The notes under the pieces were generated by a model. That model was given only the letters and a program-made list of their open reading frames with translations, did no database searches and was not told the DNA's origin. This document shows, one piece after another, positions 1-38,211 of a stretch of DNA of 38,211 nucleotides. This DNA is from Flavobacteriales bacterium (GTDB taxonomy: Bacteria; Bacteroidota; Bacteroidia; JANQJC01), in the NCBI GenBank assembly GCA_028281825.1, contig JANQJC010000079.1, positions 1 through 38,211 of the forward strand, in the 5' to 3' direction. The first letter of the stretch is position 1. Every line of letters starts with the position of its first letter. Both the position numbers and the translations under genes were made by a program.

Positions 1-1045
1 CGTAAAATATCTTTATTCGTCCACCAGCACCGCCGCCGCCGCCTTCTTTGTCATCACTATCTCCGCCTTTTCCACCCCTCACATCCAGGTTTCCATTACC
101 AGTAATGTACCTTCCCTGCAATAGGATACCACCTCCTGCGGCGCCACCAGCTGCTTCAGAAGAATTGCCACAGCAGCAATATTGCCCCGCCTGACCTAAC
201 ATGTGTATGTTTCCTGTCACTTCTACTGCAGTTCCCACTGCTCTAAAAGCCGCACCGCCTCTTGCAGTTGCCCCACAATCAGACCCACCAGGACCAGAAC
301 CCATATTGATATCAGTACCATTAGCTGTACCATAAGCGGGGCCGCCATTATTGCTACCGCCACCACGACCACCAGCACCACCGTAGCCGCCGCCACCACC
401 ACCTTGACCTCCGCCACCACTGCCGCCAGCGCCTGGGCCAGCACCTGGGCCAAAACCTAAGCCGTCACCATTTACAGTTCCATTAATTTTAACCTTATCA
501 GCATTAATCGTGAGAATTTGCCCATTAGCAATGTTCAAGGTAGAACCTGGTGTTACTTCAAACCAATCATAGTTTTGTGTTCCGCCAAGGGTTTGAGTGC
601 CCACTACTGAATATGGATTAGTGAATATATTTCCAAAATTGCTTTGAGGAATAGCACCTGGATTGCCGTAAAACATGTAAATCGTTTTAACAGCGTTGGC
701 AGGTATATTAGGCACAATAACCCACACATAAGTTGCAGTAGTTTGTAAGCCTGTTTCTACCCAATAAGGAAGCTCATTACCGCAGTTACTATCCTTGAAC
801 CTGAGGTCAGAGCAAGCCCCATCCATTTTACCTTGCGATATGGGCGTTTGGCTATCAAATACAAACAAAAACTTATAGTTGTTGTAGGCAGGTCCCCCAG
901 TGTTGTCGATAGTTACTTCACGGGAATATTGCCAACCCGACATGGTACAACATGACTGAGCAGAAAGACTTTCTACACCAGCCACTACCAAAAAAAATCC
1001 CGCCAACAAGAACAGGAAAAACTTATAGATAGGGTTTTTAAGCAT
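1..1045 (-). CDS. Secreted DUF2341 and glycine-rich protein, C-terminus beyond the window
   Basis: An uninterrupted minus-strand frame runs from an ATG at 1045 to the left edge (348 codons, no stop), so the gene is partial. Residues 1-30 form a signal peptide ending in 'SLSAQS'. Residues about 38-140 resemble DUF2341, a beta-rich carbohydrate-binding-like module ('REVTIDNTGG', 'LPYWVET', 'TIYMFYGNP'). A very Gly-rich stretch follows (about residues 195-235), then a Gly-rich beta-type region continuing out of the window. Such proteins are usually exported surface proteins in Bacteroidota, and a T9SS tail may lie outside the window. A perfect TAACTTTG box lies 16 nt upstream of the ATG. The two short frames opposite each other at about 203-460 are products of the GC-skewed Gly codons. 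Substrate and role are unknown. Confidence 0.8.
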   Translation of the reverse strand, partial: MLKNPIYKFFLFLLAGFFLVVAGVESLSAQSCCTMSGWQYSREVTIDNTGGPAYNNYKFLFVFDSQTPISQGKMDGACSDLRFKDSNCGNELPYWVETGLQTTATYVWVIVPNIPANAVKTIYMFYGNPGAIPQSNFGNIFTNPYSVVGTQTLGGTQNYDWFEVTPGSTLNIANGQILTINADKVKINGTVNGDGLGFGPGAGPGAGGSGGGGQGGGGGGYGGAGGRGGGSNNGGPAYGTANGTDINMGSGPGGSDCGATARGGAAFRAVGTAVEVTGNIHMLGQAGQYCCCGNSSEAAGGAAGGGILLQGRYITGNGNLDVRGGKGGDSDDKEGGGGGAGGRIKIFY

Positions 1046-1061
1046 TGGTTTCAATAACGTT

Positions 1062-1069
1062 CAAAGTTA
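1062..1069 (-). promoter_or_regulatory. TAnnTTTG (-7) promoter box of the DUF2341 gene
   Basis: Read on the minus strand this is TAACTTTG, an exact match to the Bacteroidota -7 consensus, ending 16 nt before the ATG at 1045. No clear TTG is seen at the -33 spacing; a palindrome (1072-1091) sits there instead. Confidence 0.55.
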
Positions 1070-1071
1070 AC

Positions 1072-1091
1072 TAAAAAGTCTTGACTTTTTA
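1072..1091. promoter_or_regulatory. Perfect 9-bp inverted repeat, possible operator
   Basis: TAAAAAGTC and GACTTTTTA flank a 2-nt TT centre. It lies immediately upstream of the -7 box at 1062-1069, over the place where a -33 element would be, so it could be a regulator site. A loop of 2 nt is too tight for a good RNA hairpin, which favours a DNA-binding site. This is inference from position only. Confidence 0.35.
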
Positions 1092-1188
1092 CATAACACG
1101 TAATACACAAGCGATAGGTTGGTATTGGGTCAGGGTGTAATTATTTGTCTATATTACCCAGTCGTTTCAAAAAAATCAGTTACTATAA

Positions 1189-2436
1189 GTGTCGAAGCCG
1201 CAAACCAACTTAAGATGGAGCACGTCATTAGTATTGCTGGTATCGGTAATCATTGCCTACTTTGATCGTCTCAACATCACCCTGGCATTGCCTAAAATTG
1301 CAGCTGAGTTTGGCTGGACTACTGAACAACAGGGCGAATACGGCGGAATGCTATTTGGCATATTTTACCTAGCCTATGGTGCTGCCAACATTTTGCTAAG
1401 TGGGTATGGAGAAAGAATTGGCCCCAAAAAAAGTTTACTAATAATTGCAGTGCTTTGGTCAACGTTTACCGCGATGGGGGCCTTTTTTGGACAAATACTG
1501 TCACTTTTTATCGCCACAAGAATTTTCCTGGGCTTTAGTGAAGGTATTCATTTCCCTATGATGAACCTTCTTACCAAGAGCTGGTTTCCAGATAGTGAAA
1601 GGAGTAGGGCTAATGGACTTTGGATATCAGGTGTTTTTGTGGCTACCATATTATCTCCCATCATACTTGTTCCTATAATAGAAAGTTATGGATGGAGAAC
1701 TATGTTTTACTTATTGAGTGGTGCTGGAATAGTAATCACATTACCTCTCATTTATTTTTTCATTCACAATTCACCAAGAGAGCATCCCAAGATTACAAAA
1801 GAAGAAGAAGAATACATCACGAAGAACCAAGAAACAGAATTGGATTCGGATGTTTCTTTGTCTAAACTCTTGAAATCAAAAGTTTATTTACTTGCTTTTT
1901 TAGTAGGCATATTTAATAATATGGCTGCACACGGATTGACCAGTTGGCTGCCAACCTATTTCACCGAAGGGAGAAATCTTCCGTTTAGTGAATTAAGTTA
2001 TGCCATGTCTGTACCGTATATCTTTTCAATTTTTGGAATTTTGATTTGGTCATACCTGGGTGACAAAACAAACAAACGAGTAGTTTTAGCTTCGATTGGG
2101 TTTATAATGGCAGGAGTTTTTATCTACTTCGCCGTTACAGCACAAACTATCAGTGCCACAGTTATCATACTTAGCGGAGCTATTTTCGCTGTAACCGCTT
2201 ATACCACTTCAGAATTTGCGATAGTACAAAAGATATTACCCAAACAAGCACTTGCAAAGGGTGTTGGTGTATATAATGGCCTTACTACATTAATTGGTGG
2301 TGGAATTGGCCCCGTAATAATTGGTCAAGTTGTTTCTAATACCGGAAGTTGGACCAATGGGGTACTTTGCCTTGTAGTATTCTGTATATTAGCCTCGCTT
2401 ACATTAATAGCATTAAATAGAATTTTGAAATACTAA
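1189..2436 (+). CDS. MFS transporter, ACS (anion:cation symporter) type
   Basis: This 415-residue inner-membrane protein has about 12 hydrophobic segments and hallmarks of the ACS branch of the major facilitator superfamily: 'AYFDRLNITLALP' after TM1 and the loop 2-3 motif 'GERIGPKKS'. The family moves organic anions such as hexuronates, tartrate or aromatic acids by proton or cation symport. The start is a GTG at 1189; a TAA directly before it (1186-1188) and the lack of a suitable in-frame ATG nearby leave no longer option. Only 9 bp separate it from the downstream PLP enzyme, so the pair is probably one transcript and the transporter may import that enzyme's substrate. The substrate cannot be read from the sequence. 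Confidence 0.88.
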   Translation: MSKPQTNLRWSTSLVLLVSVIIAYFDRLNITLALPKIAAEFGWTTEQQGEYGGMLFGIFYLAYGAANILLSGYGERIGPKKSLLIIAVLWSTFTAMGAFFGQILSLFIATRIFLGFSEGIHFPMMNLLTKSWFPDSERSRANGLWISGVFVATILSPIILVPIIESYGWRTMFYLLSGAGIVITLPLIYFFIHNSPREHPKITKEEEEYITKNQETELDSDVSLSKLLKSKVYLLAFLVGIFNNMAAHGLTSWLPTYFTEGRNLPFSELSYAMSVPYIFSIFGILIWSYLGDKTNKRVVLASIGFIMAGVFIYFAVTAQTISATVIILSGAIFAVTAYTTSEFAIVQKILPKQALAKGVGVYNGLTTLIGGGIGPVIIGQVVSNTGSWTNGVLCLVVFCILASLTLIALNRILKY

Positions 2437-2445
2437 ATAAGTAAG

Positions 2446-3876
2446 ATGCAATTACCTAAAATAGGAAGAAAACCTGAAGACATACTGAATGACCTTGAGA
2501 GCTTTAAAGCTAAAGATTTGCCATGGGAGTCAGGCAGAGTGTTTGCCTATGTATACGACCCTGGAATAGAAGGGAAAGATATTTTGAAGAAGGCATACTC
2601 GTCATACCTCACTGAAAATGCACTTGACCCCACAGTATTTCCCAGTACTTTGAAGCTAGAGAACGATATAATTAGTATGGCTGGTGGACTAGTCGGTGCT
2701 AAAGAAGATTTCGTAGGTAATTTCACAACCGGGGGTACAGAAAGCATAATGCTGGCCATAAAATCCGCAAGAGATTATTTCAGACATATAAAGCCAGAGA
2801 TTAAAACACCTGAAATAGTAGTGCCACATACTGCACATGCTGCATTTCACAAGGCATGCCAGTTTCTGGGGCTGAAAGCAATTGTTGTTCCTGTTGACAA
2901 AACAACATACAAGGCTATACCAGAAGAAATGGAAAAGGCCATCACCCCAAATACCATTTTACTGGTTGGCTCTGCCCCATCTTATGCACAGGGTGTTGTA
3001 GATCCTATCCCTGAAATGGCAGCCATCGCCCATAAGCATGGCATCCTCTTTCATACCGATGCGTGTGTAGGTGGTTTATTTTTACCTTTTGCGAAAAGAG
3101 CCGGATACGACATCCCAGATTTTGACTTATCAGTACCAGGCGTCACCTCACTTTCAATGGACTTCCATAAGTTTGGATATGCAGCAAAAGGCGCCTCCGC
3201 GGTGCTTTACAATGCGAGAGACCTTAGACGTTTTCAAATATTTACACACTCGGGCTGGGCTGGGTATACAGTGATTAATACCACTGTGCTTTCTACCAAA
3301 GGCGGTGGCCCTCTAGCTGCTTGCTGGGCCATACTTAACCTGCTTGGTGAAGAGGGCTATACCAAAATCATCCGAGACTGCAGAGAAGGAACTGAAAAGA
3401 TAATTAATTGGGTAAAGCAAGAGGAAGGATTGAAAGTTCTTGGTGAGCCAGTAGCTAACCTAGTGGCTGTGGCCTCGGACAAATACAGCGTTTTTAGGAT
3501 ATCAGACCTGATGCGTAAAAAAGGATGGTTTTTACAACCACAATTGGCAGGTAGCACTTCGCAAGAAAATATTCACTTTTCCATAGGAGCAGGTAACGTA
3601 GAGCATATTGATTCCATGCTGAATGACTGGAAAGAAATAATGCAACAGATAAGGGATGAAAACAGACCCGATATGGTGCCTGATATGGAAATGCTGATAG
3701 GAATGCTTGAAAATGCCACCCCAGATACCTTTACACAAATGGAAACTGCATTGGGCCTTCAAGGCGCAGACTTACCCGATGAACTTGAGCCTATAAACCA
3801 AGTACTGAATAGACTGCCGGTTGACCTAAGAAATCAACTACTAACAGAATACTTCAATCGTCTTTATAATAACTAG
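2446..3876 (+). CDS. PLP-dependent lyase/decarboxylase, sphingosine-1-phosphate lyase-like
   Basis: The 476-residue protein is a fold-type I PLP enzyme of the group II decarboxylase family. Visible motifs are 'TTGGTESIMLA' (about 94-104), 'PHTAHAAFHKA' (about 128-137), the cofactor Asp in 'HTDACVGG' (D205) and the Schiff-base lysine K242 in 'DFHKFGYAAKG'. The order and wording of these motifs follow sphingosine-1-phosphate lyase more closely than glutamate or aromatic amino acid decarboxylases. There is no N-terminal TM segment, as in bacterial S1P lyases. It follows the MFS gene by 9 bp. Substrate could be a phosphorylated sphingoid base or a small amino acid; family call is firm, substrate is not. 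Confidence 0.8.
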   Translation: MQLPKIGRKPEDILNDLESFKAKDLPWESGRVFAYVYDPGIEGKDILKKAYSSYLTENALDPTVFPSTLKLENDIISMAGGLVGAKEDFVGNFTTGGTESIMLAIKSARDYFRHIKPEIKTPEIVVPHTAHAAFHKACQFLGLKAIVVPVDKTTYKAIPEEMEKAITPNTILLVGSAPSYAQGVVDPIPEMAAIAHKHGILFHTDACVGGLFLPFAKRAGYDIPDFDLSVPGVTSLSMDFHKFGYAAKGASAVLYNARDLRRFQIFTHSGWAGYTVINTTVLSTKGGGPLAACWAILNLLGEEGYTKIIRDCREGTEKIINWVKQEEGLKVLGEPVANLVAVASDKYSVFRISDLMRKKGWFLQPQLAGSTSQENIHFSIGAGNVEHIDSMLNDWKEIMQQIRDENRPDMVPDMEMLIGMLENATPDTFTQMETALGLQGADLPDELEPINQVLNRLPVDLRNQLLTEYFNRLYNN

Positions 3877-3896
3877 CCTGAAAGGTTCATTGTGTT

Positions 3897-3904
3897 TACT
3901 TTTG
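3897..3904 (+). promoter_or_regulatory. TAnnTTTG (-7) promoter box of the WG-repeat gene
   Basis: TACTTTTG is an exact consensus match and ends only 7 nt before the ATG at 3912, implying an RNA leader of a few nucleotides at most. No convincing -33 TTG is visible at the usual distance. Confidence 0.5.
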
Positions 3905-3911
3905 AAACCCA

Positions 3912-4919
3912 ATGCGATTAACATTCTTTGTAGCTTTCGTTTTTGCAGCGCTTTCAGGACAAGCCCAGGTCATTAATATGAAATGGCTGGCCATGGTTGA
4001 GAAAGACGGCGAATACTGCTACATCAACCGCAATGATGAGATTTCCTATTGTTTCAAGGGGGAAATGGTGGCCAGTAAATCCAGTGGCTTAACCAAAGTA
4101 AAAAGGAATGACTCTACCCTATTCATTAATGAAAGCGGGGAAATAGAGTTAGTCTTCCCGAAAAGATTGGTATCCTCTTATAAGGAGGGTTTTGCAGTAT
4201 ACATAGAAAACGCCAAAGAAGGATTTCTGGATAAGAAAGGCAACATAGCTATTCCAGCTGAGTACCGCTATGTATGGGGCTTTAGTGAGGGGCTAGCTGC
4301 CGTAAAAACCAATATCAACTTCGGTTACATTGATACAACCGGAAAATTGATAATTACATTAGATGATGTAATGGAGTGTGGCCCTTTTGTAGAAGGCCTT
4401 GCCAAAGTGAGGAAAGACAGCCTGTGGGGTTACATTAACAAAAAAGGAGAATGGATTTGCCAACCACAATACCATACAGCAGAGAACTTTAGTGAAGGCC
4501 TTGCAGCAGTGAGATATCACAAGCTATGGGGATTCATTGATAAAACTGGTACCGAAAAAATAAAACCACAATACCAATATGTGAAAAGTTTCCACGATGG
4601 ATTGGCACCCTACAAAAAGCTTGACCAGTGGGGCTTTCTGAACAAAACGGGATACACTTTCATCAAGGCGCAATATGAGTGGGCTGATAGATTTCATGAA
4701 AACATAGCTATGGTAATGATAGAAGGCCGCTATGCCTACGTAAACAAGTCAGGCAGAAAGGCATTTCGCCCCACCTTTGACGCAGCCCAGCGTTTCAGCA
4801 ATGGACGGGCCGCAGCCAAGGACAATAGCCTGTTTGAGGGCAAGTGGGGTTACATAGACAGAAATGGAAACTGGGCCATAAAACCAAAGTACGATTACGC
4901 CCACGAATTTCAAGAGTAA
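3912..4919 (+). CDS. Secreted WG-repeat protein
   Basis: This 335-residue protein has a short signal peptide (about residues 1-19, ending 'SGQAQ') and then consists almost wholly of WG repeats of about 45 residues. Each repeat has the pattern 'W/F-G-[YF]-I/L-[DN]-K-x-G' followed by 'I-x-P-x-Y-x-x-A-x-x-F-x-[ED]-G-L-A'; clear units include 'LWGYINKKGEW', 'LWGFIDKTG', 'QWGFLNKTG' and 'KWGYIDRNG'. The family is expected to form a beta-propeller-like repeat fold and usually acts in binding; no catalytic residues are evident. No T9SS tail is present, so the periplasm is the likely location. The gene has its own -7 box and stands alone. Confidence 0.85.
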   Translation: MRLTFFVAFVFAALSGQAQVINMKWLAMVEKDGEYCYINRNDEISYCFKGEMVASKSSGLTKVKRNDSTLFINESGEIELVFPKRLVSSYKEGFAVYIENAKEGFLDKKGNIAIPAEYRYVWGFSEGLAAVKTNINFGYIDTTGKLIITLDDVMECGPFVEGLAKVRKDSLWGYINKKGEWICQPQYHTAENFSEGLAAVRYHKLWGFIDKTGTEKIKPQYQYVKSFHDGLAPYKKLDQWGFLNKTGYTFIKAQYEWADRFHENIAMVMIEGRYAYVNKSGRKAFRPTFDAAQRFSNGRAAAKDNSLFEGKWGYIDRNGNWAIKPKYDYAHEFQE

Positions 4920-5206
4920 AAAAATAGACGATGTTACACGTCACCCAAGATTTTCCGTGAGTCCCTCGGGGGTATCGATAAACGCATTTTTTGGACTTTT
5001 TGGCAATTTTTTAGCTTGTTATTTGTGGGTGTATACTGTTAAAAGTAGCAGTGCAATGCTAGTGTAATTTTAGCATAACACACTCAAAATCAACACCTTA
5101 ATTGTCAAAAAGTTCAGTAAAGACGCAAAATCTTGCGTCTAATAGACAGGAAATTTAACCACAGAGGGCACTAAATAGCTAAGACCCAAGGCCCTTGACC
5201 TAATAC
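4920..5206. other. 287-bp intergenic region with REP-like hairpin
   Basis: No convincing gene is seen between the WG-repeat gene and the PhoD-like gene, which point at each other. It holds the perfect hairpin at 5121-5140, a short 'ACCACAGAGGGCAC' tract at 5158-5170, and a weak inverted repeat ATGCTA/TAGCAT at 5056-5076. No GC-rich terminator followed by a T run was found. Confidence 0.5.
5121..5140. repeat. REP-like palindrome AGACGCAA-n4-TTGCGTCT
   Basis: Two perfect 8-nt arms flank AATC. A decayed relative with the same right arm (TTGCGTCTC) lies at 37643-37669. Related 'AGAGACGCAA...TTGCGTCTCT' palindromes are, from general knowledge, dispersed intergenic repeats in many Bacteroidota genomes and may be moved by IS200/IS605-type (RAYT) transposases. 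It sits between convergent genes, a typical REP location, and could also serve as an RNA hairpin. Confidence 0.55.
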
Positions 5207-6700
5207 CTATTTAGAAGAATGCTCCACCACAAAACTCGAAATCACCTCATTATCTTCATCCACAATCGATAGGCGAACGAATTTATCACCCACGATATCA
5301 ATCTTACCGAAGGCATTTTTAAAGTTCTTATTGCCAATACCGTTACCACCCTGATTCCAAACATCTTTTTTGAGATTATAGAGAAACAACCACTTTCCCA
5401 TCAGCTTGAGGTAGTAAGCCAGTTCGGTGCCGCTAACACTTAATCCACTGGCATTAAGTTCAGGTAATCCAGCATTTTCGCCATCATCCATCACATTATG
5501 GTGAGTATCCCCGCTGATTACAATTACATCTTTAATGTCATTATCCTTCAAGAATTGCATGAAATCGTTTTGCTCAGCGGGGTATCCTGCAAAGTAGTTG
5601 GCAAAGCCCGTCGCCATATGGAAACCGCTATATCCCTTGGCGTGTAGGTTTTGTATTTTCATGCCCTTATCAATTAACTCACGGCAAGCCATATTAAAGG
5701 GTACTCCACTCACTATAAATTTCCAGTCGGCATCAGAGTTTTTCAAACCCTCCTTCAGCCAATCCATTTGCTTTTTACCAAACAACACTTGGTCTTCAGG
5801 CGGGTCAAAATACCAGCGCTTTTTCTTCTCATTCCATTTAAAACTATAAGCGTTGGGGTGCGGGCGGGCGGAACATCTGTCTACAAAAAAGAACTCCGCA
5901 TTGGCAAACTTAAAGCTATGGTAAATCCCCTCGCTGGTATCTGCCATCTCATAACCAGGAAAAAATTCAATATAGCCTTTGATAACGTTCCTGCGCCAGA
6001 AAGCTGGGAAGCTATCCACCACAAATTCATGACTCACTTTGCCTTTTAATTTGCTTCTAAAGTCGTTCTTGTTGTATCTTCCACCACTGCCACCAACGTA
6101 ATCGTTATCATCATAAATGTAATCAATAGGCACAGTATGCAGCATCTGCTTCATCTGCTTTTCATCGTACCGTTTTCGATACGATAGGGCCACAGTAGGA
6201 TAATCCGCAGAATAGTCAGGCCTTATTTGGTAATCGGGATAAGTGTAATCTCCCGTGTGTAGCATAAACCAGGGGTCATGTTCGGGAATCACATCAAACA
6301 CTTTCATGTTCTCAGTTTCTTGGCATGAGCCAGCCACAAACGTGTAACTCCCTTTGGTGCCCACCTTAGGAAAAGTGCGAAAGTGCCCTGTAATGGTATC
6401 GGTATGCTCCCCTTTCTTGAAGCGATAGTAATACTTGGTGTTAGATTGCAAACCATTGATATCAGCTACTGTCATAAAGAAGTTTTTAGCTTCCGTTGTA
6501 ACCAGATAAGGTAGGGTATTGGTAAAGTTACTGTCAGTAGAAAGCTCAATGCCTATTACGCTGCGGTCACCAGTAGCCAGGTACATCCTTGCGCTGGTTT
6601 CAGTCACTCCACCAATGGCAGGGCCATTTGTAATAAATTGGGCACTGGATAGTAGGGAAAATAAAAGGCATACAAAGACTACTCCCCCAACCTTTTTCAC
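5207..6700 (-). CDS. PhoD-like metallophosphatase, secreted
   Basis: The 497-residue product has a signal peptide (about 1-20, ending 'LLSSAQ'), an N-terminal fibronectin-like domain (about 25-110) and a metallophosphatase domain with 'VAGSCQ' (122-127), 'HTGDYTYPDY' (148-157), 'YDDNDYVGG' (196-204) and 'ISGDTHHNVM' (394-403), which supply the metal ligands in the PhoD family. It likely hydrolyses phosphate mono- or diesters outside the cytoplasm. The start is GTG at 6700, and the stop of DUF2480 ends at the base next to it (6701), so translation is probably coupled. The end at 5207 faces the WG-repeat gene. The C-terminus ('FVVEHSSK') has no T9SS signal. Confidence 0.88.
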   Translation of the reverse strand: MKKVGGVVFVCLLFSLLSSAQFITNGPAIGGVTETSARMYLATGDRSVIGIELSTDSNFTNTLPYLVTTEAKNFFMTVADINGLQSNTKYYYRFKKGEHTDTITGHFRTFPKVGTKGSYTFVAGSCQETENMKVFDVIPEHDPWFMLHTGDYTYPDYQIRPDYSADYPTVALSYRKRYDEKQMKQMLHTVPIDYIYDDNDYVGGSGGRYNKNDFRSKLKGKVSHEFVVDSFPAFWRRNVIKGYIEFFPGYEMADTSEGIYHSFKFANAEFFFVDRCSARPHPNAYSFKWNEKKKRWYFDPPEDQVLFGKKQMDWLKEGLKNSDADWKFIVSGVPFNMACRELIDKGMKIQNLHAKGYSGFHMATGFANYFAGYPAEQNDFMQFLKDNDIKDVIVISGDTHHNVMDDGENAGLPELNASGLSVSGTELAYYLKLMGKWLFLYNLKKDVWNQGGNGIGNKNFKNAFGKIDIVGDKFVRLSIVDEDNEVISSFVVEHSSK

Positions 6701-7219
6701 CTATTTTTTAGTGTTTTTGTAGATAGGTACAGTGGAGCAAGCCTCACCATACATGATGCTTTTGGCAACGGGCTTCAATAGATTAGTGAGCTCAACATAG
6801 GCCGACTCAGGTACAGGGTATTTGCTACATCCCTTGATGATAACCCTCTGGTCGCGGTAATCTTCGGCATCAACTTGTTTCAGGGCATCGTTGTAAAGCA
6901 CGGTTTCCAATGTTTCCATGTTCCCAAAAACCACCTTTTTAGCGTTTCCTTCAAGGCTGGCAGCCATCAGCATATAAGCCCAGGTAGGCACTATGGCATC
7001 GGCAGTGCAAGTCACCGCTACAAACTTATCCTGGTAAGTAGTCCAATCGGTAGACTTTATTTTATCTCTAAAGTCTTTTTCCTTCAGTATCAAGCCCTCA
7101 AAAAGAAAATCGGCCACGTCAAGCAACACTCTATCTCCCTTAGGGTAATACTCCTCAAGGTCAAAGTCGATTAACCCACTTTGCGCTACCTTATTTTCTA
7201 TAGTCAAATCTTCATCCAT
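6701..7219 (-). CDS. DUF2480 family protein
   Basis: This 172-residue soluble protein lacks a signal peptide. Its text matches what is known of DUF2480, a family found mainly in Bacteroidota and of unknown function: an acidic N-terminus ('IDFDLEEYYP'), 'LFEGLILKEKDFR', 'DKFVAVTCTADAIVPTWAYM' (about 67-86) and a C-terminal 'KGCSKYPVP' segment. The centre includes conserved Cys and Asp residues that could bind a ligand or metal, but this is inference. It is the first gene of a two-gene unit with the PhoD-like phosphatase (zero spacing) and has an exact TAACTTTG box 9 nt before its ATG. Confidence 0.75.
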   Translation of the reverse strand: MDEDLTIENKVAQSGLIDFDLEEYYPKGDRVLLDVADFLFEGLILKEKDFRDKIKSTDWTTYQDKFVAVTCTADAIVPTWAYMLMAASLEGNAKKVVFGNMETLETVLYNDALKQVDAEDYRDQRVIIKGCSKYPVPESAYVELTNLLKPVAKSIMYGEACSTVPIYKNTKK

Positions 7220-7228
7220 AAACTATTG

Positions 7229-7236
7229 CAAAGTTA
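7229..7236 (-). promoter_or_regulatory. TAnnTTTG (-7) promoter box of DUF2480-PhoD unit
   Basis: On the minus strand the sequence is TAACTTTG, ending 9 nt upstream of the ATG at 7219. The predicted leader is only a few nucleotides. It would drive both DUF2480 and the downstream phosphatase. Confidence 0.55.
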
Positions 7237-7356
7237 AGAAAATTACGCCCCATCATAGCTTGATTATCCCATCATTCTCAGCGCAACACCTCTCAAGAGG
7301 AGTTGTCAACAGAAAATATTTGAAAGACAAAGAGTTTTGAGGGTGTAAAGAGGGCT

Positions 7357-8025
7357 CTAGTAGACCACCATCACATCTTCTTTGGTTTTTCTTTTCAAGT
7401 CGGGCACTTTTACCCCTTTTGCAGGATATCCAACAGGTATCAGGAGAAAAGGTTTTTCATTTTCAGGCCTTTCCAGCACTTTTTGCAAAAAATTCATAGG
7501 GCTCGGTGTATGGGTCAGTGAAACCAGGCCTGCATTGTGGATGGCAGCCAACAAAAAGCCACTGGCCAGCCCAACAGACTCCGTTACATAGTAGTTGTTT
7601 ACCTTTTCACCATCTACCACGTCATAGGGTTTTTTAAAAACCACTATCAACCAAGGGGCAATTTCTAAAAAAGGTTTATGCCAATCAGTTTCAAAAGGCC
7701 TGAGGTCTTGCAACCATCTCTCAGGCATTCTGCCATGATAGTTTTCATACTCCTCTTTTTCAGCAGCCTCCCTTATTTTCTTTTTTATTTCAGGATTTTT
7801 TATCGCACAAAAAACCCATGGTTGCTTATGTGCACCCGACGGTGAAGAAGACGCTGTCATAATAATGTTTTCAATTACTTCTTGCGGCACTGATTGGCCT
7901 GAAAATTCCCTGATAGTACGCCTTTTGTTCATTCGTGCATAAAAATTTCGGCTATTGATTGCCACCTCATTAGGATTTGTTATAACATAATCATAAGAGA
8001 TAAATGGTTGTTTAGTGTTATCCAT
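7357..8025 (-). CDS. Iodotyrosine deiodinase-like nitroreductase-fold flavoenzyme
   Basis: The 222-residue protein is of the FMN-dependent nitroreductase superfamily, and its details match iodotyrosine deiodinase (IYD). FMN-binding residues lie in 'MNKRRTIREFS' (32-42) and 'SSSPSGAHKQPW' (59-70). The IYD lid triad that clamps the zwitterion of halotyrosine is present with exact spacing: E92, Y96 and K117 (human E157, Y161, K182). The C-terminal region 'IPVGYPAKG...VPDLKRK' is also IYD-like, as is the Thr-rich 'LTHTP' segment near the flavin N5. Unlike the mammalian enzyme it has no N-terminal membrane anchor, as in known bacterial homologs. It probably reductively dehalogenates iodo- or bromotyrosine, or handles a related aromatic amino acid. 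It appears monocistronic. Confidence 0.85.
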   Translation of the reverse strand: MDNTKQPFISYDYVITNPNEVAINSRNFYARMNKRRTIREFSGQSVPQEVIENIIMTASSSPSGAHKQPWVFCAIKNPEIKKKIREAAEKEEYENYHGRMPERWLQDLRPFETDWHKPFLEIAPWLIVVFKKPYDVVDGEKVNNYYVTESVGLASGFLLAAIHNAGLVSLTHTPSPMNFLQKVLERPENEKPFLLIPVGYPAKGVKVPDLKRKTKEDVMVVY

Positions 8026-8062
8026 GATAATCTTTAGTTAACAAAAATTTATAAGTGTCTAG

Positions 8063-8095
8063 TTGTCAGAGTATTATGTATATCTTATATATTTG
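8063..8095 (+). promoter_or_regulatory. Promoter of the macro-domain/acylphosphatase unit
   Basis: A TTG at 8063-8065 and TATATTTG at 8088-8095 are separated by 22 nt, a good fit to the Bacteroidota -33/-7 promoter. The -7 box ends 16 nt before the ATG at 8112. Confidence 0.6.
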
Positions 8096-8111
8096 AGGCT
8101 ACCTCCCGCCT

Positions 8112-8618
8112 ATGAATGATAGAATTGAGATAGTAAAAGGCGATATTACAAAATTCGCCGTGGATGCCATTGTAAATGCGGCCAACACCAGTCTATTGGG
8201 TGGCGGCGGTGTGGATGGGGCCATCCACAGGGCAGCCGGGCCGGGCCTGCTTGAAGAATGCAGGAGCATAGGTGGGTGCCCTACTGGTGAGGCCAGGATA
8301 ACCAAGGGATACAACCTGCCTTCGAAACATGTGATACATACCGTTGGCCCTGTATGGAAAGGCGGGAACAATAATGAAGCACTTCTATTGAGAAGCTGCT
8401 ATGCTAATAGCCTTTCACTAGGCGAAGAATATGAATTGGAGAGCATAGCATTTCCCGCCATTAGCACAGGGGTATATCGATACCCAATAAAAGAGGCTAC
8501 CGAAATTGCACTTAACGAGGCAAAAAAGCATTTGAACGAAAGTAATCGGTTTAAAAGAGTGCTTTTTGTTTGTTTTAATGACGAAACATATAACACCTAT
8601 CAATCTTTGCATCAATGA
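8112..8618 (+). CDS. Macro-domain protein, O-acetyl-ADP-ribose deacetylase type
   Basis: The 168-residue protein is essentially a single macro domain. Visible motifs are '[19 protein letters not shown]' (about 6-24), '[19 protein letters not shown]' (about 26-44) with the conserved Asn and Asp of the MacroD/YmdB class, '[10 protein letters not shown]' and '[13 protein letters not shown]'. This class hydrolyses O-acetyl-ADP-ribose and removes mono-ADP-ribose from acidic residues in the cytoplasm. Its TGA overlaps the ATG of the acylphosphatase (ATGA), which indicates coupled translation. No ADP-ribosyltransferase is seen in the window, so it is unlikely to be part of a local toxin-antitoxin pair. 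Confidence 0.9.
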
Positions 8619-8887
8619 CCAAGCATTACAACATAACCATCAGTGGGAAAGTGCAAGGGGTTTGGTTTAGAAAATCTGCCGAGAAAGAAGCCAAAAAGTG
8701 GGGCATTACGGGATACGTAATGAATGGAAATGATGGTACTGTGTACATAGAAGCTGAAGGGGACGAAAAAGCCCTAGACCTTTTTGTGAAGTGGTGCAGG
8801 CAAGGTCCTGAAAAAGCCCGTGTGAGCGATTTGGTAGTACAAGAAGGGGAAATACAAAACTTCCCGGATTTTCAGGTAATGAGATAG
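8615..8887 (+). CDS. acyP: Acylphosphatase
   Basis: This 90-residue protein has the full acylphosphatase signature '[16 protein letters not shown]' with catalytic R19 and, 18 residues on, N37 in 'VMNGNDGTV', plus the 'GPEKARV' segment. It hydrolyses acyl phosphates such as acetyl phosphate or 1,3-bisphosphoglycerate in the cytoplasm. It overlaps the macro-domain gene by four bases, so the two are co-translated; both products act on activated acyl compounds, which may or may not be meaningful. The length is normal for the family. Confidence 0.93.
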
Positions 8888-8941
8888 CTTCGTTTTACCT
8901 AGAAATTATACATTTACGCCCGCAACGAGAAGAAGGAAGAA

Positions 8942-10081
8942 ATGAAATCAGGAACAAAAATGGTGCATGCAGGTGTAGAGCCTGACCCAACTAGCGGGGC
9001 CATCATGACCCCCATATATCAAACATCTACATATGTGCAAACAGGCCCTGGCGACCATAAGGGCTATGAGTATGCCCGAACACAAAACCCTACTAGGGAT
9101 GCCTTGCAAAAAAGCCTGGCCATTATTGAGAATGCCAAGCACGCTGTTTGCTTTGCCAGTGGCATGGCAGCTACAGATACTTTAATGAAAACCCTCAACC
9201 CCGGTGATGAGGTGATTTCAATAAATGACTTGTATGGAGGCTCTTACAGGTTAATGACCAAAGTATATGCCAAGTATGGTATCAAGTTCACCTTTGTGGC
9301 TATGCACGAGGCGGAGCAAATCAGGCAATATGTAACTGACAAAACCAAGCTAATCTGGATAGAAACACCAACCAACCCAATGCTCAATGTAGTGGATATC
9401 AGGGTAGTATCAAAAATAGCTAAAGAGCATAAGGCATTGTTAGTTGTGGATAACACCTTCTCTTCACCTCATTTGCAAACCCCAATGGACTTGGGAGCTG
9501 ATATAGTGATGCACTCCATTACTAAGTATATCAGTGGCCACTCAGATGTGATTATGGGTGCACTCGTTTGTAATGACAACGCCATAGCAGAAGAGTTACT
9601 TTTCTTGCAAAACAGTGCGGGTGCTGTGCCAGGTCCGCAAGACTGCTTCCTGGTATTGAGAGGAATTAAAACACTACACTTGCGAATGGAAGCCCATTGC
9701 AGGAATGCCGAAACGGTAGCCCGCTTTCTTCGTAATCACCCAAAAGTAGGTAAAGTGGTGTGGCCCGGTTTCGAGGACCACCCCAACCACGAGATAGCCA
9801 AAAGCCAAATGAAAGGCTTTGGGGGCATGGTATCTTTCTCATTGAAGGATGACACATTTGAAGGCGCAGTGAAAGTGATGAAAAAAACCAAGATTTTCTC
9901 ATTAGCAGAATCGTTGGGAGGGGTTGAGTCGCTTATCGGCCACCCAGCTAGTATGACACACGCCTCAATACCAAAAGAAGAAAGAGAAAAAACAGGAGTA
10001 GTAGACTCACTAATTAGGCTTAGCGTGGGCATTGAAGACCCTGAAGATTTAATCAACGACTTAGAACAAGCACTTGGCTAA
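8942..10081 (+). CDS. Cystathionine gamma-synthase / gamma-lyase family PLP enzyme
   Basis: The 379-residue protein belongs to the Cys/Met metabolism PLP family. PLP phosphate-binding residues from the neighbouring subunit appear as Y44 and R46 in 'GYEYARTQNPTR', the aromatic stacking Tyr in 'DLYGGSYRL' (Y98), the cofactor Asp in 'VVDNTFSSP' (D170) and the Schiff-base lysine K195 in 'HSITKYISGHSD'. It either joins O-acetyl or O-succinyl-homoserine with cysteine or cleaves cystathionine; motif reading cannot separate these, so metB is only one option. A near-consensus -7 box (TACATTTA, 8909-8916) lies 25 nt upstream of the ATG. The SDR gene starts 3 bp after its stop. Confidence 0.88.
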   Translation: MKSGTKMVHAGVEPDPTSGAIMTPIYQTSTYVQTGPGDHKGYEYARTQNPTRDALQKSLAIIENAKHAVCFASGMAATDTLMKTLNPGDEVISINDLYGGSYRLMTKVYAKYGIKFTFVAMHEAEQIRQYVTDKTKLIWIETPTNPMLNVVDIRVVSKIAKEHKALLVVDNTFSSPHLQTPMDLGADIVMHSITKYISGHSDVIMGALVCNDNAIAEELLFLQNSAGAVPGPQDCFLVLRGIKTLHLRMEAHCRNAETVARFLRNHPKVGKVVWPGFEDHPNHEIAKSQMKGFGGMVSFSLKDDTFEGAVKVMKKTKIFSLAESLGGVESLIGHPASMTHASIPKEEREKTGVVDSLIRLSVGIEDPEDLINDLEQALG

Positions 10082-10084
10082 ACT

Positions 10085-10810
10085 ATGAACGCAATTTTTA
10101 TTACAGGCTCAAACAGGGGGCTAGGCAGGGCAATAGCCGAAAAGCTACTGGAGAATGAAGAAAATCTTGTAATAGGAATTGGCAGGGATTGGTCAATAGA
10201 CCACCCTAATTATAGGTTTTTATACCTCAATTTAGATGATATTATAGAAGTGAAGGCCTTCGCTTTCTCGGTGTTTAATGAAGAAATTAAATCAGTGGGC
10301 TTAATCAATAATGCAGGCATTCTGGGCGATGTAGGCTTGCTAGGCACGCTTGAGGACAGGGTAATCGAACAAGTACTCAACGTAAATCTAATTTCGGCTT
10401 CTATATTGATAAACAAGTTTTTCTCAGCCTTCGGAGAACTAGACGTAGAGAAAAACATCATAAATATAAGTTCTGGTGCAGCCCAAAACCCCTATGATGG
10501 ATGGAGTGCATATTGCACTTCAAAAGCGGGGCTGGATATGATAAGCCGTGTAGCTGACGAAGAGCAAAAGCTGCATGCAAAAGTGCCCGCGAGAGTCTTT
10601 TCCATTGCTCCAGGTATTATTGCTACACGCATGCAAGAGCAAATAAGGGAAGTTGATGAAGCTAGCTTCTCGCGCAAACAGAAGTTTGTAGACTTTTTTG
10701 AGCAAGACCTTCTGGCTACCCCCGAGGATGCAGCAGAGAAAATTATTCGTATTTTTGAACTCAGGAACAAGCTTGATAAAGTGGTTATTTCAATGAAAGA
10801 CCTGGAATAA
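10085..10810 (+). CDS. SDR oxidoreductase, sepiapterin/benzil reductase-like
   Basis: The 241-residue cytoplasmic protein is a classical short-chain dehydrogenase. It has the NAD(P) motif 'TGSNRGLG' (7-14), 'INNAGILG' (74-81), and the catalytic Ser at 129/130, Tyr143 and Lys147 in 'SAYCTSKAGLDM'. The context of 'NISSGAAQNPYDGW' before the catalytic Tyr resembles sepiapterin reductase and bacterial benzil reductases, which reduce diketones with NADPH. It starts 3 bp after the cystathionine synthase/lyase gene and is almost certainly co-transcribed with it. A metabolic link between the two is not obvious. The C-terminus is complete for the family. Confidence 0.82.
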   Translation: MNAIFITGSNRGLGRAIAEKLLENEENLVIGIGRDWSIDHPNYRFLYLNLDDIIEVKAFAFSVFNEEIKSVGLINNAGILGDVGLLGTLEDRVIEQVLNVNLISASILINKFFSAFGELDVEKNIINISSGAAQNPYDGWSAYCTSKAGLDMISRVADEEQKLHAKVPARVFSIAPGIIATRMQEQIREVDEASFSRKQKFVDFFEQDLLATPEDAAEKIIRIFELRNKLDKVVISMKDLE

Positions 10811-10835
10811 TATCCACTTTTCTGTTTTAAAAATA

Positions 10836-12920
10836 ATGATGAGAAATTTACTACTAGTCGCTGCACTCTTGTGTGGCGTTAATTTTGCGCATTCACAGCA
10901 AATAGTGCCCTGCTATACGGATGAGGTACTACAAAAAAAAATAGAGTCAAACCCACAGCTTAAGGACGAATTCAGACAGTCAAGACTGACTATCCTTGAG
11001 AGTATTAACCCTGACCAAAGGGGTGGCGCTACCAGGATAATCCCCGTTGTTTTCCATATCATTCACGCAGGCGGCAGTGAGAATATTTCAAAAGACCAGA
11101 TACTCGACCAAATGAGAATATTGAATGAGGATTTCAGTCGCACCAATCCTGATACCAGTCTCACGAGAAATATCTTCAAGCCTGTGGCAGGAAACCCTGA
11201 TATTGAATTTCGCCTGGCCCAAAAAGACCCTGAAGGCAATTGCACCGACGGGATAGTAAGGGTATACTCCACTCAAACCACTGGTGCTGATGATAATGCT
11301 AAACTGCTAAGCTCTTGGCCTCGTAATAAATATCTCAATGTGTGGGTAGTGCGCTCTATTGATGCTGATGGGCAAGGCGTTATTTTAGGATATGCTCAAC
11401 TACCCGGCTTTGGTGATGCCGAAACGGATGGCGTAATTGTAAGGCATGATGTTGTGGGTACAATTGGCAGTGCTAACCCTTCATTTAAAAATGCAGGAAG
11501 AACACTTACCCATGAGGTTGGGCATTGGCTGGGCTTGCTGCACACTTTTCAAGGTGGCTGCGGTGGCGGCTTTGGTGAGGGAATTAGTGATACACCTCCA
11601 ATTGCACAAGCTACTACTGGTTGCGACACTACTCAAAACACTTGTAGCAATGATAACCCTGACCTGCCCGACCAGATTGAAAACTATATGGACTACAGCG
11701 ATGGTGTTTGTCAAAACATGTTCAGTCAGGGTCAGGTGGATGTAATGGATGGCGTTTTGGGTGGCTTTAGAAGCAACTTGATAACCTCGGGCAATTTGGA
11801 AGCTACAGGAACAGATGGCACGCCTGCCGATACTTGCATTCCCGTAGCAAATTTTTATACCACCTATAAGGTGACTTGTGTTGGTGATGATATCACCTTT
11901 CATGATGATACTTACAATGGTGTGCCAGATACTTACTCATGGAGTTTTGCAGGGGGCAACCCAGCAAGCTCATCAGATGAATCTCCAACCGTGCAGTTTA
12001 GTCAGCCTGGTTTTCATGACGTATCTTTAACAGTTTCAAATACTTCTGGTTCTGATACTCGCACTGAAACAGATTATATATACGTATTCCCAACCGATGC
12101 CACTGTGAGTAGTTGGATTTATGTTGAAGACTTTGAAGGAAGCAACCCAAACTCTGAGGATTGGGTAGTGATAAATAATGAAGGCTTAGGTAGTGGATGG
12201 CAGCAAGTATCAACAGCCTTTAGCGGTAGCAAAGGCATGAAGCTTAATAACCACTCTGGCAACCCGGGTGGCGCGATAGATGACCTTATTTTACCGCCAA
12301 TTGATTTCACCCAGTTTGGCAGTGCGTCTCTTACCTTTAAGGTAGCTAATGCCCAAAGGCCTGGCGGCACTTTCTCTAGCCCAAGTTCTGATAACCTGAG
12401 AGTATATGTATCCACCAATTGTGGCACTTCATGGCAATTGCGCTACAATAAATCAGGTAGCAACTTAGCAACGGTTTCTTCTACCAATTCAGCATTTACG
12501 CCAAACTCAGAAAGTCAATGGAGAGAAGAAACCGTGAATGTGAGTTCATACCTCGGTAGGGAACACGTGCTTATCCGTTTTGAGGCCCGAAGCGACGGTG
12601 GAAACAATATTTATCTGGACGATATAAACCTTTCTGGCCCTACATCTGTTATGGATAATGATGACATAGTTAAGTTATCATTGGTACCCAACCCAGCGCA
12701 TAATCAGGTAAGGTTATCATTTGATATAAAAGACAGAACCACCATGAAGGGAGAAATTATTGATATCACAGGTAGAAACGTGCTTACAGTTTTTAACACA
12801 ACTCAACTACAAGGCCCCCAAACCTTTGATATCAATACCCAAAATCTTGCAAAGGGCATGTACTATGTGCGCTTAACGGGGTTAAACACCCAATATGTCG
12901 AAAAACTGATACTTAACTAA
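10836..12920 (+). CDS. M43-type secreted metalloprotease 1 with PKD and T9SS sorting domain
   Basis: The 694-residue protein begins with a signal peptide (about 1-20). The pappalysin/cytophagalysin (M43) catalytic domain covers about 60-315: the zinc motif HEVGHWLGLLH has H226, E227, H230, H236, and the Met-turn is 'NYMDYS' (M285). A PKD domain follows (about 335-420, 'YSWSFAGGNP'), then a jelly-roll-like module (about 425-605, 'EDFEGSNPN', 'IYLDDINLSG') and a T9SS type A tail (about 615-694, 'LVPNPAHNQVRLSF', ending 'KLILN'). It is likely exported to the surface and digests proteins. Two ATGs (10836, 10839) are equally possible starts. It is the most divergent of three tandem copies. Confidence 0.9.
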   Translation: MMRNLLLVAALLCGVNFAHSQQIVPCYTDEVLQKKIESNPQLKDEFRQSRLTILESINPDQRGGATRIIPVVFHIIHAGGSENISKDQILDQMRILNEDFSRTNPDTSLTRNIFKPVAGNPDIEFRLAQKDPEGNCTDGIVRVYSTQTTGADDNAKLLSSWPRNKYLNVWVVRSIDADGQGVILGYAQLPGFGDAETDGVIVRHDVVGTIGSANPSFKNAGRTLTHEVGHWLGLLHTFQGGCGGGFGEGISDTPPIAQATTGCDTTQNTCSNDNPDLPDQIENYMDYSDGVCQNMFSQGQVDVMDGVLGGFRSNLITSGNLEATGTDGTPADTCIPVANFYTTYKVTCVGDDITFHDDTYNGVPDTYSWSFAGGNPASSSDESPTVQFSQPGFHDVSLTVSNTSGSDTRTETDYIYVFPTDATVSSWIYVEDFEGSNPNSEDWVVINNEGLGSGWQQVSTAFSGSKGMKLNNHSGNPGGAIDDLILPPIDFTQFGSASLTFKVANAQRPGGTFSSPSSDNLRVYVSTNCGTSWQLRYNKSGSNLATVSSTNSAFTPNSESQWREETVNVSSYLGREHVLIRFEARSDGGNNIYLDDINLSGPTSVMDNDDIVKLSLVPNPAHNQVRLSFDIKDRTTMKGEIIDITGRNVLTVFNTTQLQGPQTFDINTQNLAKGMYYVRLTGLNTQYVEKLILN

Positions 12921-12969
12921 TCAAGAATCACGACATTTGCAACGCTTTTTTAAACAGAACAGTTTTATT

Positions 12970-15024
12970 ATGAAGAACTTAGTTAGTGTTTGCCTACTAT
13001 TAGTTTTTGGCATTACCACTGGTATTGCTCAAAACGAAGTGCCATGCTTCACCAACGAGATGATGGCCAAAAGGATAGCAGAGAACCCCGATATAGAGAG
13101 AATTAATCAAGAGTCTTTTGAATTACTGAATACCCTTGGTGAGAGCCAATCGGCAAATAGGGGCGGTACTGTAGTTATTCCCATGGTATTTCATGTGATA
13201 CATGTTAATGGCCCTGAGAATATTTCAAAGGAACAAATTGAGAGTGGTGTTACTGCACTTAATGAGGATTTTAGCCTGCTAAACGCTGATGCCGCCAATA
13301 TTGATGCCCTATTTCAATCAAGGGCTGCTGACACACAAATCGAGTTTCGTTTGGCCAATAAAGACCCTCAGGGCAATTGTACTGACGGTATTGTTCGTGT
13401 CTATTCTGATTTGACCTTTAATGCTGATGATGATGTAAAAGACTTAAGCGGATGGCCAAACAACAAGTATTTAAATATTTGGGTGGTTGAATCTATTGAA
13501 GATGATGACCCAAATTCAGTAATACTAGGATATGCTTATTTGCCAAACGTGGTATTATGGGGACCTGATATTGATGGCATCGTTATAAGGTCTGATAGGG
13601 TTGGTACTATTGGTACCGCATCAACCAGCAGAACCTTAACTCACGAAGTAGGTCATTATTTAGGCTTATCGCACACTTTTGATGGTGGGTGCAATGGTGG
13701 CGATGGCGTTTCTGATACTCCTCCTACTGCCAATGCTAATCAAGGATGTAATGTGAATCAAAACACTTGCAACAATGATAATCCTGACATTAAAGACAAC
13801 GTTCAAAATCACATGGACTATTCCAGTTGCCGTTTGATGTTCACCAATGGTCAATCTGATAGGATGCACGATGCCATAAGCACTTACAGGACAAGTTTAG
13901 TGTCAAATAGTAACCTGGCAGCTACTGGTGTTATTGGCACTCCAGATATTTGCGCACCTATTGCTGATTTTACATCAAGCACTTATCAAATCTGTGCAGG
14001 CAATACGGTAAGTTTTGCGGACCAAAGCTGGAATGGTACACCAACACAATGGAGTTGGACATTTCAAGGAGGGTCACCTCCCACGGCTACTACGGCTACC
14101 CCAACAATCACCTATAATACTCCAGGCGTATATGATGTGACCCTGGTTGCCTCTAACGCTACAGGTAGTGATACCGAGACTAAAACAGCCTTGGTATATG
14201 TAAGTGGCGATGCCCAGTATTCAGATGCACCTTTTGCTGAGGGTTTTGAAAGTGCAAGTAATTTTAGCAATGACTGGATTGTTGATAATGCTTCAGGTGG
14301 GCAAACATGGTCTCACTTCTCAGGTACATCATATTCGGGTAATTCATGCGTTCGTATGAGCAATTTCAATTCTGATGACGGTAATATAGATGACTTGATA
14401 AGCCCTTCTTATGACATGACTTCTACTTCAAACAATACCATGAAGTTTAAGTATGCCTACGTACAGAGAAATACAGACAATAGCGATAAGCTGAGAGTAT
14501 TATTCTCAACCAATTGCGGACAATCATGGATACTGCGTTGGTCAAAAGCAGGTTCGGTTTTGGCTACCAGTAACTCTCAGCCTTCTCCATTCACGCCAAG
14601 CTCACCTGATCAATGGAGAGAGGTAACCTTAAACCTTCCTTCTACCATTTCATCAAGTGATAATGTGAGGGTGAAGTTTGAGTTCACTTCAGGCGGAGGA
14701 AACATGCTTTACGTAGATGACATCAATCTTGGTGGTACTGTTGGTTTTGAGGAAATCTCAGCTGAAACAATCGGATTGAAATTGTATCCCAACCCAACTG
14801 AAAATAACTCAATGCTTTCATTTGAGCTTATGGAAAGTGAAAGAGTGGCTCTTTATGCTACTGACATGATGGGTAAAAGAATACAAATCACGAACGCTCA
14901 ACAATTGGCCCCAGGCCTACATACGATAGAAATAAGCAAAGCACAACTAAGCGCGGCTGGCGTGTACATGCTTACGCTTGAGGGAGAGAACATGAGAGTG
15001 GTTGAGAAGTTGGTTGTTTACTAA
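12970..15024 (+). CDS. M43-type secreted metalloprotease 2 with PKD and T9SS sorting domain
   Basis: The chosen start is the ATG at 12970, which begins directly with a signal peptide ('MKNLVSVCLLLVFG', ending 'GIAQ'); an in-frame TTG at 12937 would add 11 unhelpful residues. The product is 684 residues. The zinc motif HEVGHYLGLSH has H225, E226, H229 and H235, followed by the 'NHMDYS' Met-turn. PKD ('WSWTFQGGSPP'), a jelly-roll-like module with 'LYVDDINLGG', and a T9SS type A tail ('LKLYPNPTENNSMLSF', end 'KLVVY') follow in order. It lies 49 bp after copy 1 and is much closer in sequence to copy 3. 'GACATTTG' at about 12933-12940 is one base from the -7 consensus and may give a separate promoter. 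Confidence 0.9.
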   Translation: MKNLVSVCLLLVFGITTGIAQNEVPCFTNEMMAKRIAENPDIERINQESFELLNTLGESQSANRGGTVVIPMVFHVIHVNGPENISKEQIESGVTALNEDFSLLNADAANIDALFQSRAADTQIEFRLANKDPQGNCTDGIVRVYSDLTFNADDDVKDLSGWPNNKYLNIWVVESIEDDDPNSVILGYAYLPNVVLWGPDIDGIVIRSDRVGTIGTASTSRTLTHEVGHYLGLSHTFDGGCNGGDGVSDTPPTANANQGCNVNQNTCNNDNPDIKDNVQNHMDYSSCRLMFTNGQSDRMHDAISTYRTSLVSNSNLAATGVIGTPDICAPIADFTSSTYQICAGNTVSFADQSWNGTPTQWSWTFQGGSPPTATTATPTITYNTPGVYDVTLVASNATGSDTETKTALVYVSGDAQYSDAPFAEGFESASNFSNDWIVDNASGGQTWSHFSGTSYSGNSCVRMSNFNSDDGNIDDLISPSYDMTSTSNNTMKFKYAYVQRNTDNSDKLRVLFSTNCGQSWILRWSKAGSVLATSNSQPSPFTPSSPDQWREVTLNLPSTISSSDNVRVKFEFTSGGGNMLYVDDINLGGTVGFEEISAETIGLKLYPNPTENNSMLSFELMESERVALYATDMMGKRIQITNAQQLAPGLHTIEISKAQLSAAGVYMLTLEGENMRVVEKLVVY

Positions 15025-15076
15025 AGAGAAATCCTACATAGGGTTTCTACTAAAACATAGTTTCATCACATACCCT

Positions 15077-17134
15077 ATGAAGAGTATAGCAAGCCTTTCA
15101 TTACTAATCATTTTCGGGATTATTTCAGCAATGGCACAAATCAATGTGCCTTGCTACACTAATGAGATGATGGCTAAGAGGATAGCCGAAAATCCGGAGA
15201 TAGAAAGGATACATCAACAAGTCAATGATATTGTAACTGCCCACAGTGAAAACTATCCGGCAAGTTCCAGGGGCGGAGCTACTGTCATTCCAGTGGTTTT
15301 TCATGTAATACATGCCAATGGCCCTGAAAATATATCTAAGGAGCGCATAGAGTTGCAGATAGAGAAGATGAACGAAGACTTTAGCTTAAGCAACCCTGAT
15401 ACAGCCAATATTGAATCGATTTTTAAGCCAGTAGCAGCTAATGCAGGGATAGAATTTCGCTTAGCCAATATTGACCCAAACGGTAATTGTACCGATGGGA
15501 TAGTAAGGGTATATTCTGAACTCACATACGATGCTAATGATAACGTTAAACCATTAAGCAGGTGGCCCAATACTAAGTACTTGAATATATGGGTGGTATC
15601 TTATATCGAGTTGGAGGGTGATGACCCCGACTTTGTGGTAGGCGGATATGCTTATTATCCGAGTGTAGTGAATTGGGGGCCTGAAATTGACGGGATAGTG
15701 ATACGTGCAGACCAGGTTGGAGCTACTTTTAATAGTCGCACTTTGACCCATGAGGTAGGCCATTATCTCAATTTAGCCCACACTTTTGATGGCGGCTGTT
15801 TTGGAGGGGATAATGTAAGCGATACCCCACCTACAGCTGAGCCTAATTATGGATGCCCCTTGAACCTAAACTCATGCAATAATGATAATCCCAATATCAA
15901 GGATAACGTCCAAAACTACATGGACTATTCTGACTGTGGTGTGATGTTTACCCAAGGTCAGGTTTCAAGGATGCTTTCAGCCATTAGTAACTATAGGCTG
16001 CAACTAGTTTCTTCTGGCAATCTGGCTGCTACAGGAGTTAACAATAATCCACCAGATTTGTGCAAACCAACAGCGGATTTCTTGGCGAGTAATTACCAGG
16101 TGTGTGCAGGCAATACCGTCACTTTCACAGACCAAAGCTGGAATGGCCAACCAACCCAATGGAGTTGGACATTTGACGGTGGTTCCCCACAATCTGCAAC
16201 CACAGAAAATCCAACCATTACATATAACACACCGGGAATTTACGATGTAACTCTTGTTGCATCCAATTCTTCAGGAAGTGATACTGAAACTAAAACAGCT
16301 CATGTGCAGGTTTATGGTAACGCATTGCTTACCAACGCCCCCTATGCTGAAGGCTTTGAGGATGTGTCATTTTTCAATAATAACTGGGAGATTGAAGGCT
16401 CACAAGGTGGACAACAATGGAGCCGTTATTCAGGGGCAGCATACACTGGTAGCTCGTGTGTGAGGATAAACAACTTTAACTCCAGTGTAGGTGAGATAGA
16501 CAATCTGATAAGCCCATCATATGATATGAGTGTTGCACCCAACACTACCATGAAGTTTAAGTACGCCTACGTGCAAAGGGATGAAGATAGTAGTGATAAG
16601 CTAAGGGTATTATTTTCAACTAACTGCGGTGCCACCTGGATATTAAGATGGTCAAAAACAGGTTCAACCCTGGCTACTGGCAATCCACAATCGTCACCAT
16701 TTATCCCAAGCTCTACCAGTCAATGGGAAGCGGTGTCTATTAATCTACCCTCTAGCATATATGAAAGTGATAATGTGAGAATGAGGTTCGAGTTCACTTC
16801 CGGCAGAGGCAACATGCTGTATATAGATGATATCAACCTTGGTGGAACTGTCGGGATTGAAGACATAACTGCAGAGACCATCAGGCTCACCTTGTCACCT
16901 AACCCAACTGAAAATAGCTCAGTGCTTTCATTTGAATTAATGGAAAGTGAAAGAATTGCCCTTTACGCTACCGACATGATGGGCAAAAGAATGCAAATCA
17001 CGGGCGCTCAACAACTGGCTCCGGGGCAGCACAGGATAGAAATACACAAGGAACTACTGGGCGCGGCTGGCATTTACATGCTCACTCTTGAAGGGGAGAA
17101 TATGAGAATAGTTGAGAAATTGGTCGTTTACTAA
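15077..17134 (+). CDS. M43-type secreted metalloprotease 3, Gly-to-Asn in the zinc motif
   Basis: The start at 15077 ('MKSIASLSLLIIFG', signal peptide ending 'SAMAQ') is preferred; an upstream in-frame TTG at 15002 lies inside copy 2. The product has 685 residues with the same order as its neighbours: M43 domain, PKD ('WSWTFDGGSPQ'), jelly-roll-like module and T9SS tail ('LTLSPNPTENSSVLSF', end 'KLVVY'). The zinc motif reads HEVGHYLNLAH: zinc ligands H225, H229, H235 and the base E226 are kept, but the usual Gly of HExxHxxGxxH is Asn232 (codon AAT). The Met-turn 'NYMDYS' is intact. The stop overlaps the convergent uvrC stop by four bases (17131-17134). Confidence 0.88.
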   Translation: MKSIASLSLLIIFGIISAMAQINVPCYTNEMMAKRIAENPEIERIHQQVNDIVTAHSENYPASSRGGATVIPVVFHVIHANGPENISKERIELQIEKMNEDFSLSNPDTANIESIFKPVAANAGIEFRLANIDPNGNCTDGIVRVYSELTYDANDNVKPLSRWPNTKYLNIWVVSYIELEGDDPDFVVGGYAYYPSVVNWGPEIDGIVIRADQVGATFNSRTLTHEVGHYLNLAHTFDGGCFGGDNVSDTPPTAEPNYGCPLNLNSCNNDNPNIKDNVQNYMDYSDCGVMFTQGQVSRMLSAISNYRLQLVSSGNLAATGVNNNPPDLCKPTADFLASNYQVCAGNTVTFTDQSWNGQPTQWSWTFDGGSPQSATTENPTITYNTPGIYDVTLVASNSSGSDTETKTAHVQVYGNALLTNAPYAEGFEDVSFFNNNWEIEGSQGGQQWSRYSGAAYTGSSCVRINNFNSSVGEIDNLISPSYDMSVAPNTTMKFKYAYVQRDEDSSDKLRVLFSTNCGATWILRWSKTGSTLATGNPQSSPFIPSSTSQWEAVSINLPSSIYESDNVRMRFEFTSGRGNMLYIDDINLGGTVGIEDITAETIRLTLSPNPTENSSVLSFELMESERIALYATDMMGKRMQITGAQQLAPGQHRIEIHKELLGAAGIYMLTLEGENMRIVEKLVVY

Positions 17135-18954
17135 GAACTTTTCTTTTCGAAATAATCTTTCACAAGGGTTGCTTTAGCCTTGCCTATTACAGTTGCAAGC
17201 TCTTCCAGGCTGGCTTCCTTCACTTTTTTCACTGATTTAAAAGTAGAAAGCAACTTTTTGGCAGACACATCGCTGATACCTTTGATATTGGTAAGTTCTG
17301 TTTTTACGGTGGCTTTGGCTCTCTTCTTTCTGTGATGGGTAATGCCAAATCGGTGTGCTTCATTTCGGGCATGCTGTATCACCTTTAGTGTTTCCGACTT
17401 CTTATCAATATAAAGCGGAATCGAATCGTTTGGGAAAAATATTTCTTCCAGTTTCTTAGCAATGCCGATGATGGTTATCTTTCCCCTTAAGCCAAGTTTT
17501 TCCAAACTGCTCACTGCGCTGCTAAGTTGTCCCTTACCTCCGTCAATCACTATGAGTTGGGGTAATGGGGCATTTTCATCCAAAAGGCGCTTATATCGCC
17601 TGTAAACAACCTCTTCCATGCTGGCAAAATCATTAGGCCCCTCTACCGTTTTGATGTTGAAATGTCTGTACTCACTTTTGGCTGGTTTTCCATTCTTGAA
17701 GACCACCATCGCCGCGACTGGATGAGCACCCTGTATGTTAGAGTTGTCAAAGCACTCTATATGGGTAGGTTTTTCACTCATGCGCAAATCCTTTTGCATT
17801 TGCTCCATAATACGCTTGGTGTGCCTGTCGGGATCCACAAATTGTATCTGCTTCTCTTTGTCGCGCTTGTAGTAACGGGCATTTCTTGTGGAGAGGTCTA
17901 GCAGGTTTTTCTTATCTCCCCTTTGTGGGATATGAAATTTTACGTTTTCCAGTTCCAAATCCTCTGGCTCAACGGGAACGATTATCTCCTTGGCATCACT
18001 GTAATATTTCTGGCGTATATCATTGATGGCAATGGTCAATAGTTCGGCATCGCTCTCGTCCAGGGCCTTTTTCATCTCAACGGTCTGCGACTGAATTACA
18101 GAGCCATTAGCCATCTTCATAAAGTTGACATAAGCATAGCTATCATCACTCACTATGCCATACACATCTATATTATTGATAGAAGGGTTAACAATTGTAG
18201 TCTTCGCCTGGAACTTGACCAACCTGTCCAGCTTTTCTTTTACCACCTGGGCTTTCTCAAACTCGTAATCGGCGGCCAGTTCTTTCATTTTCCCCTCAAA
18301 GTGGCTAGTTACTTCACGAATGTTCCCTTTCAAGATACTCTTTACATGTTCAATGGACTCGTTATAATCATCTTCAGACTGCAAACCCTCACAAGGCCCT
18401 TTGCAGTTGCCCAAGTGATACTCCAGGCATATTTTGAATTTCCCTTTCTCGATATTATCCTGACTCAATTTCAGGTTACAAGTGCGCAACGGATAGAGCT
18501 TTTGTATCAACTCCAGCATGGTATTCATAGCCTTAACAGAGGCATAGGGGCCAAAATATTGTGAACCATCCCTCACGGGGTTGCGCATACCATACACCCT
18601 CGGAAAGCGCTCATTGACAATCCTAATCCACGGGAAGGACTTGTCATCCTTGAGTTGAACATTATAGCGGGGTTGATACTTCTTGATAAGGTTGTTCTCA
18701 AGAAAGAGGGCGTCCATTTCCGTCTCAACTACCACATAACGCAAGTCCTCAATCTTGCGGACAAGCATGGCCGTTTTATAATTCTCATAACGGTCTTTAG
18801 TAAAATAAGAGCTTACCCTTTTTTTAAGGCTTTTGGCCTTACCCACGTATATTACCTTACCGCTTTTACCCAAAAACTGGTATACACCTGGCTTATCAGG
18901 CAGTACCTTCAAGGCAGTTTTTAGCTTCTCACCTATTTTTTCTTCACTCGCCAT
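17131..18954 (-). CDS. uvrC: Excinuclease ABC subunit C
   Basis: From the ATG at 18954 the protein is 607 residues, the normal UvrC length. It has an N-terminal GIY-YIG nuclease domain ('KPGVYQFLGKSGKVIYVGKA'), a UVR motif ('FEKAQVVKEKLDRLVKFQ') for UvrB contact, the RNase H-like C-terminal nuclease region ('ECFDNSNIQGAHPVAAMVVF', 'VIDGGKGQLS') and a C-terminal helix-hairpin-helix region ('LTNIKGISDVSAKKLL'). UvrC makes both incisions in nucleotide excision repair. The frame stays open to 19077, but that extension is hydrophobic, unlike UvrC, and contains a perfect -7 box (18963-18970), so the shorter start is chosen. Confidence 0.95.
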   Translation of the reverse strand: MASEEKIGEKLKTALKVLPDKPGVYQFLGKSGKVIYVGKAKSLKKRVSSYFTKDRYENYKTAMLVRKIEDLRYVVVETEMDALFLENNLIKKYQPRYNVQLKDDKSFPWIRIVNERFPRVYGMRNPVRDGSQYFGPYASVKAMNTMLELIQKLYPLRTCNLKLSQDNIEKGKFKICLEYHLGNCKGPCEGLQSEDDYNESIEHVKSILKGNIREVTSHFEGKMKELAADYEFEKAQVVKEKLDRLVKFQAKTTIVNPSINNIDVYGIVSDDSYAYVNFMKMANGSVIQSQTVEMKKALDESDAELLTIAINDIRQKYYSDAKEIIVPVEPEDLELENVKFHIPQRGDKKNLLDLSTRNARYYKRDKEKQIQFVDPDRHTKRIMEQMQKDLRMSEKPTHIECFDNSNIQGAHPVAAMVVFKNGKPAKSEYRHFNIKTVEGPNDFASMEEVVYRRYKRLLDENAPLPQLIVIDGGKGQLSSAVSSLEKLGLRGKITIIGIAKKLEEIFFPNDSIPLYIDKKSETLKVIQHARNEAHRFGITHHRKKRAKATVKTELTNIKGISDVSAKKLLSTFKSVKKVKEASLEELATVIGKAKATLVKDYFEKKSS

Positions 18955-18962
18955 TGGAAGCA

Positions 18963-18970
18963 CAAAGGTA
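18963..18970 (-). promoter_or_regulatory. uvrC: TAnnTTTG (-7) promoter box of uvrC
   Basis: On the minus strand this reads TACCTTTG and ends 8 nt before the ATG at 18954. It supports the internal start and predicts a very short leader. Confidence 0.5.
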
Positions 18971-19134
18971 GTAAAGGAAAAAACCAGTATTAAGTAAATG
19001 TTATTGATAACAGTGTTTATTTTTTGATTTAAAAATTGACTTATTGTATTGTTTTCGAATAATTTTTTTGTTATCACATAATAAATTGAAGATTGTCATG
19101 TTTACTTATTATACTAACCACAAAACAATTAATT

Positions 19135-20241
19135 ATGCAAACCACCATTACACTCGTATCAGGTTTCCTGGGGAAGTTTGGTATGCGACTCTTTGGTTCG
19201 GTTATCAAAGGGGAACTGGAAAGAGCTAATCACTCAAAAGAAGTTAACGAATTAGTTGATAGGGGTATAGATAAACACCTTAGTGAACTATATACAGAAG
19301 CAGTTGACTTGTATGAAAAAGCGATTGAGATTGACAATAAATGTATGCGTGCCCGAACCAACATGTTAAAAGCCTTAAGAGCAGATGGCAAAAGCTTGGA
19401 AGTTTTTATTTGTGGTGGAGAGGCGCTTTCAATGGCGAAATCTCCTGAAGCAAAAGTTAAAATTTACAATTACATGGGAAGAACTGCGGAGGAGTTATTT
19501 AAAGCCGAACCCAAAAAGAGATATGTGGATTTATCCATTAAGCTTTATATGAAGGCTCACAATTGTAATCCCAAAGATATTATCCCGGCTTGGAACTTAT
19601 TAGAGATGAATATTTTGGCTTCAATTAAGCTAGAAAACATAGATAATAAAACAAGGTTGGTCTATGAGAGAGAAGCCGTTAAGCGTTACAATTATTTAAT
19701 GCTATTACTGAAGTCAAATGCGCGCAACCCTCAAAGTAGTTGGGTTAAACTATTAGAGTATTCCATAAACTTTTTGGAGGAAATAGAGGATGCCGAATGG
19801 AAAGAAAAACTAGAAGGGGTGAAGAAGGAATGCCATAAAGAATTAAACAGAAGAGAAGAAAGAAGAGAGCAAACAGAATCAATTATGAACTCAAAAACAA
19901 TTGCAATTACAGGTGCTGCTGTTATATGTATTATAATCTCAGTGCTACTTAGCTTTCAGAAAATTACCGCAAAGCCCGAGGGCGAAAGCGCTAAAGAACT
20001 CCCTGCAATGAATAGCAACAAATGTGTGGGAGAAGTTTCCAATATCAATGTTCTGAAATGTGCCACTTTTGGTAATACAACTGATAAATATCAAGTGGAC
20101 TTAAGCAATAGCATAGAAAACAGCAGAGAGGGGCATGGATATAAGGGTTTAGAACATGATTTTGACCTCGCTGAAAAAGGCCTAGAGCATGAGTTTGATT
20201 GTGCATACAAAGGCCTAGAGCATGAGTTTGACTATGCCTAA
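19135..20241 (+). CDS. Unrecognised TPR-like protein with one TM and C-terminal tandem repeats
   Basis: I do not recognise this gene as a named family. From the ATG at 19135 it encodes 368 residues; an ATG at 19093 would add 14 residues and cannot be excluded. Residues about 35-80 look like a TPR pair ('YTEAVDLYEKAIEIDNKCMR'), with further helical segments to about 230 and a charged coiled stretch ('ELNRREERREQ', about 236-247). A single TM helix follows (about 254-274). The last 33 residues are three 11-residue units of 'KGLEH[ED]FDxA'. There is no signal peptide, so the TPR part would be cytoplasmic and the short tail periplasmic. It shares an AT-rich 180-bp spacer with divergent uvrC and is followed by a strong hairpin. 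Function is unknown. Confidence 0.7.
   Translation: MQTTITLVSGFLGKFGMRLFGSVIKGELERANHSKEVNELVDRGIDKHLSELYTEAVDLYEKAIEIDNKCMRARTNMLKALRADGKSLEVFICGGEALSMAKSPEAKVKIYNYMGRTAEELFKAEPKKRYVDLSIKLYMKAHNCNPKDIIPAWNLLEMNILASIKLENIDNKTRLVYEREAVKRYNYLMLLLKSNARNPQSSWVKLLEYSINFLEEIEDAEWKEKLEGVKKECHKELNRREERREQTESIMNSKTIAITGAAVICIIISVLLSFQKITAKPEGESAKELPAMNSNKCVGEVSNINVLKCATFGNTTDKYQVDLSNSIENSREGHGYKGLEHDFDLAEKGLEHEFDCAYKGLEHEFDYA
20143..20241 (+). repeat. Three tandem 33-bp direct repeats inside the 3' end of the TPR gene
   Basis: Units lie at 20143-20175, 20176-20208 and 20209-20241. Units 2 and 3 share GGCCTAGAGCATGAGTTTGA exactly and differ at about four positions in all; unit 1 is more diverged. The repeats keep frame (11 codons each), and the last codon of unit 3 is the TAA stop. 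There is no spacer, so this is not a CRISPR array. Confidence 0.85.
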
Positions 20242-20270
20242 GAAACAAAAGAAAGAGGTATACTAAATGA

Positions 20271-20302
20271 CAATAACGGGGCTGAATTAGCCCCGTTTAT
20301 TG
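20271..20302. terminator. Bidirectional hairpin terminator
   Basis: ACGGGGCT and AGCCCCGT form a perfect stem around GAATT, extended outward by CAATA/TATTG with one bulged base. A T-rich tail follows on the plus side and, by symmetry, T-rich sequence on the minus side. It lies between the convergent TPR gene and the T9SS gene at 20338, so it can end both transcripts. Confidence 0.75.
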
Positions 20303-20337
20303 ATTTAAACAACTATTAACCTTGATAGTTGTCTAAA

Positions 20338-22065
20338 CTATCTCACCACACTCACCTTTTTCACCACAGTCTCATCACCGATGGTAATGTGGCAATAATA
20401 CAACCCGGCAGGGTAGGCGCTGGCATCCCATGATACTTGATGCTTACCGCTAGTGTAACTTTGGTCCCCCAACGGTGCTATCTGCCTACCCGATACGTCA
20501 TAAATAACAGCAGAGAAGTCGTTTTCTTTGTCTAACTCAAAACTGATGTTTACTTCATCACTAGTAGGGTTAGGGAAAATGGTGAGGTAATTAGAATTGG
20601 TTATTTCCTCTTGGCCAACGGTAACCCAGTAGGATTCACAGAGAACATTATTTGAGTGGTCATCATCAAGATATGACGCACTGCTAGCAAGCAGACAGAG
20701 ATCAAATATATAGGGTGGGCTCAGAAATACCTTATGCGTAAGCCAACCGTAATATATCAGGGTATCTTGGTTAGGAGAAATGTTTACATTAAAATGTTTG
20801 TCCTCGTGAGTAAAAGTACAGGTGTAAAATGGCACAGGGTTGGTATGACTGAGAGAGACCCTTTTAATATCTTCACTCCCATTGTTTTTGACCCTGACAC
20901 TTACTTTTAAACTTACTTCATCTGGAAATCCTAAGCTAGCAACGTAACTGGTATCTATTAGTATTTCTGTTATTGCGACATCGTTTTGACGCTCTGATTT
21001 AGTTAGGTCACTTTCAAAACCTTTTAAAAAACCTCCGTAAACCTTGTACGGCAAGCCATAACTGTGGTGAAAATCTTCTTGTCCTGCTGCTAAAAGAGTA
21101 TCGCCATCAACAGCCAAAGCCTTAATGGTAGTTTCTTCAATACTAGTTGAAGAGATAAAATTCAGGCTATTGTCAAAATGAATGATACTACCAGTATTAC
21201 TCTGACTTGCTAGTTGTCCGGCCACATATATACCATTGCTATTAATAGCTACAGAAGACACTTCATCAAAATTAGAGGAGATGTTCTGTTGGTTTATGAT
21301 TCCAAAGACAGAATCCGTTTCGTAAATATTATCATCATTAAAAAAGACATATGTTGATGGTGGAGCGGAATATCCAAACTTTGGGACGAACCCTAAGCTA
21401 GGTTGACTGATAAAGTTTCCTGACGCATCTAAAATTTCAATACCGTTAATAGTACAAAGAATTATTTCACCGTTTAAACCTTCGAGTATTGATTGATAAT
21501 GACTAGAAGGAGAATACCTTGTTTTCCATATAGCATTACCTAATCCATCAATGCTTACCGCTGTATCTCCTGCGAATATGAGGAAATTACCATTTCTTAA
21601 GCGCATCATTTGTGCTTCACTAAAGGAATTAGGAGAGCTTATTAGGCCATTAAGAATATTTTTTTGCTCTATGAGAAGTGAATTCGATGCATTAAAACGA
21701 GTAAGTGTTACTGCAAAATCAACAGGATTATCACAATCTGAGAATTGATAATTAAAGCACCAAATTTCCCCTTGTCTTTCATATATTCCTAACATAATAT
21801 TTGCCTCCATACCAGGTAGTTCAGCTGTCCATATTAAGTCACCGCTTGTACTAAATTTAAGAACTCGATTTGAAGGGTCACCAGGGCTATTTGGATAATA
21901 ATGACGTTCAGGATTGCTGCCAACATAGTAGAACTCGTCATCCACCAATATTTGTGTAAACTCCATCAAGTAGGCAGACTGATAGGCAACTTCCGTGGCG
22001 TTCTGCGCTATTAAACTGGCACTTAGTAAGAAAATGGATGTGAAAGAGAGTAGATGTTTTATCAT
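20338..22065 (-). CDS. T9SS cargo protein with beta-propeller-like body
   Basis: The 575-residue protein has a signal peptide (about 1-20, ending 'LIAQ') and a T9SS type A tail (about 495-575: 'YLTIFPNPTSDEVNISFEL', 'YPAGLYYCHI', end 'KVSVVR'). The body has repeated short beta motifs such as 'FSTSGDLIWTAELPG', 'IDGLGNAIWKTRYS' and 'SNGIYVAGQLA', which suggest a PQQ/NHL-like propeller (about 30-360), then a 'SVRVKNNGSEDIKRVSL' CARDB-like beta domain (about 380-480). No catalytic motif is visible. It is probably secreted or attached to the surface. It stands alone and converges on the TPR gene. The family call rests mainly on the tail. Confidence 0.75.
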   Translation of the reverse strand: MIKHLLSFTSIFLLSASLIAQNATEVAYQSAYLMEFTQILVDDEFYYVGSNPERHYYPNSPGDPSNRVLKFSTSGDLIWTAELPGMEANIMLGIYERQGEIWCFNYQFSDCDNPVDFAVTLTRFNASNSLLIEQKNILNGLISSPNSFSEAQMMRLRNGNFLIFAGDTAVSIDGLGNAIWKTRYSPSSHYQSILEGLNGEIILCTINGIEILDASGNFISQPSLGFVPKFGYSAPPSTYVFFNDDNIYETDSVFGIINQQNISSNFDEVSSVAINSNGIYVAGQLASQSNTGSIIHFDNSLNFISSTSIEETTIKALAVDGDTLLAAGQEDFHHSYGLPYKVYGGFLKGFESDLTKSERQNDVAITEILIDTSYVASLGFPDEVSLKVSVRVKNNGSEDIKRVSLSHTNPVPFYTCTFTHEDKHFNVNISPNQDTLIYYGWLTHKVFLSPPYIFDLCLLASSASYLDDDHSNNVLCESYWVTVGQEEITNSNYLTIFPNPTSDEVNISFELDKENDFSAVIYDVSGRQIAPLGDQSYTSGKHQVSWDASAYPAGLYYCHITIGDETVVKKVSVVR

Positions 22066-22145
22066 ATACGTTTTTGAATGTTATATAAAATTAGGTAAAA
22101 AACATGAGGGTTATGGTTTAGTTAATAAAAGAGTGATTTGAGGGA

Positions 22146-22955
22146 ATGAATTACAGTTTCTTTATATTGCCATTCGATATGGAGATAGTAATTATTTGTG
22201 CAGTCGCGCTTTTCGCCTCCCTGCTCACCTTTTTCTCTGGCTTTGGTTTAGGCACTATTTTGCTACCTGCCTTTGCACTTTTCTTCCCATTAGACGTAGC
22301 AGTGGCACTCACAGCAGTAGTGCACTTTCTCAATAACCTGTTCAAAACAGGCTTGATTGGCAAATTAGCCAACTGGCGGGTGGTAATCAGGTTTGGTGTT
22401 TTTGCGGCGATTGCCGCAGTCGGCGGTGCCATGCTTTTGGAACGACTAGCCCGCATGGAGATGATACTAGGAGAATATTCCATCGCGGGAACTACTTTTC
22501 AGATAACTATTCTGAATATAGTTATTGGCTGTCTGCTGATATTCTTTGCACTATTTGACATCCTTCCCGTTTTCCAAAAGATACAATTTGATAAAAAAGC
22601 GCTTTGGCTCGGTGGCACCATTAGTGGGTTTTTTGGTGGGCTATCAGGTCACCAAGGAGCATTGAGAAGCGCGTTTCTTATTCGCCTTAATTTGGGCAAA
22701 GAGAGTTTTGTGGCAACGGGTATCATTATCGCCTGCGTGGTGGATATCTCACGCATGGCAGTATATTTTACCAGTGGCAAAGATTTCCATTTCAAAGAGA
22801 ACTATCCAATACTCTTGGCAGCTGTTTTTGCCTCCTTTGCTGGGGCTTACTTCGGCAGGCAACTCCTCAAAAAGGTCACTATTACCTTTGTGCAATACCT
22901 CGTTTCAGGCTTGATAATTGTACTTGGAATACTGCTCGGGTTGGGTATTATCTAA
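22146..22955 (+). CDS. TauE/SafE family membrane permease
   Basis: The 269-residue inner-membrane protein has about eight hydrophobic helices and the two family-typical half-repeats: 'LLTFFSGFGLGTILLPAFAL' near the start and 'GGTISGFFGGLSGHQGALRS' in the middle, each with the Gly-rich turn. The family exports sulfite, sulfoacetate or related organosulfonates, and many members are uncharacterised. The start may be ATG 22146 or ATG 22179; the second begins 'MEIVIICAV' directly with TM1 and is equally plausible. The 3' end overlaps the convergent phosphodiesterase gene by four bases. No sulfur genes are adjacent, so the substrate is open. Confidence 0.85.
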   Translation: MNYSFFILPFDMEIVIICAVALFASLLTFFSGFGLGTILLPAFALFFPLDVAVALTAVVHFLNNLFKTGLIGKLANWRVVIRFGVFAAIAAVGGAMLLERLARMEMILGEYSIAGTTFQITILNIVIGCLLIFFALFDILPVFQKIQFDKKALWLGGTISGFFGGLSGHQGALRSAFLIRLNLGKESFVATGIIIACVVDISRMAVYFTSGKDFHFKENYPILLAAVFASFAGAYFGRQLLKKVTITFVQYLVSGLIIVLGILLGLGII

Positions 22956-23836
22956 AACTTAATCACGGCTTCAACAGCATAATGGTCGCTCAAGTCCTCG
23001 TAGTCATCACTCCACCTATCGGTAAATTTCATAATGTTCCTCACCAGTTTTTGAGGCTCTTTACCATTGGCCCTGTAAAACACGAAATCAATCACTCTGT
23101 CTTTCTTCTTCTTGGTTGACCTACCCTGACGGATGTCGTTATCGCTGCCAGCAGTATGTTTTCTGTCACTATTAGCAATATATTCAGGTATGTCCAACGT
23201 TTTTATCATGGGTTGAAAACCGTCTCGGTCAGGACCCATATTAAAGTCACCAGCCAGTATCTGGGGCACTCCTTCTTTCTTGTGTTTGTCAATCAGCGCC
23301 CTTATCTCTCCATATTGTGATTGCTTGATAGAATCATGTCCTGCCGCTTGTATATGTGTTCCCAACAGTTGAAACTTTTGGCCTTCCCACTCCCCTTCAA
23401 CAAGCAAGGCACCCTTTTTTGCCCAGCAATCTACTCCAGTGCATTCCTTATACTTAATAGCCTCAAGTTTAGTAAGGGGAATTTTACTTACTATCCACAC
23501 ACCACTGCTGGTTTTCACCCAAAAAGGATTTCTATTAGCTGGGCCTATCCTGTAGGGATAAGTTTTCTTCAACTTTCTTTTGAGTATCCTTCTTGCATCA
23601 CCATGAAAGGCCTCCTGGAAAACAAAAATGTCATAATCTTCTTTTACCATAGCTTCGGCAATCTTTCTTGCCCTTTTGCGTTTACCCGTGTGCTTGGCAA
23701 AGCGTGGTAACATGTATATGTTCCAAGAAAGCATCTTCAATTCACCTTCCTTTTTTGGCGCAGAGATTTGTCCCAAACCTTCCTTATTAGGGATCAAAAA
23801 GGCAAGTAGGGTAATGAGCAAGGCTAGTTTTTTCAT
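22952..23836 (-). CDS. Secreted sphingomyelinase-like phosphodiesterase (EEP family), copy 2
   Basis: From the ATG at 23836 the product has 294 residues with a signal peptide ('MKKLALLITLLAFLIP'). The endonuclease/exonuclease/phosphatase fold is seen in 'LSWNIYMLP' (Asn ligand), 'FQEAFHG' (metal Glu), 'SGVWIVSKIPL', 'LGTHIQAAG' (catalytic-site His), 'AGDFNMGP' and the final 'LSDHYAVEAVI' (general base His). The 'KECTGVDCWAKKGALL' stretch matches the position of the conserved Cys-x-Lys-Gly region of bacterial sphingomyelinase C. The likely activity is cleavage of a phosphodiester lipid head group, though nuclease activity is not excluded. An in-frame TTG at 23842 is less likely as a start. It lies 2 bp after copy 1 and the two are co-transcribed. 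Confidence 0.8.
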   Translation of the reverse strand: MKKLALLITLLAFLIPNKEGLGQISAPKKEGELKMLSWNIYMLPRFAKHTGKRKRARKIAEAMVKEDYDIFVFQEAFHGDARRILKRKLKKTYPYRIGPANRNPFWVKTSSGVWIVSKIPLTKLEAIKYKECTGVDCWAKKGALLVEGEWEGQKFQLLGTHIQAAGHDSIKQSQYGEIRALIDKHKKEGVPQILAGDFNMGPDRDGFQPMIKTLDIPEYIANSDRKHTAGSDNDIRQGRSTKKKKDRVIDFVFYRANGKEPQKLVRNIMKFTDRWSDDYEDLSDHYAVEAVIKF

Positions 23837-23838
23837 GG

Positions 23839-24726
23839 TCAAAATTTAATTATTGCTTCAACAGCGTAGTGATTGCTTAAGTCTTCATGCTCATCGCTCC
23901 ATCGGGCAGTGAGCTTTCTTATGTTTCTTTCCAGTTTTTCTGGTTGTATACCATTAGGTTGATAAAATATAAAGTCAATCAACCTGTCTTTTGGGTTCTT
24001 TTTTCCCTTGGTCAAGCGTATGTCGTTATCCACACCCAATGAGAACTTACGTTCGCTGTCTGGTTCATATTCTGCAACACCCAGTGCTTCTATCATGGCT
24101 TTCCAGCCCTTCTTGTCCGGGCCCATATTAAAGTCTCCACCCAGCATTTGAGGTACACCCTCTTTTTTATGCCTGTCCATTAGCTCTCTAATCTCTTTGA
24201 ATTGCGTCATTTTTATGCTATCGGGAGCACCAGCCTCAATATGGGTGCCCACAAATTGAAAGGGCTGTCCCTCCCATTCGCCTTCAATCAACACAGCCCC
24301 TTTCCTGGCAAGGCAATCCGCGCCTGTACATTCCTTAAAATCAATCGCTTCCAAAACCTTTAAGGGCAACTTGCTTACTATCCAAAGCCCACTACTTGCC
24401 TTAACCCAAAACCACTTTCTATTTACCGGGCCAATCAAGTAGGGATGGGATTCCTTCAGTTCTTTTTTGATGATGCGCCGGGCACCTCCATGAAATGCCT
24501 CTTGAAAAAGAACAATATCATGTCCCTCTTTTAAGATTATTTCAGCAATTTTTTTGGCCCTTTTGCACTTGGCATAAGGGTTCACAAATCTTGGAAGCAT
24601 AAAAATGTTCCACGATAGTATCTTCAGCTCAGTATCGCTCTTAGAAATGGAAGCCTCTTGAGAAAGGCTTAGCGCGCTGTCAAGCAGTAATATAAGTGAA
24701 AGAAAGACCACAATAAGCTTTTTCAT
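23839..24726 (-). CDS. Secreted sphingomyelinase-like phosphodiesterase (EEP family), copy 1
   Basis: The product from the ATG at 24726 has 295 residues and starts with a signal peptide ('MKKLIVVFLSLILLLDSALS'). It has the same motif set as its neighbour: 'LSWNIFMLP', 'FQEAFHGGARR', 'SGLWIVSKLPL', 'KECTGADCLARKGAVL', 'VGTHIEAG', 'GGDFNMGP', 'RLIDFIFY' and 'LSNHYAVEAII'. Note the last motif has Asn in place of Asp (SNH instead of SDH), next to the general-base His, so its activity may differ from copy 2. The upstream TTG at 24750 would add eight charged residues before the signal peptide and is rejected. It is the first gene of the pair. Confidence 0.8.
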   Translation of the reverse strand: MKKLIVVFLSLILLLDSALSLSQEASISKSDTELKILSWNIFMLPRFVNPYAKCKRAKKIAEIILKEGHDIVLFQEAFHGGARRIIKKELKESHPYLIGPVNRKWFWVKASSGLWIVSKLPLKVLEAIDFKECTGADCLARKGAVLIEGEWEGQPFQFVGTHIEAGAPDSIKMTQFKEIRELMDRHKKEGVPQMLGGDFNMGPDKKGWKAMIEALGVAEYEPDSERKFSLGVDNDIRLTKGKKNPKDRLIDFIFYQPNGIQPEKLERNIRKLTARWSDEHEDLSNHYAVEAIIKF

Positions 24727-24794
24727 GACGATTCGGCGAAAATAAGACAATCAGAATTAACACTTTAAAGACAGTACTAAGACAAGAATATTTT

Positions 24795-24802
24795 TACATT
24801 TG
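24795..24802 (+). promoter_or_regulatory. TAnnTTTG (-7) promoter box of the T9SS cargo pair
   Basis: TACATTTG is an exact match, ending 28 nt before the ATG at 24831. It fits a normal short leader and could drive both paralogs. Confidence 0.55.
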
Positions 24803-24830
24803 TGTGGCTTCAATTAAAATAACCTTTATT

Positions 24831-25925
24831 ATGAAAAAACTTTTACTTGTATTAGGCGTAATCGCGACTTCACAGTTTTCTTTTGCACAAATTACTTTAA
24901 CAAACAGCAATACGGCAACTGTCGGTGATGCTTTTTTCCGCGCTGAAGAAGAAAATCCACCTGTTGGGCTTCAGTACCAAAATGCTGGGGCAAACCAAAC
25001 TTGGAATTTTGACATGTTTCTGGCTTATCCAGAAACTTTTGCCACTTCCAGTGTGGTGAATGCACAAGGTGTACCTGAATATGGCTCTTCATTCCCGAAT
25101 GCGGATTTCGCTGTTTCCAATATCACATCCATTGATACTACTAATTTGTTCTTCGAAAGTGATGCTAATAAGTTGGAGGCCGTTGGTATTGGTGGCCCAT
25201 TCGTAGTGCAAAGCATTCCATTCAAAGTTACTATGCCTTTTCAGGACTATCAAACACTACTTGAATTCCCTGCTACATACGGCACTACTTTTGACGACAC
25301 CTTGTTTTTTGACGTGTTGATTAAAGACCCTTTATATGCCCAGTTTGTGGATAGCGCAAGAGTTAAGCGTTTCCAAACAATTACAAGCGAGATAGATGCT
25401 TGGGGTACTGTAACCCTGCCAAGCGGCACTTACAGTTGCTTGAGGGAAAAACGCGTTGAAATAAGCACAGACTCAGCTTGGGTTGAGTCGGCATCTTTTG
25501 GTTTTTCATTTGATACCCTAGCTTATACTCAAGTTGTGGAAGAGCATGTATACAATTGGTATACTGAAGACTACAACCTGCCAGTGGTGGAGATTAGAAC
25601 TGAGGCTGGTGGCGCCTTCAACTCTATTCATTTCCGTTCTGCCCAGTCAGAGTGTTGTGTAAGTGTTGAGGAAAATGAATTGGCTCATAAGTTCAATGTA
25701 TATCCTAATCCAGCTTCGGACATAGTTACTGTATTGACAACTCTTAATGAGCAAACCTTCATTTCAATGTTTGATATGACTGGAAAAGAAGTGTTGAATG
25801 AAAGCATTAATCAACCACAAAGCAGATTTGATATTAGCAGCCTTGCTAACGGTATGTACATATATCGCATTCAAGACACAAAAGGCAATCTACTCAAGTC
25901 TGAAAAGATAATGGTAGGGAAATAA
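24831..25925 (+). CDS. T9SS cargo protein, tandem paralog 1
   Basis: The ATG at 24831 opens directly into a signal peptide ('MKKLLLVLGVIATSQFSFAQ'), giving 364 residues; an in-frame alternative start at 24804 adds nine residues before it and overlaps the promoter. The body is a beta-rich domain with 'VGLQYQNAGANQTWNFD' (about 43-59), a central 'EIDAWGTVTLPSGTYSCLR' motif and 'CCVSVEENE' before the tail. The last 80 residues are a T9SS type A domain ('FNVYPNPASDIVTVL', 'LANGMYIYRIQD', end 'KIMVGK'). It is exported, with unknown function. The downstream paralog follows after 21 bp and shares this order. Confidence 0.82.
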   Translation: MKKLLLVLGVIATSQFSFAQITLTNSNTATVGDAFFRAEEENPPVGLQYQNAGANQTWNFDMFLAYPETFATSSVVNAQGVPEYGSSFPNADFAVSNITSIDTTNLFFESDANKLEAVGIGGPFVVQSIPFKVTMPFQDYQTLLEFPATYGTTFDDTLFFDVLIKDPLYAQFVDSARVKRFQTITSEIDAWGTVTLPSGTYSCLREKRVEISTDSAWVESASFGFSFDTLAYTQVVEEHVYNWYTEDYNLPVVEIRTEAGGAFNSIHFRSAQSECCVSVEENELAHKFNVYPNPASDIVTVLTTLNEQTFISMFDMTGKEVLNESINQPQSRFDISSLANGMYIYRIQDTKGNLLKSEKIMVGK

Positions 25926-25946
25926 TAAGCCCAATAAACAGGTAAA

Positions 25947-27062
25947 ATGAAAAAGATACTTTTAACGGTAGGCGGGCTTGTTTGTGCCATGCTTACTACT
26001 CAGGCACAGATAACCATTGAGCAGAGTGATTTTCCAATGGTAGGTGAAACCATACTTAATGGTAGAGACACATTGGTGAGTTCTTCTATTTCAGTTGGTT
26101 CGGGCGGTGCTAACCAAACATGGGATTTCTCAGCATTACAGGTGTATACCCTTGATACACTCACTTTTGATGATCCAGCGAACGTTGTGAATGGAGATTC
26201 ATTCCCTAACTCTTTCATGGCGATTTCTCAGTTTGGAGGGTATGGTTTTGTGGAGCAAAACAATAACGACATTGATATTGTGGGCTTCTCAGGAAGTTTT
26301 ATGGGATTTGGTGATAGTTTGGTTGTGAGGTTTGATGACCCACAAAAAATCATAGCCATCCCAGCCAATTTTCAAGATGCATTTGTAGATACTTCAAGCA
26401 TTGATATTGTATTGTCAAATGACCCTCCTATTTTCCCATCACCAATACCAGGTGTAGAGATTGATTCTGTTCGTTTCAAAAGGACAGCTATAACGGATAG
26501 TGAAATTGATGGTTGGGGTACGGTGGTAGGCCATAAAGGCAGCTATGATGCTTTAAGGCAAACAAATCACGAAATGAGTACGGATTCTATCTGGATATAT
26601 ATTCCCAACCCAAGTTTATTAGGCCAAGGTTGGGTATTCCCAAGTTTTCCAGGCTTTTTTGACAACCCACGTGTTACTGACCAATATAGGTACAACTTTA
26701 TCACTAAAGAGCTTGGATACAACTACGTGAGTGTTGTGACAGACAATCAGGGCACGATAGAGTTTGCGACTTTTGAAACAGTGCCAGACTCTTGTTGTGT
26801 AAGTGTTGGCGAGTATTCTGTTGCTGACTATGTAAAGGTTTATCCTAATCCAGCGACAGATTTGATAACCGTGTTTACTGGCATGAATGAAGTAACCAAT
26901 TTCGAACTGTTTGACTTGACAGGAAAGATGGTGATGAGCAGAACAGTTGGAACAACTACCAGGATAAACATTGATGGCCTTGATAAGGGTATCTACTTAT
27001 ACAGGCTTTCTACTGATGACGGGGATTTACTGAAAAGTGGAAAATTGAGCTTTATTAGATAA
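25947..27062 (+). CDS. T9SS cargo protein, tandem paralog 2
   Basis: The 371-residue product has a signal peptide ('MKKILLTVGGLVCAMLTTQAQ'), the shared motif 'ISVGSGGANQTWDFSAL' (about 48-64), the shared 'SEIDGWGTVVGHKGSYDALR' region, the Cys pair in 'DSCCVSVGEYS' and a T9SS type A tail ('VKVYPNPATDLITVF', 'LDKGIYLYRLST', end 'KLSFIR'). It follows its paralog by 21 bp, so the two form an operon that arose by duplication. The body does not match an enzyme I know. The stop lies eight bases into the 3' end of the convergent ACMSD gene. Confidence 0.82.
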   Translation: MKKILLTVGGLVCAMLTTQAQITIEQSDFPMVGETILNGRDTLVSSSISVGSGGANQTWDFSALQVYTLDTLTFDDPANVVNGDSFPNSFMAISQFGGYGFVEQNNNDIDIVGFSGSFMGFGDSLVVRFDDPQKIIAIPANFQDAFVDTSSIDIVLSNDPPIFPSPIPGVEIDSVRFKRTAITDSEIDGWGTVVGHKGSYDALRQTNHEMSTDSIWIYIPNPSLLGQGWVFPSFPGFFDNPRVTDQYRYNFITKELGYNYVSVVTDNQGTIEFATFETVPDSCCVSVGEYSVADYVKVYPNPATDLITVFTGMNEVTNFELFDLTGKMVMSRTVGTTTRINIDGLDKGIYLYRLSTDDGDLLKSGKLSFIR

Positions 27063-28071
27063 AAGCTTCTTTTTTCATATCAAGCCATTCGAGCGCAGCA
27101 CCATGCAGGAGTTGCGCTCTTTTTTTGTCACCGTAGCCCATACTATGGATTAGCTTTCCAGGTTCTAGTTCTCCTAAAGGAAAGGGATAATCAGTGCCCA
27201 ATGCAACACGATTGTCACCTACCAAATCAACAATATAGTCTAGCATTTCCTTGCTGTGCACCAATGAGTCTAACCAAAACTTACCCAAATAGTCACGTGG
27301 ATTGTTTGGGTTATCAATAGCCACCAAGTCAGGACGGCAATTATGCCCATGCTCAATGCGGCCTATGGTAGCTGGGAATGACCCACCACCATGTGCAAAA
27401 GCAACCCTAAGGTTAGGGCAGCGCTCAAACACACCGCCAAATATCATTGAGCAAATGGCCAACGATGTTTCAGCGGGCATACCTACCAACCAGGGCAGCC
27501 AGTATTTCTGCATTCTATCATGTCCCATCATATCCCATGGGTGAACAAAAATGGCAGCTCCCATTTCTTCAGCGGCTTTGAAAAAATCAAAAAGGATAGG
27601 CTCATTCAGGTTCCAGTCATTTACGTGAGAACCAATCTCAATTCCTTTTAAGCCTATTTTCATGCACCTTTCCATTTCTTTAATGGCAAGGTCAGGTGCC
27701 TGTAGGGGAACGGTTCCCAAGCCGATAAAGCGCTTAGGATATTTCTGAACAATACCAGCTATATGGTCGTTCAGGAATTTTGAAACTTCCAGTGCATCCA
27801 ACGGCTGCGCCCAATAACTGAACATTACAGGAACGGTAGATAAGACCTGAACATGAACATGGTGCTCGTCGCATTCACTCATGCGTGTTTCTGCCGACCA
27901 GCAATTGTCCTGCACCTCACGGAAAAAGCGGTCGTCAATAATCATACGGGCACAACAAGGCTTGTGGTGGTCTAATCTCACAAAGCCGCCATAACCAAAT
28001 TTCTCCCTGAAATTCGGGATATTTTCAGGCAAAATATGCGTGTGTATGTCTATGGTGAGTTCGCCAGTCAT
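27055..28071 (-). CDS. nbaD: 2-amino-3-carboxymuconate-6-semialdehyde decarboxylase (ACMSD)
   Basis: The 338-residue protein closely follows the known ACMSD sequence over its full length. Metal and catalytic residues are visible: H10 and H12 in 'DIHTHIL', H177 in 'FVHPWDM', H227 in 'AHGGGSFP' and D294 in 'LGTDYPFPLGE'; R51 and the segment 'KYWLPWLVGMPAET' line the substrate site. ACMSD is a zinc amidohydrolase-superfamily decarboxylase that turns the unstable product of HAAO into 2-aminomuconate semialdehyde, diverting carbon away from quinolinate and NAD synthesis. The HAAO gene lies 36 bp upstream on the same strand, so both consecutive steps are one unit. The downstream aldehyde dehydrogenase is not in the window. 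Confidence 0.95.
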   Translation of the reverse strand: MTGELTIDIHTHILPENIPNFREKFGYGGFVRLDHHKPCCARMIIDDRFFREVQDNCWSAETRMSECDEHHVHVQVLSTVPVMFSYWAQPLDALEVSKFLNDHIAGIVQKYPKRFIGLGTVPLQAPDLAIKEMERCMKIGLKGIEIGSHVNDWNLNEPILFDFFKAAEEMGAAIFVHPWDMMGHDRMQKYWLPWLVGMPAETSLAICSMIFGGVFERCPNLRVAFAHGGGSFPATIGRIEHGHNCRPDLVAIDNPNNPRDYLGKFWLDSLVHSKEMLDYIVDLVGDNRVALGTDYPFPLGELEPGKLIHSMGYGDKKRAQLLHGAALEWLDMKKEAFI

Positions 28072-28107
28072 TGCGCCTTGAGAATACTACAAAGGTCTAA
28101 AATCCTA

Positions 28108-28635
28108 TTAATCTACAAACCTTTCATCGGTTTCCATTACGGTGCCACAATTCTTGCAAGTTCTCAGTTCTTTTGAGGCATAAAATTCCCTGAAACGGGG
28201 CAGGAAATCCTTCTCAATATTATGAAGTGTAAAGTATGTCTCGTGCAGTTTATGGTTGCAATTATCACAAAACCAAAGCAGCCCATCCTGCATGTTTTCA
28301 CGCTTTAATTCTACCACTAAACCCACAGAGCTTTCAGAACGCATAGGTGAGTGTGGCACCTTGGCAGGAAGCAGGAACATCTCTCCTGCTTTTATTGGAA
28401 TATCAACCGCCTTGCCATCTTCCTGGATGCGCACGTTGATATCACCCTCTAGCTGGTAGAAAAGTTCCTCGGTTTCATTGTAGTGATAATCTTTTCGGGC
28501 ATTTGGGCCGCCCACTATCATCACGATGTAATCTCCTGCATCGGCATACAGGTTTTTATTGCCCACTGGTGGCTTTAATAAGTCGCGGTTATCCTCTATC
28601 CACTGCTTCAGGTTAAAAGGTCTTCTTATGGCCAT
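28108..28635 (-). CDS. nbaC: 3-hydroxyanthranilate 3,4-dioxygenase
   Basis: The 175-residue cupin matches bacterial HAAO in detail. The iron ligands H51, E57 and H95, and the substrate residues R47, R99 and E110, sit at exactly the positions described for the Cupriavidus enzyme. The C-terminal rubredoxin-like second metal site is present with C123, C126, C160 and C163. The enzyme opens the ring of 3-hydroxyanthranilate to 2-amino-3-carboxymuconate semialdehyde, which the ACMSD encoded next removes from the quinolinate branch. The gene is divergent from an SDR with a 58-bp spacer, which must hold both promoters. Confidence 0.96.
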   Translation of the reverse strand: MAIRRPFNLKQWIEDNRDLLKPPVGNKNLYADAGDYIVMIVGGPNARKDYHYNETEELFYQLEGDINVRIQEDGKAVDIPIKAGEMFLLPAKVPHSPMRSESSVGLVVELKRENMQDGLLWFCDNCNHKLHETYFTLHNIEKDFLPRFREFYASKELRTCKNCGTVMETDERFVD

Positions 28636-28693
28636 GATATCTACTTTTAGTCTTGCTCACAAAATAATAAAAATCTAACTTACCTTTAGCCTC

Positions 28694-29482
28694 ATGGAAA
28701 TGAGTTTAAGAAACAAAAATGCCATAGTTTGTGGTAGCACTCAAGGCATTGGCAAGGCAGCCGCAATGGAGCTGGCAAGGTTGGGTGCCAATATCATTTT
28801 GGTTGCCCGAAATGAGGATAGCCTAAGGGATGTACAAATGCAGTTGCCACTTGAGGGTGGGCAAAGGCACGACCATCTTCTGGCTGATTTTAACGAACCT
28901 GATGTGTTGAGGGACAGGCTGTCAGTTTACCTACAAGGCAAACCACCGGTGCACATTTTGGTGAACAATAGTGGAGGCCCTCCAGGAGGCCCATTGATAA
29001 AAGCCGAAACCAATGAGTTTATATTGGCCTTCAATAGGCACCTCATTTGTAATCATATACTGGCGCAAACAGTGGTTGAAGGCATGAAAGCAGAAGGCTA
29101 TGGCAGGATTATCAATGTAATATCTACCTCGGTAAAGCAGCCTATACCAGGTTTGGGTGTATCTAATACCATCCGTGGGGCTGTGGGTAGCTGGGCCAAG
29201 ACCTTAGCAACAGAATTGGGTGGTCACGGCATTACTGTAAACAATGTATTGCCTGGTTTTACAGATACTGAAAGGTTGAAATCTATCTTTGGTAAAAAGG
29301 CAGAAAGACTGGGAAGTACCTATGAGGCAGTTCTCAAGGAAGCTATCAAAGAGACTCCAGCCAATCGCGTAGCAGAGCCAGAAGAAATAGCAGCTGCCAT
29401 TGCATTCTTGGCTTCACCCGCAGCAGGTTATATCAATGGCATCAATGTACCCGTGGACGGCGGCAGAACGATGAGTTTATAA
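28694..29482 (+). CDS. Atypical SDR protein lacking the catalytic Tyr and Lys
   Basis: The 262-residue protein has a Rossmann fold typical of SDRs: nucleotide motif 'CGSTQGIGKAAA' (13-24), 'NNSGGPPGG' (91-99) in place of NNAG, and a C-terminal 'GINVPVDGGRTMSL'. At the active site, the usual Y-x-x-x-K is S157-N-T-I-R161 (codons TCT and CGT), while the 'ISTS' serine region is kept. A subset of SDRs annotated as FabG-like share the NNSGGP and SN-x-x-R features. Divergence from HAAO suggests it serves the same aromatic degradation route, possibly as a reductase with altered chemistry, but this is inference. A near-consensus box TACCTTTA (28681-28688) precedes the ATG by 5 nt. Confidence 0.8.
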   Translation: MEMSLRNKNAIVCGSTQGIGKAAAMELARLGANIILVARNEDSLRDVQMQLPLEGGQRHDHLLADFNEPDVLRDRLSVYLQGKPPVHILVNNSGGPPGGPLIKAETNEFILAFNRHLICNHILAQTVVEGMKAEGYGRIINVISTSVKQPIPGLGVSNTIRGAVGSWAKTLATELGGHGITVNNVLPGFTDTERLKSIFGKKAERLGSTYEAVLKEAIKETPANRVAEPEEIAAAIAFLASPAAGYINGINVPVDGGRTMSL

Positions 29483-30175
29483 TTAACTCAGTAGCTTGAA
29501 ACCCTTACCGTGAACATTGACTAATTCCACGCCTGGGTCTTTTTTCAGGTATTTACGCAACTTGGCGATGTATACATCCATACTTCTTGAGTTGAAGTAA
29601 TTATCGTCACCCCAAACCTTGTTCAAAGCAAGGGCTCTGTCAAGCACATCATTCTTGTTGGTACAAAGCAATTGAAGCAAATCAGCTTCTTTGGTGGTCA
29701 ATTTTTGTTTATCCTCGTCAATGGTCAGCGTCTGGTGGTCATAATCAAAGTGGTAGCGACCAATGTCATACACTTTTCTCTCCACTTCCCTGCTTTCTTG
29801 TGGGTTCACTCTTCTTAGTATGGCTTGGAGTCTTAATAGCAACTCATCCATGCTAAAAGGCTTGGTGATGTAGTCATCGGCACCCCTGTTAAAGCCCGCT
29901 ATCTTGTCCTCCTTCATGGACTTGGCGGTAAGGAACACAATAGGCACTTTTTTATCCGTCCGGCGTATCTCTTCAGCCAGTGTGAAACCATCCTTCACAG
30001 GCATCATCACATCTAATATACACAGGCCATAACCTCCTTTTTGGAATGCCTCATAACCAGCTTTACCATCTGTTTCCAGCGTGGTGTCATAGCCTTTGGC
30101 ATTTAGATATTCTCTTAATAATAAACCCAGGTTGGGGTCGTCTTCAACTAATAGCGTTTTTACGTTGTCGCTCAT
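29483..30175 (-). CDS. rprY: OmpR-type response regulator, RprY-like
   Basis: The 230-residue protein has a receiver domain with the acidic pair in 'VEDDPN', the phosphoacceptor D55 in 'CILDVMMP', T83 and K105 in 'DDYITKPFSMDE', then a winged-helix DNA-binding domain (about 130-230) with 'LTTKEADLLQLLCTNKN' and 'FNSRSMDVYIAKLRKYLK'. Wording through the receiver and the DNA-binding helix closely follows Bacteroides RprY. It is the partner of the histidine kinase 8 bp upstream. It ends on the base next to the stop of the convergent SDR. The regulon cannot be told from this window. Confidence 0.88.
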   Translation of the reverse strand: MSDNVKTLLVEDDPNLGLLLREYLNAKGYDTTLETDGKAGYEAFQKGGYGLCILDVMMPVKDGFTLAEEIRRTDKKVPIVFLTAKSMKEDKIAGFNRGADDYITKPFSMDELLLRLQAILRRVNPQESREVERKVYDIGRYHFDYDHQTLTIDEDKQKLTTKEADLLQLLCTNKNDVLDRALALNKVWGDDNYFNSRSMDVYIAKLRKYLKKDPGVELVNVHGKGFKLLS

Positions 30176-30183
30176 AATGATGG

Positions 30184-31797
30184 TTAGTATGGTAAAAATA
30201 ATTCGAACTTACTCCCTTTCTTTAGCTCACTCTCAACGGAAACAGTCCCGTCATGGGCTTCCATGATAGATTTCACGTAACTCAGTCCAAGCCCAAAGCC
30301 TTTTACATTGTGGACATTTCCTGTCGGTACGCGATACAACTTATCAAATATCTTTCTCTGGTTTTCTTTGCTGATGCCCATCCCATTGTCCTGCACAGTT
30401 ACCGTTATTCCATCTTCATAGCTATGGGTCTCTATTAATATTTGCGGCTCCCGTTTTGGGTCAGCGTATTTGATTGCATTATCTACCAGATTGCTGATTA
30501 CGTTAGTGATATGAGTGCGGTCGGCATTGATACTGAAGCGGGCAGCATCCAAGTCTTTGAGGATACGCCCATCAAGCCGCTCAACACGTATCTTCATGTT
30601 AGTCACCACATGGTCTATAATGTCATGCACGTCAATCCTCTCTTTTTTCAGCTTCATTTCACCCTTGTCAATGATAGCCGTTTGCAACACGCTTTCCACC
30701 ACTCGACCAAGGCGTTTGTTTTCGTCATCAATAACACCCACATAATTCATCACTGTGCCTTCATTCTTCTTAAAGTCAGGGTCTACCAATGCTTGGCAAG
30801 CCAATGAAATAGTTGAGATAGGCGTTTTCAACTCATGGGTCATATTATTGATAAAGTCATTCTTTATTTCTGAGAGTTTCTTCTGTTTAAAAATGGTGTT
30901 CACACTATAGCTGAAAGAGAAAATAATTACCAAAATAAAGATGGCTGATGTGAGCAGCATGCCCCACATAGTCCGTAATAAGTATTGCTGGCTATCAGGA
31001 AAGAACACAGTAAGGTAATTGGGGTCGGCAAATACATTGCCCGGAAATAGGTTCACCTTATGCTCAGAGTCTATCAAATCAACAATTCCACCTTCTTCAC
31101 CTTGATAGTAAAGTGCATTCTCAAAAGGGTCAAGTACCCCAAAAACATATTTGGTCTCGATGCCTTTATCGGCAAGTTGTTCATCTATTAGTGAGTCCAG
31201 TAATTCGGGGTCTAGTGGCTCAGCTTCGCCAAAGGCATCTACGGTCACCATTTCCTCAAATATCTCATTGAACATTTCGTTCTGCTTCTCAATCCATGCA
31301 TGGTTAGCCGCTTCAAGCATGGTACTTTGCTCTTCGTCCAAAAAGAGCACCTTCTTTTTCACTGGCTTAGGAGCTATGGGTTGCAGCCGTTCTTCTTTAG
31401 TTTGCTTAATGAGATAGCCATTGCGTTCTTTTGTGTACTCCACCTGCACCTTCACATCAAAGTCGGGCGTGGGTTGAGAGACGAATATATTGCCAATGGA
31501 AGAAGCAAGGTCTCTAATGGAATCATGATACGCCTTAGCCGCCCTGTTGATGGAATCTAGCTTCATCAGCATTTTTTGCTTCTTGATTTTCATGTCCATC
31601 TGGCGGGTGATACTCTTGGCAGCCCTTTGCTTTTCATAGGTATAGGCAACATCACCCAAAGCTTCTTTTACAGATTGCTTAAAACGCTGTTCACGAAGCG
31701 ATATGGCATTATTTATCCAGTAGACCTGAATGCCTACAAGCCCAATAAGGGCCACCGTCATCAGAAAGATGATAAACTGGATTACGCCTTTGTTCAT
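30184..31797 (-). CDS. rprX: Sensor histidine kinase, RprX-like
   Basis: The 537-residue kinase has TM1 (about 6-28), an extracytoplasmic sensor region of about 245 residues, TM2 (about 278-302), a dimerisation/phosphoacceptor domain with H321 in 'NMTHELKTPIST', and an ATPase domain with N box 'NVISNLVDNAIKY' (432-444), G1 'DNGMGI' (470-475) and G2 'GFGLGLS' (500-506). The ligand-binding part has no familiar domain. It is the first gene of the pair; the regulator follows after 8 bp. A perfect TACTTTTG box ends just 6 nt before the ATG, so the transcript is predicted to be leaderless or nearly so. Confidence 0.9.
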   Translation of the reverse strand: MNKGVIQFIIFLMTVALIGLVGIQVYWINNAISLREQRFKQSVKEALGDVAYTYEKQRAAKSITRQMDMKIKKQKMLMKLDSINRAAKAYHDSIRDLASSIGNIFVSQPTPDFDVKVQVEYTKERNGYLIKQTKEERLQPIAPKPVKKKVLFLDEEQSTMLEAANHAWIEKQNEMFNEIFEEMVTVDAFGEAEPLDPELLDSLIDEQLADKGIETKYVFGVLDPFENALYYQGEEGGIVDLIDSEHKVNLFPGNVFADPNYLTVFFPDSQQYLLRTMWGMLLTSAIFILVIIFSFSYSVNTIFKQKKLSEIKNDFINNMTHELKTPISTISLACQALVDPDFKKNEGTVMNYVGVIDDENKRLGRVVESVLQTAIIDKGEMKLKKERIDVHDIIDHVVTNMKIRVERLDGRILKDLDAARFSINADRTHITNVISNLVDNAIKYADPKREPQILIETHSYEDGITVTVQDNGMGISKENQRKIFDKLYRVPTGNVHNVKGFGLGLSYVKSIMEAHDGTVSVESELKKGSKFELFLPY

Positions 31798-31803
31798 TTA
31801 GAG

Positions 31804-31811
31804 CAAAAGTA
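31804..31811 (-). promoter_or_regulatory. TAnnTTTG (-7) promoter box of the RprXY-like pair
   Basis: The minus strand reads TACTTTTG followed by CTCTAA and then the ATG at 31797. With the start of RNA expected a few nucleotides after the box, little or no leader is left. Confidence 0.5.
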
Positions 31812-31955
31812 CTGCTTTGCCGCGTGTGCCCTGAATTTCTTAACTTTTTTTAACAATCGTTGGTCGAAAGTGAAAGCTGCGAATCACTTCTCTAAATGCT
31901 TTTTTCCAGTTTAAGATTTAGGGTCATTCTGTCAAATGTTAATGGCTTAAATGTA

Positions 31956-31995
31956 TAAAAAGCCCCGCACTATCATCTGGGACAATGCAGGGCAG
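31956..31995 (-). terminator. Probable terminator of the sigma/PKD operon
   Basis: On the minus strand GCCCTGCA and TGCGGGGC (one mismatch in the stem, 16-nt loop) are followed by TTTTT (31957-31961). It lies about 80 bp after the PKD lipoprotein stop at 32075, where an operon terminator is expected. The rest of 31798-32074 shows no gene. Confidence 0.5.
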
Positions 31996-32074
31996 GGAAA
32001 CTATGAAAAGGAAATAACTTTCGGTTTTAAAAGGGTACACGAATAAAGAAGCTTTGAGGTTGGGTTGGATGAAC

Positions 32075-33181
32075 TCAAGGATAGGCAATGGCTATAATTG
32101 CGCTACCGCTAATGGACTTCGATTCCCCTTGATGATAGAGGACACAATGGAATTCTACATTTAGCTTCTTGGTTTTTGCGCCGAGTTCGTTATCAACAAA
32201 ATCTTCGATACTCAATATTTCAAAATGGCTGGAGGATGGTTGCGTGTCACTTTTTGAAGTGAACACTTTACCGTTTTCATCGGTCCATGCAAGCTCAACG
32301 GTGGCCAGGTTCAGTGGGTTGCTTAGAACAGTGGTGTCAGCGAGATAGTCAACAGAACAGGTATTGGCATTATCCGTGGCGATATTTTTACAAATGCTGC
32401 TGGTACAGTTATCAGAGCTAGTTGTAGTGAGACATACCTGATAAACTCCAGGAGAGGAATAGGTATGCGAGGCTCCTTGCGTGTTGGTAGTTGTACCATC
32501 CCCAAAATCCCAGGCATAGGTAAATGGCCCATTTCCTGTTGGTGATGCCGTGAAAGCAACGGTGTTGCCATTAGGGGTTGCGGAAAAAGAAGCATCACAG
32601 TCAGCACCAGGAAGATTATTATTGAGCGTATTGCATATACTTCGGTTACACCCATCAATATAGTTTGCTGTGAGACAAACCTCATAGATACCGGGCACAA
32701 CATAGGTGTGTTGCGGATTAGCTTCAATAGAGCTTGTTCCATCCCCGAAATCCCATAGCAGGTCAGAGGCTTGACCTCCCATAGTTATTGCAATGAAATC
32801 AACCTGCATGCTTGTTGGTGTGCCCGAAGGGGAAGAAAAAACATTATGAGGGGGTAATGACATACTTTGACTGAAAGCAGTAGCTTGATTAGCGTCAATT
32901 TTATAATTCCTGAAGGTAATACTTAGGCTATTATTACAAATGGTGTCGCAGTCTACTGTTTTAAAGGAACCGTTAAAGGAAAAAACATTGCCAGTATCCA
33001 GGCTGTAATTGGTAAACATATAGTAGTCAGACACTCCGGCAGTGATACTAAAAGCCTGTCCATCAACAGTGCCCTGGGTACTAAATATCGGTTCACCCTC
33101 AGCTGGGGTATGTTCTTCGGGTTTGCAACCGAAAAGGGCAATGGAAACAAAAATGAAAACAGGATAGCAGCGCTTCAACAT
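32075..33181 (-). CDS. PKD-domain lipoprotein, probably surface exposed
   Basis: The 368-residue protein has a lipoprotein signal with lipobox 'IALFGC' (C19). The residues after C19 are K-P-E-E, resembling the K-(D/E)2 surface export signal known from Capnocytophaga, so transfer to the outer face is likely. Two PKD domains follow, with 'LLWDFGDGTSS' and 'YAWDFGDGTTT' and the 'HTY..PG.Y.VCL' ends (about 120-265); a C-terminal domain of about 100 residues is unassigned. PKD folds bind other proteins or sugars. It is the last gene of a three-gene unit, 15 bp after the membrane-spanning barrel gene, so it may be the surface partner of that protein. Confidence 0.82.
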   Translation of the reverse strand: MLKRCYPVFIFVSIALFGCKPEEHTPAEGEPIFSTQGTVDGQAFSITAGVSDYYMFTNYSLDTGNVFSFNGSFKTVDCDTICNNSLSITFRNYKIDANQATAFSQSMSLPPHNVFSSPSGTPTSMQVDFIAITMGGQASDLLWDFGDGTSSIEANPQHTYVVPGIYEVCLTANYIDGCNRSICNTLNNNLPGADCDASFSATPNGNTVAFTASPTGNGPFTYAWDFGDGTTTNTQGASHTYSSPGVYQVCLTTTSSDNCTSSICKNIATDNANTCSVDYLADTTVLSNPLNLATVELAWTDENGKVFTSKSDTQPSSSHFEILSIEDFVDNELGAKTKKLNVEFHCVLYHQGESKSISGSAIIAIAYP

Positions 33182-33196
33182 ACTGCGCTAAATTAA

Positions 33197-34726
33197 TCAA
33201 TGCTTGAATAGGTCATACCTAAGCATCAATTGAACTCCCAGGTTTCTATCAAATGCATTGGCAACTTCACTGTCATTATTAAACTCACCATCAGTTTGAT
33301 AACTGTCATCAGTCATATCATTGAAGCCGAAATGAACTTGAGCGCTAAGCTTTAACCTGTCGTTCAGGTTAGTTTCATAACCAATAAATGAAATGATGTC
33401 CCAATTATTAAACCCGGGATGTTGGGCAAACTTTTTCTTAGTGCCTTCATCGCGTGTTTCAAAAGGCGTCTCAACTACTTTTTTCTCCGTATAGTAGGTG
33501 CCAATCAAATAAGTGTATGAAAATCCACCAATCACGTGATGCTTGTTGGTAAAGCTGTAGCGGGCATATAAAGGTACGCTCGCAAAATGTAGGTTGGTAG
33601 CTTCAACAATAACACTTGTTTTTTGGTATCCAAAATCATAATTCAAGTTGCTGTTGAATACGCGCCTATAGTTGAGTGCACCGCGTGAAGTATACAGGAG
33701 ATTAACACCAATAGCGAATTGCTTATTGAAGGCAGCTTCATATCCAACACCGAAAACGGGGCCTAAAATGCCATTGGCAGAAGGCTTACCTAAGGTGCTT
33801 GAATACATATCCCACACACCAAGGCCACCAATTATGCTAAAGCTATTCTTGGTATTAAAACCCGGAGGTGATTGCTTTGGCTTTTTAGCAGGGCTTGCTT
33901 CTTCGTCTTCTTCCAATTCTTTTTCAACTTCTTCTTCCTCACCTGGCTCCATCACACCTGTATCACCTTCTTCATCAGCATTTATGATGTTATTGTCAGC
34001 CAGCTCATTTACATTAGAGGAAATCACATCTTCATCTTGAGGAGTGTCCTTTGCTTCCTCAATTTCAGGATTATTGGTTTTGGCTGAAGTTGATTGAGAC
34101 AAATTCTCGTCATTGCTATTGCCAATAGTAATTGTATTATCAATATTGCTCTCAGCCAATGGATTGTTGTTTACAGTAGTCTCAGCTTCAGCTGCGCCAG
34201 CTAACTTTGAACCTTTGTTGGCTAGTTTGCTGGTCCCGGTTTTACTTTCACTTGTATTTGTCGCAGTGGCAACTGGTGTTTTGCTCACCTTATTGCTTGA
34301 CTCAGTGGTTGGGTTTGAAGATTGAATAATGCTTGCTTCTGCCAACTCACTCGTTTCAGCCGCTGTCGGAGTTGGGGGAATTGAATTGTTATCTTTTGCA
34401 GTTTCAGCACTAGCAGGCAGAGCGCTGCCATCCTCCAGTGTCGAAGTATTGTTTTGGGTGTTTTCATCAGCCGCAATACCTGACTGTGCTTCGGCCAATG
34501 ATGTATCCTCATTTGATGGCCTATTGGTGCCAAACCAGATACCCGCAGTACCTAATCCCAGTAGCAAAAAGATACCAAGTAACCAAAGTATCTTTTTCTT
34601 GCCACCACCTGCATTTTGGGCTGCTATCAGCGCTTCCGCCTCTGCCCATGCGCCTTCATCAAAGGCAAATTCGCGGCTGTCGAATTTCTCCTTAATGATG
34701 TTTTCAGTGTTAATGTGCTTGCTCAT
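33197..34726 (-). CDS. Trans-envelope protein: cytoplasmic head, TM, long linker and beta-barrel
   Basis: I do not know a named family for the whole 509-residue protein. Residues 1-44 are soluble and helical ('FDEGAWAEAEALIAAQ'). Lysines 43-45 then a TM helix (about 46-66) follow. Residues 67-293 are low-complexity Ser/Thr/Asn/Ala, ending in an acidic 'EEEEVEKELEEDEEA' tract. Residues about 294-509 have alternating amphipathic strands and Gly/aromatic turns ('FSIIGGLGVWDMYSS', 'FAIGVNLLYTSRG', 'ASVPLYARYSF') ending near the C-terminus in 'LMLRYDLFKH', like an OmpX/PorT-size eight-strand outer-membrane barrel. It sits 32 bp after an ECF sigma gene, so the head may act as an anti-sigma. The TM could instead be a late signal peptide. 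Confidence 0.72.
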   Translation of the reverse strand: MSKHINTENIIKEKFDSREFAFDEGAWAEAEALIAAQNAGGGKKKILWLLGIFLLLGLGTAGIWFGTNRPSNEDTSLAEAQSGIAADENTQNNTSTLEDGSALPASAETAKDNNSIPPTPTAAETSELAEASIIQSSNPTTESSNKVSKTPVATATNTSESKTGTSKLANKGSKLAGAAEAETTVNNNPLAESNIDNTITIGNSNDENLSQSTSAKTNNPEIEEAKDTPQDEDVISSNVNELADNNIINADEEGDTGVMEPGEEEEVEKELEEDEEASPAKKPKQSPPGFNTKNSFSIIGGLGVWDMYSSTLGKPSANGILGPVFGVGYEAAFNKQFAIGVNLLYTSRGALNYRRVFNSNLNYDFGYQKTSVIVEATNLHFASVPLYARYSFTNKHHVIGGFSYTYLIGTYYTEKKVVETPFETRDEGTKKKFAQHPGFNNWDIISFIGYETNLNDRLKLSAQVHFGFNDMTDDSYQTDGEFNNDSEVANAFDRNLGVQLMLRYDLFKH

Positions 34727-34758
34727 TGTCTTTTATATTGTGGTTGGCTTGTTCTAGC

Positions 34759-35331
34759 CTAAACCGCTATCTTTTTTTTTACTTCTACTGTTTCTCCTAA
34801 TATTGATTCTCTCAGCTTTTTCTTGGCTGTAGAAAGGTGCCATTTTGATGTTCCCTCACTCATGCCTAGCATATCGCCTATTTCTTTATGTCCATAACCA
34901 TCAATCACAAAAAGGTTAAACACCTTTTTGCTTAATTTGGGGAGTCTATCGATGTGCTTTTGTATCTCTGCCACATCCATGCGTCTTACAGCGTCATTCA
35001 CATCTACCAATGAGTCATCGTCTTGCCTGTCAGTGAAATCATGGTATTCCATCATTTCTTTCTCGCGCTTGTTTTTACGATACTCATCTATAATACTGTT
35101 AATCATTACCCTGCGTGCCCATAGGCCATAAGGTATTTCTTCACGTCGCTTCTCAAGATTTTTTAAAATCTTTAGGAACCCAGTGTTCATCAGGCTGCGT
35201 GCGTCTTCGCTTGAACCAGCATAACGGATACATATACCCATCATAAAACTGTAAGTTTTTTTATATAGCAGAAACTGCGCCTTTCGCTCGCCCTTAATGC
35301 ATTGCCGTATGAGCTTTTCCTCAATATTCAT
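34759..35331 (-). CDS. RNA polymerase ECF-type sigma factor
   Basis: The 190-residue protein has sigma region 2 (about 20-90, 'FLLYKKTYSFMMGICIRYAG', 'WARRVMINSIIDEYRKN') and region 4 (about 130-180, 'LPKLSKKVFNLFVIDGYGHK', then 'EIGDMLGMSEGTSKWHLSTA') without regions 1 or 3, as in extracytoplasmic function factors. It binds core RNA polymerase and directs a small regulon. The downstream gene, 32 bp away, encodes a TM and barrel protein instead of a classical anti-sigma. A TATCTTTA box (35359-35366) and an inverted repeat (35340-35354) precede its ATG, but both are weak signals. Confidence 0.9.
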   Translation of the reverse strand: MNIEEKLIRQCIKGERKAQFLLYKKTYSFMMGICIRYAGSSEDARSLMNTGFLKILKNLEKRREEIPYGLWARRVMINSIIDEYRKNKREKEMMEYHDFTDRQDDDSLVDVNDAVRRMDVAEIQKHIDRLPKLSKKVFNLFVIDGYGHKEIGDMLGMSEGTSKWHLSTAKKKLRESILGETVEVKKKIAV

Positions 35332-35339
35332 GGCTGTTG

Positions 35340-35354
35340 GTCATTGCTAATGAC
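35340..35354. promoter_or_regulatory. Inverted repeat GTCATT-n3-AATGAC before the sigma gene
   Basis: Six-base arms flank GCT, 8 bp upstream of the ATG at 35331 and just after a near -7 box (TATCTTTA, 35359-35366, minus strand). It could be an operator. Arms this short can occur by chance. Confidence 0.25.
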
Positions 35355-35517
35355 ACATTAAAGATAATAAAAACACCTCAATGCGCTCATTTCTGCAGAC
35401 ACATACACGGAGGTTTAAAGGGTAGAGTTGGGTGAGTTGGTGCTTAAAAGTAAAAAAATGAAGAATCTCGATGAACGACAGTCAGGAACTTGTAAGTAAT
35501 GCAAAAACCTTCCTTCG

Positions 35518-35979
35518 CTATGCTTCCTTAAAATGGATTTCATAAGTTTTCCCATTAAAGGTTGTTTCTATCCAAAATTCCTTTTTGGTCAGGCGAAGTA
35601 TTCGCCAAACCGAGTGGGTTTCCAAGGGGTGCTGTGGATTATCATACAGCCTCAATGTTAAGCTCAGTTTCTGGTTTTTATCATTCAGTAACCACCAACC
35701 GCTTTGCACCGGGCCTTTGCACCCTGAAATAACAGTGGTATAAATAGATTCAGATGCATGATTTACATCAGTAAACTCATATTGTGAGCAATACAGGGGC
35801 TCACCCTCAAAATCTTTGAAACGGTCGGCACCATTCTCATAGTAGTTCTCAACGGTCCATTTGCCACAAATTCTAGCTTCTGCTGTTCTGAAACTTAACC
35901 ACGGGCTTTCTTCATACTTTTTGCAAGCTGTGAGTGAGATAATAATAACGAATAAAGAAAAGTAGATACCAGTCTTCAT
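35518..35979 (-). CDS. Lipocalin-like lipoprotein
   Basis: From the ATG at 35979 the protein has 153 residues and starts with a clear lipoprotein signal ('MKTGIYFSLFVIIISLTAC', Cys19). The frame runs open to 36078, but those 33 residues lack signal features. After the Cys is K-K-Y-E-E, a possible surface-export signal. The body resembles Bacteroidota lipocalin-like domains, with 'CGKWTVENYYENGA' near the front, and a run of beta strands ending 'FNGKTYEIHFKEA'. Ligand is unknown. The 186-bp space to the sigma gene has no clear gene. Confidence 0.7.
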   Translation of the reverse strand: MKTGIYFSLFVIIISLTACKKYEESPWLSFRTAEARICGKWTVENYYENGADRFKDFEGEPLYCSQYEFTDVNHASESIYTTVISGCKGPVQSGWWLLNDKNQKLSLTLRLYDNPQHPLETHSVWRILRLTKKEFWIETTFNGKTYEIHFKEA

Positions 35980-36055
35980 AGAATTAATGCATAATAATAA
36001 AACGAGGGAATAACGGACATCGCTGAGATTAATTGCTTTTTGTGCTTTTATCGAG

Positions 36056-36091
36056 TTTGGTATGTTCACTCCAATCAAACTAATATCTTTG
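36056..36091 (+). promoter_or_regulatory. gltX: Promoter of gltX
   Basis: TTTG at 36056-36059 and TATCTTTG (exact -7 match) at 36084-36091 are spaced by 24 nt, slightly longer than usual. The -7 box ends 21 nt before the ATG at 36113. Confidence 0.55.
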
Positions 36092-36112
36092 CCACCTGAA
36101 TTTTAAGTAGAC

Positions 36113-37639
36113 ATGGAAAACAGAGAAGTAAGGGTTCGTTTTGCTCCCAGCCCCACAGGGCCTCTGCACATAGGTGGTGTACGTACCGCTTTATATAATT
36201 ACCTTTTTGCGAAGAAGCATGGCGGCAAGTTTTTGCTGCGGGTGGAAGATACTGACCAAACCCGCTTTGTACCCGGTGCCGAAGAATATATTATCGAGGC
36301 TCTTAACTGGTTGGGTATGAATTACGATGAAGGGGTAAAAATTGGAGGGCCTTTTGCTCCCTATCGCCAGAGTGAGCGCAAGGATAGTTATCGCCAATAT
36401 GCTGAACAGCTGGTGAAGGACGGTTTTGCCTATTATGCCTTTGACACACCCGAGGAACTGGATGAGATGCGCAAACGCATGGAAGCAGCTAAAATGACCA
36501 GTTCATATAATGCCGTTACCCGCCAAAATATGAAAAACTCCTTGACACTTTCTGAAGATGAGGTGAACAAGAGGATTGAAAGTGATGAGAACTATGTGAT
36601 ACGCCTGAAAGTGCCCCGCAAGGAAGAAATCAGGGTAAAAGACATCATTCGTGGATGGGTATTATTCAATTCAGCGCAGGTGGATGATAAGGTGCTCTTC
36701 AAGAGCGATGGTATGCCTACCTACCACCTAGCTAATGTAGTGGATGACCACGCGATGAAAGTAACCCATGTAATTCGCGGTGAAGAGTGGTTACCATCAG
36801 CACCTTTGCATGTGTTATTATATAAATACTTGGGCTGGGAAGACTCAATGCCTGAATTTGCGCACTTGCCTTTGATATTAAAGCCTGATGGCAATGGTAA
36901 GCTCAGCAAGCGCGATGGCGATAAGGGAGGTTTTCCTGTATTTCCGCTGGAGTGGAAAGCGCCAGACACAGGTGATATCTCATCAGGATATCGTGAGTCA
37001 GGCTATTTCCCTGATGCAGTAGTGAATATATTGGCATTCTTAGGATGGAACCCGGGAACACCGCAAGAGATATTTCCATTAGAAGAGTTAGTGCAAGCTT
37101 TTTCGCTAGAAAGAGTTGGCAAAGCAGGAGCAAAATTTGACCCTGACAAGGCTAAATGGTACAACCAACAATATCTGCGAATGAAAAATGACGGCGAGTT
37201 GGCTGAGATTTTCATGCAAGACCTTCAAAGCAGGGGTGTTGAAGCGGATAAGACCTATGTAACCAAAGTAACGGGTTTGATAAAAGAGAAAGCCTATTTT
37301 GTCAGTGAGTTTTGGGATTTGGGTAGTTTCTTTTTTCAATTACCTGAAAGCTACGATGAAAAGGTAATCTCTAAGCGATGGAAGGAATTTGTCCCACAGT
37401 TCTTGAATAAGCTGGTAGAGAATTTTAAAGCACTTGATGGTTGGAAAGCGGAAGACTTGGAAGCAACTTTTAAGAACACGGCTGAAAGTTTGGAGATAAA
37501 CCCTGGTCATGTGATGCAATTGTTTCGGGTGGTGCTAAGCGGACAACCTGGTGGGCCCGTATTGTTTGAGATGACGGAGCTTTTAGGCCAGGACGAAACG
37601 ATAAACCGGATAGAAACGGCATTACAGAAACTACCATAA
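36113..37639 (+). CDS. gltX: Glutamyl-tRNA synthetase
   Basis: The 508-residue class I synthetase has the HIGH-type motif 'PTGPLHIGG' (14-22, H19) and the KMSKS-type motif 'KLSKR' (263-267), with 'RVEDTDQTR' (43-51) for glutamate recognition and an alpha-helical anticodon-binding C-terminal domain (about 330-508). It charges tRNA-Glu, and possibly tRNA-Gln, in the cytoplasm. The Cys ligands of a zinc site found in E. coli GltX are not seen ('AYYAFDTPEEL' lies in that region). folB follows after 43 bp that contain a decayed REP-like palindrome. Confidence 0.97.
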   Translation: MENREVRVRFAPSPTGPLHIGGVRTALYNYLFAKKHGGKFLLRVEDTDQTRFVPGAEEYIIEALNWLGMNYDEGVKIGGPFAPYRQSERKDSYRQYAEQLVKDGFAYYAFDTPEELDEMRKRMEAAKMTSSYNAVTRQNMKNSLTLSEDEVNKRIESDENYVIRLKVPRKEEIRVKDIIRGWVLFNSAQVDDKVLFKSDGMPTYHLANVVDDHAMKVTHVIRGEEWLPSAPLHVLLYKYLGWEDSMPEFAHLPLILKPDGNGKLSKRDGDKGGFPVFPLEWKAPDTGDISSGYRESGYFPDAVVNILAFLGWNPGTPQEIFPLEELVQAFSLERVGKAGAKFDPDKAKWYNQQYLRMKNDGELAEIFMQDLQSRGVEADKTYVTKVTGLIKEKAYFVSEFWDLGSFFFQLPESYDEKVISKRWKEFVPQFLNKLVENFKALDGWKAEDLEATFKNTAESLEINPGHVMQLFRVVLSGQPGGPVLFEMTELLGQDETINRIETALQKLP

Positions 37640-37642
37640 TTC

Positions 37643-37669
37643 GTAAAAACGTAAAATTTTTGCGTCTCT
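37643..37669. repeat. Degenerate REP-like palindrome between gltX and folB
   Basis: The right arm TTGCGTCTC matches that of the perfect copy at 5121-5140; the left arm (AAAACGTAAAA) has diverged. The pair supports a dispersed family of intergenic palindromes. Confidence 0.4.
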
Positions 37670-37682
37670 AATTAAGATTACA

Positions 37683-38042
37683 ATGGGACAAATAGCTGTT
37701 GAGGGAATAAAACTATACGCTTATCATGGATGCCTGGAAGAGGAAGCCAGGATTGGTGGCCACTACCGCGTGGATGTATACATAGATACAGATTATACAG
37801 AGGCTGCCCTTACAGATAAGCTAGGTGATACTGTTGACTATGTACAGGTTTATGAAATAGTTAAGGCTGAGATGGCCATCCGCTCCAAATTGATAGAAGA
37901 CGTAGTGCGCAGGATAGGCAATGCATTAGCGGAAAATGTCACCAAAAAAGCGAAGTATAAAGTGAAGCTCACCAAGTACAATCCACCTGTGAATGGCCCT
38001 GTTGGGCAATGCAGTGTAACCTGGGAAAGCAGAAGAGAGTAA
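37683..38042 (+). CDS. folB: Dihydroneopterin aldolase
   Basis: The 119-residue protein matches FolB in length and motifs: 'IAVEGIKLYAYHGCLEEEAR' at the front including the substrate-binding Glu, 'VDVYIDTDYTEA', 'LGDTVDYVQVYEIV' with the conserved Tyr, and 'KVKLTKYNPPVNGPVGQ' containing the catalytic Lys. It cleaves 7,8-dihydroneopterin to 6-hydroxymethyl-dihydropterin and glycolaldehyde in folate synthesis, usually as an octamer. It lies 43 bp after gltX and may share its transcript. No other folate genes are in the window. Confidence 0.93.
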   Translation: MGQIAVEGIKLYAYHGCLEEEARIGGHYRVDVYIDTDYTEAALTDKLGDTVDYVQVYEIVKAEMAIRSKLIEDVVRRIGNALAENVTKKAKYKVKLTKYNPPVNGPVGQCSVTWESRRE

Positions 38043-38051
38043 AAAGCCGCG

Positions 38052-38079
38052 TTGGGTAACGAAAATATTAGTATTTTCG
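38052..38079 (+). promoter_or_regulatory. Possible promoter of tRNA-Cys
   Basis: TTG at 38052-38054 and TATTTTCG at 38072-38079 (one base from TAnnTTTG) are 17 nt apart and lie 17 nt before the tRNA. The -7 region is also the right arm of a perfect CGAAAATA-TTAG-TATTTTCG inverted repeat (38060-38079), which might instead be an RNA hairpin. Confidence 0.4.
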
Positions 38080-38096
38080 CAGCCTCAACAAAACTG

Positions 38097-38167
38097 GGTC
38101 GCGTGGCCGAGCGGCTAGGCAGAGGTCTGCAAAACCTCGTACAGCGGTTCGAATCCGCTCGCGACCT
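38097..38167 (+). tRNA. tRNA-Cys (anticodon GCA)
   Basis: A 71-nt cloverleaf is complete. The acceptor stem GGTCGCG/CGCGACC pairs fully with discriminator T at 38167, as expected for tRNA-Cys. The anticodon stem GAGGT/ACCTC holds the loop CTGCAAA with GCA at 38129-38131, and the T arm is GCGG-TTCGAAT-CCGC. The 3' CCA is not encoded, so it must be added after transcription. The gene lies 54 bp after folB. Confidence 0.95.
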
Positions 38168-38184
38168 CAACACGAAAAGTAAAG

Positions 38185-38211
38185 CCCTTGTAAGACAATA
38201 ACTTACAGGGG
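38185..38211 (+). terminator. Probable terminator hairpin after tRNA-Cys, cut by window end
   Basis: CCCTTGTAAG and CTTACAGGGG pair over 10 positions with one G-T wobble, around a 7-nt loop. The stem touches the right edge, so any T run lies outside the window. Its place 17 nt after the tRNA fits a terminator. Confidence 0.5.

Follow-up and report, generated by a model that had tools for sequence, protein, structure and literature searches.

Structures of iodotyrosine deiodinase (IYD) are on record for the human and mouse enzymes (IYD/DEHAL1; PDB 4ttb, 4ttc, 3gfd, 3gh8, 3tnz and 5yak), for the bacterial enzyme of H. hydrossis (5ko7, 5ko8 and 5krd), and for an enzyme that we take to be that of Thermotoga neapolitana (6pz0, 6q1b, 6q1l and 6tyk). 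The roles of the single lid residues Glu, Tyr and Lys, and the mechanistic meaning of the Thr at the flavin, belong to the general background on this family. In PMC5499721, the lid helix is described as enveloping MIT and FMN, with its side chains binding MIT, and PMC3930498 gives R96, R97, S98, R100, P123, S124, T235 and R275 as the FMN contacts of mouse IYD. The C. elegans ortholog is described as a transmembrane protein in PMC3930498, and human DEHAL1 is so described by a title in the reference list of PMC13078365. Regarding substrates, PMC4708624 reports that mammalian DEHAL1/IYD debrominates bromotyrosine in vitro and mentions an earlier report in which significant dechlorination of chlorotyrosine was not demonstrable; a title in its reference list claims dehalogenation of chlorinated substrates. 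For IYD ‘from mammals to bacteria’, the review PMC13078365 cites a paper of 2014, and the references of PMC8076288 include a dissertation of 2017 that deals with the H. hydrossis enzyme.

Here, we analysed a window of 38,211 nucleotides (Flavobacteriales bacterium, contig JANQJC010000079.1), in which an ORF on the minus strand, with start codon ATG and a product of 222 aa, was compared with these enzymes. The features used below are as follows.

7357..8025, minus strand: IYD ortholog, 222 aa, putative FMN-dependent reductive halotyrosine dehalogenase (phmmer against the PDB, PF00881, tree, fold search)
7738..7752, minus strand: lid residues E92 to Y96, codons 92-96 (codon positions counted from the ATG at 8025; columns invariant)
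7675..7677, minus strand: third lid residue K117, codon 117 (position arithmetic; invariant column)
7507..7509, minus strand: T173, codon 173, equivalent to mouse T235 and human T239 (alignment, and mouse FMN contacts from PMC3930498)
8026..8111: intergenic region of 86 bp between the IYD gene and a divergent macro-domain gene (ORF list)
6701..7219, minus strand: DUF2480 gene, 137 bp downstream of IYD (PF10652, E 1.6e-76)

A phmmer search of the PDB with the ORF protein gave H. hydrossis IYD (5ko7/5ko8/5krd) as the top match (E 3.9e-98) and mammalian IYDs second (E 5e-58 to 9e-57), followed by 6pz0 (E 6.3e-26), with the remaining nitroreductases from E 1.1e-9 onward. The E value of the top match, to a bacterial IYD of known structure, excludes chance resemblance. 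In a three-way alignment of the ORF protein, H. hydrossis IYD and the human IYD segment, with letters taken from the PDB alignments, identity over the common length was 67% with the H. hydrossis enzyme and 47% with the human segment. The H. hydrossis enzyme is from another organism. The two proteins share the lid triad, the H172-T173 motif and the (predicted) fold, and where lid and FMN positions were compared they are identical. Shared with human and mouse IYD are the triad, the FMN contacts, T239/T235 and the C-terminal PVGYP...VPDLKRK text, whereas their constructs carry additional residues ahead of the shared domain (matches start at chain residue 46-54) and human IYD has T where the window protein has H172. 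The 6pz0-type enzymes (6pz0, 6q1b, 6q1l, 6tyk) have fold and molecule name in common with the window protein, but they are far more distant, with 31-32% identity and a shorter chain of 192 aa.

E92, Y96 and K117 occupy invariant columns, gap-free between, in the alignment with human and H. hydrossis IYD. The preliminary description had stated that these residues keep the spacing of the human triad, which we take to be numbered E157, Y161 and K182, and this was borne out by the ungapped alignment (+4/+21 in both). It had also called the C-terminal ‘PVGYPAKG...VPDLKRK’ IYD-like, and human IYD indeed has the counterpart PVGYPSKEATVPDLKRK in the PDB alignment. The mouse FMN contacts, as given in PMC3930498, align to R35, R36, T37, R39, P62, S63, T173 and R212, the sole change being T37 (S in mouse), and human T239, the mutated position in the title of 5yak, aligns to T173.

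The comparison was extended to an alignment of 118 rows, made up of 116 loci (one gene twice, L131 being L017) and two PDB sequences. The lid triad is intact in 117 of the 118 rows, a count that is partly circular because 80 of the loci, the best 80 of 435 relatives, were found by patterns covering the E92-Y96 stretch; the sole exception, L016, is a row shortened by start-codon choice, and E, Y and K are present there on re-reading. In the 36 rows fetched by similarity alone and thus pattern-independent (the window and one duplicate included), the triad was found in 35, with L016 again the exception. Across all rows, again with the best 80 of 435 relatives among them, the T173 position is T (118/118), and the FMN contacts vary at S63 (N in 15), R212 (K in 16) and R36 (C in 1), all three of which are unaltered in the window's own protein.

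An outgroup was drawn from 24 other PF00881 proteins of 31 genomes of the phylum, and 22 remained after two fused rows of 559 aa (L121, L122) were dropped. A quick maximum-likelihood tree was then calculated from 73 of 139 rows, i.e. all 22 outgroup rows and 51 IYD rows, to which the 117 available had been thinned by locus number; L016 and the 6pz0-type IYDs were left out, and a single animal row and no archaeal ones were included. One branch, with SH-aLRT 99, split the 22 nitroreductases from the IYD-like rows, which comprised the human and H. hydrossis enzymes, and many long branches were flagged by the tree program. The row nearest to the window protein by tree path is H. hydrossis IYD. Phylogeny, which the preliminary description had proposed as a check, thus placed the window protein with the IYDs and not outside their clade.

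An AlphaFold2 model from 24 sequences reached a mean pLDDT of 89.6 and a pTM of 0.85; it places helices at 78-98 and 102-111, and block confidence is 81-85 across residues 91-120. Foldseek ranked 5ko8_B first (TM 0.92), a bacterial IYD whose structure contains both FMN and mono-iodotyrosine, and the two 5ko7 chains with FMN only scored TM 0.81 and 0.83. These chains have a length of 200-202 residues versus 215-218, which we read as a lid unresolved in the crystal. The model is ligand-free and shows only that the ORF protein would be able to adopt the closed-lid shape.

The protein belongs to the IYD family: it has the nitroreductase fold (as predicted) with the FMN contacts, the E/Y/K lid triad and the flavin Thr (T173). 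From sequence, model and analogy, we regard it as very probable that the gene product is an H. hydrossis-type iodotyrosine deiodinase that binds FMN and has the halotyrosine dehalogenase chemistry of this type. The initial assignment as an IYD homolog is backed by the sequence comparison and the key residues as well as by the tree and the fold model. Binding mode, dimer, chemistry and a soluble location are carried over from relatives with known structures or assays, and in part from general knowledge. By this analogy, the lid formed by E92, Y96 and K117 would, on closing, cover the amino-acid end of a free 3-halotyrosine and help its phenol ring to stack onto FMN, T173 would touch the flavin and favour one-electron chemistry, and the reduced FMN would expel iodide or bromide so that tyrosine remains. 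Removal of iodide or bromide from free halotyrosines to give tyrosine is most likely what the enzyme would do.

Such genes are not rare in the phylum. IYD matches (E ≤ 1e-20) were found in 88 of 296 sampled genomes, in 54 of 140 genera. Separately, the named relatives among the best 80 of 435 from the pattern search include Flavobacterium, Pedobacter (one of them labelled Leaf216), Pontibacter, Fulvivirga, Phaeodactylibacter and many Saprospiraceae. Surprise at an IYD in a bacterium without a thyroid, as voiced at first, did not stand: the PDB record of 5ko8 is dated 2017, so that the structure of a bacterial IYD with 67% identity has been available since then, and 88 of 296 genomes match. The find is ordinary because bacterial IYDs, crystal structures included, were already known. 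The window gene adds a further ortholog to a family found in both animals and bacteria, and other matching genomes are equally useful. One of the 88 matches, G151:C12:246651-247250, contains three in-frame stops (two TAG and one TAA) and is possibly a decayed copy.

As to physiology, we give about even chances to a role in which halotyrosines are salvaged or detoxified and the tyrosine is either re-used or degraded via HPPD and homogentisate. The window's own genome has HPPD (C122) and two FAA-hydrolase-family genes. A gene beside HPPD partially matches the N-terminal domain of homogentisate dioxygenase (E 1.3e-13), and NCBIfam gave it no model at E ≤ 1e-30. Hence, freed tyrosine could be degraded, which is permissive evidence only. 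Across genomes, HPPD was found in 61 of 88 with IYD versus 104 of 208 without (odds ratio 2.26, Fisher p 0.003, uncorrected for kinship), and a single family, f24, supplies 26 of the 61. We regard this link to tyrosine catabolism as weak. The 61 genomes with both genes and the 27 of 88 with IYD and without HPPD make a direct genetic comparison possible. Neither HPPD nor a homogentisate-dioxygenase-like gene was found in loci L001-L110, of which L001-L030 were covered with about 1.5 kb of flanking sequence and L031-L110 with up to 8 kb. The sole case of proximity seen is genome G219 (L113), where IYD lies ~2.4 kb from HPPD with an AsnC-type regulator between, and the gene after HPPD is 55% identical to the homogentisate-dioxygenase-like gene of the window's genome, with Pfam Cupin_2 as its only match. 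The stretch L113:45-5578 holds, near IYD, this regulator, HPPD, the homogentisate-dioxygenase-like gene and a gene that we presume to be NUDIX-like.

A search of the window's own genome for the Trp-halogenase family gave no match, while the same search matched 5 of 14 control genomes; the An_peroxidase search matched no control genome. The preliminary description had suggested turnover of marine halotyrosines, for which we find no evidence here: relatives include Pedobacter Leaf216, there is no Trp-halogenase-type match, and no conserved catabolic neighbour was found.

Within the window, Pfam and NCBIfam annotation of the neighbours agrees with the earlier remark that no dehalogenation partner adjoins IYD. 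The 86-bp intergenic region has 5 promoter-like hits versus a shuffled mean of 4.5, and 1 terminator-like hit versus a mean of 2.0, which is no excess over shuffled sequence. Downstream of IYD, the DUF2480 gene is possibly co-transcribed with it, and a PhoD-like phosphatase gene also lies downstream on the same strand. Neighbours were clustered for the window and 108 other IYD loci (L018 of 109 was lost as no anchor ORF was found), with flanks of the lengths given above, and no clustered relative of DUF2480 occurs among the listed ±3 neighbours of the 108 loci, some of which have ~1.5 kb of flank. No neighbour is general around these 108 loci, and the idea that gene neighbourhood would point to function was rejected. 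The commonest neighbour, a short-chain dehydrogenase gene, directly precedes IYD in the same orientation (18/108 loci, 12 of the 18 titled Saprospiraceae; gaps of -4 to 218 bp), e.g. L035:7099-7821, L041:4744-5448 and L102:7284-7982; these dehydrogenases are of at least two sequence types, and none is in that place at the window IYD. They may point to a redox partner, chiefly in Saprospiraceae. The window locus touches on why bacteria that lack thyroid hormones retain IYD and on what reduces its flavin, without helping to resolve these questions. At 9 of the 108 loci, genes that we take to be HisIE-like are first or second upstream of IYD. A PLP-dependent lyase at 2446-3876 on the plus strand was considered as a tyrosine decarboxylase partner and rejected, as the solved proteins closest to it are sphingosine-1-phosphate lyases (E 3.6e-85 versus 3.9e-39 for tyrosine decarboxylases); it scores 243.9 bits with the NCBIfam model MfnA, under the cut-off of 299.4.

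The same data allow another reading of the role, in which the protein is an IYD by descent and can dehalogenate iodotyrosine in vitro, but turns over halotyrosines only on the side, its native bacterial substrate being a different compound derived from an aromatic amino acid. As this reading shares the enzyme identity with our preferred one and differs on role, the confidences overlap. We consider it unlikely, though not negligible: matches occur in 88 of 296 genomes, yet conserved neighbours are missing and the coupling to HPPD is loose, the window's own genome has no Trp-halogenase-type gene, and in this genome (4.02 Mb, 96% complete) IYD is the single PF00881 match at E ≤ 0.001, so that several redox tasks are possible for it; however, the triad and T173 are kept throughout the clade, which fits selection for the known chemistry.

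Returning to halotyrosine dehalogenation, a broader scenario would have Bacteroidota-type IYDs as a widespread halotyrosine salvage feeding tyrosine catabolism, from which bacterial lineage the animal thyroid enzyme was acquired; we hold this to be quite improbable. In the tree, the human row falls inside bacterial rows together with L006 and L009 (SH-aLRT 99 for the three), on a long, flagged branch (1.64). This placement, based on a single animal sequence and no archaeal ones, may be a long-branch artefact, and given the branch of 1.64 we draw no conclusion on the origin of animal IYD.

Pfam detected PF00881 Nitroreductase alone in the ORF protein (71.5 bits), and NCBIfam gave BluB, FbiB and other nitroreductase-superfamily models, all under their cut-offs, with no IYD model above threshold. 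BluB, the FbiB C-terminal domain and general nitroreductases have the PF00881 fold in common with the window IYD, but its scores with the BluB and FbiB models are far under the cut-offs (for BluB, TIGR02476, 51.1 bits at a cut-off of 150 bits). The 22 other nitroreductases of the phylum differ from it by the branch described above and by the triad, which is found in 0 of 22, a region that aligns poorly at such distance; in the sample compared, the claim that other nitroreductases lack this lid is thus true. Hence, a general nitroreductase or flavin reductase that merely resembles IYD can practically be dismissed despite these family-level annotations, because the protein is 67% identical to a solved IYD, has an iodotyrosine complex as its top fold match, and groups with IYDs in the tree apart from 22 proteins that all miss the triad, and the NCBIfam outcome means merely that no IYD model exceeded threshold.

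Other genes of the window were recorded alongside. Three M43 metallopeptidase paralogs with PKD domains lie in tandem at 10836-17134 on the plus strand (Pfam), two of them with Por_Secre_tail (T9SS), and L048 and L057 have one related M43 peptidase each near IYD. A cystathionine-gamma-synthase-like gene (69% identity) is found near IYD together with the related M43 peptidase genes in the window, L048 and L057, and this common gene order looks like old shared synteny rather than function. Finally, the segment 27055-29482 carries amidohydrolase and 3-hydroxyanthranilate 3,4-dioxygenase genes on the minus strand and an SDR gene on the plus strand, which look like part of kynurenine degradation.
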